64,000 nucleotides of DNA from an uncultured Tropicimonas sp. GTDB lineage: Bacteria > Pseudomonadota > Alphaproteobacteria > Rhodobacterales > Rhodobacteraceae. Made by a program: the position numbers and the translations under genes. The DNA is taken from contig CANLZY010000011.1 of NCBI GenBank assembly GCA_947495685.1, positions 1 through 64,000 on the forward strand. The letters run 5' to 3'. The notes beneath the pieces are model-generated. The model searched no databases, had not been told where the DNA came from, and saw nothing but the letters and a program-made list of their open reading frames with translations. Positions 1-64,000 of the stretch are shown here, piece after piece. Numbering within the stretch: position 1 is the first letter of the stretch; the number at the start of each line of letters is the position of its first letter.

Positions 1-123
1 GGCATGGTGTTCCAGAAAGGCGCGCTGTTCGAGTGGATGTCGGTGCGCAAGAACGTCTCCTTCGGGCCACGCATGAAGGGCATTCGCATGCGCGTGCAAC
101 ACAAAGTTCTGCACACCGCATAG
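1..123 (+). pseudogene. ABC transporter ATPase remnant (Q-loop region only)
   Basis: The reading frame is open from the first base of the window and ends at a TAG. It begins with the residues MVFQKGALFEWMSVRKNV, the Q-loop region of an ABC ATPase of the nitrate/sulfonate/taurine (NitT/TauT) class, where Q contacts the nucleotide. About 40 codons after entry the frame runs into unrelated residues (RMRVQHKVLHTA) and stops, before any signature LSGGQ, Walker B or H-loop. The 5' part lies outside the window, so it cannot be judged whether the Walker A part is intact. A product stopping here would lack the catalytic half, so I call it a broken gene. Confidence 0.6.
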
Positions 124-242
124 CGGGGCCTTCCCGGCGCGGCAACGCTCCCGACTGATATCGAACGCTTCCGCCCACGTGGCAAGCGGTCGAGATTGGC
201 AGCGTCGCCGATCATGCCCGGTACGATCTCGGGCGCTCCGAA

Positions 243-653
243 TTAGGCGTGGTGGCGATAGCCCAAAGTCCCGCCGCCTTGCCCATTGAAGACATCCAGC
301 ACGCTTGCCGTGATCCCTGAGCCATCTGGATTGTTGTCGCCACAGATCGCAGAGCCGTCGAGGGCCCGGCCGATGATTGCATCGGCATTGGCCATCTGGC
401 CGATCGCACAGGTTGGTTTGACATGGTCGTGGTCGTCACCCCCGCGTCCGGCATGCGCGCCGCCACCATCCAACTGATTGGTCTGAAGCGTGTCGTACTG
501 CGATTGGTGGCGGGCCAGATTGGCTTCGGCGATTGCTCCGCCACCCGTCTGGTCATGGATCGGCGCGCCATTCACCGCGGCACCCAGGGCTGCGACGCGG
601 GTCAATGGCGCCGTGCCAAGTGCCGGAAACCGCAGGATCGGCGCGCAAAATCA
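243..653 (-). pseudogene. Decayed YHYH-domain protein
   Basis: Reading leftwards from a stop at 651-653, the translation keeps the skeleton of a YHYH-domain secreted protein: ALGAAVNGAPIHDQTGGG, then a GGGAHAGRGGDDHDH stretch, then RALDGSAICGDNNPDG, LDVFNGQ and GYRHHA. In intact family members the corresponding segments read like CGGHAGRGDDYHYH, ALDGxPIYGDNNPDG and GYRYHxT. Here YHYH has become DHDH, the paired cysteines are lost, and the frame ends right after GYRHHA, where the family normally continues. The only start in frame is a TTG at 605 and upstream reading is blocked. The family assignment rests on the motif order; the biochemical role of YHYH proteins is not well established. Confidence 0.5.
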
Positions 654-856
654 GCCGGAACGGGCACCTGTTCGTTCACCCGATCCCCGTCATCTATTCG
701 TGGGTTGGACAGGTGTCGGATTGGATGGGCGCATGGCTGTCGGTACAAGGCACGGCGACGCGCGCATCCAGGCCCGCGTCGTTCGGCAATCGGGACCGGA
801 GCAGTCATGGCCCGACTGGTTGGATGGTGCATTTCCCTACGTCCCTTCGGGTGGTC

Positions 857-1498
857 TCACTCGACCGTCAGCCGGCACAGAATGGTGTTGCTTTGCTCAA
901 GGTCAGGACCCCAGATCAGCTCCGCTTGTTCGACCCAATCGATCCGATCATAGCCACCCTTGGGGCTGACCTCGCGTTTGGAGTAGACGCTGGCCCGTGG
1001 CCAGTCCGACGCATCGAACCCGGTCAGATCCCAGCCATCAGGCTGCTCCGTTGCCTCGAAGGCACAGGCTCCTTGCCCCGCGACTGGATTGGCGGACCGC
1101 TCGCAGGATTTGTCCAACGGGGCGGCATGTGTGACGAGGCATCGCCAATCGGCATTGCTGACGGCGACAGGTTCACCCGCCTCATTCTTGATCTGAACGA
1201 TCACGCCCCCATCGCCCATCTGCTGGCGACCGGTGCCGATATATTCCAGACCGGTGTCGTCTTCCTTGAAATCCTTGGCGAACAGTCCGATCACAAAGGG
1301 CCGGTCCGCCTCGAAGGCAAAGCTCTCGGCGTTGAACGACCGCTCTGTCGTGATTGGCACGCTGTCTTTGGCAACTAGCGTTCCGTTGATCCGCATCTCG
1401 AACCAGTTGTCGGCCCAAACATCCGCAGAGAAAGTCTCGGCGCACAGGGCTGTCCCGGAAAGGCTCAGCAGTGAAAGCAGGGCGGCTGTCGGTTTCAT
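857..1498 (-). CDS. Putative secreted beta-sandwich protein
   Basis: The 213-residue product starts at an ATG at 1498 followed by MKPTAALLSLLSLSGTALCA, a clear signal peptide with cleavage likely after ALCA, so it should be periplasmic or exported. The mature part has a WADNWFEMRING stretch, an ADWRC motif and a late GFDASDWPRA motif. Such W-containing turns with FDxSxW are common in galactose-binding-like beta-sandwich domains, but that is inference. Four cysteines in the mature part could form disulfides. It stands directly upstream of the decayed YHYH gene on the same strand, so the two may once have been co-transcribed. I do not recognise a named family. A longer in-frame start at 1591 exists, but it would bury the signal peptide. 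Confidence 0.7.
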   Translation of the reverse strand: MKPTAALLSLLSLSGTALCAETFSADVWADNWFEMRINGTLVAKDSVPITTERSFNAESFAFEADRPFVIGLFAKDFKEDDTGLEYIGTGRQQMGDGGVIVQIKNEAGEPVAVSNADWRCLVTHAAPLDKSCERSANPVAGQGACAFEATEQPDGWDLTGFDASDWPRASVYSKREVSPKGGYDRIDWVEQAELIWGPDLEQSNTILCRLTVE

Positions 1499-1591
1499 GG
1501 GGAGATCCTGTTGGCTGATATCTGGGCTTGAACGGTCTGATCGCAGCTTTCCGTTGCTCGTTGGCGCGTCCTTGACGATTTCTCCGACCAT

Positions 1592-2580
1592 CTACGGTCT
1601 TCCCTTCTTTTGTAGACGGTCTTCCTCCAATGGACGACGCGAAAGCATCTCCATGCCCGTCTCTGTCCTCAGACCCTGCTGTTCCAGTTTCACACCGTCG
1701 CAGGCACCAAATGGGTGAAACTTGCTTTCAACGTCCTGCATCATGCGGCAGCCACGGCCCGAGAGGCACTGCCTGTTCTCTTGGTGTTTTTCCGGGATAT
1801 CCCAAGCGTGGTCGGCTCAGTCGAGAAGACCCATGCCAGCGTACAGGATGTCCATGTTGTGGTTCACCGGCTCAAGCGCGACCCCGGAGAGCACAAGTTC
1901 AGCCTCGATCGGCTGTCCCGGTCCCAAATGGAAGGTGCGCGAAATGTCGGAGAAATCGCCATGGCAGCCCTCCACATCGGCATCCTATGCGATCAGTGAA
2001 TTTGAGCCGGTCCCATTGCTGTGGGTTTCTTGAACTTGGGGTTGGATCGCTGGCCGGCGTTCTGAGAAATTTCGGAGTGGTGAAGCACGGACCAAAGCTC
2101 ATCTTCGGTCCCGCCCGGACGGATAGAGGATACCGCATTTCGACGCCGATTTCCGTGGCACGAAGCGAGGCAAAAGACGCGTCTCAATTCATAGCAAGAA
2201 TTGATCGCGCACGCCATTTTGACCGGTTTCTGGGCACCAACGATGTTCAAGCCGCAATCCTTCAGCGCAGTCGCCGTGCCAACGCTCAACCGTTCCAACC
2301 CGGCGGTCGCACCTATGCCATCCGTTTCGTTGATCAGGTTGGTCATCTCGGCGGCCCTCGCCCGCGCAGCTATTTCGGGGCGTGCGGCGACGAAGCCCGC
2401 GGTTCTGGAGGGGCGGACCTCGTCGTTGGCCTCAAACCCCTGGCCCAGATGCGGGAAGCCAGTGAACCCAAGGAGGATGGACTTTCTTGCAGTCAGCAAC
2501 AAGCGGAAGTCGGCGATGGGCTGGTGGCCTGCGGCAAACCGCTCGACCGGCCACACCGGTTCGACGGCCTGTCCGACCAA
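1592..2580 (-). pseudogene. Decayed M24-family metallopeptidase (Xaa-Pro dipeptidase/DddP-like)
   Basis: Read right to left, the translation follows an M24 ('pita-bread') enzyme: FTGFPHLGQGFEANDEVRP and FVAARPEIAARA, then GLERLSVGTATAL, INSCYEL, GGTEDELWSVLHHS, then after in-frame stops DADVEGCHGDFSDISRTFHL, NHNMDILYAGMG, and finally GVKLEQQGLRTETGMEMLSR before a stop at 1592. The DxD metal ligands (DADVEGCHGDFSD) and the C-terminal E..GVKLEQQ block are recognisable. At least three stop codons interrupt the frame (around 1990, 1979 and 1835), and the central histidine region is scrambled. Upstream of 2580 other frames carry no clear M24 sequence, so the N-terminus is lost or unrecognisable. 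The family includes prolidases, ectoine hydrolase and the DMSP lyase DddP; which one this was cannot be told. Confidence 0.65.
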
Positions 2581-3283
2581 GCGTTCGAACGGTCAGCTGG
2601 AAAAAATGCGATTCGGATAGCCTTGGATGAAAATCCTGGGCGACCCGCGGGATGATGGTCAGGGCGACCTGTTCGAGCCGGAGCGGCGCGGGAAGATCCG
2701 AGATCCAAAGGCTCGGGTTCATCAACGTAGGGATCGACGACGCGGACCGGAAAGCCCTGATGGATCAGATCCCCGAGTCGGTCCGGAGACAGCATGGTTC
2801 GAGACCGATCCGCGCGGTCAATGAGCCACGGGACCCTGACCGATGGCACAACAGACGCAGCCAATGGTAACCTCGAGGCGAGCTACGCACTGCGCCGCCT
2901 GAGCCCGTTTCGGCGTCCTGCGTCGCAGACCGTTCACAGGCGCCTCTGCTCAATGCACCTGAAACACCTCCGGGGCGAGATCCAGACCGACGGCGATAGC
3001 CCGTGGCATAGGAATCCCCCAATGTGGATTGTCACAAACCCGCCGTGGCATACCGATGTCGCCCGCTGGCGGCTTCAGCATCAACGCAGAGCATGTCTCC
3101 CATCAACGCCCCGGTGCCGGTACCGCCTGACGGGCCACGTCTGGCCCGGCCGGGATGTCTTGCCATATCTCGCGCCCCCCCCATCCTTGAAGCGTCGGGA
3201 GATGCAAGACAGACCGGCCCATCTGAACAAATCTCACAACCGTTTCGAGTTGGCGCCGCGGCATTTCATCGACTGTCTTCCAC
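2581..3283. other. Gene-poor stretch between pseudogene and RTX cyclophilin
   Basis: No open frame in this 700-bp stretch resembles a known protein. Minus-strand frames over 2600-2860 give short phrases (VRVVDPYVDEPEPLDL; APLRLEQVALTIIPRVAQDF) that switch frame, which suggests further decayed coding DNA, possibly the 5' part of the M24 gene or another lost gene. No promoter or hairpin stood out. Confidence 0.4.
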
Positions 3284-4357
3284 TCAGACCAGAGCCAGAT
3301 CGTCCTTTAGATCGGTCAGGTTGGCGAAGCCCTCGATAACCAAGGTGTCGTCACCAAAATCGAAAACGATGTTTCCATCTTCGACAGTCGCAAACTTGCG
3401 GATGACCTGCGCCTTCGTCAGCGTGTCCTCCCACAAGGCCTCGTCGAGACGGATCGTATCGGCGTCATCCGTGAAATCCCGGATACGGTCCGTTCCATAG
3501 TCCTTGCTGAACACGAAAGTGTCGGTGCCTCGGCCACCGGTCAGCACATCGTTTCCACGGCCGCCGTCGACAATGTCATTCCCCTTTTGACCGAACAGCC
3601 GATCGCTGCCGCCCTGCCCTTTCAACGTATCCTTGCCGACACCTCCGGTCAGGGTGTCCTTGCCCTTGCCCGCTTCGAGCACATCCTTTCCCTCTCCACC
3701 GCGCAGGATATCGTTGCCCCGGCCCGCCCGAAGCGTGTCGTCGCCGGTCAGGCCAAAAAAGGCCTCAGCAGCGCTTCCGCCCGTCAGGACGTCGTCGGTG
3801 CCACGACCGACAAAGGTATTCCCGGGGGCAAGATCATCGGCGATGTAGGCGTGAAGGATGCGATCCGGCGTGCCCTGCACGACGCCGTTCTGATTGGGGT
3901 CGCCCTGCTTGATCTGGTCGACAAACTGCATCCCGTCCCGGACAACACCGAAGGCCGTGTACAGACCGTTCAACGACAGAGCGGAATCGGTCATGATGAA
4001 GAACTGACTGTTGCCGCTGTCGGGATCGGAACTTCGCGCCATGCCGACGATACTACGCACAAAGTAGGTGCCCGACGCTTCCAGGGGAATATCAGGCAGG
4101 GATGACCCGCCCGTGCCAACAAGGGTTGGGTTCCAGCCATCCTTCAGATCACCAAATTGCACGTCGCCGGTCTGGGCCATGAAACCGTCGATCACCCGGT
4201 GAAAGGCAACGTTGTCATAGTCGCCACTCCGGGTGATCGCCTTGATCCGCGCCACGGTTTCCGGCGCGACATGTGGGCCAAGGCCAATGGCCACGGTGCC
4301 ATAGGTCAGTTCGAGGATCAGGATGTTCGAGGGGTCATCAATCGGATTGTCGGACAT
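3284..4357 (-). CDS. Cyclophilin-type peptidylprolyl isomerase fused to RTX repeats
   Basis: The 357-residue product has two parts. Residues about 10-175 are a cyclophilin domain: VAFHRVIDGFMAQTGD carries the catalytic Arg and the Phe/Gln pair, and GNSQFFIM and NGLYTAFGVV match the family. This domain catalyses cis-trans isomerisation of Xaa-Pro bonds. Residues about 185-300 are glycine/aspartate nonapeptides (GGEGKDVLEAGKGKDTL, GGRGNDVLTGGRGTD), the calcium-binding RTX beta-roll, and the end reads LKDDLALV, with no N-terminal signal peptide. RTX plus a C-terminal signal implies type I secretion in family knowledge; no type I exporter is in this window. ATG at 4357 is chosen over a TTG two codons earlier. 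The fusion of an isomerase to an RTX tail is unusual but has been seen in Rhodobacterales genomes. Confidence 0.85.
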   Translation of the reverse strand: MSDNPIDDPSNILILELTYGTVAIGLGPHVAPETVARIKAITRSGDYDNVAFHRVIDGFMAQTGDVQFGDLKDGWNPTLVGTGGSSLPDIPLEASGTYFVRSIVGMARSSDPDSGNSQFFIMTDSALSLNGLYTAFGVVRDGMQFVDQIKQGDPNQNGVVQGTPDRILHAYIADDLAPGNTFVGRGTDDVLTGGSAAEAFFGLTGDDTLRAGRGNDILRGGEGKDVLEAGKGKDTLTGGVGKDTLKGQGGSDRLFGQKGNDIVDGGRGNDVLTGGRGTDTFVFSKDYGTDRIRDFTDDADTIRLDEALWEDTLTKAQVIRKFATVEDGNIVFDFGDDTLVIEGFANLTDLKDDLALV

Positions 4358-4677
4358 CGGCAAGCCTTTGTATTATCGGTTTCCGGCAAGGAGCGTAGTC
4401 TTGCCAGCAGCCAGTGTCGAGTGGGACGCTTGCGACCCGGTGCGCCATGGGTTTTCCCTTGCCTTCCCGATGCCAGAGGAGTTCATCCTTGTCCCGTCCA
4501 CGGGCAGCTCCCGGCACGGATCGCCCCATTTGCCGCCAAGACGATCGCCCACTCGGCACCGGCACGTTCAAGGCAGGCGATTGAACCACGAACCGCAGTG
4601 CCCAGCCCTCGACACCGGGTGACAGCGAGCCGGCGCGCGAGCGTGCCGGCGCCACGATGACAAGATGGAGAATGAAC
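4358..4677. other. Divergent intergenic region
   Basis: This 320-bp spacer separates the minus-strand RTX cyclophilin from the plus-strand dehydrogenase and should contain both promoters. I see no convincing -35/-10 pair. A GC-rich near-palindrome (GCCGGC at 4629 and again at 4645) lies shortly upstream of the dehydrogenase start. Confidence 0.3.
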
Positions 4678-5556
4678 ATGCGTATCGGTTTTCTGGGACT
4701 TGGAAAGATGGGCAGTGGCATCGCCGCGCGCCTGCTGGAAGCTGGCCATGATGTGACTGTCTGGAACCGGACCCCTGGCAGGGCCGCAGACCTGATTGCC
4801 CTCGGCGCGCGGGAAGCCCCCACGCCAGCTCAGGCGGCAGAAGGGGCCGAGGCCGTGTTCTCGATGGTCGCCGACGACGGGGCGTCCACCAGTTGCTGGT
4901 TTGGGGAGACCGGCGCGGCGGCGGCCATGCCCGAAGGCGCCATGTTGATCGAGTGCTCGACAATCTCGCACGCTCATTCCGTTCGATTGGCGCAAGAGGC
5001 CCGAAATCGTGGGTTGGTCTATCTCGACTGCCCGGTGAACGGGCCGCCGTCGGGCGCCAGACAGGGGGAGCTCGTCCTCCTGCTCGGCGCTTCGCAGCAG
5101 GACCTCGACCGCGCCCGCCCTCTGTTGGAGGTCATCTCCAAGTCGATCCTGCACTTTGGCGACGTGGGCACCGGGACCGCCTACAAGCTGATCAACAACC
5201 TGCTCGGCGCCGTGCATATCGCGGCCATGGCCGAAGCCGCCACGCTTGCCGGAAAATGCGGGATCGACACCGACACCATGATCGAGGCCATTCGAACAGG
5301 GCCAATTGCCAGCCCGCACACGATGCGCATGTCCCGCCCGATGCTCGAAGGCCGCCCGGCCGACACATTCGCGCTCGCCATCGGACTGCGGGAAAAGGAC
5401 GCCCGCTATTGCCTCGGGATGGCGGAGGCTGCTGGAGTCCGGATGCCGGTCGGGGACAGCGCGCACGATTGGTATGCACTGGCCACCGACACGCACGGCG
5501 ATCAAGACGATTCCTTGCTGCTGGAGACTGTCGCGGGTCGGGCAGTATCTGCCTGA
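4678..5556 (+). CDS. NAD(P)-dependent beta-hydroxyacid dehydrogenase
   Basis: The 292-residue product belongs to the 3-hydroxyisobutyrate dehydrogenase/6-phosphogluconate dehydrogenase superfamily. The Rossmann glycine motif GFLGLGKMGSGIA is at residues about 4-16, the substrate-binding segment DCPVNGPPSGA around residue 118, and the catalytic-lysine segment GTAYKLINN around 167. Such enzymes oxidise 3-hydroxyacids or reduce tartronate or succinate semialdehydes; the sequence does not tell the substrate. The ATG at 4678 has GGAG about seven bases upstream; ATGs at 4657 and 4672 are in frame but less well placed. It stands alone, with 400 bp before the TRAP operon. Confidence 0.85.
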   Translation: MRIGFLGLGKMGSGIAARLLEAGHDVTVWNRTPGRAADLIALGAREAPTPAQAAEGAEAVFSMVADDGASTSCWFGETGAAAAMPEGAMLIECSTISHAHSVRLAQEARNRGLVYLDCPVNGPPSGARQGELVLLLGASQQDLDRARPLLEVISKSILHFGDVGTGTAYKLINNLLGAVHIAAMAEAATLAGKCGIDTDTMIEAIRTGPIASPHTMRMSRPMLEGRPADTFALAIGLREKDARYCLGMAEAAGVRMPVGDSAHDWYALATDTHGDQDDSLLLETVAGRAVSA

Positions 5557-5963
5557 ATCGGGGCCCAAGGGCGACGGTTGGCATCCTTGGGGCCCGTTTG
5601 CCTCATCGTGCCACCCGCTCGGGTAGGGAACAGGCAGCGGCAGCACGCGTCGCTGCCCCAAGCCACGGATCGGGCGGATGCGACCCCGCTATGCAGTCAG
5701 CGAAACTTACTTGCCGTTTACGGCAACAAAATATCACAACCTCTCAATTGACTTGCAAATTACGAACAGACAGATTGGCCGTGGGGAGCGAGTTTCCTGA
5801 CAGGGATAGCAGTTTTGCGGCGGGTGCCGGGAGAGCGCCCGCTCGTAGTAGGCGGGAGAAATCGGACTAATCGTTATAGCTCATAACCAGTTTTCACCTC
5901 GAACCGGAAAAACCGGTCAACGGTGCAAGGTGTTGAGTTTGTTGAACCACCAGGGAGGAAATA
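5557..5963 (+). promoter_or_regulatory. Leader/promoter region of the TRAP-phenylpropanoid block
   Basis: This 407-bp AT-richer spacer precedes dctP. It contains the perfect inverted repeat TTGCCGT-TT-ACGGCAA (5711-5726) and, 22 bases later, TTGACT (5748-5753), a possible -35 element with no strong -10 partner. TTGACTTGCAAATTACG around 5748-5764 also has a palindromic TTGCAA core. A plausible regulator is the MarR protein encoded at 10626. The dctP ribosome-binding site is the purine run GGGAGGAAATA just before 5964. Promoter placement is inference. Confidence 0.4.
5711..5726. repeat. Perfect inverted repeat, candidate operator
   Basis: TTGCCGT and ACGGCAA are separated by two bases, a 7-bp perfect dyad in the spacer upstream of the TRAP operon, about 240 bp before dctP. 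It is of the size bound by dimeric winged-helix regulators; which protein binds it is unknown. Confidence 0.45.
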
Positions 5964-7016
5964 ATGGTCAACTTTCGTAGGAATTTTTTGCAGTTGATGG
6001 GGGCCACGGCTCTTACGGCGGCAGGTTTTGGTCTTGGAGCAACAGAAGCCTTGTCGGCCGATGTGACGTTGCGCTTGCACCAGTTTCTGCCGGCACAGGC
6101 CAATGTGCCCAAGAACATTCTCGATCCGTGGGCGGACAAGATCGAGGCGGAATCCGGCGGGCGGATCGAAATCCAGCGCTTCCCGGCCATGCAGCTTGGC
6201 GGCAAGCCACCGGAACTGATCGATCAGGCAATCGACGGTGTCGCCGACATCGTCTGGACCGTGGCCGGCTACACGCCCGGTCGTTTCCCGCGCGCAGAGG
6301 TCTTTGAACTGCCGTTCACCATGACCGATGCCGGTGCAATGTCCCGCGCCTATTGGGACCTTGCCGAAGAAACGATGATGGACAACGATTTCGCTGACTT
6401 CAAGGTTCTGGGCCTGTGGGTTCATGGTCCCGGAGTCATTCATTCCAGCAAGCCGGTCGAAAGCATCACCGATTTGAACGGTGTGAAACTCCGCGCCCCG
6501 ACGCGCGTGACGAACATGCTGTTCGAAGAACTCGGTGCAACGCCGGTCGGCATGCCGGTTCCTGCAATTCCCGAAGCGCTGAGCAAGGGCGTGGTCGATG
6601 CAACCGTCATTCCCTGGGAGGTCGTGGGCGCGCTGAAAGTGGCCGAACTGGTCAAGAACCACACCGAGTTCCCGGACGAGGCAATCTACACCACCACTTT
6701 CATCTTCGCGATGAACAAGGACAAGTACGAGTCCCTGCCGGATGATCTGAAGGCGGTGATCGACGCCAATTCCGGCGCCGAGTTCTCGGCCCATGCCGGT
6801 GCGCAGATGCAACAAGACGACGCCGGCCCACGCGGCGGCGCGGTCGAGATGGGCAACAACATCATCGAACTCACCACCGAGCAGGCGGCCGAGTGGAAGG
6901 CTGCCGCGCAGCCGATCACCGACCGCTGGACGGTCGAGATGGATGAAAAGGGTCTCGACGGGACCGGTCTGAGACAACGGGCCAACGAGTTGCTGGAAAA
7001 GCATTCTTCCATGTAA
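5964..7016 (+). CDS. dctP: TRAP transporter substrate-binding protein (DctP family)
   Basis: The 350-residue periplasmic receptor has an export signal (RRNFLQLMGATALTAAGFGLGA) with a Tat-like paired arginine, then the DctP fold: VTLRLHQFLPAQA at the start of the mature protein, GRIEIQRFPAMQLGG, and the conserved SITDLNGVKLRAP segment around residue 170 with the arginine that in characterised DctP proteins salt-bridges an organic-acid carboxylate. It should capture a carboxylate and deliver it to the DctQ/DctM membrane proteins encoded next. The following catabolic genes suggest an aromatic acid such as a hydroxycinnamate. GGAGG lies upstream of the ATG. A strong hairpin follows the stop. Confidence 0.9.
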   Translation: MVNFRRNFLQLMGATALTAAGFGLGATEALSADVTLRLHQFLPAQANVPKNILDPWADKIEAESGGRIEIQRFPAMQLGGKPPELIDQAIDGVADIVWTVAGYTPGRFPRAEVFELPFTMTDAGAMSRAYWDLAEETMMDNDFADFKVLGLWVHGPGVIHSSKPVESITDLNGVKLRAPTRVTNMLFEELGATPVGMPVPAIPEALSKGVVDATVIPWEVVGALKVAELVKNHTEFPDEAIYTTTFIFAMNKDKYESLPDDLKAVIDANSGAEFSAHAGAQMQQDDAGPRGGAVEMGNNIIELTTEQAAEWKAAAQPITDRWTVEMDEKGLDGTGLRQRANELLEKHSSM

Positions 7017-7021
7017 CCCCG

Positions 7022-7054
7022 AGGGTCTCCGGGCGGTCGTCGCCCGGAGACCCT
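7022..7054 (+). terminator. Strong intercistronic hairpin after dctP
   Basis: AGGGTCTCCGGGCG (7022-7035) pairs perfectly with CGCCCGGAGACCCT (7041-7054) around a 5-base GTCGT loop. No T-run follows, so a partial terminator or a 3' stabiliser that keeps the receptor mRNA more abundant than dctQM is more likely than full termination. Confidence 0.75.
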
Positions 7055-7084
7055 ACCCACCCATAGAAGAGCGAGTCCTTCCCC

Positions 7085-7672
7085 ATGTTGCTCAAGTTCG
7101 TGGAACGCCTGGCGCGCCTGATGGCGATCCTCGGCGGTCTGGTACTGACGGCCCTTGTCGTTTTGACCTGTGTCAGCGTTCTGGGGCGTGGCCTGAACAC
7201 GTTCGGTCATTCCGAGATGCTGACGTCCCTGTCGCAGGGTGTCGCCGATGCGCTGATCGCCACCGGTGTCGGGCCGATCACAGGTGACTTCGAACTGGTG
7301 GAGGCCGGTATCGCCTTTTCGATCTTTGCGTTTCTGCCGATCGCCCAGTTGCACGGGGCGCATGCCACCGTGGACATCTTTGCCAATTCCTTTCCGCGCC
7401 GGCTGAACCAGTTTCTCGTCACGTTCTGGGAAATCGCCCTCAGCGCCTTGATCCTGCTGATCACATGGCGGCTGTTCGTCGGGATGCAGGGCAAGATGTC
7501 GAACGGCGAGACGACCTTTCTGCTGCAATTCCCGGTGTGGTGGGCCTATGGGGCAAGTTTCATTGCCGCGCTCGCGTCTTCCGTCATCGCGATCTATTGC
7601 GCAATTGCCCGCGTGCTGGACCTGCTGACAGGTCGCCCGCACCTGCCCCACTCCGAAGGAGCGCACCATTGA
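7085..7672 (+). CDS. dctQ: TRAP transporter small permease (DctQ family)
   Basis: The 195-residue protein has the four hydrophobic segments of DctQ: about residues 12-38 (LGGLVLTALVVLTCVSVLG), 75-95, 115-140 (FWEIALSALILLITW) and 155-180 (WWAYGASFIAALASSVIAIYC). DctQ forms the stator part of the sodium-driven TRAP complex with DctM. It follows dctP by 68 bp with the hairpin in between, and its TGA overlaps the likely TTG start of dctM. Length and topology are typical for the family. Confidence 0.88.
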   Translation: MLLKFVERLARLMAILGGLVLTALVVLTCVSVLGRGLNTFGHSEMLTSLSQGVADALIATGVGPITGDFELVEAGIAFSIFAFLPIAQLHGAHATVDIFANSFPRRLNQFLVTFWEIALSALILLITWRLFVGMQGKMSNGETTFLLQFPVWWAYGASFIAALASSVIAIYCAIARVLDLLTGRPHLPHSEGAHH

Positions 7673-8985
7673 GCATGCTTGAGCTGGGATACGTCTCCTT
7701 CCCGATCCTTCTTGTGATGATCTTTCTACGGGCACCGATCGGCCTGGCCATGATGCTGTGCGGCATCGGCGGGCTCTATTTTGCCATGGGCGGGACGAAC
7801 ATGTTCATGTCCAAGCTCAAGAGCGAGACCTATTCGACCTTCTCCAGCTATTCGCTGACGATCATTCCGATGTTCCTGCTGATGGGGCAGTTCGCGACGC
7901 TCTCGGGCATGTCCTCGGCGCTGTTCAAGGCCGCCGAAAGCTGGCTCGGGCACCGCAAGGGCGGTGTGGCCATGGCAGCCGTGGGCGCCTGCGCGGGCTT
8001 TGGCGCGATCTGCGGATCGTCTCTGGCCACTGCCGCGACGATGAGCAAGGTCGCGTTGCCGGAATTGCGCCGTTACGGCTATTCGGGCGGATTTTCCACC
8101 GCGACACTTGCAGCAGGCGGCACGCTCGGCATCCTGATCCCGCCGTCCGTCATCCTGGTGATCTATGCCATCCTGACGGAACAGAACATCGCCAAGCTGT
8201 TCCTGGCTGCCTTTGTGCCCGGGCTGCTGGCCGCGCTTGGCTATATCATCACGATCTCGATCTATGTCCGGGTCTACCCCAAGGCCGCCGGCACCCGGGA
8301 GCCGATTCCCTACCCGGAACGTTTCCGCGCGTTGGTCAATGTCTGGCCGGTGCTGCTGGTGTTCGGCCTGGTCGTCGGCGGCATCTATCTCGGCTGGTTC
8401 ACCCCCACCGAAGGGGCCGCCGTGGGCGCGGCCGGTACCGGCGCCATCGCGCTCATCTCGGGCAGCCTGACGTGGAAAGTGTTCATCGACTCGATCATCC
8501 AGACCGCGCTCAGCACCGCGATGATCTTTTTCATCGTGTTGGGTGCCGGCTTTTACAACAGCTTCCTCGCCCTGAGCCAGGTCCCGCAGGAGCTTTCGAG
8601 TTGGGTCGTCGGACAGGGTTTCAGCCCCTGGACGGTACTTTCGCTGATCTTGGTGTTCTACCTGATCTTCGGGTGCCTGATGGACAGCCTGTCGATGATC
8701 CTGCTGACGATCCCGATCTTCTTTCCTGTGATTAGCGTGCTCGAGTTCGGCCTGAGCCCGGAGCACGTCGCCATCTGGTTCGGCATCCTGGTCCTGATCG
8801 TGGTCGAGGTCGGTCTGATCACGCCACCTGTGGGCATGAACCTGTTCATCATCAATGCGATGGACCGAACGACGGCCATGAAGGACACCTACAAGGCCGT
8901 GATGTGGTTCGTCGCCTCGGACATCGTCCGGGTCGTCCTGCTGGTCCTTTTCCCCGCCATCACACTGTTCCTGCTGCCCGGTTGA
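7669..8985 (+). CDS. dctM: TRAP transporter large permease (DctM family)
   Basis: The 438-residue integral membrane protein carries DctM hallmarks: FLRAPIGLAMMLCGIGGLYF near the N-terminus, GACAGFGAICGSSLATAATM around residue 105, GGTLGILIPPSVILVIYAI around 150, and the C-terminal VGLITPPVGMNLFIIN. It is the transport subunit that imports the DctP-bound solute with sodium. AAGGA lies eight bases before a TTG at 7669 that overlaps the dctQ stop (TTGA); an ATG at 7675 is the alternative start. The next gene begins 93 bp downstream on the same strand. Confidence 0.9.
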   Translation: MSMLELGYVSFPILLVMIFLRAPIGLAMMLCGIGGLYFAMGGTNMFMSKLKSETYSTFSSYSLTIIPMFLLMGQFATLSGMSSALFKAAESWLGHRKGGVAMAAVGACAGFGAICGSSLATAATMSKVALPELRRYGYSGGFSTATLAAGGTLGILIPPSVILVIYAILTEQNIAKLFLAAFVPGLLAALGYIITISIYVRVYPKAAGTREPIPYPERFRALVNVWPVLLVFGLVVGGIYLGWFTPTEGAAVGAAGTGAIALISGSLTWKVFIDSIIQTALSTAMIFFIVLGAGFYNSFLALSQVPQELSSWVVGQGFSPWTVLSLILVFYLIFGCLMDSLSMILLTIPIFFPVISVLEFGLSPEHVAIWFGILVLIVVEVGLITPPVGMNLFIINAMDRTTAMKDTYKAVMWFVASDIVRVVLLVLFPAITLFLLPG

Positions 8986-9078
8986 TCCGGGCGACAGCCC
9001 CCACCCAACCGATGACCTTCGGAGAAATTAGATATGAGACATAACAATTCAATCGAAACGCCAGGGGGAGCCTGAACC

Positions 9079-9843
9079 ATGTTGATTTCCGACCAGATTT
9101 CAGTGGTATCCGGTGGTGCCAGTGGACTTGGCGCGGCAACCGTCCGGCACCTTGCCGGGCAAGGGGCACGGGTGGCTGTTCTCGATTACGATATCGAACG
9201 CGCGCAGGCCGTCGCGGCCGAGGTCGACGGCGTTGCCGTCCAGGCGGATGTTTCTGACGAAACAGCGGTTGATCGGGCCATCGAGAGCGCCACGCAGCAC
9301 TTTGGCGCGGCCCCTCGTATTGCGGTGAACTGTGCCGGGGTTGGCACGGCGGCCCGGATCGTGGGGCGCGAGGGAAAGACCTCTGCCGACGTGTTCGAAC
9401 GGACCCTGCGGGTGAACCTGTTCGGCACCTTTTACGTGATGAGCCACGCCGCCCGTCGAATGATGGAGCTTGACCCGCTGGAGGGTGGCGAGCGCGGGGT
9501 CATCGTCAACACCGCCTCCGTCGCCTGGGAGGATGGGCAGCTCGGGCAGGCTGCCTATGCCGCCTCCAAGGGTGCCATCGCCTCGATGTGCCTGCCAGCC
9601 GCGCGGGAATTCGCCCGGTCCGGCATCCGTGTCATGGCCATCGCGCCGGGGCTGTTTCACACCCCGATGATGGAAGGCCTGCCCGAGGAGGTTACGGCCC
9701 AGATCACCGCCAACATCCCCTGCCCGCCCCGGCTCGGAGACCCGCGCGAATACGCGCTTCTGGCCGAGCATATCATCACCAACCCGTACCTGAACGGGAC
9801 CACCATCCGGCTGGACGGCGCCGTGCGCCTCCCGCCGCGCTGA
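9079..9843 (+). CDS. Short-chain dehydrogenase, 3-hydroxyacyl-CoA dehydrogenase-like
   Basis: The 254-residue classical SDR has the TGxxxGxG-type cofactor motif as SGGASGLGAAT (residues 11-21), DVSDE acid motif, NCAGV around 86, and the catalytic Ser (TASVAW), Tyr and Lys (YAASKG) near residues 142-160. The insert after NCAGVGTA and the ending GTTIRLDGAVRLPPR resemble the type II 3-hydroxyacyl-CoA dehydrogenase (HSD10) group. In the proposed pathway it would oxidise the beta-hydroxy-phenylpropionyl-CoA to the beta-keto thioester, the job of CouN in Rhodococcus. It is followed ten bases later by the crotonase gene. Confidence 0.88.
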   Translation: MLISDQISVVSGGASGLGAATVRHLAGQGARVAVLDYDIERAQAVAAEVDGVAVQADVSDETAVDRAIESATQHFGAAPRIAVNCAGVGTAARIVGREGKTSADVFERTLRVNLFGTFYVMSHAARRMMELDPLEGGERGVIVNTASVAWEDGQLGQAAYAASKGAIASMCLPAAREFARSGIRVMAIAPGLFHTPMMEGLPEEVTAQITANIPCPPRLGDPREYALLAEHIITNPYLNGTTIRLDGAVRLPPR

Positions 9844-9853
9844 GGAGACCGCC

Positions 9854-10621
9854 ATGTCCGACCCCATGCTGCAGATCGAGGTCAGCGACGGCATCGCCAC
9901 GTTGACCATGAACCGCCCGGCCAAGCGCAACGCAATGTGCGATGCGCTTCTCGCGCAGATCGATGCCTTTTTCCGCAATCCGCCAGCAGAGGTGAAGGTC
10001 GTCGTGCTGACCGGCACGGCCGGGCACTTCTGCTCCGGTCTGGACCTGAGCGAACATGTCTCGCGCGATGCCGAGGGAACGATGCGCCATTCCCGCGGCT
10101 GGCACGAGGTGATGCAGCGGATCAAGTTCGGTGGTCTGCCGGTGGTTTCCGCCATGTTCGGAGCGGTGATTGGCGGCGGGTTGGAGCTGGCGGCGTCCAC
10201 CCACGTGCGCATCGCGGAACCCTCGACGATCTTTCAGCTGCCCGAGGGGCGGCGCGGGATCTTTGTCGGGGGCGGCGCCTCGGTCGCGGTCGGTCGCATC
10301 CTCGGTGCCGACCGGATGACCGAGATGATGCTGACGGGGCGGAAATACACCGCCGACGAGGGGCTGGCGCTCGGCCTGACCCACTACAGCGTCGGCGACG
10401 GCGAGGCCTTGCCGCTGGCGCTCGATCTCGCCCGCAAGATCGCCGCGAACGCGCCGCTGTCCAACTACATCATGATCCAGGCGCTGTCCCGGATCGAGGA
10501 TATGCCGAGAAGCGAGGGCCTGTTCACCGAGAGCCTCTGCGCCGCGATCACCCAGACCAGCCCGGATGCGGTCGAAGGCCTGGCCGCCTTCCTCGAAAAA
10601 CGCCCGCCAAGGTTCCGGTGA
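9854..10621 (+). CDS. Enoyl-CoA hydratase/isomerase family (crotonase)
   Basis: The 255-residue crotonase has the CoA-binding loop MNRPAKRNAM at residues 16-25, the oxyanion-hole stretch GTAGHFCSGLDLSEH near residue 55, and the second oxyanion glycine region MFGAVIGGGLELAAS near 100. The first catalytic Glu of hydratases falls near EGRRGIFVGGG (about 132). In context it would hydrate cinnamoyl- or feruloyl-CoA, as CouM or PhdE does. A retro-aldol (Ech, vanillin-forming) activity is the alternative, but no vanillin dehydrogenase is nearby, while dehydrogenase and hydrolase genes for beta-oxidation are. Confidence 0.88.
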   Translation: MSDPMLQIEVSDGIATLTMNRPAKRNAMCDALLAQIDAFFRNPPAEVKVVVLTGTAGHFCSGLDLSEHVSRDAEGTMRHSRGWHEVMQRIKFGGLPVVSAMFGAVIGGGLELAASTHVRIAEPSTIFQLPEGRRGIFVGGGASVAVGRILGADRMTEMMLTGRKYTADEGLALGLTHYSVGDGEALPLALDLARKIAANAPLSNYIMIQALSRIEDMPRSEGLFTESLCAAITQTSPDAVEGLAAFLEKRPPRFR

Positions 10622-10625
10622 TACG

Positions 10626-11108
10626 ATGACCGATCCGTCCAAGAAACCAGTGGAAGGCGCGCCGGTGACCTGGGTCAGCGACCGGACCCTGCGGAACCTG
10701 TTCGGCTATCAGATGAAGCGCACGTTCAACGTGATCCAGTCGGACCTGGCCCGCACGTTGAAACCGTTCGAGCTGCGGATGCTGACCTATACTGCGCTGG
10801 TTCTGATTGTCGAACATCCGGGGATGCGCCAGTCGCAACTGGCAGAGGCGATGGATATTGAACGCCCCAATCTGGTCGCCATTGTCGAAGACCTCGCGCA
10901 ACGGGGGCTCGTGGACAGAAACACGGTGCCGACCGACCGCCGGGCCTATGCACTGTTTGCGACTCCCGCCGGGCAGACCCTGTGCGCCAATGCCATCGCA
11001 GCGGTGGAAGCCCACGAGACGGCACTGTTGCAACATCTGGATGCGGACATGCAAGCGACCGCCCTCGAGGCGATGCGCCGGATCGAAAAAAGCCAGAGGC
11101 GCGGCTGA
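10626..11108 (+). CDS. MarR-family transcriptional regulator
   Basis: The 160-residue protein has the MarR winged helix: LRMLTYTALVLIVEHPGMRQSQLAEAMDIERPNLVAIVEDLAQRG is split over helices 2-4 (residues about 46-92), followed by the wing VDRNTVPTDRRAYALFAT. MarR dimers usually repress and release DNA on binding a ligand; CouR/PhdR/FerR members respond to p-coumaroyl- or feruloyl-CoA. Its position inside the block, between crotonase and ligase, suggests local control. The ATG at 10626 is four bases after the crotonase stop. Confidence 0.88.
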   Translation: MTDPSKKPVEGAPVTWVSDRTLRNLFGYQMKRTFNVIQSDLARTLKPFELRMLTYTALVLIVEHPGMRQSQLAEAMDIERPNLVAIVEDLAQRGLVDRNTVPTDRRAYALFATPAGQTLCANAIAAVEAHETALLQHLDADMQATALEAMRRIEKSQRRG

Positions 11109-11129
11109 ACAGAAATGAAGGAACACCTC

Positions 11130-12947
11130 ATGAAACGGACAAACCGGTTCCGCCCGCATTCGGTCTCGCGCGAGGTGCGGGACGACGGAAGCCTACTGCT
11201 GACGTCGAACTACCCCCTTGGCCCCGTGGTCGAGCGAACCGGCGACTGGCTGCACCGCTGGGCCGACGAGGCGCCCGATCGCGTGTTCCTGGCCGAACGA
11301 AGTGGCGCAGGCTGGCGCGCCGTAAGCTACGCCGCCACGTTGCAGCAAGTCCGGGCCATCGGAGCGGCACTGCTGGCGCGAGGCATGGGTCCGGACACGC
11401 CGATCCTGATCATGTCCGGCAACGGGGTGGATCACGGGTTGCTGTCGTTGGCCGCGCAATATGTCGGTGTGCCGACGGCGCCGGTGGCCGAGCAGTATTC
11501 ACTGATCCACGGCGCGCATGGCCGGCTTCGGGGTGCAATCGAGCTTCTGAAGCCTAAAATGGCCTATGTGGTCGATGCTGATCTCTATGTTGAGGCGCTC
11601 GGGCTCGATGCCCTGGCCGGTGTGGAAATCGTGTCCTCCCGACCAGGCCACGTGATCGGGGTAACACCTTTCGAGGAGCTGCTTCAGGGCGACGTCGGGG
11701 TGGATGTCGATGCGGGATTCGCACAGGTCACGCCGGACACGGTTGGCAAGATCCTGATGACCAGCGGCTCCACCTCCAGCCCCAAAGGCGTGTTGACGAC
11801 CCACCGGATGATGTGCGTGAACCAGACACAGCTGGCCGATGCACTGCCCTTCCTGCCGGAACGGCCGCCGCGCATCGTCGACTGGCTGCCATGGAACCAC
11901 GTCTTCGGCGGCTCGCATAATTTCAACATGATGCTCGCCAACGGCGGCAGTCTCTATATCGACGATGGCAAGCCGGTGAAGGGGCTGTTCGAGCGCACGC
12001 TGGAAAACCTCTCGTTGATGACCGGAACCGCAGCCTTCAACGTACCGCTCGGCTTTGGCATGTTGCTGGGCGCATTGCGCAAAGATGCCGAGTTGCGCCG
12101 CCGGTTCTTCGAAGACCTCGACCTGGTGTTCTACGCCGGCGCCTCGTTGCCGCAGGACACCTGGGAAGGCTTTGAGGCGATGGCGATGGAGGTGAAGGGC
12201 GAAGTGCCCTTGATGACCTCCTCCTGGGGGCTGACCGAAACCGCGCCGTCCGCCATGATGCAGATGGAACCCACCGAACGCTCGGGCGTGGTCGGCGTGC
12301 CCCTGACCGGCGTGACGCTGAAGCTTGTTCCCGATCCCGACATGCGGTGCGAGGTCCGGGTGAAGGGGCCAAACGTGATGACCGGCTATTTCGAGGACCC
12401 GGACAAGACCACCGCCGCCTTTGACGACGAAGGGTTCTTCATCACCGGCGACGCGATGATGTTCCTCGACCCCGCCGACCCGAACAAGGGCATGCGCTTC
12501 GATGGCCGGATCTCGGACGACTTCAAGCTGTTGACCGGAACCTGGGTCCGCGCCGCGCAATTGCGTCTCGACATTCTGGCGCACCTTGCACCGCTGGCCA
12601 GCGACATCGTGATCACCGGCGCGGACCGGGCCCAGATCGGCGTGATGATCTTTCCCGATACCGCGGAGCTGCAGCGCGAGGGGTTCGAGTTGCACGAGGA
12701 TACCGGCGCGCTGACCTGCAAACTGTTGCAGGGCGAGATCCACCGTCGCCTTGCGGAGCGGGCGCGCGAGGTCTCCGGCAGCTCGACGCTGGTGTCCCGG
12801 GCCATCGTCCTGTGCGAACCGCCGTCCATGCCGGAGGGCGAGATGACAGCCAAGGGAAACCTCAATTTCCGCAAGGTTCTGACGCGGCGCAAGGCGCTGC
12901 TCGACCGCCTGTATGACGACAACGACCCGGCAGTGACATTGGCATGA
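11130..12947 (+). CDS. AMP-forming CoA ligase, feruloyl-CoA synthetase-like
   Basis: The 605-residue adenylating enzyme has the phosphate-binding loop LMTSGSTSSPKGVLTTH near residue 210, the DWLPWNHVFGGSHNFN motif near 255, and SWGLTETAP near 370, all typical of feruloyl-CoA synthetases (Fcs/CouL/FerA). The late D of TGDAMMF and the K of GRISDDFKLLTGTWV complete the active site. It activates a hydroxycinnamate or related acid with ATP and CoA in the cytoplasm, trapping the imported substrate. AAGGA seven bases before 11130 supports that ATG over one at 11115. Confidence 0.88.
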   Translation: MKRTNRFRPHSVSREVRDDGSLLLTSNYPLGPVVERTGDWLHRWADEAPDRVFLAERSGAGWRAVSYAATLQQVRAIGAALLARGMGPDTPILIMSGNGVDHGLLSLAAQYVGVPTAPVAEQYSLIHGAHGRLRGAIELLKPKMAYVVDADLYVEALGLDALAGVEIVSSRPGHVIGVTPFEELLQGDVGVDVDAGFAQVTPDTVGKILMTSGSTSSPKGVLTTHRMMCVNQTQLADALPFLPERPPRIVDWLPWNHVFGGSHNFNMMLANGGSLYIDDGKPVKGLFERTLENLSLMTGTAAFNVPLGFGMLLGALRKDAELRRRFFEDLDLVFYAGASLPQDTWEGFEAMAMEVKGEVPLMTSSWGLTETAPSAMMQMEPTERSGVVGVPLTGVTLKLVPDPDMRCEVRVKGPNVMTGYFEDPDKTTAAFDDEGFFITGDAMMFLDPADPNKGMRFDGRISDDFKLLTGTWVRAAQLRLDILAHLAPLASDIVITGADRAQIGVMIFPDTAELQREGFELHEDTGALTCKLLQGEIHRRLAERAREVSGSSTLVSRAIVLCEPPSMPEGEMTAKGNLNFRKVLTRRKALLDRLYDDNDPAVTLA

Positions 12948-12988
12948 CCGCCCACCGAATTCAGACATATTCCAGAAGGGGTTGACCC

Positions 12989-13861
12989 ATGGTCGATATC
13001 TCGAAGATCCGCGCGATCGACATTCACACCCACGCCGAAGAACCCTGCGGCTGTCATTCCGACGACGGCTATGACGACCTGCAGGCGACGATGGCGCAGT
13101 ATTTCCGTGCGCCCTGGACCCACCCGCCGACGGTACAGCAAACCGCTGCGCATTACCGCGAGCAGAACATCGCCGCTGTGATTTTCCCCGTCGATGCCGA
13201 GCGCGAGACCGGCTATCGACGCTACAAGAACGAGGAAGTCGCCGAGCTTGCGGGCGAAAACGACGACGTTCTGATCCCCTTCGCCTCCATCGACCCGCAC
13301 AAGGGCAAGATGGGCGTGCGCGAGGCGCGCCGCCTGATAAAGGATTTTGGCATCAAGGGGTTCAAGTTTCACCCAACGATGCAGGGGTTCTATCCCAATG
13401 ACCGCATGGCCTATGACCTCTACGAGGCCATCGCGGAGGACGGCGGCATCGCGTTGTTTCACACCGGACAGACCGGCGTCGGCTCCGGCATGCCGGGCGG
13501 CAACGGGATGCGGCTGAAATACTCCAACCCGATGTACATGGATGACGTTGCGGTGGATTTCCCCGAGATGAAGATCATCCTCGCACACCCGTCCTTTCCC
13601 TGGCAGGAAGAGGCGCTCGCCGTCGCCCAGCACAAGCCGAATGTCTACATAGACCTGTCCGGGTGGTCGCCGAAATACTTCCCCGAGATCCTGGTGCGCT
13701 ACTGCAACTCGATCCTGAAGAAGAAGGTGCTGTTCGGCTCCGACTGGCCGATGATCACACCGGAGCGTTGGCTGGCCGATTTCGAGGGTATCGCAATCAA
13801 GGACGAACTGCGCCCCGACATCATCAAGGGCAATGCCGCCCGCCTGCTGGGGCTGTCGTGA
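12989..13861 (+). CDS. Amidohydrolase-2 family hydrolase (CouO/PhdC-like)
   Basis: The 290-residue TIM-barrel protein begins with the metal-binding DIHTHAE motif (residues 11-17); GFKFHPTMQGF near 122, LFHTGQTG near 151, LAHPSFPWQEE near 195 and the final metal ligand in LFGSDWPM near 247 complete the amidohydrolase_2 site. In Rhodococcus CouO and Corynebacterium PhdC, a protein of this family hydrolyses 4-hydroxyphenyl-beta-ketoacyl-CoA to acetyl-CoA and the benzoate. The placement next to ligase, crotonase and dehydrogenase supports the same role. Its TGA overlaps the GTG of the DUF3237 gene. Confidence 0.85.
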   Translation: MVDISKIRAIDIHTHAEEPCGCHSDDGYDDLQATMAQYFRAPWTHPPTVQQTAAHYREQNIAAVIFPVDAERETGYRRYKNEEVAELAGENDDVLIPFASIDPHKGKMGVREARRLIKDFGIKGFKFHPTMQGFYPNDRMAYDLYEAIAEDGGIALFHTGQTGVGSGMPGGNGMRLKYSNPMYMDDVAVDFPEMKIILAHPSFPWQEEALAVAQHKPNVYIDLSGWSPKYFPEILVRYCNSILKKKVLFGSDWPMITPERWLADFEGIAIKDELRPDIIKGNAARLLGLS

Positions 13862-14313
13862 CCCCGCCGCGGCTCACCCCTTTCTGCGACCTGAATGTGG
13901 ACCTCGGCCCGATCCGGGAACTGGGCGCAGGGTTGGCCGGGCACCGTCGGATCGTTCCGATCATCGGGGGAACCGTCACGGGGCGGGTGTCGGGGCATAT
14001 CCTGACCCTCGGAGCAGACTGGCAAACGATCCTGGCCGACGGGACCGCCGATATCGACACCCGCTATGCCTTCGAGACCGACGACGGCGCGGTGATCGAG
14101 GTCGTCAACAAGGGCGTTCGGCATGGGCCGCCGGACGTTCAGGCCGCGCTTGCCCGTGGCGAGGCGGTCGATCCAACGCTCTACTACTTCCGCACGGCAG
14201 CGCGGCTCGAAACCGGGGCAGCCCGCTACAAATGGGTCAACCGGACCATCTTTGTCGGCACCGGACAGCGGCTCGCATCCGCGGTGCGGATCTCGCTGTT
14301 TTCCGTGGACTGA
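13858..14313 (+). CDS. DUF3237-family protein
   Basis: The 151-residue protein matches the DUF3237 pattern: a start with FCDLNVDLGPIRELG, RIVPIIGGTVTGRVSG, ADIDTRYAFETDDGAVIEVVNKGVRHGP, and YYFRTAARLETGAARYKWVNRTIFVGTG. It has no signal peptide. The GTG start overlaps the amidohydrolase stop (GTGA), so translation is coupled. DUF3237 proteins form small beta-barrels of unknown activity and turn up often in aromatic-compound clusters. A function in the final thioester or keto-acid step, or in isomerising a CoA intermediate, is possible but not shown by the sequence. Confidence 0.8.
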   Translation: MTPPRLTPFCDLNVDLGPIRELGAGLAGHRRIVPIIGGTVTGRVSGHILTLGADWQTILADGTADIDTRYAFETDDGAVIEVVNKGVRHGPPDVQAALARGEAVDPTLYYFRTAARLETGAARYKWVNRTIFVGTGQRLASAVRISLFSVD

Positions 14314-14327
14314 GGCAGGAGGCCGAC

Positions 14328-15923
14328 ATGAAACCGTTTCAGGCACCGCTCGATGATATCCTGTTCACCCTGCACCACGTCGCCCGGGCGCGGGAGCTTC
14401 CGGGGTACGACGCCGAACTGACCCGCGAGATCGCCGGCCATTTCGCCAGCTTCGCGGAATCGGAGATCGCGCCACTGGACGAACCGGGTGACCAGCAGGG
14501 CTGCCGGCTGGAGACTGGCCGGGTGCTGATGCCGGACGGGTTCGCGGACCTGTACCGCGCCTATGCCGACCAAGGATGGCTGGGGCTGACGGTGCCGGAA
14601 GCGTACGGCGGTCAGGATCTCGACGCGACACTCCTTGCCGTCACGTCCGAGATCTTCTCCGGCGCCAACCACAGCCTTCAGATGGTGACCGGGCTGGTCC
14701 CGGGGGCCGTCCGAACGCTCCTGAGCTTTGGGACCGGTGCCCAGAAGGCCGCTCACATCCCCGCCCTCGCGAGTGGCGAAGCCCTGGCGACCATGTGCCT
14801 GACCGAGCCCGGCGCCGGGTCCGACCTGTCACAGGTCCGCTGCCATGCGGCAAACGACGGCGACGGCTGGCGGATCAGCGGCGAAAAGATCTTCATCTCC
14901 GGCGGCGATCAGGACATGAGCGACCGCATCCTGCATCTGGTGTTGGCGCGCACCTCCGATGACGGCATCCGGGGGCTATCGCTGTTCCTGTGTCCCTGCA
15001 CGCGTGGCGATGGCAGCCGCAATGCCGTTACCGTGACCCGGATCGAGGAAAAGATGGGTCTGCACGCCTCGCCCACCTGCCAGCTTGCCTTTGACGGGGC
15101 GGAGGCCGAATTGCTCGGGGCAGAGGGGAAAGGGTTGAAGGCGATGTTCACGATGATGAACCATGCCCGGGCCGATGTGGCGCTTCAGGGCGTGGCGCAT
15201 GCCGCGCGCGCTGTGGATGTGGCGCGAGCCTATGCTGCCGAGCGGGTGCAGGGGCGCGGGCCGGATGGCACCCCCGTCGCCTTGGACAGGCACGCCGATG
15301 TGCAACGAATGCTGGACGAAATGGACGCGCTGGCGTTTGGCGGGCGGGCGATTGCGCAGCTTGCGACCGTCGCGATGGAACACGCCGATCGCCCCGATCT
15401 GGTGGAGATCCTGACACCCATCGCCAAGGTCCACTGCACCGAGGCGGGGATACGCGCCGCGGACCTCGGCATCCAGGTGCTTGGTGGGTACGGCTACCTT
15501 CGGGAATACCGGCTGGAACAGACCTACCGCGATGCGCGCATCACGGCGATCTACGAGGGTGCCAACGGAATCCATGCCCGCGCACTGGTCGCGCGCCTGC
15601 TGCCGGGCAAGTCGGGCGATGCCCTGGAGCTGTTCTTCCAACAGGCTGCAGAGGCTCCGGGGACCGAGGGATGCCGCGCATGCCTCGATCTGTGGCAGGC
15701 AGCGCGGCGGGACCTGATCGCGCGCGCCGACCCGACACCTGCGGCGCATGACTTCATGGCGCTGAGCGCCGAGACCCTGTTGCAATGCCTCTGGCACAGA
15801 ACACTGGAAATGGCGCGGGACCATCCGGACCCCGACAGGATTGCGCGCGTATCCAATCGCGCACTGGCCGCCGGACGGCTTCGGGCAGCCTATCACGCCG
15901 GAATGATCAAGCAGATCCATTGA
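14328..15923 (+). CDS. Acyl-CoA dehydrogenase (large, DmdC-like type)
   Basis: The 531-residue flavoenzyme shows the ACAD FAD-binding motif MCLTEPGAGSDLSQV near residue 155, SGEKIFISGGDQD near 185, and the C-terminal ITAIYEGANGIHARALVARLL block near 405 with the catalytic-glutamate motif YEGANGI. Its length and motif wording follow the family that includes 3-methylmercaptopropionyl-CoA dehydrogenase and phenylpropionyl-CoA dehydrogenases. Here it would desaturate dihydro-phenylpropanoid-CoA so that saturated side chains enter the same route. GGAGG precedes the ATG. It is the last gene of the block and converges on the NRPS gene. Confidence 0.88.
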   Translation: MKPFQAPLDDILFTLHHVARARELPGYDAELTREIAGHFASFAESEIAPLDEPGDQQGCRLETGRVLMPDGFADLYRAYADQGWLGLTVPEAYGGQDLDATLLAVTSEIFSGANHSLQMVTGLVPGAVRTLLSFGTGAQKAAHIPALASGEALATMCLTEPGAGSDLSQVRCHAANDGDGWRISGEKIFISGGDQDMSDRILHLVLARTSDDGIRGLSLFLCPCTRGDGSRNAVTVTRIEEKMGLHASPTCQLAFDGAEAELLGAEGKGLKAMFTMMNHARADVALQGVAHAARAVDVARAYAAERVQGRGPDGTPVALDRHADVQRMLDEMDALAFGGRAIAQLATVAMEHADRPDLVEILTPIAKVHCTEAGIRAADLGIQVLGGYGYLREYRLEQTYRDARITAIYEGANGIHARALVARLLPGKSGDALELFFQQAAEAPGTEGCRACLDLWQAARRDLIARADPTPAAHDFMALSAETLLQCLWHRTLEMARDHPDPDRIARVSNRALAAGRLRAAYHAGMIKQIH

Positions 15924-16029
15924 CTGCGCAGGGACGATGCCCTCTCCCCAAGGGCAACCTCCCGAGATCGCGGCAAAACGTGTGGGCAGAAGGTGCCGCA
16001 AGATTGCGGTTGATCCGAAACTAGGCTTG

Positions 16030-18756
16030 TCAGACACCATGGTCCCCTGAGACCGAGGTCTCCGCCACAGGGGCACGGGGGGGCGTTGGCTCGTACTGCG
16101 ATGTCCCTTGCAACGCTCCTGCCAGCAGGGTCATCCAGTCCCCCAATGCGGGTTCGGTCATCATCCCGAGATGGCTTGCCTCGACAATTCGCATGTCCGC
16201 AGGGCCGGCGAGGAGCGAGGCCCAGACATCAGACCGTTCCTCCCTGTGCGTGAACACCGCCAGACAGGTCCCGTCGTAGGGCAATGCCACGTAGTCCCGG
16301 GCCAGCCTGCCAGCCGCAAACCAGAATGCCGGCCAACGATTGCGAGGCAACAGCAGGCGCGTCAGCCGTCCCGGCCGCCGCCCATGCAGATCGACAAGCG
16401 TGTAGGACAGGTGACGCCAGAGGCGGGCACGCTGGAGTTCTCGCGTGACAAGCCTGCGGGTCGGTCCGACCTGATTGACAGGGTCGCGGACCAACGCCGC
16501 CAGTTGCCGCCGTATCCGCCCGGCCGGTGACACCTGCGCAATACCGGGTGCGGTCTCGACCAGATCGGACCCGGAGGATTGAAAGCGGACCGGCATCATC
16601 GGATCCAGCAGAAACAGAAGTTCCACCTCTTCTCCGGCCCGCCGAAGCTGTTGCGCAATCTCCAGTGCAATCAGTCCACCCATCGAATACCCGCCCAGCC
16701 GATACGGCCCTTCGGGTTGAATTTGACGGATCTCGGCCAACTGCGCCCGGACCAGTTCGGCAATCGAGTTCGCCTTGATGAAACCCGTTCCGTGCGCCCA
16801 TTGCGTCAACGCAAACAGCTGGCAGTCCGGCGTCCAGCGACCGGGGCGGGCCAGCGCCAGGTCGATATTGCTGAAAAAGAGCGGTGGACCCGCCCCTTCC
16901 CGGACCAGTGGAAAGACGACGCGTCGATTGCGAAGGTCATCGGGCTGCGCACGCGCATTGTCGATACGTCTTGCAAAGTCGAAAAGCCTTGGTGAGTCCC
17001 AGATGATGTTCGGATCGAGTTGAACTTCGAACGACCGCTCGGCGTCCTGGATCATCGAGATCGCCGACAAAGAGTCGCCACCGACAGAGAAAAAGTGCGC
17101 GTCGTTGGTGATGCGATCGAGGCCGAGGTTGCGCTCCCAGATCTGCGAAAGGCGCGCTTCCGTCTCCGACATGGTCATCGATCTCAGATACCCCGGCTCG
17201 ATTGGCACGACGTCGTGGGCAAGCGCCTCCCTGACCGCCTGTCGGTCGATCTTTCCGCTCGCCGACAGTGGCAAGCGCTCCATCGCCACGAAACGCGATG
17301 GCACAAGCGATCGGGGCAGAAGTTCGGACAGTGCCGCGTGCAATTTCTCGAACGGCATCGCCCTGCCCGGTTTCCAGACAACCGCAGTGACGAGGCCGCG
17401 CGCGCCGGACGTGGTTTCAAACCACGTGGCTGCCGCCTGATCGACGTTCGGGATGCGCATCAGGGCGACGTCGATCTCGCGCGGTTCGATCCGAACGCCG
17501 CGCACCTTTATCTGATCGTCATCGCGGCCGAAGTAGTGCAGGATTCCATCGGCATCCCGCATCGCAAGATCGCCGGTCCGGTAGTGGCGCGCCCCGTCGT
17601 GCCCCAGCGCGATGAACCGGGTTGCGGTCAGGTCCGGTTTGCCACGATATCCCCGCGCAACACCGGCGCCGCCGACAAACAACTCGCCCGTGGTGCCATC
17701 GGGAACCGCCGCGCCGGTTTCATCGACAATGGTTGTCGCGTACCCCTTCAGCGGCGTTCCGATCGGTGCCGAGATCGTGGACGCCAGCGCATCCCCTGCC
17801 CCCTCGTCGTGCAGGCGGTGTCCGGTTGCCCAGACCGTGATTTCGGTCGGGCCGTACAGGTTCCACGCCACTTGTGCGACCTGTGCCAACTGCGCAGCCA
17901 GCGCCGGCGATACGGCCTCGCCGGTGGTGATTGCAACCTTGAGGGGCGCCGTCAGATGACCGCTCGCCACAATGATGGACCAGGAAGATGGGCCCAGTTG
18001 AACGACAGTAACGGCGTGGGCCGCGATATCCGCGCACAACCGCGCCGGATCCAGCAACAGCGAACGATCCCTGAGCAGCAGGCTTCCCCCCGTGATCAGG
18101 GGCAGGAACAATTCGACGACCGACACATCAAACGCAATCGTCGCCACCGCGAGATACCGGTCGCTTTCAGTGAACTCGATCAGCTCGCAGGCGGACAACA
18201 GCAGATTGACAAGCTGCCTGTGCTCGATCTCCACCCCCTTGGGGGCTCCGGTGCTGCCAGAGGTGAACAGAACGTAGGCCAGGCGATCATGCCCCGGAGC
18301 GCACTCCGTGGCCTGCCCTGTCGCCCCGGCAACGATCAACCCGGCGGGATCGATCATCGCTGGCAACGGGCTTGCAACCGCAACCTTCCGTATGTCCGCC
18401 ATGGCATCCGGGGGCGCAACCAGCAGGCGGCACTCCGCGATCGTCAGAATTTGGCATGCGCGCGCGGGCGGGTCGTCGGGGTCGATCGGCACATAGGCCA
18501 ATCCACACCAGTGAATGGCCAGCAGGAGCGCAACCATGTCGCCGTCCCGCGACAGGCGGACCCCGACCGTAGATTCCGGCGGCAGGTCCTGATGTGCAAG
18601 CCCTCTGGCAAATTCGAACATCCGGGCCAGCAGCGCATCATAGGACCATTCACGCTCCGCAACGATGGCCGTTGCATTGGGGGTTGTCCGCGCCTGACGC
18701 TCGAACAACACGGCCAGATTGGCGCCGTGATCCTCTGTTGCCGCCAGGTCCGTCAT
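16030..18756 (-). CDS. Single-module NRPS: adenylation, carrier, thioesterase
   Basis: The 908-residue protein lacks a condensation domain. Residues about 1-510 form the adenylation domain: A3 FTSGSTGAPKGVEIEH near 165, A4 FDVSVVELF, A5 NLYGPTEITVWA, A7 YRTGDLAMRDADG, A8 VRGVRIEPREID and A10 PLSASGKIDRQ with the catalytic Lys. Residues about 530-600 are a carrier domain with the phosphopantetheine serine in FFSVGGDSLSAIS. The rest is a type I thioesterase with GYSMGG near 689, LLFLDPM (Asp) and a terminal SHLGMM (His). It should activate one amino (or related) acid, hold it as a thioester and release it. The ATG at 18756 overlaps the P450 stop (ATGA), so the P450 most likely acts on the tethered substrate. 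Confidence 0.88.
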   Translation of the reverse strand: MTDLAATEDHGANLAVLFERQARTTPNATAIVAEREWSYDALLARMFEFARGLAHQDLPPESTVGVRLSRDGDMVALLLAIHWCGLAYVPIDPDDPPARACQILTIAECRLLVAPPDAMADIRKVAVASPLPAMIDPAGLIVAGATGQATECAPGHDRLAYVLFTSGSTGAPKGVEIEHRQLVNLLLSACELIEFTESDRYLAVATIAFDVSVVELFLPLITGGSLLLRDRSLLLDPARLCADIAAHAVTVVQLGPSSWSIIVASGHLTAPLKVAITTGEAVSPALAAQLAQVAQVAWNLYGPTEITVWATGHRLHDEGAGDALASTISAPIGTPLKGYATTIVDETGAAVPDGTTGELFVGGAGVARGYRGKPDLTATRFIALGHDGARHYRTGDLAMRDADGILHYFGRDDDQIKVRGVRIEPREIDVALMRIPNVDQAAATWFETTSGARGLVTAVVWKPGRAMPFEKLHAALSELLPRSLVPSRFVAMERLPLSASGKIDRQAVREALAHDVVPIEPGYLRSMTMSETEARLSQIWERNLGLDRITNDAHFFSVGGDSLSAISMIQDAERSFEVQLDPNIIWDSPRLFDFARRIDNARAQPDDLRNRRVVFPLVREGAGPPLFFSNIDLALARPGRWTPDCQLFALTQWAHGTGFIKANSIAELVRAQLAEIRQIQPEGPYRLGGYSMGGLIALEIAQQLRRAGEEVELLFLLDPMMPVRFQSSGSDLVETAPGIAQVSPAGRIRRQLAALVRDPVNQVGPTRRLVTRELQRARLWRHLSYTLVDLHGRRPGRLTRLLLPRNRWPAFWFAAGRLARDYVALPYDGTCLAVFTHREERSDVWASLLAGPADMRIVEASHLGMMTEPALGDWMTLLAGALQGTSQYEPTPPRAPVAETSVSGDHGV

Positions 18757-20072
18757 TGCACGCCGTTGCTGCACAGGTGGTGGGGCGTCAGCTCTGGCAC
18801 AAAGGTCGAGGCCGGTTCCCAATGATAATGGCCGCGAACGGCAGGGCCATCGCCGCGCGCGGCCACCCGGTAGTGCCGCGCCAGTTCGGACAGAAACCTC
18901 GCGCCAAGCTGGATCGAATAGGAGCCGAACGGGCATTGATGCCGGTCGAGGCCAAACGGCGCAAAGCGGTCCGACCCCGGGCGCGCCGACAGGAAACGGC
19001 CGGGGTCAAAGGTGAACGGCGCCTCGAACAGGTCGTCGGACTTGTGGGATTCCCAGATGCACAGCCGAAGGTTGGTTCCGCGTGGAAACAGGAAACCGTC
19101 AAAGACGAAGTCCCGCTTGACCCGTCGCACCAGCCGTTCGGATTGTTCCATCCGCAGCGCCTCCATGACGAAAGCCTCGGCAACCTCGGTCGCGCCGTCG
19201 TCTGCTAGGGCGATACGCTCCATCCAGTCCGGGTTGCGGGATGCAAACCACGTCAACCAGCGGAAGAAGGCCGCCATGTCATAGCGCCCCATTTCCACCA
19301 TGTAGATCAGGTTGCCGAGCATGACCGGATCGACCTCCCCGTCATGAACCAACCCGGCCAGGACCGAGGGGCGGGCGTCTGCGCGCGCTGCAATCTGTTC
19401 GGTCAATCCGCGAATGATCAAGGACAGGTCAGCATAGGCACGCTGCTGACGCGCCGCGATGTTCCAGACAAGGCCACGGCCACCCAGGTCTTTGTACGCC
19501 GCCACAAGCCGCTTGTGAGCGTCCTCGTCGGGCGTGGTTCCAAGGACCACCCCCAGCAAGACGTCCGTAACAAGGTCGGACAGCATCGCGCGATAGGCCG
19601 CAGCGGCGTCCGGCAGGTCGGTGCGATCCTTCAATCCCGCAAAACGGCCCGCGACCGCCAATGGTGGCGTCTCAGCGGCGCCGCGGCCCTGCGCCTTGAT
19701 CGCGCGCACCAACGCCGCCCGATACCGGTGGTGATCCTCGCCCTCCATCTGGCGCAACAGTCCTTTGTCGAACAGCGTGCCAACAGACAGCGTGACCGGG
19801 CGCAGATCCTGTTCGTGGGTTCCAACCAGCCGGCGGCACACCGGCAGGCCGACAACATAGATCCAGAACCCGCCCCATGCGCGCCCCTTGAAAATCGGGC
19901 CATTGGCAACCGCGTGGTCCAGCAGCGCATGTCGGTCTGCCTGTTCCACGATGTCCAGCGTCGGTGAAAACGGTCCGGGCGGCAACGGCGTCCGGCGCAG
20001 CCAGGACATACCGATGCCCCGTGCAATAGCCCAATCAGGCCGGGAGGTCTTGCGAAACCGGGATGAAGACAT
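18753..20072 (-). CDS. Divergent cytochrome P450
   Basis: The product of about 439 residues has the P450 heme-thiolate segment FAPFGLDRHQCPFG (Cys near residue 378), a K-helix EALRMEQ (ExxR) and HYRAALVRAIK after the C-helix. Two consensus positions differ: the Gly four residues before the Cys is Asp, and the I-helix reads MGRYDMAAF in place of AGxxT, so the oxygen-activating acid-alcohol pair is missing. Such changes occur in P450s with unusual chemistry or peroxide use. Its stop overlaps the NRPS start. In NovH/NovI and NikP1/NikQ systems, P450s next to A-T proteins beta-hydroxylate the carrier-bound amino acid; the same is inferred here. No clear Shine-Dalgarno marks the start; 20072, 20084, 20090 and a GTG at 20117 are all possible. 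Confidence 0.82.
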   Translation of the reverse strand: MSSSRFRKTSRPDWAIARGIGMSWLRRTPLPPGPFSPTLDIVEQADRHALLDHAVANGPIFKGRAWGGFWIYVVGLPVCRRLVGTHEQDLRPVTLSVGTLFDKGLLRQMEGEDHHRYRAALVRAIKAQGRGAAETPPLAVAGRFAGLKDRTDLPDAAAAYRAMLSDLVTDVLLGVVLGTTPDEDAHKRLVAAYKDLGGRGLVWNIAARQQRAYADLSLIIRGLTEQIAARADARPSVLAGLVHDGEVDPVMLGNLIYMVEMGRYDMAAFFRWLTWFASRNPDWMERIALADDGATEVAEAFVMEALRMEQSERLVRRVKRDFVFDGFLFPRGTNLRLCIWESHKSDDLFEAPFTFDPGRFLSARPGSDRFAPFGLDRHQCPFGSYSIQLGARFLSELARHYRVAARGDGPAVRGHYHWEPASTFVPELTPHHLCSNGVQ

Positions 20073-20461
20073 TTGCGAGCGCATGCACATGTCTGGCGCG
20101 ACAGCGGTCGCGACCACAAGGTTTTTCTCGGGTTTAGCCTGGTTGAAACTGCCCGAGCCCTGAACATCGTCGCTGTGGTTTTCAGGTCAGACCTCATCGA
20201 GGTTGCCCAGCGCCTCGAGTCGGACAATTCGCCGACAAGGTTGTTGAATGACAGACGCTTCGCCGCAGCGGGTATGAAGGCGCGGAAATTCCACGTTTCC
20301 ACGCCCGCGATGCCCCAACTTTGTGCGTATCCGTCAGATTCTTCTTCGGGTGCAGGAAGGTCCCTGCTAGTCACGGGGCAACACGGTTCAGCGACGCGAT
20401 TTCCACCAAGGTCCTCAAGTATCGCCGAAGCGAGTGGCGAACAGAATGCAGGAGCCTTGCT
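20073..20461. other. Divergent intergenic region, P450 and lipoprotein
   Basis: The roughly 390-bp spacer must carry the promoter of the P450-NRPS pair (minus) and of the hydrolase lipoprotein (plus). No clear -35/-10 pair, operator or hairpin was found by eye. Frames through it are open but show no family resemblance. Confidence 0.3.
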
Positions 20462-21622
20462 TTGCCCATCGAAAGACCCATCGCCGCGACCGGCCAGCCA
20501 CAGGTTCGGCGTCCTGGAAAACTGCGCCTTGGTCTTCTGGCACTCGTGTTGAGCGGTAGCATTGCTGCCTGCACCGGGCGTCCACCCGACCTTGTCGGCA
20601 TCGACAACCCGGTTGTCCCGGCTGCATCGGTCGCCACGGCAACCCATCACAAGATCTTCATCGCCACGACGCGAGAGGCTTCGGAGGTGATCGGAGCCTT
20701 CTATTCGGGCAAACGCGCGCCCAGCCTTGGACTGGCGTCGGTCAAGGTTTCTGTTCCGCCAAACCATGTGGACGGCAACCTTGAACGCCCCGAGGATCTG
20801 CCGCCCGATCCAGAAACGGAGTTCGCGGTCCTCGATCCGACTGTGTACCGGAACGATACAGGGTTTCTTGCCGCTCTGAACCGGGAACTGGCAACGCGTC
20901 CGGCCGGAAAACGAGACGTTCTGTTCTTTGTGCATGGCTACAACAACACCACCAGCGACGCGATCCTCCGTCTGGCGCAATTCGTCGAAGACACGGGTTT
21001 CGAGGGCGTGCCGCTGCTCTTTACCTGGGCATCGGCGGCGGAGCCGATAAAATACGTCTACGATCTCAACTCGGCGCTGGTTGCACGCCCCAAGCTGTCT
21101 GAAATCTCTCGGATTCTTGCCCGAAGCAATGCCGCCGGATACGACATCTTTGCGCATTCCATGGGCGGCTTCCTGACGATGGAGGGCATCGTTCAGGCCG
21201 ACCTCGCCGGGAGCTTCAACAGTGGCGGACGGCTGAAAACGGTGATGCTGGCATCGCCCGACATCGACATCGACCTGTTCCGTACGCAGATGGCCCAGAT
21301 TGATGGCACCCTCGACGGAAAGCTGTTCATCCTGACCTCCGGCGACGATCGTGCGCTGCGCGTGTCACGCCGCCTGTCGGGCGGCGTTGAGCGGGTCGGC
21401 GCTGCCGATGCGGAGGAGTTGGCGACCCTTGGCGCGACCGTCATCGATCTGTCGGAAGTCGAAGATTCGACAAGCGGCAGCCACTCCAAATTCGCCGGAT
21501 CTCCCGAGGTTGTGCAATTGATCGGCCGAGGGCTGAACGCGCAGCCCGGATTCGATCAACAGAGGCAAACCTTGCTTGGGGATCTGCTGGGGGATGTCCC
21601 TATCCGGATCGTTCTGGACTAG
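20462..21622 (+). CDS. Alpha/beta hydrolase lipoprotein (DUF900 family)
   Basis: The 386-residue protein starts at a TTG at 20462, chosen because GGAG lies seven bases upstream and the frame then gives a normal lipoprotein signal: LGLLALVLSGSIAAC with the lipobox IAAC near residue 37. The body is a DUF900-type alpha/beta hydrolase: VLFFVHGYNNTTSDA near 155, VPLLFTWAS near 185, the nucleophile elbow FAHSMGGF near 230 and a late SHSKF histidine. Substrate is unknown for the family (esterase-like). It is divergent from the P450 gene and may not be functionally linked to it. Confidence 0.78.
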   Translation: MPIERPIAATGQPQVRRPGKLRLGLLALVLSGSIAACTGRPPDLVGIDNPVVPAASVATATHHKIFIATTREASEVIGAFYSGKRAPSLGLASVKVSVPPNHVDGNLERPEDLPPDPETEFAVLDPTVYRNDTGFLAALNRELATRPAGKRDVLFFVHGYNNTTSDAILRLAQFVEDTGFEGVPLLFTWASAAEPIKYVYDLNSALVARPKLSEISRILARSNAAGYDIFAHSMGGFLTMEGIVQADLAGSFNSGGRLKTVMLASPDIDIDLFRTQMAQIDGTLDGKLFILTSGDDRALRVSRRLSGGVERVGAADAEELATLGATVIDLSEVEDSTSGSHSKFAGSPEVVQLIGRGLNAQPGFDQQRQTLLGDLLGDVPIRIVLD

Positions 21623-21665
21623 GGCGCGAACCTGCTGCGCGGCAAACCACCTGCCACCAAAAGGC

Positions 21666-22544
21666 TCATGTCGATCGCGGGGCCTTGGGCGCAGGCCCGG
21701 TCACACAGGCAGCCATCAGCCGATAGACGATCTGGGCCGTGGTGAAGTCCCAGGCCGGGTTGCCGTCCGGGGCCAGTTCTACCACGTCGAACCCGACACA
21801 GCGACGTCCTTGCAGGGCATGTTCAACGAGGTGCAGTGCCTGGTAGTAGTTCAGCCCCCCGGGGACAGGCGTGCCCGTCGCCGGCATCTGAGACGGGTCG
21901 AGCCCGTCAACGTCAAAGCTGACATAGACCAGGTCGGGAAAATCCTGCGGCAGGTCGACCGCGTGGCGGTTTCCGGTCACCAGTTCCTCGGCGTCGACAT
22001 GGAAAACGTTGTTCTTCACGCGGCTTTCGGCCTCTTGCGAGCAGAGGGCCCGCACGCCGAACTGCGCCAGCGGAATCCCCTCTTCGGACAACAGGTGCAT
22101 GACGGACGCGTGCGAGTGTGCTTCGCCCTGATAGGCGACCCGCAGATCGGCATGGGCGTCGATCTGCACAATCCCGACGGGCCGGTCCAGCGCCCTGGCA
22201 ACCCCGATCACCGCGCCGTAGCTGAGCGAATGTTCCCCGCCCAAAGTCACAGGCACCTGCCCCTGCCGCACGGCGGCTTCGGTACGTTGCGCAAGGCGCT
22301 CCATCACCATTGGCAGCGGGCCGTCGCAGTCCAGCGACGGTTCGGTCCGGATGCCTTGCGCGCAGGGCTCGATGCCTTTGCACAGGCGCTCAAGCTCGTT
22401 TGAGGCGTCGAGGATCGCCGCCGGCCCGGCGGCGGTTCCCGAGCCATAGGACACGGTCCGCTCCAGGGGCACCGGGATCACCCGAAACAGGGCATCCTGA
22501 CCGCGCTCGGACTCTGTCAACTCACTGTCCAGAAAGATGCTCAT
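21666..22544 (-). CDS. speB: Agmatinase (ureohydrolase family)
   Basis: The 292-residue enzyme has the three manganese-binding motifs of ureohydrolases: GGEHS near residue 102, DAHADLR near 128, and SFDVDGLDP near 210. It hydrolyses agmatine to putrescine and urea. It is the last of four polyamine genes on this strand; its ATG overlaps the TGA of the decarboxylase gene (ATGA). With SpeA encoded upstream in the same cluster, agmatinase is a better call than arginase or guanidinobutyrase, though the sequence alone cannot fully separate these. Confidence 0.87.
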   Translation of the reverse strand: MSIFLDSELTESERGQDALFRVIPVPLERTVSYGSGTAAGPAAILDASNELERLCKGIEPCAQGIRTEPSLDCDGPLPMVMERLAQRTEAAVRQGQVPVTLGGEHSLSYGAVIGVARALDRPVGIVQIDAHADLRVAYQGEAHSHASVMHLLSEEGIPLAQFGVRALCSQEAESRVKNNVFHVDAEELVTGNRHAVDLPQDFPDLVYVSFDVDGLDPSQMPATGTPVPGGLNYYQALHLVEHALQGRRCVGFDVVELAPDGNPAWDFTTAQIVYRLMAACVTGPAPKAPRST

Positions 22545-23701
22545 GACAGGCGCTCCTTGAAATCGTCATATCCGAAGTGGCGAACGACCCGCAGATCGTC
22601 CGTCCTGCTGTTCCACAGCAGGATCGTCGGCAGGGGAACGCCGTTGAAGGTGTTTGTCTTGACCATCGAGTAATGCGCCTGATCCAGAAACGCGAAACGG
22701 TCTCCAAGCTTGAGCGGTTGTTCGACCGTGTAATCCCCGATCACATCCCCGGCCAGACAGGACGGGCCGCCAAGTCGATAGCTATGACCGGTTTCGACCT
22801 CGCCCAGCATGGCGGGGCGGTAGGGAGCCTCGATCACGTCGGGCATGTGGCAGGTGGCCGAAATGTCGGTGATGGCAAGGTTCACCCCGTTCTGCGGCAG
22901 GTCGAGCACCTCCCCGACAAGGATGCCGGCATCCAGCGCAACGGCCTCGCCCGGTTCCAGATAAACCTCGACGTCGTAGCGGTTGCGGATTTCCCTTATG
23001 AAGGCAATCAGCGCCTCGCGGTCATAATCCGCCCGGGTGATGTGATGCCCGCCGCCAAAATTCACCCACTTCAGTTCCGCGAGATAGGGCAACAACGCCG
23101 GTTCGATCGCTGCCCAGGTCCGTTGCAGCGGCGCAAACCCCTGCTCGCACAGCGTATGCATGTGCACCCCGTCCACGCCATCCAGCGTCGCGGCCGTCAG
23201 TTGGCTGATTGGCATCCCAAGGCGTGAACATGGCGCGCAGGGGTCGTATTTGGCGACCTCCCCCTCGGAATGCTCCGGATTGATCCTCAGCCCGACCTGA
23301 ACACCCGCCGCCTGACATCTGGCCAGAAAGCGGTCCTTCTGGCTGGGGCTGTTGAAGATGACGTGATCCGACAGGGCAATGATCTCGTCGATTTCACTGT
23401 CCTTGTAGCCGGCGCAAAAGGTGGCAACCTCACCGCCGTATTCTTCGCGGGCCAGCCGCGCCTCGAAGATCCCGCTGGCACAGGTGCCACCAAGGTATTG
23501 ACGCACCATCGGCGCAAGCGCGAACATCGAAAACGCTTTCAGCGCGGCCAGGACGTGGGCACCGGATCGCTCGGCCACGTCGGCCAGGATCATCAGGTTC
23601 CGCTCGACCGCCACGTCATCGACCACGAAAGCCGGTGTCGGAACGCGGGACAGGTCGAAATCTTGAAAGGCGCCAGCGTCACCGGCCTGGGTGGTCATCA
23701 T
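22541..23701 (-). CDS. nspC: Carboxy(nor)spermidine decarboxylase
   Basis: The 386-residue PLP enzyme is of the fold-III (alanine-racemase-like) decarboxylase group. VLAALKAFSMF near residue 52 holds the PLP lysine, VNFGGGHHI near 210 the phosphate-binding glycines, and GPSCLAGDVIGDY near 305 the CxxxD substrate motif of NspC. It decarboxylates carboxyspermidine to spermidine (or carboxynorspermidine to norspermidine). Because the cluster makes putrescine, spermidine is the likely product. It ends in an ATGA overlap with speB. A hairpin lies between it and the upstream dehydrogenase gene. Confidence 0.88.
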   Translation of the reverse strand: MMTTQAGDAGAFQDFDLSRVPTPAFVVDDVAVERNLMILADVAERSGAHVLAALKAFSMFALAPMVRQYLGGTCASGIFEARLAREEYGGEVATFCAGYKDSEIDEIIALSDHVIFNSPSQKDRFLARCQAAGVQVGLRINPEHSEGEVAKYDPCAPCSRLGMPISQLTAATLDGVDGVHMHTLCEQGFAPLQRTWAAIEPALLPYLAELKWVNFGGGHHITRADYDREALIAFIREIRNRYDVEVYLEPGEAVALDAGILVGEVLDLPQNGVNLAITDISATCHMPDVIEAPYRPAMLGEVETGHSYRLGGPSCLAGDVIGDYTVEQPLKLGDRFAFLDQAHYSMVKTNTFNGVPLPTILLWNSRTDDLRVVRHFGYDDFKERLS

Positions 23702-23748
23702 GTCGGAGGCTTTCGGGTCAGCTGAGGGAAGGGCGTCATGATCGGCGG

Positions 23749-23772
23749 CGGCCCGGCGTTACCGCCGGGCCG
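23749..23772 (-). terminator. Intercistronic hairpin in polyamine cluster
   Basis: CGGCCCGGCG (23749-23758) pairs with CGCCGGGCCG (23763-23772) around TTAC, a 10-bp perfect GC-rich stem between the dehydrogenase stop and the nspC start. No T-run follows, so attenuation or mRNA stabilisation is more likely than complete termination. Confidence 0.6.
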
Positions 23773-23778
23773 GTGGTC

Positions 23779-24990
23779 TCAGAACGTCACGGGGCCATCC
23801 AGCTCGTGAACCTGCCAGGGAAGACCGTGGCCATTGAGCATGTCCATGAAGTCATCAGGATCGAGCTGCTCCATGTTCCAGACACCGGGCTCGACCCAGT
23901 TGCCCTTGAGCACCTGCGCAGCCCCGATCATGGCCGGCACACCTGTGGTGTAGCTGACGGCCTGGCTGCCGACTTCGCGGAAACATTCCTGATGATCGCA
24001 GATGTTGTAGATGTAGAAGGTCTTCTCGCCCGAACCATCCAGCGCCTGACCCGTGGCGATGTCACCGATGCAGGCCTTGCCGGTGGTCTCTTCGCCCAGA
24101 TCACCGGGATCGGGCAGCAGGGTTTTCAGGAACTGGATCGGAATGATCTCGACGCCGTTGTGCATCACCGGATCGATCCGGGTCATGCCGACGTTCTCCA
24201 GCACCTTGGCATGCATGATATAGGCGTCGCCAAACGTCATCCAGAAGCGCGCGCGTTCGATCTCCGGGAAATGCGTCGACAGGCTTTCCAGTTCCTCGTG
24301 ATACATCAGGTACATGTTCTTTGGACCGATGCCGGGGAAATCGTACTCGACCTTGTGGGTCATCGCAGGGCTGACCTGCCACTCCCCGCCCTCCCAATGG
24401 CGGGCTTCCTGCAGCACTTCGCGCAGGTTGATTTCGGGGTTGAAATTCGTCGCGAAGGTCTGGTCGTTCGAGCCGCCATTGGCGTCCAGCACGTCGATCT
24501 GGCGAATGGTGGCCAGCTTGTGCTTTTTCAACCAGGTGGCGAACACGCTGGTCACGCCCGGATCAAAGCCGGAGCCCAGAATGGCGGTCAGGCCAGCGGC
24601 CTTGAATCGCTCCTGATAGGCCCACTGCCAGTGGTATTCGAACTTTGCGACATCCTCGGGTTCGTAATTCGCCGTGTCGAGGTAGTGACAGCCGGCCTCC
24701 AGGCAGGCGTCCATCAGGGCAAGATCCTGATACGGCAGCGCAAGGTTCACCAGAAGCTCGGCGCCGGTGTCACGGATCATCGCCACGGTGGCGGCCAGGT
24801 CCATCGCGTCCAGCGCGGCGGTTCTGATCTCGACCCCGGTGCGGTCCTTCACGCTTGCAGCAATGGCATCGCACTTGGATTTCGTGCGGCTGGCCAGGGT
24901 AATCTCGGTAAAGATATCGGCGTTCATCGCCATCTTGTGCACCGCAGCGTGACTCACGCCGCCCGCGCCCACGACAAGTAGCTTGCCCAT
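23779..24990 (-). CDS. Carboxy(nor)spermidine synthase/dehydrogenase (saccharopine dehydrogenase family)
   Basis: The 403-residue NAD(P)-dependent enzyme begins with the Rossmann motif LLVVGAGGVSHAAVHKMA and follows the saccharopine-dehydrogenase fold: LVNLALPYQDLALMDACLEAG near 83, HYLDTANYEP near 104 and ILGSGFDPGVTSVFA near 140. Family knowledge: it reductively condenses aspartate semialdehyde with a diamine (putrescine here) to give carboxyspermidine. The ATG at 24990 has AAGGAGA eight bases upstream, which decides it over an earlier in-frame start. It lies between speA and nspC on the same strand, which supports the carboxyspermidine role over lysine metabolism. Confidence 0.87.
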   Translation of the reverse strand: MGKLLVVGAGGVSHAAVHKMAMNADIFTEITLASRTKSKCDAIAASVKDRTGVEIRTAALDAMDLAATVAMIRDTGAELLVNLALPYQDLALMDACLEAGCHYLDTANYEPEDVAKFEYHWQWAYQERFKAAGLTAILGSGFDPGVTSVFATWLKKHKLATIRQIDVLDANGGSNDQTFATNFNPEINLREVLQEARHWEGGEWQVSPAMTHKVEYDFPGIGPKNMYLMYHEELESLSTHFPEIERARFWMTFGDAYIMHAKVLENVGMTRIDPVMHNGVEIIPIQFLKTLLPDPGDLGEETTGKACIGDIATGQALDGSGEKTFYIYNICDHQECFREVGSQAVSYTTGVPAMIGAAQVLKGNWVEPGVWNMEQLDPDDFMDMLNGHGLPWQVHELDGPVTF

Positions 24991-25012
24991 GGTGATCGTC
25001 TCCTTCCCGGGG

Positions 25013-26902
25013 TTATTCATAATAGGTATAGCCGTTGATCGAGTTCCTGTAGGCCCCGATCAACAGCTTGCGTTCGCTGGCTTTCACCGACCCGTTCGAA
25101 ATCGCCTCGTCCACCATCTTGCGAAAGGCGGCGACGCAATCGTCCGGGTCATATTCGACATAGGACAACACTTGTGAAATCGTGTCGCCTTCCTGTTCGT
25201 GCAGCAGGTCGAACCCACCATCGGCCCGCAGGTCAATGGTGACCACGTTGGTGTCCCCGAACAGGTTGTGCAGATCGCCCAGCGTTTCCTGGTAGGCGCC
25301 GACAAAGAACACCCCCAGATAATATCGTCCCTCTTCGGGCAGGGAATGCACCGGCAGCGACGGTGAGATACCGTCGGCCAGAATGAACCGATCGACCTTG
25401 CCGTCGCTGTCGCAGGTGATGTCGGACAGGATAGCGCGGCGGTCGGGTGTCTGGTTCAGCATCTGCAACGGCACGATCGGGTGCAGCTGGTCAATGGCCC
25501 AGACATCCGGCAGCGACTGGAACAGCGAGAAATTGCAGTGATAGACGTCGGCCACATTTTCAAGCTGCTCTTCCAGTTCGCTCACGTCGTCCAGGGTCGC
25601 GACAATCGACTTGATCCGCGCGGTCAGCGACAGATAGATCCGTTCGGCCCGCGCCATCTGGCGCAAATCCACCACGCCCCTGCGAAACAGCGCCCGCAGT
25701 TCATCCCGGTAGAACGACGCGTCGTTCCAGCACTCCTGCACCCGCCCGGGCACCAGGTAACCGCTTACCGCAGCCAGGTCGGCGACAAGGTGGTGGTCGT
25801 CCGGCTGGACCTCCGGTGCGTCGGGCGCATCGTACAGCGTGGTCTCCAGCACGTCGAAGATCAACATGGAGGAGGTCGCAACCACCGCACGACCACTTTC
25901 CGTAACCAGAACAGGATGCACCATCTCGGCCTCGTCCATCGCGTAGCCGACGGTTTCCACCACGTTTGCGCAGTATTCCTCGACCGTGTAGTTGATCGAG
26001 TTTTCAGCGGCCCGCTTTTCGCCCGTGTAGTCCACGCCCAGACCGCCGCCCAGATCCAGATGGGTCAGCGGCGCGCCCTCGCGGGAAAGCTCGATGAAAT
26101 ACCGGCAGGCCTCGTCGGCAGCGCGGCGCACGTCCCGGACGTCGGGCACCTGGCTGCCGAGGTGCGAATGCTGCAATTGAAGACAGTGCAACAGGTTTTC
26201 CTCTTTCAGGCGATCGACCACCCTCAGCAACTGGTCGGTGTTCATGCCGAACGTCGATCTGTCACCCGAGCTTTCCTGCCACTTGCCGCCGATCCGGTTG
26301 GTCAGCTTGACCCGCACGCCCAGCAAAGGCTCCAGTCCCAGTTCGCGGGTCACCTCGATGACGGTTTCTGCCTCCTTGGGGCTTTCAAGCACGATGACAC
26401 AGTTGAACCCCAGCCGACGCGACAGGATGGCGAGCCGAATGAACTCGGCATCCTTGACGCCGTTGCAGACGATCAGGGCGTCCTTGGACAATCGGTGCGC
26501 CAGCGCGATGACCAGTTCGGGCTTTGATCCGGCCTCAAGTCCAAAGTCGTACGGGCGTCCGAACTCCACGATCCGGTCGACCACCTGTGCCTGCTGGTTC
26601 ACCTTGATCGGAAAGACACCGCGATACGGAGCCTTGTAACCAACCCGGCTGATGGCGTTGGAAAAGCTTTCGTTGATGTGGCGGATCTCGCTTTCGAGGA
26701 ACGAGCTGACGCGCAACAGAAGCGGTGTCACCACGCCGCGCTGTTCCAGATCCTGCAGAATGCCCGGAAGGCTGATCGGCGGTGCCCCGTTGCGTGCCGG
26801 ATCGCACAGCGCGATCTCGCCGTCGGGCGTGACGGTGATCAGGCCCTTGCCCCAACGGTCAACACCATAGAGGGTCTCGGAGTGCGTAGGGTTCTGTTTC
26901 AA
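25013..26902 (-). CDS. speA: Biosynthetic arginine decarboxylase
   Basis: The 629-residue PLP enzyme matches biosynthetic SpeA in length and motifs: GVFPIKVNQQAQVVDRIVEFG near residue 98 (PLP lysine in KVNQ), GLEAGSKPELV near 120, HLDLGGGLGVDY near 280, TESGRAVVA near 325 and ITCDSDGKVDRF near 507. It converts arginine to agmatine, the first step of the pathway completed by the next three genes. The start is a TTG at 26902 with AAGG about nine bases upstream; no in-frame ATG gives the conserved N-terminus (YGVDRWGKGLITV). It is the first gene of the cluster. Confidence 0.88.
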   Translation of the reverse strand: MKQNPTHSETLYGVDRWGKGLITVTPDGEIALCDPARNGAPPISLPGILQDLEQRGVVTPLLLRVSSFLESEIRHINESFSNAISRVGYKAPYRGVFPIKVNQQAQVVDRIVEFGRPYDFGLEAGSKPELVIALAHRLSKDALIVCNGVKDAEFIRLAILSRRLGFNCVIVLESPKEAETVIEVTRELGLEPLLGVRVKLTNRIGGKWQESSGDRSTFGMNTDQLLRVVDRLKEENLLHCLQLQHSHLGSQVPDVRDVRRAADEACRYFIELSREGAPLTHLDLGGGLGVDYTGEKRAAENSINYTVEEYCANVVETVGYAMDEAEMVHPVLVTESGRAVVATSSMLIFDVLETTLYDAPDAPEVQPDDHHLVADLAAVSGYLVPGRVQECWNDASFYRDELRALFRRGVVDLRQMARAERIYLSLTARIKSIVATLDDVSELEEQLENVADVYHCNFSLFQSLPDVWAIDQLHPIVPLQMLNQTPDRRAILSDITCDSDGKVDRFILADGISPSLPVHSLPEEGRYYLGVFFVGAYQETLGDLHNLFGDTNVVTIDLRADGGFDLLHEQEGDTISQVLSYVEYDPDDCVAAFRKMVDEAISNGSVKASERKLLIGAYRNSINGYTYYE

Positions 26903-26995
26903 ATGAAACGACCTTCATGTTGAGGGGAGGAAAAAACGCATCGGACGTGCTCGCGAGGCCGGTACGCCCCTGCAAGGCGCAGGAACAGGGTGGTT

Positions 26996-27349
26996 CTATC
27001 GTCGGTCCTGAAACCACTTCACCGGAGTACAACCTTTCGGCATTCGCTGCGTCTGCACGGCGCCTTTTACAAGGCCATCGTCAATCCGACAATACCACAG
27101 ATAGGTCGTCACGACGTCGATGCCGCCGGAAATCCGACGCCATCCGTCAAGCACATCCTGACCAATGGCGTGCGCCGTCTCTGGCGTTGTCCCCGGCTCG
27201 GGCTCGGTGTCCGCACCATCGGCGAAGCGCTGCTCCAATGCGTTGTCGTACGTTTTTTTTACCGAGGCCTGACGCGCCGCGAAACTGGCGACCGGCCCGG
27301 ATTCATCCATGCGACCGTCTGCATCGAGTTGTGTCAGCGCGGAGTGCAT
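26996..27349 (-). CDS. Hypothetical protein, possibly a 5'-truncated fragment
   Basis: A 117-residue open frame upstream of speA on the same strand. It has a polar first half (FAARQASVKKTYDNALEQRFADG) and an ordered-looking end with WRRISGGIDVVTTYLWYCRI and KGCTPVKWFQ, two cysteines that could pair. There is no ribosome-binding site at the ATG and no signal peptide; a different frame just upstream reads MQVFSFDAGHAL, so the gene may be frameshifted at its start. I do not recognise the family. It stands at the edge of a decayed region, so a remnant is as likely as a working gene. Confidence 0.35.
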   Translation of the reverse strand: MHSALTQLDADGRMDESGPVASFAARQASVKKTYDNALEQRFADGADTEPEPGTTPETAHAIGQDVLDGWRRISGGIDVVTTYLWYCRIDDGLVKGAVQTQRMPKGCTPVKWFQDRR

Positions 27350-27739
27350 GGCCAGCGTCGAACGAGAACACCTGCATCGTCACCGGGGAGGTGTTCGGGT
27401 TTGTCTTGCCCATCGAACAGGCGGATCCGTTTCGTTGAAAACCCTTGGACCTTGGACCGCTTCACCGGAAGATCGCCGCAGGACGAACCCCGACGCGCCG
27501 ATGGAAATTCACATCCACATCCCTTCTTTCACACGAAACCGCGGCAGGTCGACCGGGTTATGCTGTACGAGGGAAACGCCGCTCGATCTGCCGCGCCCGG
27601 CTTCCAGCCTCGCAGGCATGACACCGGCGGAATGTGCCAATCGGTCAAGGAAGGACCCAAACCTGAACAGAGCTAACTCATGACAGCAGACTGTCAGGAG
27701 AGCAGGTCAGATGCGGCGAACCCTATCCAATTCGCGAAG
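27350..27739. other. Gene-poor stretch
   Basis: About 390 bp between the hypothetical fragment and the recognisable part of the PrpF pseudogene. Frames are open but show no family pattern; it may contain the decayed N-terminal half of the prpF-like gene. Confidence 0.3.
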
Positions 27740-28152
27740 CCTGTCGTCATCGGGATGGCTGAAACCGCAAAGACGGCAATGTTGTTCAACCCAAAGGTGT
27801 CCATGATCGGCGCAGTGGCCGCGCTGGATCGCCATTGCCACGCGATCGACATGGAGAACCTCGCCGTCCGGTTGATCCCGATGGGCAATGACCACCGGCC
27901 ATCACCCTGTCCAGCGGAATGTGCGTTGCCGCGGCCGCGCAAATCCCCGGAACCATTGTTGCCGAGAAGGCAAGACCTTCGGACAAGTCGATCCACCCCG
28001 GCAATCCGTCCAGTGTTCTTGCGGCATCTGCCGATGTCGAGATCGGCGCGGGCGCCACACACGCCATTTCTGCCGAAACGTTCCCGACCCGGCGGCGCAT
28101 CATGGAGGGCTTCGTCGTCGATCCGCGCCCCTTGCACGAAGGCGGCCAATGA
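27740..28152 (+). pseudogene. PrpF-family isomerase, decayed
   Basis: Two plus-strand frames together give the C-terminal half of a PrpF/4-oxalomesaconate tautomerase-like protein. The first frame reads NPKVSMIGAVAALD, then IDMENLAVRLIPMGNDHR up to about 27890. The sequence then continues one base out of frame with AITLSSGMCVAAAAQIPGT, IHPGNPSSVLAASADVEIGA and FPTRRRIMEGFVVDP, ending at 28152. The PHRA(I/V)xLTGAxC, HPSGxLPV and TARRLMEG blocks of the family are recognisable. The diaminopimelate-epimerase-like N-terminal half with its cysteine is not found. One frameshift and a missing half make a functional product unlikely. Confidence 0.6.
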
Positions 28153-28815
28153 CAAATTCCTTTGCAGGCCTGGCCGACCACCGCGCTGAACGACACCTAC
28201 CCCAGCAGGGTCCAGTAAGGGATGGAGCCGTTTCAGGATATTGGTGCCCAAGGTACCTTTGCTGGACGCATTCGGACGGTTGTCACAACGGAGGACTCGC
28301 GCATTTTGCGTGTGAACCTGTGTTGTACGTCGCGGGAAGCCGATGCGTTCGTTCTGGATGGCAGAGGCACGACACCGTGAGCGCGCTGATGCTGATGGCC
28401 TTCCGTAGAATACGGCGCGATGAACGGTGAACGGATCTCGTCGATCCTGCTCGACGCCCTTGGCGACAAACCGGCGCTGACAACGGGTTTCGACGGGTAT
28501 CTGATGGCCAGGAACGCGCGCGCTGGCGATACGCTGGGGCTGTCGATCGGGGACTGGACGTCCCCCGTCTCGTCCGCGATTTCGATCGGCTTGAGGACGG
28601 TTGCAGTGGTCGGGTTCATTTCACCGATCTTCTTGCGCAAGTCTCTGAAGGAACCGCAACGCATCCCGGATTGATCGGTTGCCGTCGAAACCAAATCGGG
28701 CACCAACCGGTGCGAACGCGGTGGCGGTTTTCTTTTGCGGGGTGATGATGCAAGGGTTCCATCCGATAGGCCAACCGCGCGCAATCCGGGTGGCCCCACG
28801 CGGAAAGGCTCAAGG
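28153..28815. other. Gene-poor stretch before amidase
   Basis: About 660 bp without a recognisable gene. A plus-strand frame at 28420-28674 (NGERISSILLDALGDKPAL, GDTLGLSIGDW) and a minus-strand frame over the same bases are open, but neither shows a ribosome-binding site or family motifs. Most likely decayed DNA continuing from the PrpF remnant; the amidase promoter should lie in its last 100 bp. Confidence 0.3.
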
Positions 28816-30180
28816 ATGGCGCATGACATGATCTGGCAGGCAGATGCCGTTTCGCTGGGCGAGGCCTTTGCCGCAGGTCGCGCAACTCCCGTGAACATTC
28901 TTGAGGCCCACCACAGGCAGGTCGCCCGGCTCGATCCGATTTTGAACGCCTATTCATTCATGGCGCCAGATGCGCGATCCGAGGCCGCGGCGTCAGAGAA
29001 ACGTTGGCGAACCGGGTCCCCGTTGAGCCCACTCGACGGCGTGCCGATCATCCTCAAGGACAACCTCTGCGCGTCCGGAATGCCCGCTTCCTGGGGCAAT
29101 GCGGCACTGTCACGACACACCTGCGCATCGGACGAAGCCCCGGTGGCCAGGTTGCGAGCCGCCGGCCTGGTGATCCTGGGCAAAGGCAATACGCCCGAAT
29201 TTTCGGTCGATGGCTACACCGACAACCTCACCTTCGGCGCCACATGCAACCCGTTCAACCCGGACCTGACGCCGGGCGGATCCTCTGGTGGCGTGGTTGC
29301 GGCGGTCGCGGCAGGCATGGCGGTGGCTGGCCTTGCCACCGATGGCGGCGGATCGATCCGGCGGCCTGCGGGCTATACCGGGCTGTGCGGCCTCAAACCG
29401 GGCATCGGACATGTGGCGCGTGCCGGCGGGCTGGCGCAAGTGTTGCTGGATTTCGAGGTGGTCGGTCCCGTCGCACGATCCATCCGGGATCTTCGGGCGT
29501 TCGACGCGATTCTTACGGGGCGGCCCACCGCCACCGACCGGCATGAACCACCGCTGCGCATCCTCGCCGTCGAGCGGTTGGGAAACGCCCCCTGCGATCC
29601 GGCGATCCGTGCGGCCTTTGCACAAAGCACCCTCGCCCTGTCGGCGGAAGGGCATACCGTGCAAACCGGGGCCCTGCCCGTCGATCTGGCGCCGCTCGAC
29701 GCCGTCTGGGGGCAGATCGCGGAAATCGGGCTTGCACGGTATTTCGACGACGCGCCCATGGTAGCGGCGGCGGCAGCGCCGAAGTACCGCGAGATGGCAG
29801 AGCGCGGTGCGACCCTGTCGGCCACGCACCTCTTCGACATCCTGAGCCGGGTCTTTGCGCTGCGAGAGGTCGCGCGCGATCTGTGGGGATACGATGCGAT
29901 CCTGATGCCGACCAGCGCGGCCAATCCGTGGCCCGCCACCCGGCCCTTTCCGCCCGAAATCGACGGACAAGCGGTCGGCCCGCGCGGGCACGCCGTCTAT
30001 ACCGGCTGGGTCAACGCCGCGGGGCTGCCGGCCCTTGCCCTGCCCGCACCGGTACAGTCGGGCCTGCCGATCGGCATGCAACTGGTCGGAAGGACGGGCA
30101 GCGAAGCGCAGCTCCTGCGGCTTGGCGAGGCCCTTGCCCCGCCCTTTCGCTGGCCCGCCATGTCACTCAACCAAAGGTGA
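28816..30180 (+). CDS. Amidase signature family enzyme
   Basis: The 454-residue protein has the Ser-Ser-Lys triad of amidase-signature enzymes: Lys in GVPIILKDNLC near residue 82, and the serine-rich TPGGSSGGVVAAVAAGMA near 152 with the cis-Ser and nucleophilic Ser of GGGSIRRPAGYTGLCGLKP near 178. The C-terminal NAAGLPALALPAP and GLPIGMQLVGR segments are typical. It hydrolyses an amide to acid and ammonia; the substrate is not readable. AAGG precedes the ATG. It points towards, and overlaps by 14 bp, the end of the minus-strand cluster that contains a second amidase. Confidence 0.85.
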   Translation: MAHDMIWQADAVSLGEAFAAGRATPVNILEAHHRQVARLDPILNAYSFMAPDARSEAAASEKRWRTGSPLSPLDGVPIILKDNLCASGMPASWGNAALSRHTCASDEAPVARLRAAGLVILGKGNTPEFSVDGYTDNLTFGATCNPFNPDLTPGGSSGGVVAAVAAGMAVAGLATDGGGSIRRPAGYTGLCGLKPGIGHVARAGGLAQVLLDFEVVGPVARSIRDLRAFDAILTGRPTATDRHEPPLRILAVERLGNAPCDPAIRAAFAQSTLALSAEGHTVQTGALPVDLAPLDAVWGQIAEIGLARYFDDAPMVAAAAAPKYREMAERGATLSATHLFDILSRVFALREVARDLWGYDAILMPTSAANPWPATRPFPPEIDGQAVGPRGHAVYTGWVNAAGLPALALPAPVQSGLPIGMQLVGRTGSEAQLLRLGEALAPPFRWPAMSLNQR

Positions 30181-30901
30181 CAGAAACCTCGCCCAGGCCG
30201 TCGATCTGACCTGCCACATCGATCCCGGCCGGGCGGTACGCGGGCGGGTGCAGCGAGCCGGTGATCACCACCTGCCCCACCTGCAAACCCCCACAGTGAT
30301 CGCCGACAACGCGCACAAAGGCCGCCAACGTGCTCAAGGCAGAGCCGCCCGGAACCCCGGCCGTGCCGTCCAGCAGCCCCTCGTCACCGGCAGACAGATG
30401 CGCGGTGACCGTGCCAAAATCACTGCCGTCCCATGTCGCCAACGGAGCACCGACAACCAGACCGTGATTGACCTGCAGATCCGCCAGCTTCACCCAAGGG
30501 TCGTCGGCGTCGGCCCCTGTCACACGGGTATCGCACAACTCGATCACCGGCACCGGCATCACGGCGCGGATCAAGGCCGCCTCGAAATCCGGTGCGCCGG
30601 GGGCGGGAACCGGGCCGATGACCTTCCAACCGACCTCCAGTTCAATCCCCATCTTGTCGGCAACAGCGATTTTTGCGCCCGATGCCACGGTGTTCACCGC
30701 CGGGATCGGGGCCATGATCGGCGTGCCGTCGGGCAGAAACCCGACCTTGAAGCCCGCCACCGGCCCGAGCGCCGCGACCAGCGCGGTCTGCACGACATAG
30801 GCATCAGCGGCGCCTTGCGGCAACGGACCTTCTGGTGCGACGCGCGTGCCGGAGTGATAGGCTGCCACAAGGGCATCGCTGAAAGCGTAAAGCTCGGTCA
30901 T
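30167..30901 (-). CDS. 2-keto-4-pentenoate hydratase/FAH-fold protein
   Basis: The 244-residue product resembles the MhpD/DmpE hydratase group of the FAH fold: GFKVGFLPDGTPIMAPIPA near residue 48, IELEVGWKVIG near 85 with the metal-binding Glu pair (ELE), VIELCDTR near 115 and LQVNHGLVVG near 135. Classic members hydrate 2-hydroxypentadienoates after ring cleavage, but here there is no dioxygenase, so a different keto- or enol-acid is likely. It is the last gene of the minus-strand cluster; its ATG overlaps the stop of the racemase-like gene (ATGA). Confidence 0.75.
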   Translation of the reverse strand: MTELYAFSDALVAAYHSGTRVAPEGPLPQGAADAYVVQTALVAALGPVAGFKVGFLPDGTPIMAPIPAVNTVASGAKIAVADKMGIELEVGWKVIGPVPAPGAPDFEAALIRAVMPVPVIELCDTRVTGADADDPWVKLADLQVNHGLVVGAPLATWDGSDFGTVTAHLSAGDEGLLDGTAGVPGGSALSTLAAFVRVVGDHCGGLQVGQVVITGSLHPPAYRPAGIDVAGQIDGLGEVSVTFG

Positions 30902-31542
30902 TTCGGATCCTTGATCAGAGTGCGAAGGCGCCGGGCGGCTTCGGGGATAGGCGCGATCAAATCGCACGGCGCGTGCCTGCGCAAGCGCTCTGCCGCTTCG
31001 CCCAGTGGTCCGCCGCCGATGATCACCGACCCTGCTCCGGCGTCCCTGGCCCGGAGGATGGCCGCCAACAGCGCTGAATCAAGCGCCTCGACGTCGGCGG
31101 AGAGTGCGAATGGATCTCCTTCGGCCAGGAAGGTTCCAAGATACTGACCCTCGGTGGCAAATCCGCGCATCATCGTGTCGATCGCCGTGACGACCCCCGG
31201 CGTATGGGTGGCGACCGCAAAGGGCCGCTGCCGCTGCCGCCGCGCCGCCGCCTGTGCCGCCGCCTGCCCGATACCGACCACCGGGATCTGCAACCGGGCG
31301 GCCAGCGCCGCGCGCCCCGGATCGCCAAAGGCCGAAACCATCACCCCATCCACCCAGTCCGGAACCTCGGCCGCAGCGACACGTTCCGCAGCAGTTTCCA
31401 GATCAGGCATGGAGGTCAGCAATCCCGGCCCGTCAGCCGCCGTCCACCCGGTGACGTCCGGCAGATCCCGACGGGCGATGGCCACCATCGCCTCTGTCGT
31501 GGCGCGGGAACTGTTCGGGTTGATCAGCAGGATCCGGGCCAT
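30898..31542 (-). CDS. Asp/Glu/hydantoin racemase family protein
   Basis: The 214-residue protein begins with ILLINPNSSRATTEAM, the conserved start of the family, with the first half-site following at MVSAFGDPG (about 70) where the catalytic cysteine of many members is replaced by Ala-Phe, and VIIGGGPLGE near 177 where the second cysteine would be Gly. Both catalytic Cys positions of classical racemases therefore look absent. The fold also covers hydantoin racemases, maleate isomerase and arylmalonate decarboxylase. The cluster (amidases, RidA, transporter) fits hydantoin- or imide-like chemistry, but this is inference and the activity is doubtful. Confidence 0.72.
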   Translation of the reverse strand: MARILLINPNSSRATTEAMVAIARRDLPDVTGWTAADGPGLLTSMPDLETAAERVAAAEVPDWVDGVMVSAFGDPGRAALAARLQIPVVGIGQAAAQAAARRQRQRPFAVATHTPGVVTAIDTMMRGFATEGQYLGTFLAEGDPFALSADVEALDSALLAAILRARDAGAGSVIIGGGPLGEAAERLRRHAPCDLIAPIPEAARRLRTLIKDPK

Positions 31543-31561
31543 GGGCGCGCCTCTCTGACAC

Positions 31562-32026
31562 TCAGTCCAGCTCGACCATGGCGTCGACCTCGACCAACGC
31601 GTTGGCGGGCAATGACGCGACATTGACAGCCGTGCGGGCATGCCGACCAGCGTCCCCCCAGAGATCGATGAACAGCTGCGAGGCCCCGTTCACGATCTGG
31701 GGGCCGTCGGGATAGCCGGGATCGGCGGCGACAAAGCCACCCAGACGCACGACCTGCCGGACCCGCGACAGGGAACCCGCGACGGCCTTGATGGAAAAGA
31801 GAAGGTTCAGCGCGCACATCTGCGACGCCGCCTGACCGGTAGCGATATCGAACCCGGCACCGATCGGGCCGACGTATTTCGGTACGCCTTCCCATTCGCA
31901 GATCTGCCCTGACAGGACGAGCAGATTTCCGGTGATCTTGCCGGGCAGGAACAACGCCCGGGACGGCGCAGACGGCGGCAGGGCAAGGCCCATCTCGTTC
32001 AGGCGCGTTTCGATCGGGCAGGTCAT
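31562..32026 (-). CDS. RidA/YjgF family protein
   Basis: The 154-residue protein matches the longer RidA subgroup: LVLSGQICEWEGVPKYVGPIG near 35, CALNLLFSIKAVAGSLSRV near 71, VVRLGGFVAADPGY near 92 and the terminal LPANALVEVDAMVEL with the P-x-x-x-L-V-E-V pattern. RidA hydrolyses reactive enamine/imine intermediates; related members are 2-aminomuconate deaminases and aminoacrylate handlers. The usual substrate-binding Arg of archetypal RidA is not obvious here. Its ATG overlaps the stop of the amidase gene (ATGA), and the racemase-like gene follows after 19 bp. Confidence 0.82.
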   Translation of the reverse strand: MTCPIETRLNEMGLALPPSAPSRALFLPGKITGNLLVLSGQICEWEGVPKYVGPIGAGFDIATGQAASQMCALNLLFSIKAVAGSLSRVRQVVRLGGFVAADPGYPDGPQIVNGASQLFIDLWGDAGRHARTAVNVASLPANALVEVDAMVELD

Positions 32027-33201
32027 TGCGAACTCCTCTGGGCCAGGTCGCAGGCCAGTGATATCAACGCCAGATCGCTGCCGCGTGGCCCGATCAGCGA
32101 AACGCCATAGGGCGCATCGTCAACCATGCCGGCTGGCAGAACGACCTGCGGCAGCCCGGCGAGCCCGGCCACGCAGAGCAGTCGCATGGCATCGTGGCGG
32201 AAGTTGTCGAAGACCTCGACCGGTGCATCCAGCCGAAATGGCGCGTTGTGAACCACGGGCGCCAGCAACACACCAGTTTCGCCGAGCAAATCATCCATAT
32301 GCGCGCAAAAATCCGTGCGCAGGGCTCGGGCAGTGGCAATCTGGTCCGGTTGCAAGGCTTCGGCGGCTGCCACCCGTCCGTCGATCCCGCGCACCAAGGG
32401 CATCCCCGAGGCACGAATCCAGGGCACGACAGCCTCCTTGGCGTCGGCCCCGTTGGTGGTCAGGTAGGTGTCGTAGTCCGCCGCGAGCCCGGCCAGGTGG
32501 ACATCCACATCGCGCGGTTGAAGCGTTGCAAACGCCGCGTCCCAAACTGCGCGTGGCTCCGGCCCCAACTGCGCAAGCATGTCCATCGGACGCAGGAAGT
32601 CGGGCGTCCTGGCAATCGGCGCGCTGTCTGACCCAAGCAAAACCTCTGCGGCCCGCAGCAATGTCGCGCCATCCCGCGCGAACAGGCCGGCGGTGTCATA
32701 GCTTGGCGCAAGCGCTTGCACGCCCCCCAGCGATACGCGCCCATGGGTTGGCCGGACGCCCCAGATGCCACAGAAGCTCGCCGGTGCCCGGATCGAACCG
32801 CCGGTGTCTGTTCCCAAGGCAATATCGGCAAGCCCCGCCGCCACCGCGACGGCGGAGCCAGAGGACGATCCGCCGGGAATGCGGTCAGGCGCGGCCGGAT
32901 TCACCGGCGTGCCAAAATGCGCGTTCATGCCATAAAGCGACCAGGCGAGCTCGTCGGTGTGGGTCTTGCCGACAAAACGCGCGCCCGCATCCAGAAGGCA
33001 CTGCACCGCAGTGGCGGTTTCCGTCTTCACCGGACTGGCGGCAAGCCGCAGCGGACAGCCCGATCCGGTGCGGTAACCGGACACGTCGAAAATGTCCTTT
33101 ACCGCCAAAGTCAGACCGGAAAGCGGCCCGGACCCAGCCCTGTCGACCGGGGTCGGTTCGTAGGGCAGGAACGCATGATATGGATCATGATCGATCAGCA
33201 T
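32023..33201 (-). CDS. Amidase signature family enzyme (AtzE/GatA-like)
   Basis: The 392-residue protein has the triad Lys in LTLAVKDIFD near residue 34, the Ser cluster IPGGSSSGSAVAVAAG near 110 and the nucleophile segment GTDTGGSIRAPASFCG near 130. LAGLPQVVLPAG and GVSLIGPRGSD close the fold. This short (about 390-residue) type is close to AtzE/allophanate hydrolase-like amidases. It is translated with RidA (ATGA) and follows the oppD gene after six bases, so a transporter-plus-hydrolase operon is likely. Substrate not readable; note a second amidase on the opposite strand at the far end. Confidence 0.85.
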   Translation of the reverse strand: MLIDHDPYHAFLPYEPTPVDRAGSGPLSGLTLAVKDIFDVSGYRTGSGCPLRLAASPVKTETATAVQCLLDAGARFVGKTHTDELAWSLYGMNAHFGTPVNPAAPDRIPGGSSSGSAVAVAAGLADIALGTDTGGSIRAPASFCGIWGVRPTHGRVSLGGVQALAPSYDTAGLFARDGATLLRAAEVLLGSDSAPIARTPDFLRPMDMLAQLGPEPRAVWDAAFATLQPRDVDVHLAGLAADYDTYLTTNGADAKEAVVPWIRASGMPLVRGIDGRVAAAEALQPDQIATARALRTDFCAHMDDLLGETGVLLAPVVHNAPFRLDAPVEVFDNFRHDAMRLLCVAGLAGLPQVVLPAGMVDDAPYGVSLIGPRGSDLALISLACDLAQRSSQ

Positions 33202-33207
33202 CGGGCC

Positions 33208-34188
33208 TCACTCGGCAGAAACGGGGGCGTTGGCGTGGATACAGGCGATCCGGCGGCGGGGGCTTGGCACATGTACCGGCGGCAGCGTGGCGCGGCAGGC
33301 ATCCTCTGCCAACGGACAGCGTGGTGCAAAGGAGCAGGCGGCCGGCCGGGTTTCCAGCGATGGAGGCGCGCCCGGAATGGCGTTCAACCGCTCACCACGC
33401 GCCACGCCATGCAGGTTTGCCGCCATCAACCCACGCGTATAGGGGTGACGCGGATCCTTGATAACCTCCTGCGTCGTGCCTTCTTCGACGATCTGGCCCG
33501 CGTACATCACCGCGATCCGCTCCGAGACCTCGACGGCAACGCCGATGTCATGGGTGACAAAGATCACGCCCATGCCGAATTCACGCTGCAGCTCGCGCAA
33601 CAGCAGCAGGATCTGGATCTGAACAGTGGCATCCAGTGCCGTCGTCGGCTCGTCCGCCAGCAGGAGCCGCGGACGGCAGGCCAGCGCCAGCGCAATCATC
33701 ACCCGTTGCAGCATCCCGCCGGACAGTTCGTGCGGAAAGTTGCGCAACCGCCGTTCGGGCGACGGAATGCGGACCCGGCGCAGCATGTCGAGCGCGGTGG
33801 ACATCGCTTCGTCCCGGCTGATGCCCTTGTGGCGCCGCACGGCTTCGGCGATCTGCGCACCGACGGAGTAGACCGGGTCCAGCGCAAGCGCGGGTTCCTG
33901 AAACACCATCGAGACCTCGGCCCCGCGATACTGTTGAAGCGCCTTTCCCGACAGCGTCAGCACATCGGTGCCATTCACTTGGATCTTGCCGCCAATCTCC
34001 GTTCGTTTCGGCGGAAGCAGGCGCAGCAGCGTCTTCAGTGTCACCGATTTGCCCGAGCCGCTTTCGCCCAACAGCGCCAGCGTCTCCCCCTGCCCCAGGT
34101 TCAGCGTCAGGTCGTTGATCGCATGGACGGTTCGCGCGCCGGTAAAGCGGACGTCGAGGTTCTGAATATCGACCAGGCTCTCCTTCAC
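33208..34188 (-). CDS. Dipeptide/oligopeptide ABC transporter ATPase (OppD/DppD type)
   Basis: The 326-residue ATPase shows Walker [15 protein letters not shown] near residue 39, Q-loop [12 protein letters not shown] near 93, signature [13 protein letters not shown] near 150, Walker [13 protein letters not shown] near 172 and the switch His FVTHDIG near 207. The C-terminal [12 protein letters not shown] and [14 protein letters not shown] give the oligopeptide-type extension with its cysteine motif (iron-sulfur in some DppD proteins). The GTG start at 34188 overlaps the OppF stop (GTGA). Confidence 0.88.
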
Positions 34189-35249
34189 AACAGACCCTCC
34201 TTGCCGGCCTTTTCATGGCCCGACGACAGGTCATGCAGGTGACAGGCCGCCAGATGGTCCGGCGCTGCCGCAATTGGTTGCAGGGCGGGCACCCTGGTTT
34301 TGCAGACCGCCTCGGCATAACGGCACCGGGTATGGAACCGGCACCCCGAGGGCGGGTTGATCGGGTTTGGCGGATCTCCGGTCAGGGGCGGTTTTTTGGT
34401 GCGGGTGTCGGGATCCATCGACGGCATCGCCGAAAACAACGAGCCGGAATAGGGATGCGCCTGACGGGCCCAGATCGCATCGACAGGCGCCACTTCGACC
34501 ACTTCGCCCAGATACATCACCAGCACCCGGTCGGAAATGTAGCGCACCACGTTCAGGTCGTGGCTGATGAAGATATAGGTCAGCCCAAGTTCGGCTCGCA
34601 GGTCCGCCAGCAGGTTCAGCACCTGTGCCTCGACCGATTTGTCCAGCGCCGAGACGGCCTCGTCCAGCACCACCAGACGTGGAGACATCGCCAGCGCCCG
34701 CGCAATGTTGATGCGCTGGCGTTGACCACCGGAAATCTCGTGCGGATAGCGCTGTGCAAACCGTGCCGGGTCCAGCCCGACGCGGGCCATCAGGCTGTGC
34801 GCCCGGCCCAACGGGTCCGACAGGCCCTGAACGCTTGCGCCGAACGCGATGGAATCCTCGATGGTCAGACGCGGATTGAGCGAGGCATAGCTGTCCTGAA
34901 ACACCATCTGCACGCCGCGGCGCAGATCCCGCAGGGACAGCACGTCGCCCAGACCTTCGCCGTCATAGATGATCTCGCCGGCGTCCTTTTCGATCAGCCC
35001 GACGATAAGCCGCGCGGTGGTGGACTTTCCGCAGCCGGATTCTCCGACGATCCCCAGCGTCTCGCCCTTCCTGACGCTGAAGGAAACGCCGTCGACCGCC
35101 TGGACCATCACCTTGTTGCGCCCAAGGATGCCGCCGCGAACGGGGAAGTGCTTTTTCAGATCCTTGACGATCAGAAGCGGCTGATTTGGTCCGCCCTTGT
35201 CGATCGGTGCCTCGGGACCGGGCAAAACGGTTGCGTCAATCACGGACAT
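34185..35249 (-). CDS. Dipeptide/oligopeptide ABC transporter ATPase (OppF/DppF type)
   Basis: The 354-residue ATPase has KHFPVRGGILGRNKVMVQAV, typical of OppF, Walker A GESGCGKSTTARLIVGL near 70, Q-loop MVFQDSYASLNPR near 118, signature EISGGQRQRINIARAL near 170, Walker B LVVLDEAVSALD and switch FISHDLNVVRY. It pairs with the OppD-type ATPase to drive import. The ATG lies within the end of the oppC-type permease gene (14-bp overlap). Confidence 0.88.
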   Translation of the reverse strand: MSVIDATVLPGPEAPIDKGGPNQPLLIVKDLKKHFPVRGGILGRNKVMVQAVDGVSFSVRKGETLGIVGESGCGKSTTARLIVGLIEKDAGEIIYDGEGLGDVLSLRDLRRGVQMVFQDSYASLNPRLTIEDSIAFGASVQGLSDPLGRAHSLMARVGLDPARFAQRYPHEISGGQRQRINIARALAMSPRLVVLDEAVSALDKSVEAQVLNLLADLRAELGLTYIFISHDLNVVRYISDRVLVMYLGEVVEVAPVDAIWARQAHPYSGSLFSAMPSMDPDTRTKKPPLTGDPPNPINPPSGCRFHTRCRYAEAVCKTRVPALQPIAAAPDHLAACHLHDLSSGHEKAGKEGLL

Positions 35250-36126
35250 TCATCGCACTCCTCACACCGTCGCTCAGCAGGTTCAGGCACAGCGACGTGA
35301 CAAAAATCAACAACCCCGGCAAGGCCGACACCCAAGGGTTGACGTAGATGGCAGAGCGCAGCGTGTTCAGCATCAGGCCCCATTCCGGTTCCGGAGGCCG
35401 CACGCCGATACCCAGAAACGACAGTCCAGCCGCAAGGATCATGCAGACCGACGTCAACGACGTGGCATAGACAAAGATCGGCGACAGCACGTTGCCGATC
35501 ACGTGCACGCGGATCACCGTCAGCGTTCCGGCCCCCGACGCCCGGGCGGCCTCGATATAGTCGAGGGCGCGCACGCCCGATGTCACGGCTTCGGCGATGC
35601 GGGTGATCGGCGGAATGAAGACGATCGTCAACGACACCAGGCTGTTGACGATGCCCGCACCAAGCGCCCCCGATATCGCGATTGCCAACAACACCGACGG
35701 GAACGCAAAGAACACATCGACCGTGCGCATGATGAGTGTGTTGAGCAGCCCGCCGACATACCCGGCGACGATGCCCAGAAATCCGCCGATGAAAAAGGCC
35801 AGCACCACCGGCATCAGGCCGATAAACAGCGTCAGCCGCCCCCCATAGACGAGCCGGGCCAGCATGTCCCGGCCCTGTTCATCGGTGCCCAGGATGTGCC
35901 CCGGCGTTCCGATCGGTTTCAAGCGTTGGATCATCGAGCCCTTGAACGGGTCCGCCAGCCCCAGCCAGGGCGCAAAGATCGCCGACAGGACAAGCGCCAA
36001 CACAACGCTGAGACAGACAAGGGTGAGCGGATCCCGCAGCATCCGGGACAGCACGCCCGACCAATATCCAGTGCCCGCAGGCGCGGGAGCGGCGGTGACC
36101 GGCGGGGCGGTATCGACAATTGCCAT
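35236..36126 (-). CDS. Dipeptide/oligopeptide ABC transporter permease (OppC/DppC type)
   Basis: The 296-residue membrane protein has an N-terminal segment (PLTLVCLSVVLALVLSAIFAPWLG) and the OppC motif HILGTDEQGRDMLARLVYGGR near residue 80. The cytoplasmic EAA loop follows as DYIEAARASGAGTLTVIRVHVIGN near 187. Five to six hydrophobic helices are visible. It forms the channel with the OppB-type partner, whose gene ends three bases before this start. Confidence 0.88.
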   Translation of the reverse strand: MAIVDTAPPVTAAPAPAGTGYWSGVLSRMLRDPLTLVCLSVVLALVLSAIFAPWLGLADPFKGSMIQRLKPIGTPGHILGTDEQGRDMLARLVYGGRLTLFIGLMPVVLAFFIGGFLGIVAGYVGGLLNTLIMRTVDVFFAFPSVLLAIAISGALGAGIVNSLVSLTIVFIPPITRIAEAVTSGVRALDYIEAARASGAGTLTVIRVHVIGNVLSPIFVYATSLTSVCMILAAGLSFLGIGVRPPEPEWGLMLNTLRSAIYVNPWVSALPGLLIFVTSLCLNLLSDGVRSAMNVRD

Positions 36127-36129
36127 GCG

Positions 36130-37083
36130 TCAGGTCCTCTTGATCCGGGGATCGATTGCGGCCTGTGCCACATCCACCACCAGGTTCATGGCCACAAAGA
36201 ACAACGCCAGCACGAGGATCGTGCCCTGCAACAGCGGCAGGTCGCGTTGGAAGATCGCGTTGGACAGCAGGAAGCCGGAGCCAGGCCAGTTGAAAACGGT
36301 CTCGATCAGGATCGACCCGCCCAGCAGATAGCCAAGCTGCAATCCCATGACAGACAGCGCCGTGGCCGCCGCGTTGCGGGCCACATGCCGCAACACATCC
36401 CCACGGCTCATGCCCTTGGCATACAACGCCTGCACGAAATCCATGGTCAGGATGTCACCGGCCAGTGCACGCACCGTGCGCGCCACGATGCCGATGGGCA
36501 CCACGGCCAATGTAACCGCCGGCAGGACCAGGTGGCGCATGTGCAGCCAGTCCCACGCCCAGTCCTGCGATCCGCCCGGCCCGGCCCCCATCGACGGAAG
36601 CCAGCCGAGGTTGACGGAAAAGATGATGACCAGCACGATCCCGAGCCAGTAGTTGGGAACCGAGACCCCGGCGATGGATATGGCCGTTACAGCGCGGTCG
36701 ATCGGCGTGTCACGGAAGTATCCGGCCAGAAACCCGAGGAAGATCCCGATGGGAAAGGCAATTGCCGCGGCACTCAGCGCCAGCAGCAACGAGTTCTGCA
36801 CCGCCCCGAACACTTCGCCGGCGACCGGTCGTCCCGAGGCGATAGAGCGCCCCATGTCGCCCTGGGCAAGCTTGGCCACCCAGATCGCGTATTGCACCGG
36901 CAGGGGTTTATCCAACCCGTAGACGGCCCGCATCGCCGCCTGTTCTTCGGCAGTGGCATCCACCGGCATGATCGCGGTCAACGGATCGCCGGGCGCGATC
37001 TGGACCAGCAGAAAACAGATCACCGACACCCCGAAGGCAACTGGCATGACAAGGATCAGACGACGCAGGAAATAGGCGAACAC
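36130..37083 (-). CDS. Dipeptide/oligopeptide ABC transporter permease (OppB/DppB type)
   Basis: The 317-residue permease starts with FAYFLRRLILVMPVAFGVSV, the OppB N-terminal helix, followed by LLVQIAPGDPLTAIM near 27. The EAA-type loop DFVQALYAKGMSRGDVLRHV lies near 210. The GTG at 37083 is chosen because AAGGA stands eight bases upstream; a TTG at 37104 is in frame but poorly placed. It lies between the binding-protein gene (70 bp upstream) and oppC. Confidence 0.86.
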   Translation of the reverse strand: MFAYFLRRLILVMPVAFGVSVICFLLVQIAPGDPLTAIMPVDATAEEQAAMRAVYGLDKPLPVQYAIWVAKLAQGDMGRSIASGRPVAGEVFGAVQNSLLLALSAAAIAFPIGIFLGFLAGYFRDTPIDRAVTAISIAGVSVPNYWLGIVLVIIFSVNLGWLPSMGAGPGGSQDWAWDWLHMRHLVLPAVTLAVVPIGIVARTVRALAGDILTMDFVQALYAKGMSRGDVLRHVARNAAATALSVMGLQLGYLLGGSILIETVFNWPGSGFLLSNAIFQRDLPLLQGTILVLALFFVAMNLVVDVAQAAIDPRIKRT

Positions 37084-37153
37084 GGAGGGAATCCTTTGCG
37101 GCAAGACGCCCCCGCCACAGCGTCAGTGGCGAGGGCAGGCTGTTTTCAGGGCC

Positions 37154-38755
37154 TCATTCCATCGTGATGGACGAGAAGTTCTGGTACCAGTTCTGCGCCT
37201 GCACGAAGCCTTTGACCTTCGGGCTCATCGCGCGTGGCGCCACGTCGTGTGTCACCATCAGAAACAGTGCTTCGTTGACGAACTTCTCATGCGTCGTCTT
37301 CAGCACCGCATCCTGCTCCACCGGGTCGAACGTGGTCTTGATCTGGTCGAACAGCGCCTGCATCTCGGGGTCACAGTAGTGGCCCCAGTTGGTGCCGTTC
37401 GGCGCAATCAGGTCACACGACAAGTGACGGATCAGGCCGGTGAACGGGTCCTGGATGAAATAGGTGAAGTTGATCGACTGGCTGCCATCGACAGAGGCAT
37501 CCGCCGCCCCGGCCCGCCACAGGTTGATCATCTGGTTCCACTCGACGACCATGAACTCGACCTCGATGCCCACTTCGGCCAGGTTCTGTTGAATGTACTC
37601 GTTCATCGGCAGCGGCAGCATCTGACCCGACCCGGAGGGCGAGATCAGCGCCTTGACCTTCAACGGGGCGTCCGGCCCGTACCCGGCTTCGGCCAACAAC
37701 GCCTTGGCGGCTTCCGGGTCGTACTTGACCTCGAAGTCAGGTGTCCCGAACCATTGCGACGACGGCGGCAGGAAGCCCTTCGCGGGAACCATCAGCCCCC
37801 CCAGAAGGGCCCCCATGCCCTCGCGGTCGATCGCCAGGTTTGCAGCCTTGCGCACCCGGATATCGTTCCACGGCGACCCTTCGAGGCGCGACAGGTGCCA
37901 GGTCCAGTTGTGCGGATAGGCATTGGACGAGACAACGAAACCGTTGCCGGTCATCGCCGGAATGGTATCGGGCGCCGGCGCCTCGATCCAGTCGACCTGC
38001 CCGGACAACAGCGCCGCAGACCGTGCGTTGGGCTCTGGCAGCGGGATCAGGACCATCTTGTCGAGCTTCGGCACCCGGGTCGCATCCCAAAAGGCTGCGT
38101 TGGGCACCAGTTCGGCGCGTTCACGCGGCACAAAGGACTCCAGCTTCCAGGGACCGGTGCCAGAGGGGGCGGCCGCGACCTTTTCCCAATCCTTGTCAAG
38201 CGTCTCCCAGTTTGCTTCCGAAGACATCAGGATCCACGCAAGCTGATACGGCAGGGTCGCGTCGGGGCTCTTGGTGATGATCTCCAGGGTATGGTCGTCA
38301 ATCGCTGTATAGCTCGCCACGGCGGGAATCCGCGACTTGCCCTGCGCAGCCTGACGGGAATCGTATTGTTCGGAATCGTCCTTCAGCAGCTTGTCGAAGT
38401 TCCACACCGCCACCTGGGCCGTGAACGGGCTGCCGTCGTGAAAGGTAACGCCCTCGCGGATCTTGAAGGTCCATTTGGTCTTGTCGTCCGGATCGACCAT
38501 CCATTCGGTCGCCAGACCGGGGATCAGGACCGACGGCTTGTCAGCGCTGGAAAGATCCCATTCGATCAGCGAGTCATAGACCGTATAGCCCATGAACCGC
38601 ATGCCCTCGCCGCCCTGGTCGGTCTGACCGGTGGTCAGCGGGATGTCTGACGCTGTCATGCCGACGCGCAATGTCCCCTGCGCGGCGGCGCCCTGGGCAC
38701 AAACCATGCCTACGGTCAGGGCCAAGGCAGCCAAACTGTCTTTTAGTCGTATCAC
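37154..38755 (-). CDS. ABC transporter substrate-binding protein (SBP family 5)
   Basis: The 533-residue periplasmic receptor begins with a signal peptide (LAALALTVGMVCAQGAAAQ) and has SBP_bac_5 signatures: LIPGLATEWMVDPDDKTKWTF near 75, KIREGVTFHDGSPFTAQVAV near 95 and the late SSITME end. Family ligands are di- and oligopeptides, opines and nickel chelates; with amidases and RidA downstream, an amide-containing small molecule is likely. A GTG at 38755 is chosen because AAGGAGA stands seven bases upstream. It is the first gene of the nine-gene minus-strand cluster. Confidence 0.88.
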   Translation of the reverse strand: MIRLKDSLAALALTVGMVCAQGAAAQGTLRVGMTASDIPLTTGQTDQGGEGMRFMGYTVYDSLIEWDLSSADKPSVLIPGLATEWMVDPDDKTKWTFKIREGVTFHDGSPFTAQVAVWNFDKLLKDDSEQYDSRQAAQGKSRIPAVASYTAIDDHTLEIITKSPDATLPYQLAWILMSSEANWETLDKDWEKVAAAPSGTGPWKLESFVPRERAELVPNAAFWDATRVPKLDKMVLIPLPEPNARSAALLSGQVDWIEAPAPDTIPAMTGNGFVVSSNAYPHNWTWHLSRLEGSPWNDIRVRKAANLAIDREGMGALLGGLMVPAKGFLPPSSQWFGTPDFEVKYDPEAAKALLAEAGYGPDAPLKVKALISPSGSGQMLPLPMNEYIQQNLAEVGIEVEFMVVEWNQMINLWRAGAADASVDGSQSINFTYFIQDPFTGLIRHLSCDLIAPNGTNWGHYCDPEMQALFDQIKTTFDPVEQDAVLKTTHEKFVNEALFLMVTHDVAPRAMSPKVKGFVQAQNWYQNFSSITME

Positions 38756-40317
38756 TGGAATCTCCTTGTCGGTTCGCGGTCTCTTGAAAGGACCCGGCAA
38801 GACAAGCCTGTGACGAGATCAGGATGTTGCGCAGTCGAAATCGGATTTCGCTGCGGTGCAGAAAAAGAATTCGGTCCGCCCGCCCGTTTCTTGTGCAGAC
38901 GCGTGGCTTTCGCCCGAAAGGTTTGCCACGAAAAGGCGGCCCCAAGCGCTTTGGACGCGCGTATCGCGGCGGTCGCATCCCTGGTTTCTCCGGATTCTCA
39001 CTTCGGACACCCGAACGATTCACTGACCGGCAGGAACACAAGCTCAACTGCGCGTCGCACCAAAATCTGCCAAACGCCCCCTGCCCGCCGTCGCGGCGGT
39101 TGCGACGGGCCGGTTATCGAAGGCCCGCCACCTGGGTACCGGCCCGGACAATTTGGTCGGACAAGGCTGCTCAGGCTGGCCTTGGGTCCGCTGAACGAAA
39201 TTCTCGTCGGCAAGGATCCGATTGAACAATCCGGCAACGCCCCGACGCAAGTCCCGTTCGCTCTCGATGCCGACGGCATTTTCGGCGATCCGTTCTGGAG
39301 TTGGCGGATCAGAACACACTCGATCCCTGATGGATCACACCATCCTTTCAGGCAAAGCGTTGTGCTGAACTGATCAAAGGCAGTCTGTGCACGGGCTTTC
39401 CGATGCATGTCTCAGTTGTCCGGGAAGCCAATGGAATACCATCGTCGCCAGCCCGGAAACTCTCCGCCTTCGTCGCCCTTGTCTGCGGCCGAGTTTGCGG
39501 TGTTGGCGCGAATGCCTTCACGACGGTTCCCCGGCACCGTCGTGATCTTCTTCGAGAAGCGCATAGAGAAGCCCATCGAATTCCCCTCCGCGGGATGAAG
39601 CTCTTCAAGTCCCGCCATCGTGATCTGCCTATCTCGTTGAGAGACGGACCCGGCCCACCATTCACCGCAATCGACACGTGGCGGGCCGACAGGGTCCGGA
39701 TATGCCATTTCCGTCTCTTCGTCCGCGCGTCGGGTCCCTCCGCAGGTCAGCAGCTTTTCCGGTTTCTGACGCGTCGGACAGCGACCTGACAAGGCCCCGC
39801 ACCGATTGACCGGATCTCGATGCCTCCCAGTCTCGTGACAGCATGGCTGGTCTCGCCAACGCTTGTGATGGCAGGCCGAACGGACGGACGGACTACGATA
39901 TGTCCCCAGGTCCAAGACCACGCCCATTGCGGAGTCCCGAAAACGACGCCCCGACTGCATCCCGCCTTTGGAAAGCCTCGGAGCTGCAAACGCGGCATCG
40001 AGGAAGGAAATGCAACCGCGGGTATGCGGTGTCCCGAGATCGGTGTGGTGTTTTCGAGGTGCCTGAAACGCTCACCTTGACCCTCTCGGAAACCGATGGG
40101 AGAGCCGCTGCAGTTTCCTGCGCTCCCGAGGGCTCGGCCCTGTGAACAATTGGACCATTTCAACGGTCCGGCCGATCGATCTCCTGCCGGCTGTTGGCCT
40201 CCCCCATGGACCGGGAGCCGCTCGCTGCCGGTGCAGGACCCCAAGACATCTTGATGGATGTCTCAAGGCGGCCCCAGAATGTTCAGAACTCGGATCATGA
40301 CCATTGCCCTGTGCCGG
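38756..40317. other. Long gene-poor region
   Basis: About 1.56 kb in which many frames are open on both strands because of the GC content, but none has a ribosome-binding site plus family motifs. A minus-strand frame near 39044-39319 (AENAVGIESERDLRRGVAGL, then FNRILADENFV) and another at 39412-39960 look protein-like in places but are not recognised. The first 100 bp upstream of 38755 should hold the promoter of the binding-protein operon. Decayed DNA is the best description. Confidence 0.4.
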
Positions 40318-40901
40318 AACTCTGACCCTTGGCGCGCTCCCAACAATCCACTTTGCCTCCAACGGGGTCGACGCCGTGCGTGTTGTCATGACCATGCCTA
40401 CCTCGATCACGCCCCCGTTCCATCTGGCGCACCAGGTTGCTCTGTGTCGTGTTCCTGCTTGTGGGGCATTGGTGTTGATCGTTGGCGGCACGTCCGTTGT
40501 CGGGTTGCCGTTCCATTTCCAGTCCGTCTACGATGCGGCCCCCGATCTCTCCGGAGCGGTCTCTTTCAACGACCACCTCGGCAACGCGATCTCGCGGTTG
40601 GCGCCGTTCTTCTCTCTCTTCGCGTGCCATGTCTGGTTGCCGGGGGCATCGGCCGGTGCGGGTGGTCCTTCCGGGCATCGCGATGACGATGGCGCTGTGG
40701 TTGCCGGCGGGTCAGGCGTGTTCCTTCTACCTCGAATGGTTCCAATCCTACTGCGTGACCCATGAAGGCCTGTCCGGGGTCATGGCGACACTTGTGGTCA
40801 TGTACGTGATGGCAGCGATCATTGTTCTTGGTGCGGAGTTCAACGGTCGACTGGAGGTATCACGCCACAATGCGAATCTGCCGCCGCCAACCAAACCCTG
40901 A
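40318..40901 (+). pseudogene. YihY/BrkB-family membrane protein, broken
   Basis: The first frame gives ALPTIHFASNGVDAVRVVM, then ALVLIVGGTSVVGLPFHF, VYDAAPDLSGAVSFNDHLGN and FACHVWLPG up to about 40645. The sequence then continues in the next frame as VVLPGIAMTMALWLPAGQAC, FYLEWFQSYCVTHEGLSG and MYVMAAIIVLGAEFNGRLEV to the stop at 40901. These are the middle and last helices of the YihY/UPF0761 inner-membrane family, ending with the conserved LGAEFN. A frameshift splits them and the first third of the protein is not found, so the gene is inactive. Confidence 0.65.
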
Positions 40902-41085
40902 GTCGTTTCCAATAAATCGGCATGCTTCCGACCCAATGTCATCGCCGACCAGCCCAAGGCCCCATGCGATGCCAGAATCCTCGAATTAATCGCCAAAGGG
41001 CTGCTGTTGTTGGAGTGGTTCAGTTGAGTTAGGTGGCGAAGCGGAATAGTAAATCGTGACGCAAAGCAGGCGGTCCGGGGAAACA

Positions 41086-42570
41086 ATGTCAGACAAGAAT
41101 TTCGAAGCACGCCACCTTGAAACGCTCGACCGTGACCTCGATCGCCTATCGAGCCTCGAGATGGCGACAGCCTATGCGGCGCGGCCCCTGGTCGGCCCGA
41201 CCATTTCGTTGGTGTTCATTGCATTGGCCGGTCTGGCTGCCGCAGTGTTCATGGGCGAAACCACCGACACGCTGGTGGTTGTGGTGGCTGCCGCCTTTGG
41301 CGCCTACATGGCCTTGAACATCGGTGCCAATGATGTTGCCAACAACATGGGCCCAGCCGTCGGTGCAAACGCGCTGTCCATGGGCGGCGCCATCGCGATT
41401 GCCGTGATCTTTGAAAGCGCCGGCGCCCTGATCGCCGGTGGTGATGTCGTCTCGACGGTCGCAAAGGGCATCGTGGCGCCCGAGAGCATCGGGTCTGCGT
41501 CGGTGTTCATCTGGGTCATGATGGCGGCGTTGTTGTCATCCGCCCTTTGGGTGAACGTGGCCACGTGGATCGGCGCACCGGTTTCGACGACCCACTCGGT
41601 CGTTGGCGGCGTCATGGGGGCCGGTATCGCGGCGGCGGGCTTCGGATCGGTCAGCTGGTCCACGATGTCCGCGATCGCGGCCAGCTGGGTCGTGTCACCG
41701 ATGCTGGGTGGGCTGATCGCCGCCGGTTTCCTGTGGTTCATCAAGGCCCGCATCATCTATCAGCCGGACAAGATCGCCGCCGCGCGGACATGGGTGCCGG
41801 TACTCGTCGGAATCATGGCTGGGGTCTTTTCCGCCTACCTGGCGCTGAAGGGCCTCAAGAAGATCATCAGGATCGACTTTGGAAGCGCGCTGCTGATCGG
41901 TGCAGGTGTCGGAATTGTTGTCTGGCTTGTCCTGATTCCAGTGATCCGCAAGAAATCCGAGGGGCTGGAAAACCGGAACAAATCTCTCAAGATCCTGTTC
42001 GGAATCCCGCTCATCGTGTCCGCCGCGTTCCTGAGCTTTGCGCATGGCGCCAATGACGTTGCAAATGCCGTGGGCCCGTTGGCTGCCATCGTTCAGGCGT
42101 CCACGACGGGCGACTTCACCGCCTCGGTCAGCATCCCCTTCTGGGTCATGACCATCGGCGCGTTCGGCATTTCGTTTGGCCTGTTCCTGTTCGGGCCAAA
42201 GCTGATCCGTATGGTCGGCAGCCAGATCACGAAACTGAACCCCATGCGGGCCTATTGTGTTGCGCTGTCTGCCGCGGTGACAGTGATCATTGCAAGCTGG
42301 CTGGGGTTGCCCGTCAGTTCGACCCATATCGCGGTCGGTGGCATCTTCGGAGTCGGATTCTTCCGGGAGTGGTATTCCGAGCGACGCCTTGTCAAGGCAC
42401 GTGGCGAGGTGCCGGATCGCCCGGTGATCGCGTCTGAGGAACGTCGGCGGCGCAAGCTCGTGCGCCGGGCTCACCTGACAACGATCGTTGCGGCCTGGAT
42501 CGTGACGGTGCCCGCCGCCGCCCTGCTGTCTGCGATCATCTTCCTCGGGATCCGCGCGGTCGCAGGATAA
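41086..42570 (+). CDS. Inorganic phosphate transporter, PiT family
   Basis: The 494-residue membrane protein has the duplicated PiT signature: GANDVANNMGPAVGA near residue 85 in the first half and GANDVANAVGPLAAI near 325 in the second, plus two TTHSVVGG/STHIAVGG motifs near 172 and 412. It co-transports phosphate with H+ or Na+ (metal-phosphate) across the inner membrane. It has a roughly 35-residue cytoplasmic N-terminal extension and a long charged linker before the last helix. The ATG at 41086 has GGGGAAA upstream. No DUF47 (PhoU-like) partner gene is adjacent, unlike many PiT genes. Confidence 0.9.
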   Translation: MSDKNFEARHLETLDRDLDRLSSLEMATAYAARPLVGPTISLVFIALAGLAAAVFMGETTDTLVVVVAAAFGAYMALNIGANDVANNMGPAVGANALSMGGAIAIAVIFESAGALIAGGDVVSTVAKGIVAPESIGSASVFIWVMMAALLSSALWVNVATWIGAPVSTTHSVVGGVMGAGIAAAGFGSVSWSTMSAIAASWVVSPMLGGLIAAGFLWFIKARIIYQPDKIAAARTWVPVLVGIMAGVFSAYLALKGLKKIIRIDFGSALLIGAGVGIVVWLVLIPVIRKKSEGLENRNKSLKILFGIPLIVSAAFLSFAHGANDVANAVGPLAAIVQASTTGDFTASVSIPFWVMTIGAFGISFGLFLFGPKLIRMVGSQITKLNPMRAYCVALSAAVTVIIASWLGLPVSSTHIAVGGIFGVGFFREWYSERRLVKARGEVPDRPVIASEERRRRKLVRRAHLTTIVAAWIVTVPAAALLSAIIFLGIRAVAG

Positions 42571-42656
42571 CCACTCCGATCATGGGGCGCATGGCAAAGG
42601 CTGTGCGCCTCAACCGCAGTCGTCAAGGAACGCCTCCATGGCGGGCGATTTCCGGA

Positions 42657-45014
42657 TCACCCGGCCGCGGACTGCGAACAGAACTCGATCAGATCCTGAC
42701 ACGCATTGGCAAGCTGGGTCTCCAGCACCGTCAGCTTCACTGTGCCCACGGTCTGTGACGGATCGTCGGCCACGGCCTCGATGTCACGTGCATGGGCCGC
42801 GATCTCTGTCATTCCAAGCAGGCCCGAAGCCCCGGCAAGCGCATGCGCAGCAGAGGACACAACCTTGCGATCGCCTCCCGCGACGCCGGTGCGCAGGGTT
42901 TCAAGACGCCCCGGAGCCGTGTCGAGAAATGTCTGGACGATGCGCAGGCTGCGTTCCGGCCCAAGGTGTGACAGGTGTTTCCTGAGCAGCCCCAGGGTCT
43001 GCGCATCCTTTCCCGGCCTGTGCGCGCGGGCCCGTGCCCTGCCTTTGTCGGGCACCTGGCGCGAGATCACCCGGGACAGGTCATTGCCATCGTATGGCTT
43101 GGCAAGCACATCGTCCGGTCGTACCTGCCCAGCCGCCCCTGCCAGCAAGTCGTTGGCGGATGCCGTCACGATCACGATCGGGATGTCGGAATTTGGGCCA
43201 TGTGGCATGGCGCGAATCCTTTCGACCAGTTCCAGCCCCGAGACCCCCGGCATACGGTTATCACTCAGAACCAGGTCGAAACCCTGCCTTTCAAGGCACC
43301 GCAACGCGTGCTCTGCCGAGTCAACCGCCACCGCCTCGTGTCCGAGTCTGGCAAGGTACCCCTGGGCAATCTCGCGGTTGACCTCGTCATCGTCGACAAC
43401 AAGAATCCTCGCTCCGCAACTGGCAACCGGCGTCGGTCCTTCTGCAATCGACGCATCTGATTGCGCGGGGTCGAGCGGCAGGTCGATCTGGAACAGGCTG
43501 CCGCCACCTGGGTTGGGTCGGCAACGGATCTCACCCTGCATGCGGGACACGAACTTGCGACAGATCGCCAACCCCAGGCCGACTCCGCCCTTCAGGCTGT
43601 CGCCCCGACGGTCGTTCTGGGTGAACGGGTCGAACAGCCAGTCGGTCGGCCCGTCAGGCAGGCCGACGCCCGTGTCCGCCACTTCGAAACGGAACCTGCC
43701 CGTGGCCCCATCCGCAGAGGCCAGCGGCGACACACGCACGGTGACCGCGCCGGTTTCCGTGAACTTGATGGCGTTGTGCACGAGGTTCAGCAGGACCTGC
43801 CGGATCATCGACGTGTCCCCCTGCAGGCGCGCGGGCAATTCGGGGTCAATGCTGGTATCGAGCTTCAGGCCCTTTTCCACGGCGGGCCGCTCCACCACCA
43901 TCAAGACCTGCCGGACAAGCGCCGCAAGATCGAAATCTTCGCGCACCGCCGCGTGGCCACCAACCTCTGCCTGCGAGAAATCGAGGATATCCCCCACGAC
44001 CCCGGCGAGGAGCTCGCCGGATGAGATGATGCCCTCGACGTTGCGGGCCTGCTGCTCGCTCAGCCCTGTATCCCGCAGCAACCGCGCCAGCCCCAGCACC
44101 CCGGCGATCGGCGTGCGGATCTCGTGGCTCATCGTTGCGAGGAAGGTCGATTTTGCGTGGTCGGCGGCCTGTGCCCGCCGCAGGGCGCGCTTGTACTCGG
44201 ACACGTCGTTCAGGATGATCACCATGCCGTCGAACTTGCGGCTGACATCCAGCATCTTCTGGGTGTTCACGTTGAATTCGCGTGGTCCCGACAGGGTCTC
44301 GATGACCGTATCATAGCTGCCCTCCGAGGTTCCCTTGAGGATGGCAGCGATCTGCGAATTCAACAGTGGGCTCATCAAGGCGCCGTAATAGGACGCCCCC
44401 GGCGCCTCGTCTCCGCAGAACAGCCGCAGCGCGGCGTGGTTGAGGTGATTGGGCCGGTCCTCGGCATCCAGCAGGATCACCGGTTCGCGAATGCTCTCGA
44501 AGATCGTCAGATACTTGTTTTTCTCGTTGGTCAGGCGCTTGTTCTGCTCCTGCAGGGCGCGCAGGCGATCAACATTGGACGCCACATGCCATTCGCTGCA
44601 AAGCCCCATCTCCACCTGGTCGAAAAACTCCAGCACGTAGCCCCGAAGGCGTCTGCCATCGATCACCTCGATCGGGTTTTCGTCGATCAGGTCGAGGTAG
44701 GCGCGCCGGTAATACTTCAACAGGCCCAGAAAATCGACCAGTTGCACGCCGCGCTCGCGGTGGCGCATGGCCTGTTCGACCCCAAAGCCCACGATCTTTT
44801 CACGCGCCTCTCCAAAGCCGACATCGGAATTCGTCAACGTGTCGGCGGCGGCAATCGCTTCCAGGATCGGACCGGACAGGCCGCAGATCGAGGACCGCCA
44901 GGCTTCTCGCAAGGTGGAGGTGTTTTCCGAAAACCCCTGGACGACGGCGTAATGGACAACCCGGTCAACCAGCCAGTCCTCATTGTCGACAATCAGGGCT
45001 TCGAGTGTCTTCAC
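42657..45014 (-). CDS. torS: Hybrid sensor histidine kinase of the tor/dor system
   Basis: The 785-residue kinase has, in order: a soluble N-terminal sensor region (1-160) rich in helices, a coiled stretch then PAS-like domain (about 165-275, FESIREPVILLDAEDRP), HisKA with FLATMSHEIRTPIAGVLG (His near 296), HATPase with LNLVHNAIKFTETG, ADTGVGLPDG and KGGVGLGLAI, a receiver domain with ILVVDDDEVNRE and LSDNRMPG (Asp near 592), and an HPt domain with AAHALAGASGLLG (His near 727). The phosphorelay layout matches TorS/DorS, but no membrane helix is visible, so sensing is cytoplasmic or through a partner. The GTG start overlaps the stop of the cytochrome gene (GTGA). Confidence 0.85.
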   Translation of the reverse strand: MKTLEALIVDNEDWLVDRVVHYAVVQGFSENTSTLREAWRSSICGLSGPILEAIAAADTLTNSDVGFGEAREKIVGFGVEQAMRHRERGVQLVDFLGLLKYYRRAYLDLIDENPIEVIDGRRLRGYVLEFFDQVEMGLCSEWHVASNVDRLRALQEQNKRLTNEKNKYLTIFESIREPVILLDAEDRPNHLNHAALRLFCGDEAPGASYYGALMSPLLNSQIAAILKGTSEGSYDTVIETLSGPREFNVNTQKMLDVSRKFDGMVIILNDVSEYKRALRRAQAADHAKSTFLATMSHEIRTPIAGVLGLARLLRDTGLSEQQARNVEGIISSGELLAGVVGDILDFSQAEVGGHAAVREDFDLAALVRQVLMVVERPAVEKGLKLDTSIDPELPARLQGDTSMIRQVLLNLVHNAIKFTETGAVTVRVSPLASADGATGRFRFEVADTGVGLPDGPTDWLFDPFTQNDRRGDSLKGGVGLGLAICRKFVSRMQGEIRCRPNPGGGSLFQIDLPLDPAQSDASIAEGPTPVASCGARILVVDDDEVNREIAQGYLARLGHEAVAVDSAEHALRCLERQGFDLVLSDNRMPGVSGLELVERIRAMPHGPNSDIPIVIVTASANDLLAGAAGQVRPDDVLAKPYDGNDLSRVISRQVPDKGRARARAHRPGKDAQTLGLLRKHLSHLGPERSLRIVQTFLDTAPGRLETLRTGVAGGDRKVVSSAAHALAGASGLLGMTEIAAHARDIEAVADDPSQTVGTVKLTVLETQLANACQDLIEFCSQSAAG

Positions 45015-45700
45015 CTGTCACCTCCCGGCTGAACATTGTCCCGGTCCGCATCGGCGGCCTGCAGATCGATGGTATCGCTGGCGTGGTGTTGAAGGAAGGT
45101 CAGAATAAGTCCCTGGTCATCCTTCGGCAAGCCGGTGCGGGGGCCCATGACCTTGATGTGGCTGCGCCATTGATTGGCCGTGTAATTCGACGGCACGCGG
45201 CGTTCGTGGCAGGCGGTGCAGCGTTCCGAGAACAGTTCCCACGCCGCATCCCAGATCGGATCCAGCCCTGGCAGGGTGTTGCCGGCCGCGATCCACCCCT
45301 CGATCCGCATTCGGTTCCAGCGGATGGCCGTGTCCGGGTCGTCAACGCTGTCGAGCCGAACCATCCGTTCGATGGCGTCGGAATCCACCCGCGCCACAAG
45401 GATCCGCTTGCCCGGATAGGCAAACAGAACCCGTTCCGCCCCGTCCCGCGTCCATCCTTCGAGCGCCACCCTTTCGAATCCGTTCTCTGCAACGAGGACG
45501 GTCACTTCGCTTGCAACCGAGAGGGTCGCCAGCGGTACGGCGGTTGCCCTGGGAGAATCGGACAACGTCAGCGGGCCGGTCAAATAGGCGGTGTCGGCCA
45601 GGAGACTCGAGGCCCCAAGAAGGGCCAAGAATGGAAACACGACAAGGCCACGCCAAAGCGCGGCCAAGCCGGGGAAGAAATGCGACATCAACGTCACCAT
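45011..45700 (-). CDS. Monoheme cytochrome resembling the TorC C-terminal domain
   Basis: The 229-residue protein has an N-terminal export/anchor helix (GLVVFPFLALLGASSLL), a beta-rich middle (about 35-140) and one heme motif CTACH near residue 167. The segment from the heme onward (YTANQWRSHIKVM, then LTFLQHHASDT) parallels the end of TorC in this window (CGTCH, LANQWIGALNAM, LQKYLQMHASDT). It thus looks like a free-standing copy of the TorC C-terminal domain. In E. coli that domain, in apo form, restrains the TorS sensor. Coupling by GTGA to the kinase gene suggests a regulatory or redox-sensing role, which is inference. Confidence 0.8.
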   Translation of the reverse strand: MVTLMSHFFPGLAALWRGLVVFPFLALLGASSLLADTAYLTGPLTLSDSPRATAVPLATLSVASEVTVLVAENGFERVALEGWTRDGAERVLFAYPGKRILVARVDSDAIERMVRLDSVDDPDTAIRWNRMRIEGWIAAGNTLPGLDPIWDAAWELFSERCTACHERRVPSNYTANQWRSHIKVMGPRTGLPKDDQGLILTFLQHHASDTIDLQAADADRDNVQPGGDR

Positions 45701-45757
45701 GTTCGTTTTGACACGCTCTGACCGGGGGCGACTGCCCGCCCCCGGTCAAGGTTCGCG

Positions 45758-48223
45758 TCAGCCCTCGGCGGGGGCGGTGAATACATGGAGGGCCGGAGCC
45801 TCGCCAGTGTATTTTTCGAAGTCGGCAATGGCCGTGTGCCCGCAGTTGCCCTGCGCAAGGCTCGACGTGCCGATGCCCACGGTCAGGGTGTTGACGTCGC
45901 CATACACATCCAGCGCGCCCGGTTCCCCGTTCAATGCCGGGTCGTACCAGCCACCTTCGGAGACAAGGATCACGTTCGGACGGATCTCGTCGGTGACAAC
46001 CGCACCGGCCAGCATCTGACCACGATCGTTGAAGATCCGCACGATATCGCCGTCGACAATGCCCTTTGCGGCCGCGTCCACCGGGTTGATCATGCAGGGC
46101 TCACGCCCCGACACCGCATAGGTCTCGCGCAGCTTGGTCCCGCAGAGTTGCGAGTGCAGCCGCGAGTTCGGGTGTGCGGAGTTGACGTGGAACGGGAACT
46201 TGGCGTTGTCACCACCCAGACGTTCGATCGGTTCCATCCACATCGGGTGCGGCGGGCAATCGTCATAGCCCATCTTTTCGATGTTTTTGGAATAGATCTC
46301 GATCAGGCCCGTGGGCGTGCCCAGCGGCTCCAGAAGCGGGTCTTCGCGGAAGTCGGCATACCGCACGAACTGTCGGCTGGACTCGGGGATCTCGAACTCG
46401 ATGATGCCCTTCTCCCAGAACTCGTCGAAGGACGGCACCTCGATTCCACGTGCCGGTGCCTGTTCCGCAGCCGACTCGTAGAAGCCCTTGATCCAGGCCA
46501 TCTCGTCCTTGCCTTCGGTAAACGCATCCCGCGCGCCGAGTTTTTCGGAGATATCGGCGAAGATGTCGAAATCGTTGCGGGCTTCGAACACCGGGTCGAT
46601 GACCTTCTTCATCGCCACGATCGCGCGGGCCGAGTAGTCGCCCACGTTCTCGATGTCGTTGCGTTCGTAGGCAGAGGTGGCCGGCAGGACGATGTCCGCA
46701 AACCGCGCCGTCGGGGTCCACTGGAAGTCTTGCACGACAACTGTTTCCAGCTTCTTCCAGGCCTCGATCAGAGCCGGCGTACCGGGATGGTGTGCAAACG
46801 GGTTGCCGCCCACCCAGTAGACCATCTTGACCTCGGGATAGGCCTGCGTCTTGCCGTTGAAATTGAAGTCCGAACCCGGGTTCATGATCATGTCGACCAC
46901 GCGCGAGACCGGAATGGAGGCTGCACCGGCATCGGTCATCCAGGCCGCGCCGTCCACGGCTCCGCCGCCGTCACCGATACCGGGCAACGTGATGGAGTTG
47001 GCCGAGGGAGCACCACCATTGGCATAGTGATAGCTGAGGCCGAAGCCACCGCCCGGCAGACCGATCTGACCCAGCATAGAGGCCAGCGTGACCAGCATCC
47101 AGTGCGCTTGCTCGCCGTGGTGCTGACGCTGGATCGACCAGCCACTCGACAGCATCGTGCGGTTGGATTGGAACAGGCGCGCCAGGTCCTTGATCGTGTC
47201 GGCAGGCACCTCGCAGATTTCAGAGGCCCATTCTGCCGTCTTCGGCACGCCATCGCTTTCACCCGTCAGGTACGGCAGGAACTTGTCGAAGCCGGAGGTG
47301 TTGTTCTCCAGGAAGTCCTCGTCATGCAGCCCTTCGCTGTACAGCGTGTGCGCCACACCCAGCATCATCGCCACGTCGGTGTGCGGCCGGATCGGGATCC
47401 ATTCGGCATCGAAGAACTGAGCCGTCTTCGACCGCCACGGGTCGATGCAGATAACCTTCTTGCCGGTCTTCTTGAAGTCTTCCAGGCCGATATAGCCATC
47501 GTGATCGGCCACGGTCCAGGCAATCTGGTTGGTGCGGACCGGATCAGCGCCCCAGAAAACCAGCACGTCCGTCGATTCCACCACAACGGGCCAGACGGTC
47601 TGCTGTTCGTAGACTTCAAGCGTGCCCATCACGTGGGGCATGATCACCTGTGACGCGCCGGTGGAGTAGTCGCCCGACGAGTTCACGAACGAGCCATTCA
47701 GGCCGAGGTTCAGCATCCGCCGCATCAGGTTCTGGCAATTGTGCAGCTTGCCCGAGCTTTTCCAGCCGTACGAGCCGCCAAAGATGCCGGTTTGGCCGTA
47801 GGTTTCGGACACCCGCGTCAGCTCGCCACTGACAAGGCTGAGCGCCTCGTCCCAGGTCACGCGGACGAAATCGCCGGTGCCACGGGTTTCAGGACTGGCG
47901 CCAGCGCCGCCTTCAAGGAAGGCGCGGCGCACCATCGGATACTTGATACGAGAGGGCGACATCACGGAATCCATGATGCCCGGCAGTTGGTGGCTGGGAT
48001 GTGGGTCGCCTTCCCATGGGCGCACGTCCGTCCACTGGCCGCCTTCGACCTTGGCGTAGAACACACCCCAGTGCGACCCGGTCAGAACCTCCCCGTCCAT
48101 GCCTGCCGCACGGGCGGCGCCTGCCTGCAGCCAGGCCGGTGCAAGCACCCCAAGCGCCCCCATGGCCGTTGCGCCCCTGAGCACGCTGCGTCTCGTAATC
48201 TCTGTATAGCCCTTGCCGGACAT
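45758..48223 (-). CDS. torA: TMAO/DMSO reductase, molybdopterin enzyme (TorA/DorA)
   Basis: The 821-residue periplasmic reductase has a Tat signal (TRRSVLRGATAMGALG), then the TorA/DorA sequence: GSHWGVFYAKVEGGQW near 50, the molybdenum-ligand serine in SGDYSTGASQVIMPH near 188, WGADPVRTNQIAW near 220 and KVICIDPWRSKTAQF near 255. It reduces TMAO or DMSO at a bis-MGD centre, without iron-sulfur clusters, with electrons from TorC. GGAGG precedes the ATG at 48223. It follows torD after 181 bp that carry an array of TorR-box-like repeats, so it has its own promoter. Confidence 0.9.
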   Translation of the reverse strand: MSGKGYTEITRRSVLRGATAMGALGVLAPAWLQAGAARAAGMDGEVLTGSHWGVFYAKVEGGQWTDVRPWEGDPHPSHQLPGIMDSVMSPSRIKYPMVRRAFLEGGAGASPETRGTGDFVRVTWDEALSLVSGELTRVSETYGQTGIFGGSYGWKSSGKLHNCQNLMRRMLNLGLNGSFVNSSGDYSTGASQVIMPHVMGTLEVYEQQTVWPVVVESTDVLVFWGADPVRTNQIAWTVADHDGYIGLEDFKKTGKKVICIDPWRSKTAQFFDAEWIPIRPHTDVAMMLGVAHTLYSEGLHDEDFLENNTSGFDKFLPYLTGESDGVPKTAEWASEICEVPADTIKDLARLFQSNRTMLSSGWSIQRQHHGEQAHWMLVTLASMLGQIGLPGGGFGLSYHYANGGAPSANSITLPGIGDGGGAVDGAAWMTDAGAASIPVSRVVDMIMNPGSDFNFNGKTQAYPEVKMVYWVGGNPFAHHPGTPALIEAWKKLETVVVQDFQWTPTARFADIVLPATSAYERNDIENVGDYSARAIVAMKKVIDPVFEARNDFDIFADISEKLGARDAFTEGKDEMAWIKGFYESAAEQAPARGIEVPSFDEFWEKGIIEFEIPESSRQFVRYADFREDPLLEPLGTPTGLIEIYSKNIEKMGYDDCPPHPMWMEPIERLGGDNAKFPFHVNSAHPNSRLHSQLCGTKLRETYAVSGREPCMINPVDAAAKGIVDGDIVRIFNDRGQMLAGAVVTDEIRPNVILVSEGGWYDPALNGEPGALDVYGDVNTLTVGIGTSSLAQGNCGHTAIADFEKYTGEAPALHVFTAPAEG

Positions 48224-48338
48224 GGTCTGCCCTCCGCTGTTACGCTCTATCACTCCAATTGCGCATAGAGGCGTCCACTGGGCCGTTGCAGACCCCTGAA
48301 TCGCAGCCTCGCGCATGGGAAAAGTCTATTGCGAGGGT

Positions 48339-48398
48339 GTAAACAACGTTCCGGAGGGCAGTGAACCACGTGTAAAATTCTGTAAACACGATGTAAAC
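48339..48398 (-). promoter_or_regulatory. Array of TorR-box-like heptamers upstream of torA
   Basis: On the plus strand TGTAAAC occurs at 48339, 48381 and 48392, TGTAAAA at 48371, and a variant AGTGAAC at 48360. Steps are 21, 11, 10 and 11 bases, i.e. about one helical turn or multiples. The array ends six bases before the torD stop and lies 116 bp upstream of the torA start. The same geometry recurs in front of torC. TorR/DorR response regulators bind direct repeats in known tor/dor promoters, so these are the probable binding sites. Confidence 0.75.
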
Positions 48399-48404
48399 AA
48401 GGGC

Positions 48405-49028
48405 TCAGACCCCTGGCTGCTCACGGGTGGATCGAACCTCGACAAACCGCAACCACCCCAATGTGGCGGTGCCCAACTCCCGATAGAGCGGGACAGGGGA
48501 CAACCGGGTGCACAGGGCAGCCAAGGTCGGCACCCAAGGCAACAGGTGATCGCGCAGAAATGTCTGTTCGTCCTGGACGTCCGGCACAGTGGTCACGGCG
48601 AGTTCGGCAAGAATGCCAAGCTGGATGCCGATGTGATCCGCCGGCTCGTTGAAGCCCGGTGGCACGCACAATCCCAACTGCTCCAGAACCGCCGAGGTCT
48701 GACGCGCCGTTTCCTGCATCAGCAGGCCCCGGTCGCTGAGATAGGCCGACGCGTACAAGGGAACAGAACGCGGCCCGCCGGTCAGGAACAACTGTCCATA
48801 CGCGGCCGCCAGATCGAGCCGGACGGTCTCTGGCCTCGCGTCCCGGGCCGCCTCTTCCCGCAACGCCGTCACCAACCCGGACAGTGCCGGGATGTCGTCA
48901 AGAGTGTGAAGGAAGCTCTTGCCGGCGTCGCCGCGGTAGAGGTCCAGGGTGGCAAGGTCCATCTCCTGCAACCACAGCCCTGCCAGCCATCGTCCGATTT
49001 CCTGCCGCGTGGCTGCATTGGCTTGCAT
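48405..49028 (-). CDS. torD: TorD-family chaperone for TorA
   Basis: The 207-residue, mostly helical cytoplasmic protein matches TorD/DorD: RLDLAAAYGQLFLTGGPRSVPLYASAYLSDRGLL is split over residues 70-103, and EPADHIGIQLGILAEL near 127 is the conserved EPxDH motif region. It binds the Tat signal of apo-TorA and helps insert the molybdenum cofactor. The gene lies between torC and torA, 13 bp after the torC stop, with GGGAG nine bases before the ATG. Confidence 0.88.
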   Translation of the reverse strand: MQANAATRQEIGRWLAGLWLQEMDLATLDLYRGDAGKSFLHTLDDIPALSGLVTALREEAARDARPETVRLDLAAAYGQLFLTGGPRSVPLYASAYLSDRGLLMQETARQTSAVLEQLGLCVPPGFNEPADHIGIQLGILAELAVTTVPDVQDEQTFLRDHLLPWVPTLAALCTRLSPVPLYRELGTATLGWLRFVEVRSTREQPGV

Positions 49029-49041
49029 GTCCGTTGTCTCC

Positions 49042-50214
49042 CTAATGATGTGCGTCGGCGCCGCCAGTGTCGCTGGCGTGCATTTGCAGGTATTTCTGCA
49101 GGAAGCGGTATTGCTCCTTGTCGAGCGGGATGAAGCGTTTCATTGCGTTCAACGCGCCAATCCACTGGTTGGCGAGCATGTGTTCGGGCGGCACCGTCGA
49201 GTGGCAGGTGCCACAGCTGGCATTGTTCATCTCGGCGCCATAGGCCCAGAGGTCATCGATGCTGTCCACGAGGTCGGCCTTGTCCACCCAACCGTCGAGG
49301 GTCACCTTGTGCCAGACCAGTTCCGTATCGGGGTCGGTCTCGGTGGAGGAACGCGCGATCCGGGCGATCGCGTCCTTCTTGGCCGTCGCGGTAAAGATCC
49401 GCTGGCCCCGCAACTCGTAGATCACCTTGTCGACCTCGTCCTGTTGCCAGCCATCAATCTGCACCTGCAGAACATCGCCCTTTCGATCCAGCACCTTGAG
49501 GTGGCTGGCCGCGAGGATCTGCCCGTTCGCTGCATCGCCGGCCTTTGCGTCCTCGGCACTGGCGAAATAGGGCTTCGTCTGCAGCACATAGAGTTCATCC
49601 GCCTTTGCACCTTGCTGCACGGCCTCTGCCTGCAGGTCCTCGAACATCTTCTTGTAGCCCTGCGACATGTCGGGAAGCTTGTGGGCGATCCCCTTGTGAC
49701 AATCGATACAGGTGTCGCCGTTGGCGAATCCGGCCTGCATCTGCTTGGCCGCTTCGGGGGTCTGCAATTCGAAGTCCATCGCATGTTCGACATGGCAAGC
49801 GCGGCATTCGCGGGAATCGGTGGCTTCCATGTAGTCCCAGACGCGCTCGGCCATCTCCAACCGATGCGTCTCGTATTTCTCCGGCGTGTCGATCTTGCCC
49901 TTCCAGGAACTGTAGAGTTCGCCGATCGCCTGATAGTGGTCAACGACCATCGGCACGAAAGGCTTGGGAACGTGGCAGTCCGCGCATCCGGCCTGCACGC
50001 CCGAGGCGTTGGAAAAATGCGGCGATTGCTTGTACTCCTCGTAGGCCGGCGTCAATTCGTGGCACGAAACACAGAACTCGGTGCTCTCGGTATGTTCGAC
50101 GGCCTTGTGGACGCCCACCAGCAGCAGCATTCCGACGAACACGCCGATTATCAACAGAAAGCCTGTCGACAGAGCACCTGACGGGGTCCGCAGCCAGTTC
50201 CAGATCTTCTTCAT
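49042..50214 (-). CDS. torC: Pentaheme c-type cytochrome TorC/DorC
   Basis: The 390-residue protein has an N-terminal membrane anchor (GFLLIIGVFVGMLLLVGV) and five heme motifs: CVSCH, CADCH, CRACH, CIDCH in the NapC/NirT-like half (residues about 48-170), and CGTCH near 348 in the C-terminal domain. It passes electrons from quinol to TorA in the periplasm. The HLKVLD to GWVDKADLV middle forms a beta-rich linker. ATG at 50214 (with AAGGA eight bases upstream) is chosen over GTG at 50217. It is the first gene of torC-torD-torA and is divergent from torR. Confidence 0.9.
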   Translation of the reverse strand: MKKIWNWLRTPSGALSTGFLLIIGVFVGMLLLVGVHKAVEHTESTEFCVSCHELTPAYEEYKQSPHFSNASGVQAGCADCHVPKPFVPMVVDHYQAIGELYSSWKGKIDTPEKYETHRLEMAERVWDYMEATDSRECRACHVEHAMDFELQTPEAAKQMQAGFANGDTCIDCHKGIAHKLPDMSQGYKKMFEDLQAEAVQQGAKADELYVLQTKPYFASAEDAKAGDAANGQILAASHLKVLDRKGDVLQVQIDGWQQDEVDKVIYELRGQRIFTATAKKDAIARIARSSTETDPDTELVWHKVTLDGWVDKADLVDSIDDLWAYGAEMNNASCGTCHSTVPPEHMLANQWIGALNAMKRFIPLDKEQYRFLQKYLQMHASDTGGADAHH

Positions 50215-50294
50215 CACGCAGTCCTTCGGTCAACAGCTTTGTGCCACGGCGACGCACTGCGACCTGTGGCTTTGGCACATCCATACGCCCCGGC

Positions 50295-50355
50295 TGTAAA
50301 TCCGCTGTTGTTTGGATTTGAACCGGCTGTAGAAATTTGTAAACGTGATGTGAAC
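50295..50355. promoter_or_regulatory. Array of TorR-box-like heptamers between torC and torR
   Basis: Plus-strand heptamers are TGTAAAT at 50295, TTTGAAC at 50317, TGTAGAA at 50328, TGTAAAC at 50338 and TGTGAAC at 50349; steps of 22, 11, 10 and 11 bases repeat the torA array almost exactly. A weaker TGTTGTT at 50306 would fill the one missing turn. The array is 81 bp upstream of torC and ends 18 bp before the torR ATG, next to its Shine-Dalgarno GGGAGGTGA. It could therefore activate torC and occlude torR (autorepression, as known for E. coli TorR). Confidence 0.75.
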
Positions 50356-50372
50356 AGGGAGGTGACCAATCG

Positions 50373-51107
50373 ATGGATGTGCCAAAGCGCGTTCTGATCG
50401 TCGAGGACGATCCTACAAGCCTGGAACTCATGGCCAGCTATTTCGAGGTCGAAGGGTTCCGGGTGACGCGCGCCTCGGATGGCAACGAGATGGACATCGC
50501 CCTGCGCAAGGTGGACGTGGACCTGCTCTGCCTGGACCTGCGCCTGCCGGGAAGAGACGGGTTGAGCCTGCTGAGGGAACTTCGCCGAACTTCGGACCTG
50601 CCGGTCATCGTCATCAGTTCAAAGACCGAGGACATCGACCGGATCGTGGCGCTTGAAATCGGCGCCGACGACTATCTCGACAAGCCATACAATCCGCGGG
50701 AGCTTCTGGCACGGGCCAACAATATCCTTCGGCGGGTCGGCCGCTCGGAGCAAAAGGAACCGGTGGTCGCAACCGCGGCCTATCAGTTTCGCGGCTGGAC
50801 CCTCGATCCGGCGTCGCGTCGCCTGACATCACCGGACGGAACCGATGTGCACCTGACCCGCGGCGAGTTCGAACTGCTGCTGGCACTGGTACGGCACCGT
50901 GGGCGGGTGATGCAGCGCGACACGCTTCTGGACGCGCTCAGCGGACGGGGGCGCGACCCATTCGACCGAACAGTGGATGTGCTGGTCGGTCGTCTGCGCA
51001 AGAAGATCGAGCGAGACCCCAAGGATCCAGAACTCATCATCACGGTTCACGGCATCGGCTATGTGTTTCTGGAACCACGCAACACACCTGCATCCTCGGA
51101 CGCCTGA
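50373..51107 (+). CDS. torR: OmpR-type response regulator TorR/DorR
   Basis: The 244-residue protein has a receiver domain (1-120) with acidic pocket VEDDPTS, phospho-Asp in LLCLDLRLPGRDGL near 54, VISSKTED (Thr/Ser switch) and the Lys of YLDKPYNPREL near 105. A winged-helix DNA-binding domain follows (about 130-235), with VHLTRGEFELLLALVRHRGRV and the recognition helix GRGRDPFDRTVDVLVGRL. It should receive phosphate from the hybrid kinase at 42657 and bind the TGTAAAC-type arrays. It is divergent from torC. Confidence 0.9.
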   Translation: MDVPKRVLIVEDDPTSLELMASYFEVEGFRVTRASDGNEMDIALRKVDVDLLCLDLRLPGRDGLSLLRELRRTSDLPVIVISSKTEDIDRIVALEIGADDYLDKPYNPRELLARANNILRRVGRSEQKEPVVATAAYQFRGWTLDPASRRLTSPDGTDVHLTRGEFELLLALVRHRGRVMQRDTLLDALSGRGRDPFDRTVDVLVGRLRKKIERDPKDPELIITVHGIGYVFLEPRNTPASSDA

Positions 51108-51182
51108 CGGCCCCGCAACGGCGCCTGCCCTGGCCTGACCACCTGCGCTTGATGTTGACGTTCGGCTGTCACGTAGACGAAA

Positions 51183-51665
51183 TCAACGTTCCTTCAGCAA
51201 CTTGTTGATCACGCCCTGCTTGCGCGGCTTGTTTGCCAGTGACAGCAGGATATCGCGCAGTTCAGGTTCGTTCACACGCCTTGCCGCACCCTTCAGGCTG
51301 AACCAGCGACGTTTCCGTTGGCCCCGCTCCTTCCAGTGTTTTTTCAGGCGCAATACAATCATCGGATAGAGTTGCACCCGAACCGGAACGCTGCTGCCGT
51401 CTTCGAGCAGCTTGTCATACGAGTATTCCCCGATCAGGTCCGACCCGATGGAGCCAACGGCCCCGGCCTCCTCAAGAGCCTCGATCTCGGCAGCGTGCCA
51501 AGGCTTCTTGCCATCCATCATCCAGCCCTTGGGCATCACCCATCGTCCCGTTTCCCGGGACGTGATCATCAGAACCCTTGGCGCGCGCTTGTCATCGTAC
51601 CGGAGCGGCAGTGCCGCGGTCTGCAGGACAACCTTGTGTCCCTTGTTCGGTTTTCGGTCGGACAT
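51183..51665 (-). CDS. Nudix hydrolase
   Basis: The 160-residue protein has a Nudix box spread over residues about 45-70: MPKGWMMDGKKPWHAAEIEALEEAGAVG is split here into PKGWMMDGKKPWHAAE and IEALEEAGAVG. The catalytic EALEEAG core is present; the usual Arg of the REUxEE motif is Ile, as in a common alphaproteobacterial subgroup. Nudix enzymes cleave nucleoside-diphosphate-linked compounds; the substrate here is unknown. GRWVMPKGW and the basic C-terminus (KPRKQGVINKLLKER) are also typical. ATG at 51665 gives normal family length; the longer upstream frame does not. Confidence 0.82.
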   Translation of the reverse strand: MSDRKPNKGHKVVLQTAALPLRYDDKRAPRVLMITSRETGRWVMPKGWMMDGKKPWHAAEIEALEEAGAVGSIGSDLIGEYSYDKLLEDGSSVPVRVQLYPMIVLRLKKHWKERGQRKRRWFSLKGAARRVNEPELRDILLSLANKPRKQGVINKLLKER

Positions 51666-52035
51666 CAGGCTTCCACTGCCATTGGGCCACTCGGATGCGC
51701 CACGGAAAAAATCGATGCCCGTCCCGTGAGGCGAGCAGCCGGATCTGCTGCATCCGGCCCGGTCCGGGCGCGTCGGGCGCTGGACGGCTCGCGGACTGAA
51801 ATCAAATAGGATGTCAAAATAGATTTGTACACGTGTCGAATCCTTGTTCCCAAGCTGAAATACCGGGACTGCAATCCAAGGCGTTGCCGCCATTGGTCGC
51901 TCGCTGGTTTGGAGTTCCCACAAACAAACGCCAAATGCTGCAATATGCAACATTATTTCTTGCATTACTGTGGAAAACCCCACAATCCTGTCCAATCGAA
52001 CGTTCAACCAAACCAGTTTCAGGGGCTTCACGAAC
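51666..52035. other. Divergent intergenic region, Nudix and DeoR genes
   Basis: The 370-bp region is AT-richer in its right half (51880-51980). It carries the promoters of both neighbours. No clear -35/-10 pair or dyad was identified. An in-frame GTG at 51970 could extend the DeoR protein by 22 residues. Confidence 0.3.
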
Positions 52036-52830
52036 GTGCTCACGACCGACGACCTCGACGCACGACCAAGGCTGCGCAAGGGCGAACGACGCCAGCAGAT
52101 CCTGCTTGAGTTGCGGTTGCGCCCTCATGTCCGTGTGTCGGATCTGGCAGCACGGTTTCGTGTGTCGACAGAGACGATCCGACGGGATTTCGAACAACTT
52201 GGAGCGGATGGGCTTCTGGATCGCGCCTATGGTGGCGCGTCGGCCGTCACCACCGGCCATCCGACCTTTGACGAACGGGCGACCGCGAGGTTGGACGAGC
52301 GCGAGCGGATCGGGCGACTTGCGGCAAGCCTTGTGCAGCCGGGCGAGACCTTGATGGTGGATTCCGGGTCGACCACGCTCCAGATGGCCCGCTTTCTGGC
52401 CTACCGCGCGACGCCCTGCACCGTGGTCACCAACAGTTTTCCGGTCGCGATGACGCTTGGCCAAAGCGACGCTGCAAAGGTCATCGTCTGCCCCGGGGAC
52501 TTCCTGCCATCAGAATCCGCCGTGATTGGTGGCGACACCCTCGAATTTCTGGGCCGTCTCACTGTCGACCGATGCCTGATCGGGGCGTCCGGGTTATCCG
52601 AAGCCGGACCCTCCGAAGCCGTCCGCGGGTTCGCCGCCGTCAAGCGCACAATGCTGCGCCAGAGTGCGGTGTCGCAACTCCTGGTGGACAGCCAGAAATT
52701 CGGACGCCGGGGCCTGATGCAAATCGGGAGATTGTCCGATTTGTCGACCGTGGTTTGCAATGAACCGCCGGCGGGGGCGCTCGCGGTCGCCCTCAGTCAG
52801 GCAACCGTAGAGGTATTGATAGCATCTTAG
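52036..52830 (+). CDS. DeoR-family transcriptional regulator
   Basis: The 264-residue protein has the DeoR helix-turn-helix: RKGERRQQILLELRLRP, then VSDLAARFRVSTETIRRDF near residues 35-52. The sensor domain follows with the DeoRC signature: LVQPGETLMVDSGSTTLQMA near 107, VTNSFPVAM near 136 and IGASGLSEAGPSEA near 185. DeoR sensors bind phosphorylated sugars or related phosphate esters. It stands 61 bp upstream of, and in the same direction as, the phosphonate-type transporter operon, so it probably controls it. Start chosen for normal length; a weak GGGG lies upstream. Confidence 0.83.
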   Translation: MLTTDDLDARPRLRKGERRQQILLELRLRPHVRVSDLAARFRVSTETIRRDFEQLGADGLLDRAYGGASAVTTGHPTFDERATARLDERERIGRLAASLVQPGETLMVDSGSTTLQMARFLAYRATPCTVVTNSFPVAMTLGQSDAAKVIVCPGDFLPSESAVIGGDTLEFLGRLTVDRCLIGASGLSEAGPSEAVRGFAAVKRTMLRQSAVSQLLVDSQKFGRRGLMQIGRLSDLSTVVCNEPPAGALAVALSQATVEVLIAS

Positions 52831-52891
52831 ACCATCGCGGGATTCGTCCGGAAGAGACGCGGCCTGCAAGGAAACCCAAGGGAGGACGAAC

Positions 52892-53869
52892 ATGAACAAC
52901 CTGAAAACACTGCTTTCGATGTCGGGCGCCGTGGTGGCGTTGACTGTCGCGGCAACCGGAGCCTGGGCCGAGGACTGCGCCCGCGGAACGCTCGACACGC
53001 GCTATTGCGACGTCGATGGCGACATGATCGCGGACATTCCGACCGACGAAACGCAGCTGGTCGACCCGGACACGCTGATCTTTGCCTACACGCCGGTAGA
53101 AGACCCGGCCGTCTACAAGACCGCATGGTCGGACTTCCTGACCCATCTGGAGAGCGAGACCGGCAAGAAGGTGGTCTTTTTCCCGGTGCAGAACAACGCG
53201 GCCCAGATCGAGGCGATGCGCTCCGGACGTCTGCACATTGCCGGATTCAACACCGGCTCGAACCCGTTGGCCGTAAACTGCGCCGGTTTCCGTCCGTTCA
53301 CGATCATGGCGTCCAAGGATGGCAATTTCGGCTACGAGATGGAAATCATCACCTATCCCGGATCAGGGATCGAAAAGGTCGAGGACATCAAGGGCAAGCA
53401 ACTGGCCTTTACCTCGCCGACGTCCAATTCGGGTTTCAAGGCGCCATCCGCCATCCTGAAAAGTGACTTTGACCTGTTGCCTGACCGTGACTTCGAACCG
53501 GTCTATTCCGGTAAGCACGACAACTCGATCCTCGGTGTCGCCAACAAGGACTACATGGCGGCTTCGATCGCGAATTCCGTCAAGGCGCGGATGATCCGCC
53601 GGGATGTGATCAAGGAAGACGACGTCGTCACGATCTACAAGTCGCAGACCTTCCCGACGACAGGGTTCGGCGTGGCCTACAACCTCAAGCCGGAACTGCA
53701 GGACACGATCCGCAACGCGTTTCTCAACTTCGAGTGGGAAGGCACGTCGCTGCAAGTGGAATTCGAGAAGTCCAACGAAGGTCAGTTCATCGAGATGACC
53801 TATCAGGAGTTCTGGGAAGTCATCCGCAAGATCGATACGGCCAACGGCGTCAGCTACGCCTGTCAGTAA
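52892..53869 (+). CDS. phnD: Phosphonate/phosphite-type ABC transporter binding protein (PhnD family)
   Basis: The 325-residue periplasmic receptor has a signal peptide (MSGAVVALTVAATGAWA) and then a PhnD-like body: LIFAYTPVEDPAVY near 70, FFPVQNNAAQIEAMRSGRLHIAGFN near 100, and LAFTSPTSNSGFKAPSAIL near 172, where the Thr/Ser-rich loop (SPTSNSG) contacts the phosphonate or phosphate in known members. The segment DVDGDMIADIP near residue 40 precedes the fold and is seen in a subgroup of marine bacteria. A hairpin follows the stop. Confidence 0.85.
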   Translation: MNNLKTLLSMSGAVVALTVAATGAWAEDCARGTLDTRYCDVDGDMIADIPTDETQLVDPDTLIFAYTPVEDPAVYKTAWSDFLTHLESETGKKVVFFPVQNNAAQIEAMRSGRLHIAGFNTGSNPLAVNCAGFRPFTIMASKDGNFGYEMEIITYPGSGIEKVEDIKGKQLAFTSPTSNSGFKAPSAILKSDFDLLPDRDFEPVYSGKHDNSILGVANKDYMAASIANSVKARMIRRDVIKEDDVVTIYKSQTFPTTGFGVAYNLKPELQDTIRNAFLNFEWEGTSLQVEFEKSNEGQFIEMTYQEFWEVIRKIDTANGVSYACQ

Positions 53870-53878
53870 GCCCAACCG

Positions 53879-53909
53879 GCGAAGCGGCGCGCAGTTGGTG
53901 CCGCTTCGC
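53879..53909 (+). terminator. Intercistronic hairpin after phnD
   Basis: GCGAAGCGGC (53879-53888) pairs perfectly with GCCGCTTCGC (53900-53909) around an 11-base loop. It sits between the receptor and ATPase genes without a strong T-run, like the hairpin after dctP. It probably adjusts the amount of receptor relative to the permease genes. Confidence 0.65.
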
Positions 53910-53936
53910 TCCCTCCCCTGACGCCCGGAACCAAAC

Positions 53937-54734
53937 ATGCTCACACTCAAGAAGCTCGTGAAGACTTATCGCACCGGCGATCAGGCCCTCAAGGCCGTGG
54001 ATCTGGACGTGCCGGAAGGTCAGGTCCTTGCGCTCATCGGCCCCTCGGGTGCGGGAAAGTCCACCTTGATCCGCTGCATCAACAGGCTTGTCGAACCGAC
54101 CTCAGGCGAGGTCTGGCTGAGCGGCACCGAACTGACCGGTATTGGCTCGGGGGCATTGCGACGGACGCGACGCGAAATGGGCATGATCTTTCAGGAATAC
54201 GCGCTGGTCGAGCGCCTGACGGTGATGGAAAACGTCCTGTCGGGGCGGCTTGGATACGTCGGTTTCTGGCGCAGTTTCACCCGGCGCTTTCCGCAATCGG
54301 ACGTGGACGAGGCATTTCGACTGCTCGACAGGGTCGGCCTGCTGGCGATGGCCGACAAGCGGGCCGACGAGCTGTCCGGCGGCCAGCGGCAACGTGTCGG
54401 CATCTGCCGCGCACTGATCCAGAACCCCAAGTTGCTGCTGGTGGACGAACCCACCGCGTCGCTGGACCCCAAGACCAGCCGGCAGATCATGCGCCTGATC
54501 TGCGAACTGTGTTCCGAACGCGGGCTGGCAGCGATCATCAACATTCACGACGTGGCATTGGCACAGATGTTCGTGCAACGAGTCGTCGGGCTGCGACATG
54601 GCGCAATCGAGTTTGACGGCCCTCCGGACGCGCTGACCCCGGACGTGCTGACCGCCATCTACGGCGAGGAAGACTGGGAAGCGACGATCGAGAAGGTCGA
54701 GGACCCGGAAGAAGCGATCGAGGCCGTCGGATGA
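53937..54734 (+). CDS. phnC: Phosphonate-type ABC transporter ATPase (PhnC)
   Basis: The 265-residue ATPase has Walker [20 protein letters not shown] near residue 31, Q-loop [19 protein letters not shown] near 86, signature [16 protein letters not shown] near 148, Walker [14 protein letters not shown] and switch [12 protein letters not shown]. The [14 protein letters not shown] segment after the Q-loop is characteristic of PhnC. Its TGA overlaps the ATG of the first permease gene (ATGA). Confidence 0.9.
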
Positions 54735-55546
54735 GCGCCACCGAACTTGATACCATCCTGGGAACCCGCTGGCGCCGCCCCCGGCTGATCCGGCACCCGG
54801 GCCTGCGGTGGTTCCTGACCGTCGGGTTCGTGGTCTACCTGGTCGCCGCCTTCATGACCATCGAGGTCAACTGGGCCCGGGTCTACGAAGGGCTGGATCG
54901 CGGGGCCAAGTTCGTGCTCGCCTTCGCGACCCCGGATTTCACTTCGCGCGCCACCGACATCTGGGAAGGCATGATCGAGAGCATCATCATGACCGTCGCG
55001 GCGTCCGTTATCGGGATCTCGATCTCGATTCCGATCGGCCTCGGCGCCGCGCGAAACATCGCGCCCCTGCCGGTGTACCTTGTCTGCCGGGGCATCGTCG
55101 CCATCAGCCGTGCCTTGCAGGAAATCATTGTAGCGATCCTGCTGGTCGCGATTTTCGGGTTCGGCCCGTTGGCGGGGTTCCTGACCCTCAGCTTCGCGAC
55201 CATCGGGTTCCTGTCAAAGCTGTTGGCCGAAGAGATCGAAAGCATGGACCCGACCCCCGCCGAAGCCATCAAGGCGTCCGGGGCCAGTTGGACGCAATGG
55301 ATAAACTTTGGCGTTCAACCGCAGGTCATTCCGCGCCTGATCGGGTTGTCGATGTACCGGATCGACATCAATTTCCGCGAAAGCGCGATCCTGGGCCTTG
55401 TCGGTGCCGGCGGCATCGGCGCGACCCTCAACACCGCGTTCGACCGATATGAATACGATACGGCGGCGGCGATCCTGATCATCATCATCGTGATCGTCAT
55501 GGCGCTAGAATACATCTCCGGCATCGTTCGTGCGAGGGTTCAATAA
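54731..55546 (+). CDS. phnE: Phosphonate-type ABC transporter permease (PhnE family, first)
   Basis: The 271-residue inner-membrane protein shows about six helices and the PhnE EAA loop: [18 protein letters not shown] near residue 178, then [20 protein letters not shown] near 216, typical of the family. It forms half of the translocation channel with the next gene product. Its TAA overlaps the next ATG (TAATG). Confidence 0.9.
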
Positions 55547-56361
55547 TGCCAATGACGGATCAGGACGGAACCGCGATCTGGCGGCGCCGCACGACGGGCC
55601 AATCCATGCTGCAATGGTTCGGGTGGCTGATTGGCGCCGCCGTCTTCTTCTATTGCTGGCAACAGATATCCGAGGCGACAACGTGGTTTTTCGTCTTTGA
55701 TGCGCCGCGCATTGCCGCCGATATCTGGACCCGGGCGACACCGCCGAAATGGGAGTACATTACCCAGCTTGGCCGTCCGATCTGGGACACCCTGAACATT
55801 GCCACGCTGGGCACGTTGATCGCGTTGTGCTTCGCTGTGCCGGTGGCGTTTCTCGCCGCGCGCAACACCACGCCTTCGGCACTGTTTGTCCGCCCCATCG
55901 CGCTGCTGATCATCGTTGCGACCCGCTCGATCAATTCTCTGATCTGGGCGCTGCTGCTGATCGCGATCATCGGGCCCGGCGTATTTGCAGGGGTGATCGC
56001 CATCGCGATCCGCTCCATCGGGTTCTGCGCCAAGCTTCTGTATGAAGCGATCGAGGAGATCGATGCTGCGCAGGTCGAGGCGATCACCGCCACCGGGGCG
56101 TCGCGCTGGCAGGTCATGATCTATGGAATCGTGCCTCAGATCCTGCCCGCTTTCGCCGGCATCGCCGTGTTCCGATGGGATATCAACATTCGCGAGTCGA
56201 CCGTACTGGGCCTCGTCGGTGCGGGCGGCATCGGATTGCAATTGTCGTCTTCGCTCAACGTTCTGGCATGGCCTCAGGTCAGCCTGATCCTGCTGGTTAT
56301 CTTGTCTGCTGTCATCCTCGGTGAATGGGTTTCGGCCAAGGTGCGGGGAGCAATCATTTGA
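55546..56361 (+). CDS. phnE: Phosphonate-type ABC transporter permease (PhnE family, second)
   Basis: The 271-residue paralogue of the preceding permease has the same EAA region (AAQVEAITATGASRWQVMI near 170) and the [20 protein letters not shown] block near 205. Two adjacent PhnE proteins occur in many phosphonate/phosphite importers. The start can be ATG 55546 or ATG 55552. Its TGA overlaps the likely TTG start of the HAD gene. Confidence 0.9.
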   Translation: MPMTDQDGTAIWRRRTTGQSMLQWFGWLIGAAVFFYCWQQISEATTWFFVFDAPRIAADIWTRATPPKWEYITQLGRPIWDTLNIATLGTLIALCFAVPVAFLAARNTTPSALFVRPIALLIIVATRSINSLIWALLLIAIIGPGVFAGVIAIAIRSIGFCAKLLYEAIEEIDAAQVEAITATGASRWQVMIYGIVPQILPAFAGIAVFRWDINIRESTVLGLVGAGGIGLQLSSSLNVLAWPQVSLILLVILSAVILGEWVSAKVRGAII

Positions 56362-57266
56362 CCTCGATGGACACCGCGACCGCCCTTGCCGCCTACGAGG
56401 CAATCCGTCACCGCCTGCCGCCCGCCATGCCGCCACAAGCGGTCCCGCAACGTGCCGGAACGCTGGCAGATCTTGCCGATGCGTTCGACGTGTTCCTGCT
56501 GGATGCCTTTGGGGTACTCAACATCGGCGAGACGGCGATCCCCGGCGTGATCGACAGGATTTCGGACCTGACGGCGGCAGGCAAACGCGTGATTGTCGTC
56601 TCGAACGCCGCCGGGTTTCCGCATACCACCCTGATGCAGAAATATGCTCGCCTCGGCTACAGTTTTGCGCCCGAGGACGTGATCACCAGCCGAGCAACGC
56701 TGCTCTCGGCTATAGTACCCTTCCAGGACCGGCATTGGGGCTTGATGGCGACCCGCAGCGCCGGACTTCAAGACCTCGAACATCTCCGGGTCACCTACCT
56801 GGAAGAGGACGCCACCGCTTACGATGCCGCCGAGGGTTTCCTGATGATCGGCAGCGCCACCTGGACCGAAGAACGGCACTCGCGTCTCACAACCGCCCTG
56901 ATCAACCGGCCGCGCCCGGTCTGGGTCGGCAACCCGGATATTGTCGCGCCCCGTGAAACCGGGTTTTCGACAGAGCCCGGTCATTTCGCCCACCGTCTGG
57001 CCGATGACACCGGCGTTGTGCCCGAATTCTTTGGCAAACCGTTCAACAACATCTTCGACCTGGCGTTTCGACGTCTTGGCGACGCTGTCCCACGCGACAG
57101 GATCGTCATGGTGGGCGACTCACTGCACACCGATATCCTCGGCGCCCAGACGGCAGGCATCGCCTCGGCCCTGATCGCCGGCTACGGTTTTTTCGCGGGC
57201 CACGACGCCGCGGAGGGGATCGAGCGTACCGGAATCTCTCCGAACTACATCCTCGACAGACCCTGA
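56358..57266 (+). CDS. HAD-superfamily IIA phosphatase (NagD-like)
   Basis: The 302-residue HAD hydrolase has motif I FLLDAFGVLNIG near residue 47 (the nucleophile Asp, with the second Asp replaced by an Ala-Phe context typical of NagD-like members), motif II VVSNAAG near 80, motif III Lys in FGKPFNNIF near 225 and motif IV MVGDSLHTDILGAQTAG near 250. NagD-like enzymes remove phosphate from nucleotide or sugar phosphates. Placement as the last gene of a phosphonate-type importer operon suggests it dephosphorylates the imported compound. A TTG at 56358 with GGGGAG seven bases upstream is chosen; ATG 56367 is the alternative. Confidence 0.82.
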   Translation: MTSMDTATALAAYEAIRHRLPPAMPPQAVPQRAGTLADLADAFDVFLLDAFGVLNIGETAIPGVIDRISDLTAAGKRVIVVSNAAGFPHTTLMQKYARLGYSFAPEDVITSRATLLSAIVPFQDRHWGLMATRSAGLQDLEHLRVTYLEEDATAYDAAEGFLMIGSATWTEERHSRLTTALINRPRPVWVGNPDIVAPRETGFSTEPGHFAHRLADDTGVVPEFFGKPFNNIFDLAFRRLGDAVPRDRIVMVGDSLHTDILGAQTAGIASALIAGYGFFAGHDAAEGIERTGISPNYILDRP

Positions 57267-57369
57267 GACACTGCGCAACGCACGGGTGCCTCCCCGAAGA
57301 TCACCTCCAGAGCCCGTGGAACGCCCAGCCATTGGCACGGACCTACGGGCCAGTCGGACGCATCCGGGG

Positions 57370-57702
57370 TCAGTCCTTGCCAATCAGGGCGGATGCGATC
57401 CGGCCGCGGACATCGTCGGGCGCGTCGTCAATGACCTTGGCCAGCGAACGAAGCTCTGCACGGACCGCATGCAATTGATCGATCAGGGACAGCACCATTG
57501 CAAGCGCCTCCTCGTCCATGTCGAACGCCTCGCAGAGGTCACAGATCAATTCCAGCCGCGCACAATCCATCTGGCTGAACCGCGGTCCTTGCTCCGACAC
57601 TGTTGGGCGAACGAGATCGGCATCGACCCAGACCGTCAATTGCCGCCGAGACAACCGCCCGACCGACCCCAGGATCTCCTCTTCCGTGTATAGCAGGCTC
57701 AT
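57370..57702 (-). CDS. cbpM: CbpM-like chaperone modulator
   Basis: The 110-residue, helical protein begins with YTEEEILGSVGRLSRRQLTVWVDADLVRP, here given as YTEEEILGSVGRL and RRQLTVWVDADLVRP, a MerR-like fold seen in CbpM, followed by FSQMDCARLELICDL and helices to the end. CbpM binds and inhibits the J-domain of CbpA. Its ATG overlaps the CbpA stop (ATGA), so the pair is translated together. Length fits the family. Confidence 0.8.
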   Translation of the reverse strand: MSLLYTEEEILGSVGRLSRRQLTVWVDADLVRPTVSEQGPRFSQMDCARLELICDLCEAFDMDEEALAMVLSLIDQLHAVRAELRSLAKVIDDAPDDVRGRIASALIGKD

Positions 57703-58631
57703 TCTGTCACCCCCTTGCGCGGATCGTAATGATGCGATGTTCGCCACTCGGTCATGAAGTCCTTGAGCGCCCCGTCAACCTTGTCCGGCATGACGACGCG
57801 CAACTCCACGAAAGCATCCCCCTTGCCGGATTTCCCCTTGGCTCCACGCCCGCGCAGTCGCAGGACCTTGCCGCTGCTGGAGCCTTCCGGCACGCTCACG
57901 CCAACCGGGCCGTCGATGGTCGGGGCTGAGACCCGCCCCCCCAAAACCGCCTCGTCCAGCGTGATGGGCAACGTCACGTGGATGTCGTTTCCATCGCGAC
58001 GGAACACCTTGTGCGGGCGGACATGCAGCGTGACCAGCGCATCGCCACGCGGCCCGCCGCCGATCCCTTCGCCACCTTTGCCACGCAGGCGGATCGTCTG
58101 GCCGTCTTCGGTGCCTTCCGGAATCGTGACCTCCAGCGGCTCGCCCGACGGCAGGGCAATCCGCTGTTTGCTGCCACGCACGGCGTCGAGGAAATCCACT
58201 TCCATCGTAAAGCGCAAATCGCCCCCCGGAGCCTTGAACCCTGCGCCGGCCCGTTGCCTGCCATAGCCTGACTGGGCACCGCGTTGGCGCAGGATCTCGG
58301 CGAAAATGTCGTTCGTATCGCCAAAATCCTCGAACCCTTGCGAGGAGTAATAGCTGTGGCCGGGTTGCTCGGTGTATTCCCGATAGAAGTGCCGATCAGG
58401 GCGCTCCGCTCCGCTGGCGTCGACCTCGCCCTTGTCGAAACGCGCCCGGGTATCGGGATCTTTCAGCAGGTCATACGCGGCCGAGGCCGCCTTGAAACGC
58501 GCCTCCGCAGTGCTGTCCCCCGGATTGAGGTCCGGGTGGCTTTCCTTGGCAATACGTCGATAGGCTTTCTTGATCTCGGCCGCCGTGGCGGCTTTGGTCA
58601 GGCCAAGTGCGGCATAGGGATCGCTGCTCAT
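57699..58631 (-). CDS. cbpA: DnaJ-class co-chaperone CbpA
   Basis: The 310-residue protein has a J-domain (residues 1-70: PYAALGLTKAATAAEIKKAY and the HPD motif in ESHPDLNPGD), a glycine/aromatic linker, and two C-terminal substrate-binding domains (FTMEVDFLDAVRGSKQRIAL, VTIPEGTEDGQTIRLRGKG, ITLDEAVLGGRVSAPTIDGP). The zinc finger of DnaJ is absent, as in CbpA. It stimulates DnaK ATP hydrolysis. The ATG at 58631 is chosen because it begins at the J-domain. Confidence 0.9.
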   Translation of the reverse strand: MSSDPYAALGLTKAATAAEIKKAYRRIAKESHPDLNPGDSTAEARFKAASAAYDLLKDPDTRARFDKGEVDASGAERPDRHFYREYTEQPGHSYYSSQGFEDFGDTNDIFAEILRQRGAQSGYGRQRAGAGFKAPGGDLRFTMEVDFLDAVRGSKQRIALPSGEPLEVTIPEGTEDGQTIRLRGKGGEGIGGGPRGDALVTLHVRPHKVFRRDGNDIHVTLPITLDEAVLGGRVSAPTIDGPVGVSVPEGSSSGKVLRLRGRGAKGKSGKGDAFVELRVVMPDKVDGALKDFMTEWRTSHHYDPRKGVTE

Positions 58632-58808
58632 GGGACGCTCCGGTTGAGTCTCTCCCATGAAGTTTAGGCCTCTTGTGCATCTTCCACCAGACAGTTGAGA
58701 TGCTTGATTGGCCAAAGGTTAATTACACCGGACGACCTGCGAACCGGCCCGTCGGGTCGTCGCCTGCCCCTGCGAGACGCGTGGCGGAGCGGGCCAGCGC
58801 CGCCACGC

Positions 58809-59234
58809 CTATCGCGATGTTTTCTCGCAGCCAATTTGGCCGGCAACCGGCTTGGCCGAAAGATCATCAAGGATCGGACAATTCGGACGGTTGTCGCCGG
58901 CGCATTCGTGCACGAGGTGGGCCAGCGTTTTGCGCATCGCAAGCAGTTCCTCGACCTTGGCATCGATCCGCACCAGGTGTTCGCTGGCAATCTTCTTGAC
59001 GTCGGCGCTGGCGCGGGCGCTGTCGTTGTACAGCTCCAGCAGGGTGCGGCAATCTTCGATGGTGAAACCCAGCGACCGGGCCCGGCCCAGAAAGGCCAGC
59101 TTGTGCAGGTCGCTTTGACGGAATGTCCGGTAGCCGTTGGTGCTGCGCAAGGGCGCCACAAGGCCGATGTCCTCGTAATAGCGGATGGTCTTGGCCGGCA
59201 AGCCTGACAGGCGGGCAATCTCTCCGATGTTCAT
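58809..59234 (-). CDS. cueR: Copper-responsive MerR-family regulator (CueR/HmrR)
   Basis: The 141-residue regulator has the MerR winged helix (IGEIARLSGLPAKTIRYYED and NGYRTFRQSDLHKLAFLGRARSLGF), a dimerisation helix, and the CueR metal loop CAGDNRPNC near residue 103-111, two cysteines seven residues apart, the pattern for Cu(I)/Ag(I)/Au(I). It follows copA by ten bases on the same strand. Its likely targets are the 19-bp-spacer promoters at copA and copZ. Confidence 0.9.
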   Translation of the reverse strand: MNIGEIARLSGLPAKTIRYYEDIGLVAPLRSTNGYRTFRQSDLHKLAFLGRARSLGFTIEDCRTLLELYNDSARASADVKKIASEHLVRIDAKVEELLAMRKTLAHLVHECAGDNRPNCPILDDLSAKPVAGQIGCEKTSR

Positions 59235-59244
59235 GACGGTTTCC

Positions 59245-61746
59245 CTACTCTGCCGGGGTGGGATCAAGGGCAATCTTAGCAGCGGGCGATGCCGCACCGT
59301 CGGTCAGAACCGGCGCGACAAACCGCAGGCGCAACGCATTGGACAGCACAAAGACCGATGACAGCGCCATCGCGCCAGCCGCCAGAACCGGTGACAGCAG
59401 GATGCCAAACGCCGGGTACAGCACACCGGCGGCAATCGGGATCAACGCGGTGTTGTAGCCAAAGGCCCAGCCGAGGTTCTGACGGATGTTGCGCATCGTG
59501 CGGGCCGAAATGTCGAAGGCGTTGACCACACCGCGCAAGTCCCCGGTCATCAGCACCACGTCGGCACTTTCGATTGCAACGTCCGTTCCGGTACCGATGG
59601 CGATGCCGATATCGGCGTGGGCCAGCGCCGGGGCATCATTGATCCCGTCCCCGACAAAGGCGAGCTTGCGGCCATCTGCGCGCAGGGCCTCCAGTGCCGC
59701 GACCTTGCCATCCGGCAGAACTTCGGCCACCACGTGGTCGATCGCCAGTTCGCGCGCGATGGCATCGGCGGTCGCCTGCGCATCGCCCGTGATCATCGCC
59801 ACCTGCAGGCCCAGATCGTGCAACGCGGCGATGGCCGTGCGCGAGGTCGGCTTGATCGGGTCGGAGACCGCGATCACCGCGGCAACGCTCCCGTCGATGG
59901 CCGCAAACAGCGGCGTCTTGCCAGCGGCGGCAAGCGCGTCACCGCTGACCGCAAGCGCGCCCAAGGCAATGCCTTCCCGCTCCATCAGCCGACGGGCCCC
60001 CACCAGCACATCATGCCCCTCAACCGTCCCGCGGACGCCAAACCCGGCAATCGAGGCAAAGTCGGCGACCTGTGGAAGCGCCGCACGATCCCCGGCGGCG
60101 CGCAGAATGGCCTCGGCCACCGGGTGTTCGGACAGTGCCTCCACTGCAGCGACAAGGCGCAGGATGGTCACCTCGTCCGCCCCAGCTGCAAGGTCCAGAT
60201 CTGTCAGCGTCGGCTTGCCTTCAGTGATGGTCCCGGTCTTGTCCAGCGCAACGATCTGCACCTCCTGCAATCGTTGCAGCGCGTCGCCCTTGCGGAACAA
60301 CACGCCCAGTTCGGCGGCCCGGCCCGTTCCGACCATGATCGAGGTTGGCGTGGCCAGCCCCATGGCGCAGGGGCAGGCAATGATCAGCACCGCGACCCCG
60401 GCCACCAGCGCATACGTCAGCGCCGGGTCAGGGCCGAACATCAGCCAGACCAGCACCGTCAACGCGGCCAGCCCCATCACGGCTGGAACAAACCACATGG
60501 TGATGCGGTCCACCAATCCCTGGATCGGCAGCTTTGCGCCTTGGGCGTCTTCGACCATGCGAATGATCTGGGCCAGCATCGTGTCGGCACCGACCTTGGT
60601 TGCACGGAACGCGAACGCCCCGGTGCCGTTGATCGTGCCGCCGACGACCGTGTCGCCCACGCCCTTTGCAGCCGGGATCGGTTCGCCCGTCAGCATGCTT
60701 TCGTCAACATACGAGGCGCCCGAGGTTACCGCGCCATCCACGGCAATACGTTCGCCCGGACGCACCCGGATCACGTCACCCACGACAATCTGCTCGATCG
60801 GCACATCGATCGTCTGGGCGCCGCGCTCGACCAGCGCGGATTTGGCCTGCAACCCGACGAGCTTGCGGATCGCCTGCCCGGTGCGTCCCTTGGCACGGGC
60901 CTCCAACCAGCGGCCCAGCAGGATCAGCACGACGATGACTGCCGCCGCTTCGAAATAGACCGCGCGGGTTTCGGTTGGCAGCAGCGACGGGAAAAAGGTC
61001 GCGATGACCGAATAGCCATAGGCGGCCGAGGTGCCAATCGCCACGAGGCTGTTCATGTCAGGCGCCCGGCGCAACAGCGCCGGGAAGCCCTTTTGATAGA
61101 ACCGCCGCCCTGGCCCTACCAGCACGAGGGTCGTCAGGACAAACTGGATCACCCAGCTTGCCTGATGGCCGATGGTGTTTGCGATCAGGGCATGAACCCC
61201 GGGGATCATGTGCCCGCCCATTTCCAGCAGGAACACCGGCAACGCCAGCGCACCGGCAATCAGGGTCAGGCGCTTGAGGTCGGCGGCCTCGGCGTCTTTT
61301 CGGGCACCTTGTTCCGGTGCGTTGGCCCTGCCCTCCGGGAGCGATGCCGGATACCCCGCCTTTGTCGCGGTGCGTACCAGCAACTCCGGCGTCACCTGCC
61401 CTTCCAGGTACCGCACCCGCGCGGTCTCGCTCGCCAGGTTGACCGAGGCTTCCAGAACACCCGGCACCTTGGCCAGGGCCCGCTCCACCCGCCCGACGCA
61501 CGAAGCACAGGACATGCTTTCGACCCTCAGCGTGACATCGCCGGTCCGCGCAGGATATCCGGCCCTGGCCAGCGCGTTGGTCACGGCCATCACATCCGCA
61601 GGCTCGGCAAAATCCACCCGGGCGCTTTCGTTGGCAAGGTTGACAGAGGCCGTCTCCACGCCCGGCAAGGCCGCCAGTGTCCGCTCCACCCGGCCCACGC
61701 ACGAGGCACAGGACATCCCCTCCACCGACAGATTCAATGTACTCAT
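59245..61746 (-). CDS. copA: Copper-exporting P1B-type ATPase CopA
   Basis: The 833-residue pump has two N-terminal heavy-metal domains (GMSCASC near residue 10 and SMSCASC near 76), eight hydrophobic helices, the transmembrane CPC motif in [13 protein letters not shown] near 395, phosphorylation motif [12 protein letters not shown] near 440, SEHPVAEAI (HP motif) near 485, and hinge [11 protein letters not shown] near 700. It drives Cu(I) out of the cytoplasm. ATG at 61746 is the natural start before MSTLNLS. A CueR-type promoter lies 41-71 bp upstream. Confidence 0.92.
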
Positions 61747-61786
61747 TCCGGTCACCAACGACTCATCTGTTGTTCAGTTGATGCCT

Positions 61787-61817
61787 TACATGGGGGTTCC
61801 ACCAACTGGAAGGTCAA
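61787..61817 (-). promoter_or_regulatory. CueR-type copA promoter
   Basis: Read on the minus strand, TTGACC (61812-61817) is followed by a 19-base spacer and then CATGTA (61787-61792). The spacer contains the dyad-like CTTCCAG and GGTGGAAC elements (ACCTTCCAGTTGGTGGAACC). The 19-bp spacing is the hallmark of MerR-family promoters activated by CueR. It lies about 41 bp before the copA start. Confidence 0.85.
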
Positions 61818-62412
61818 GACCGCCCGCGCATCGCAATGGTGTTTTTGGAACCGCCCGAGGCTTCGACAGGCATGCTGTTCGACCCGGCAACATGCAGGAT
61901 GATCGGTGCCACAGCGGCTCATGCGTCGCGATGCACCTGCCCCGAGCCGACGAAAGAGTCACTCTCCACCCGCTATCCGGTGTGGATCGGGTGTTCGTCA
62001 ATGTCCTCTGGCCGGATCCTGCGACCAACACGGCGAAGGGCGACATTGCCGTGCCATGGGCCGGCTCATCTGGCCGAAGTGCACAACGTGATCACGCGTG
62101 CGAGACGCCCCCGTTCAACGGGGCAGAGGTCACAATCCTTCCGAATTGTTGCAGGTCGGAGAGTTCGTTCAGGCCGTAGCTATCGCCCACCTCGCTGCAA
62201 AAGCTGGCAGCAGGGGATTTGTTCAGCAGGCAAATCTGCCGCCGGACGGCGCCGGGTTGCGCGTGACCGGTCCCCCGCATGATCGCGCGCGAAGTCTCGG
62301 CCCTGCTTTTTCGCGACCTTCAGCCTTGACGCCCAGAACCAAGCCTCCTCCATGCCCTTCGCCCGTGGCGCTTCACCGCACGCCAGCCGGACCGAGTGAT
62401 ACCCATATCTGC
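61818..62412. other. Gene-poor spacer, copA-copZ
   Basis: About 600 bp between the divergent copA and copZ promoters. Short frames on both strands are open (minus 62092-62280 reads EVGDSYGLNELSDLQQFGRI in part), but no ribosome-binding site or recognised domain was found. A decayed gene is possible. The left edge belongs to the copA promoter and the right edge to copZ. Confidence 0.35.
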
Positions 62413-62443
62413 TTGACCTTCCAGCGCTGGACGCCCTCAGACG
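62413..62443 (+). promoter_or_regulatory. CueR-type copZ promoter
   Basis: TTGACC (62413-62418) is followed by a 19-base spacer starting TTCCAGCGCTGG, with the perfect palindrome CCAGCGCTGG at 62421-62430, and then CAGACG as a weak -10. The first half TTGACCTTCCAG is identical to the copA promoter. It ends about 21 bp before the copZ ATG. Confidence 0.7.
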
Positions 62444-62464
62444 ATGCCGCAAAAGGAGAAAGCC

Positions 62465-62662
62465 ATGATCCGTTTCAACGTCCCTGAAATGAGCTGCGGC
62501 CACTGCACCGCCGCCATCGAAAAAGCCGTCAAGGAAATCGATGCGCAGGCGCAGGTCGACTGCAACCTTGCCGACCACTCCGTGTCGATCGCAAGCAACC
62601 AGCCAGCCCCGGCGCTACAATCGGCGCTTCTCGACGCCGGCTTCGAGTCCAAGGCTGCCTGA
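62465..62662 (+). CDS. copZ: Copper chaperone CopZ (HMA domain)
   Basis: The 65-residue single HMA domain starts with IRFNVPEMSCGHCTAAIEKA; MSCGHC supplies the two Cu(I)-binding cysteines. Negative and positive residues follow the ferredoxin-like fold of CopZ (KEIDAQAQVDCNLADHSVSI). It carries Cu(I) to CopA. AAGGAG seven bases before ATG 62465 decides the start. It is divergent from copA. Confidence 0.87.
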   Translation: MIRFNVPEMSCGHCTAAIEKAVKEIDAQAQVDCNLADHSVSIASNQPAPALQSALLDAGFESKAA

Positions 62663-62703
62663 GCAACTCAACCGCCAACGGCACCGCCGGACAGGTACGT
62701 CGG

Positions 62704-63180
62704 TCAGTTGCCCTGTTGGCGGCGCTCCGCTTCGGTTCGCACGGACTGGATTTCACGAATTCGGTCAGACCACGTCGACTTGATGAAGGCGATGATGTTC
62801 CAGATCTCCTGGTCGCTCAGGCTGTCGCCGAAGCCCGGCATACCGCTTTCGAACGCCACGCCTTGCCGCGCCAGCGTCTCGGCCCCGCCCAGCTTGGTGT
62901 AGGTGAACAACAGCATATCGCCATGGTGCCAGGTATGGCCGGTATGGTCATGGGGCGGCGCAGGCAACAGGCCATCCTCGCCAGGAGATTGCCAATTCGC
63001 CTGGCCTTCGAGGTTTTCGCCGTGGCAATCTGCGCATGTCGCCTGATACAGCGCCTGACCGGCGGCAAGGTCCACGCTGTCCGGTTGCCCGAAGGAGCTT
63101 GCTCCGCCGCTCAGCAGCAGCCACGCTCCGGCCCCCGCGGCCAGGCCCACCGCTCCGAACACCGCCTGTGACCACCTCAT
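62704..63180 (-). CDS. c-type cytochrome of the copper locus
   Basis: The 158-residue protein has an N-terminal signal or anchor (VFGAVGLAAGAGAWLLLSGG), a heme motif CADCH near residue 50 with LAAGQALYQAT before it, and a distal Met in SGMPGFGDSLSDQEIW near 118. It resembles single-domain class I cytochromes used as partners of cupredoxin enzymes. Its ATG overlaps the stop of the multicopper oxidase gene (ATGA), so both are translated together; it may accept or supply electrons for the oxidase, which is inference. Confidence 0.82.
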   Translation of the reverse strand: MRWSQAVFGAVGLAAGAGAWLLLSGGASSFGQPDSVDLAAGQALYQATCADCHGENLEGQANWQSPGEDGLLPAPPHDHTGHTWHHGDMLLFTYTKLGGAETLARQGVAFESGMPGFGDSLSDQEIWNIIAFIKSTWSDRIREIQSVRTEAERRQQGN

Positions 63181-64000
63181 GCAAGCACCTTGATGCGAGT
63201 CATCATGCCCGAGGCCGCGTGGCTCAACATGTGGCAATGGAACACCCAATCGCCGGGATTGTGGGCCACGAAGGCAATCTCCCGGGTTTCGTCGCCAAAC
63301 ATCAACAGCGTGTCGCGCAGCGGGCCAAGGCCACCGCCGGGCAATACCTCGCGGAAGTGGTGGCCGTGCAGGTGCATGGCATGCGGGAACATGGTGTCGT
63401 TGCGCATTTCGACCCGAACCGTCTGGCCACGCTCCGCGACGAACAACGGCTCTTCCGGCATGCCGACAACGCCATTGAAGGCCCAGAAGTTCATGGCCTG
63501 AGCGGCCTCTCGGAAATCGACATCGCGCCCATCCATCCGCGCCGAGGCGAAGCCCCGCATCGCGCCGCCTTCCATGTGAAGGCGGCTTCGCAGAGCATCG
63601 TCGAGACCGGTGACCGCCATGTCGGCATTTGGCGGCAACGGCACGGGCGGGCCGCGGCGCGCAACCGAGGCTTGCCCACGGACCTCGAACAGCACCTGGC
63701 TGAAACCCTCTTCGCCCTCGAACCGGACCAGGTGGGCCTCGCCACCATCATCGGCGGTAACGTCCACGATCAGGTCCGCGCGTTGTGCGGACGCCAACAG
63801 CAGGCGTTCCGTGATCGGCTGCGGCGCCTCCAGCGGCATCCCGTCCAGCGCGACGATCCAGCCTTCGATGCCCCGAAGCTCCAGCGCAAAGATCCGGGCA
63901 TTGGACGAGTTGATCAGGCGCAGGCGCAAACGCTCGTTGTGCTTCACCGCAAGGGTCTTGTTGAAGGCACCGTTGGTGACCGCGATATTCCCGGTCCGCC
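63177..64000 (-). CDS. Multicopper oxidase (5'-truncated by window)
   Basis: At least 274 codons of the C-terminal part are inside the window; the frame is open to the edge (NIAVTNGAFNKTLAVKHNER), so the start is outside. The copper ligands are clear: HAMHLHGHHF (His-x-His plus His) near the middle of domain 3 and HCHMLSHAASGMM at the end, with the axial Met, building the type 1 and trinuclear sites. MCOs of this family (CopA/CumA/CueO type) oxidise Cu(I) in the periplasm. Context with CopA, CueR and CopZ supports copper resistance. The signal peptide cannot be seen. Confidence 0.88.
   Translation of the reverse strand, partial: RTGNIAVTNGAFNKTLAVKHNERLRLRLINSSNARIFALELRGIEGWIVALDGMPLEAPQPITERLLLASAQRADLIVDVTADDGGEAHLVRFEGEEGFSQVLFEVRGQASVARRGPPVPLPPNADMAVTGLDDALRSRLHMEGGAMRGFASARMDGRDVDFREAAQAMNFWAFNGVVGMPEEPLFVAERGQTVRVEMRNDTMFPHAMHLHGHHFREVLPGGGLGPLRDTLLMFGDETREIAFVAHNPGDWVFHCHMLSHAASGMMTRIKVLA

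Follow-up and report, generated by a model that had tools for sequence, protein, structure and literature searches.

A translationally coupled cytochrome P450 and single-module NRPS in an uncultured Tropicimonas sp., a candidate system for oxidation of a small amino acid

Gene content of the locus

The window, i.e. the whole 64,000-nucleotide stretch of contig CANLZY010000011.1 that was analysed, carries on its reverse strand a cytochrome P450 gene (18753..20072; 439 aa from its ATG, or 454 aa from an alternative GTG start at 20117), followed by a gene encoding an adenylation-carrier-thioesterase (A-T-TE) non-ribosomal peptide synthetase (NRPS; 16030..18756; 908 aa). The NRPS start codon (ATG, 18756-18754) overlaps the P450 stop codon (TGA, 18755-18753) in an ATGA (18753..18756), consistent with the single translational unit proposed in the initial annotation. 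One flank of the pair holds genes for an acyl-CoA dehydrogenase, an amidohydrolase, an acyl-CoA synthetase, a MarR regulator, an enoyl-CoA hydratase and an SDR, and the other a DUF900 hydrolase followed by arginase/agmatinase-type, decarboxylase, saccharopine-dehydrogenase-like and arginine decarboxylase genes. None of these neighbours was of the biosynthetic-cluster kind, which agrees with the earlier view that no other biosynthetic gene stands beside the pair. Between 14 and 22 kb, windowed GC content stayed at 0.61-0.67, with no clear break in composition around the pair, and no promoter or terminator signal above shuffles was detected at the locus. The genome encodes two PPTase-family matches.

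The first gene product possessed the heme-thiolate cysteine, the ExxR motif and the fold of the cytochrome P450 superfamily. It matched Pfam p450 (61 bits; cut-off 22.8) but no NCBIfam model above its cut-off (best, ApyO, 43 of 525 bits), and is therefore divergent, as first described. Its AlphaFold2 model (mean pLDDT 86.4) matched the P450 fold in the PDB, and the Foldseek/VIA match lists contained general P450 folds only, with no substrate hint. Reference enzymes were CYP120A1, CYP90B1 and CYP51 by fold (14-19% identity in the fold comparison) and CYP175A1 by sequence; unlike them, the protein lacks the AGxxT motif. No entry named NovI, NikQ or OxyD occurred among the best 60 of 161 PDB sequences or among 50 fold-comparison rows, an absence that does not exclude such enzymes.

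The I-helix motif GNLIYMVEMGRYD (residues 253-265; 19278..19316, reverse strand) was placed by alignments to CYP175A1 and CYP120, in which MGRYD aligned with AGHET, Asp265 falling at the conserved Thr of AGxxT, Arg263 at its first x and Glu260 just before. The acid-alcohol pair of AGxxT, typical of P450s although not universal, is thus missing, and E-x-x-R-x-D stands in its place. E260, R263 and D265 were identical in 24/24 aligned P450 rows, 22 of which had been caught with the search pattern NLIYMVEM; D265 was also present in four further relatives (L059, L087, L088, L086) retrieved by protein or profile search instead of the motif pattern. The ExxR motif (Glu304-Arg307; 19152..19163) and the proximal Cys380 (codon 18935-18933) of the heme-binding segment PFGLDRHQCP (18930..18959) were likewise present in all 24 rows; in this segment Asp376 and Phe382 occupy the places of the two Gly of the classic heme motif. 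A C-terminal HWEP motif (residues 417-420; 18813..18824) retained His417 in 23/24 rows, the remaining one (L023) ending before it.

Scanned in a longer 968-aa frame, the NRPS contained AMP-binding (230 bits), PP-binding (42.5 bits, PF00550) and Thioesterase (79.5 bits, PF00975) domains, passed TIGR01733 (353.8 bits; cut-off 317.4) and showed no condensation (C) domain; the TE is thus on the same protein as the A domain and the carrier, as initially reported. The A domain (about 17218..18717) has its core motifs, Asp235 and Lys517, and a pocket code read as DVVQITLVWK by alignment and motif. The carrier (16963..17154) has Ser562 (codon 17073-17071), conserved in 15/15 rows that reach it, completing the features of an amino-acid-activating A-T module. 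The TE-like domain (about 16102..16917; Ser691-Asp718-His862) matched PF00975 over profile positions 25-117 of 226 only, and reads FFSNID at a site where HPAGG is usual. The protein model (mean pLDDT 80.9) had EntF (5ja1) as its first Foldseek match.

Distribution of the pair and variation among relatives

The initial annotation called for a search for the same pair in related genomes. An A-domain NRPS was found directly 3' of the P450 in 15 of the 22 P450 relatives found elsewhere, indicating that the pairing is more than chance, and six of these 15 loci shared the ATGA overlap (L007, L008, L014, L016, L019, L022). In the A-domain tree, 14 relatives and the window (15/16 pair A domains) formed one clade (100/100; stem 0.73), with members from records labelled as four phyla, outside of which fell the comparison set of 17 other A domains from the same genomes. 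P450 and A-domain tree distances were correlated (r = 0.79 over 15 pairs, a value that none of 5000 permutations reached), also with one representative per lineage (r = 0.66; 28 of 5000 permutations; 8 lineages). The opposite situation, NRPS homologues always without the P450, had been raised as a counter-argument; the loci in hand show the reverse, but they were found via the P450, and both NRPS-started searches returned the seed genome only.

Closer to the window the pair is rare, as had been suspected for a stand-alone pair in this family: the P450 was found only in the window's own genome among 394 family genomes sampled, as was the NRPS among 398 phylum genomes. Within the genus, the family P450 profile gave a full match in 1/9 genomes (the window's own), partial matches only in four (4.5e-12 to 3.1e-11) and none in four. 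Eight neighbouring window proteins had no match at 1e-15 beside the Rhodobacteraceae-type pairs L004, L005 and L007 (L006, 6 kb long, was left out), and the best matches of the DUF900 neighbour in the genus were not located with the other neighbours. The pair is best regarded as a stand-alone biosynthetic unit that is probably mobile.

No adjacent NRPS was seen in seven of the 22 relatives (L009, L015, L020, L023-L025, and L012, whose contig ends at that point, so that an NRPS may have been present). All seven P450s keep E260, R263 and D265, and six also have HWEP or HWQP, the L023 sequence stopping short of this motif. Since five of the 22 genomes had no NRPS match at 1e-60, a substrate on a carrier may not be needed by this type of P450. 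Six loci (L009, L010, L011, L012, L015, L020), from Verrucomicrobia and a gammaproteobacterium, had a xanthine dehydrogenase (XDH) gene directly before the P450, the two genes being -23 to +7 bases apart with the start codons chosen. All six XDHs contain GGKE, RHP and GEPP, and the one scanned (L015) passes the NCBIfam xdhB cut-off. XDH was rejected as a constant partner given its presence in 6/22 loci only. Other P450 relatives adjoin a glycosyltransferase or TauD-type gene, and in one from Mesorhizobium there is an overlap with the gene for a glycosyltransferase.

Release domains also varied. The Ser-Asp-His triad was found in the window and nine other rows of the 14 with a TE domain; L018 and L022 have lost all three residues, L008 has Cys-Glu-His, and L019 cannot be read beyond a frame break. 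In L010, L011 and L018 the same ORF continues past A-T-TE into a C domain, which suggests that the loaded unit is passed on there. Given this mix of intact, dead and Cys-type TEs, and of TEs followed by a C domain, the earlier suggestion that a TE on the same protein implies a free product is not safe. A valine-type module was also observed in L010. A luciferase-type domain apparently fused to the L019 NRPS was rejected as part of it: the TE continues in another frame, so this domain is a downstream gene joined by the frame break in that bin.

The pocket of the window and its relatives was closest to glycine-type A domains, seven of the 15 relatives reading D[IV][VA]QITLVW. Five of ten positions in the window are identical to the glycine consensus DILQ[LV]G[LM]IWK; with DILQVGLIWK specifically, the identity is 5/10 for the window and 6/10 for DIVQITLVWK relatives. 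Residue 301, Gly in glycine codes, is Thr in 15/16 rows (Met in L018), the pair A domains having T-T/S-T at 300-301 where DhbF and AB3403 have GG, so specificity may have moved. Gln278 is missing in L010, L011 and L021, and unreadable in L019. The best PDB matches of the pocket segment were DhbF module 1 (5u89; 7.9e-25) and AB3403 (4zxh; 3.5e-17), whose A domains differ in sitting within larger, C-domain-containing proteins. PMC4169593 gives DILQVGLIWK as a predicted glycine code for P. larvae DhbF, said to be identical to that of B. subtilis DhbF1, and PMC12283262 gives DILQLGMIWK as a glycine code. The five A domains L045, L046, L048, L049 and L091, which read DILQxGxxx or DIAQWGLIW, joined the pair clade at a weak, open fork (92/67), which also included L017, outside the clade but still reading DIPQVTLVW, as well as L051 and L054 (both DS[AV]LIAEVW, a histidine-type code according to PMC12283262). 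L091 belongs to the window's own genome. None of the three pair pocket codes was found in open-licence papers. On the strength of the pocket match to DhbF, glycine is the most likely candidate substrate.

Candidate reaction and competing explanations

The best reading, to which we assign a probability of about 0.45, is that a glycine-like unit, bound to the carrier, undergoes oxidation by the P450 on its nitrogen or alpha carbon. The A domain would activate glycine, or another comparably small amino acid, and load the carrier with it, and the P450, for which a carrier-bound substrate is plausible, would then oxidise the tethered aminoacyl unit. Oxidation at nitrogen would give an N-hydroxy and then an oximino group, and at the alpha carbon an alpha-hydroxyglycyl or glyoxylyl unit, or oxidative coupling there; lacking a beta carbon, glycine could not be beta-hydroxylated. 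Water, an acceptor or a downstream module would receive the oxidised unit from the TE-like domain, whose place is taken in some relatives by a C or other release domain. The output is probably a modified small amino acid, although the product, as first stated, is not guessable in detail from the window. A broader version is possible but on balance doubtful: an unrecognised P450 family, with Asp for the oxygen-activating Thr and acidic I-helix residues, would oxidise carrier-held glycine, and the N-hydroxy/oximino or alpha-oxidised glycyl block would be released, transferred or extended (as by the valine-type module of L010), in a self-contained cassette spread across four phyla.

The XDH, glycosyltransferase and TauD-type neighbours are left unexplained by a glycine-only model. 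In an alternative, somewhat unlikely scheme, the P450 would act on a small molecule that is free in solution, one candidate being a purine or other polar heterocycle. The hydroxyl or amine so formed would then receive glycine or another small aminoacyl group from A-T-TE, whereas other relatives would use a glycosyltransferase instead. The six XDH-linked loci, the Mesorhizobium overlap and the P450s without adjacent NRPS fit this scheme, as do four genomes (G399, G400, G405, G410) in which the P450-adjacent XDH is the only XDH match at 1e-60. However, no XDH was detected next to the P450 in the remaining 16 loci (of which L014 extends just 196 bases upstream), 3/15 genomes searched had no XDH match at 1e-60, and these relatives come mostly from metagenome bins.

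Ordinary tethered beta-hydroxylation of an amino acid larger than the code suggests, the analogy with NovH/NovI and NikP1/NikQ drawn initially, shares the gene logic of pairing a P450 with an A-T protein. Asp235 and Lys517, which mark an alpha-amino acid substrate, Thr301, and the two histidine-type A domains at the weak fork are consistent with it. It is nevertheless a poor fit and unlikely, as the pocket is nearest to glycine types by code identity and by its closest solved structure (DhbF), Trp331 and Gln278 would leave little room, and the P450 I helix has no acid-alcohol pair. Less probable still is that the P450 is a peroxygenase, dehydratase or coupling enzyme instead of a monooxygenase, Asp at the Thr place and the adjoining Arg replacing normal oxygen activation. 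The sequence-level invariance of D265 would suit such chemistry, but P450s without this Thr can still hydroxylate, and this alternative can be combined with oxidation of a tethered glycine-like unit.

Relation to known systems

In NovH/NovI, NikP1/NikQ, BpsD/OxyD and Qui18/Qui17 a P450 oxidises a carrier-held amino acid, and P450/A-T pairs are mainly known as suppliers of beta-hydroxylated building blocks in larger clusters. The arrangement of a P450 gene with an A-T(-TE) protein recurs in the window and 15/22 relatives, and activation, carrier attachment and oxidation by a partner P450 are also the scheme of the polyoxypeptin (ply) set; those sets are embedded in larger clusters and modify the beta carbon, whereas the present pair stands alone. 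It further differs from NovI/NikQ-type pairs in its glycine-like pocket, E-x-x-R-x-D I helix and varying release domains. For polyoxypeptin, PMC3943440 describes the discrete set PlyC/D/Q/I/S with the P450 PlyR, and proposes release by discrete TEs, comparable to the TE-like domain here, and N-hydroxylation by an FAD enzyme, unlike the candidate role of the P450 here. Carrier-bound glycine is oxidised in glycine modules with a monooxygenase (MOX) domain (PMC12283262; code DILQLGMIWK), in which MOX lies within the module, whereas here the P450 is separate and there is no upstream chain. No description of the P450/NRPS pair was found among the open-licence papers listed, and on that basis it appears undescribed.

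A stand-alone pair that combines a glycine-like pocket with an unusual site for oxygen activation and with exchangeable release domains, and that recurs in distant bacteria, would open a new route to metabolites derived from small oxidised amino acids, and the two-gene unit is small enough for a direct test in a laboratory host.

A conserved P450 and NRPS gene pair

The cytochrome P450 gene (18753-20072, minus strand, 439 aa) and the NRPS gene that follows it (16030-18756, minus strand, 908 aa) overlapped by ATGA, the P450 stop running into the NRPS start. The NRPS possessed adenylation (A), carrier (T) and thioesterase (TE) domains in that order, and family-model scans of it found no condensation (C) domain; sequence and domain scans thus bore out the pair described in the initial annotation. 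It was surrounded by catabolic genes (acyl-CoA dehydrogenase, amidohydrolase, acyl-CoA synthetase, MarR, enoyl-CoA hydratase and SDR), polyamine-type genes and a DUF900 hydrolase gene. Arginine decarboxylase, saccharopine-dehydrogenase-like, decarboxylase and agmatinase-type genes at 21666-26902 likely form a carboxynorspermidine/polyamine operon. The genome also had two phosphopantetheinyl transferase-family matches. Besides the pair NRPS, two of its A domains scored above the TIGR01733 cut-off, and a single 3283-aa frame on contig 1 contained them.

Scanning genome contigs with the P450 as query retrieved 22 relatives. All contained the search pattern NLIYMVEM and none of the other five patterns, so the invariance of this stretch results from how the relatives were picked, and the family certainly has more members than these 22. 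An A-domain NRPS started directly 3' of the P450 in 15 of them (loci L004-L008, L010, L011, L013, L014, L016-L019, L021, L022), with the ATGA overlap in six of these. When 33 A domains were placed in one tree, all but one of the 16 from pairs grouped together (support 100/100, stem 0.73), separate from the other 17, which came from the same genomes; L017 fell outside this clade or was unsure. P450 and A-domain distances were correlated (r = 0.79; 0/5000 permutations as high), also with one pair per lineage (r = 0.66; 28/5000). We consider the pair a genuine functional unit, with a probability of about 0.9.

The closest loci (L004-L007; P450 identity 49-59%) were alphaproteobacterial by label or placement, and the pairs were labelled as Pseudomonadota, Verrucomicrobiota, Actinomycetota and Cyanobacteriota, most being metagenome bins whose phylum labels may err. 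The pair was rare: matches were restricted to the window's own genome in the family sample (P450 search, 394 genomes), the phylum sample (NRPS search, 398 genomes) and the genus (full P450 profile matches, nine genomes), and to the seed genome itself in the verrucomicrobial samples (P450, 1/286; NRPS, 1/223). A patchy distribution in which the two genes nevertheless stay paired would fit a cassette transferred as one unit.

Adenylation pocket and release domain

The window A domain had the pocket code DVVQITLVWK, close loci L004-L007 had DIVQITLVWK, and L013, L014 and L016 had DIAQITLVW; codes diverged in L008, L010, L011, L017, L018, L021 and L022, and one position was unreadable in L019. Among solved structures, the window pocket segment best matched DhbF (5u89), followed by AB3403, both of which we take to be glycine-activating. 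Five A domains joining the pair clade through a weak fork (92/67) carried DILQLGMIW (the code in the large NRPS of the window's own genome), DILQLGLVY, DILQLGLIY, DILQIGLVW and DIAQWGLIW; the fork also contained L017 and the histidine-type domains L051 and L054. Glycine is predicted for DILQVGLIWK, identical to B. subtilis DhbF1 (PMC4169593), and given for DILQLGMIWK (PMC12283262). At position 301, Thr replaced Gly in 15 of 16 pair domains, and Met in L018. Judging from these matches and codes, the pair A domain would, with moderate confidence, activate glycine or something equally small, and a glycine-like substrate for the pair is somewhat favoured.

The TE-like domain matched Pfam Thioesterase partially (profile 25-117 of 226) and read FFSNID where HPAGG is usual. 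Ser-Asp-His was retained in 10 of 14 rows with this domain; L008 had Cys-Glu-His, a frame shift interrupted L019, and the A-T-TE genes of L018 and L022 kept the domain with all three residues gone. A C domain followed in the same ORF in L010, L011 and L018, the second module of L010 bearing DAFWLGGTF, a valine-type code.

P450 active site, partners and possible function

Aligned to CYP175A1 and CYP120, the window P450 replaced the canonical I-helix A-G-x-E/D-T by M-G-R263-Y264-D265, preceded by E260. These E, R and D residues were identical in 24/24 rows, including one Mesorhizobium relative retrieved without use of the NLIYMVEM pattern. Outside this set, L059 and L087 retained all three, L088 had I, K, D and L086 E, Q, D, making D265 the firmest. 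The divergent P450s L088 (5265-6590) and L086, from metagenome bins and read as found, each contained one in-frame stop. The predicted model of the window P450 (pLDDT 86.4) had an ordinary P450 fold, and by their position the acidic residues may point towards a substrate that carries an amine and lies over the heme.

Seven P450s stood without an adjacent NRPS (L009, L015, L020, L023-L025, and L012, whose contig ends there), and 5 of the 22 genomes gave no NRPS match at 1e-60. The NRPS label required four changes on the P450 tree, whose backbone was partly unresolved, with L009 and L015 within the NRPS-bearing part and L020 and L023-L025 outside. A xanthine dehydrogenase (XDH) gene lay directly 5' of the P450, within a few bases or overlapping, in L009-L012, L015 and L020, an unexplained link to purine oxidation; all six XDHs had GGKE, RHP and GEPP. 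An XdhC-type gene accompanied XDH in L009, L010, L015 (checked by family search) and L020, and in genomes G399, G400, G405 and G410 the P450-adjacent XDH was the only match at 1e-60.

Two verrucomicrobial bins carried a second P450 of the family (L059:8807-11035, L087:8688-10040), followed in L059 by a TauD-type dioxygenase gene. On a Mesorhizobium jarvisii plasmid (L026:11965-14255), a relative with 30.6% identity overlapped a GT2 glycosyltransferase gene; the search that retrieved this relative also matched four other plasmid records from Mesorhizobium. Proteins of a single similarity cluster (L013:6704-8122, L020:8243-9478, L021:6646-8088) were encoded close to the P450 in three loci, two from Opitutaceae and one from a gammaproteobacterium, the L013 member being a sulfite-oxidase-type molybdenum enzyme by Pfam.

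That the P450 acts on a carrier-bound unit, and not at a beta carbon, is a tentative reading, at slightly under even odds. The P450s without an NRPS and the XDH, TauD-type and GT2 neighbours run counter to it and fit a P450 whose substrate is free, the NRPS being one conjugating partner among several. All pairs share the P450/A-T core and differ in the exit route from the carrier, as expected of a core that produces a building block. P450/A-T pairing is itself already known, and the window pair represents a new variant of it.
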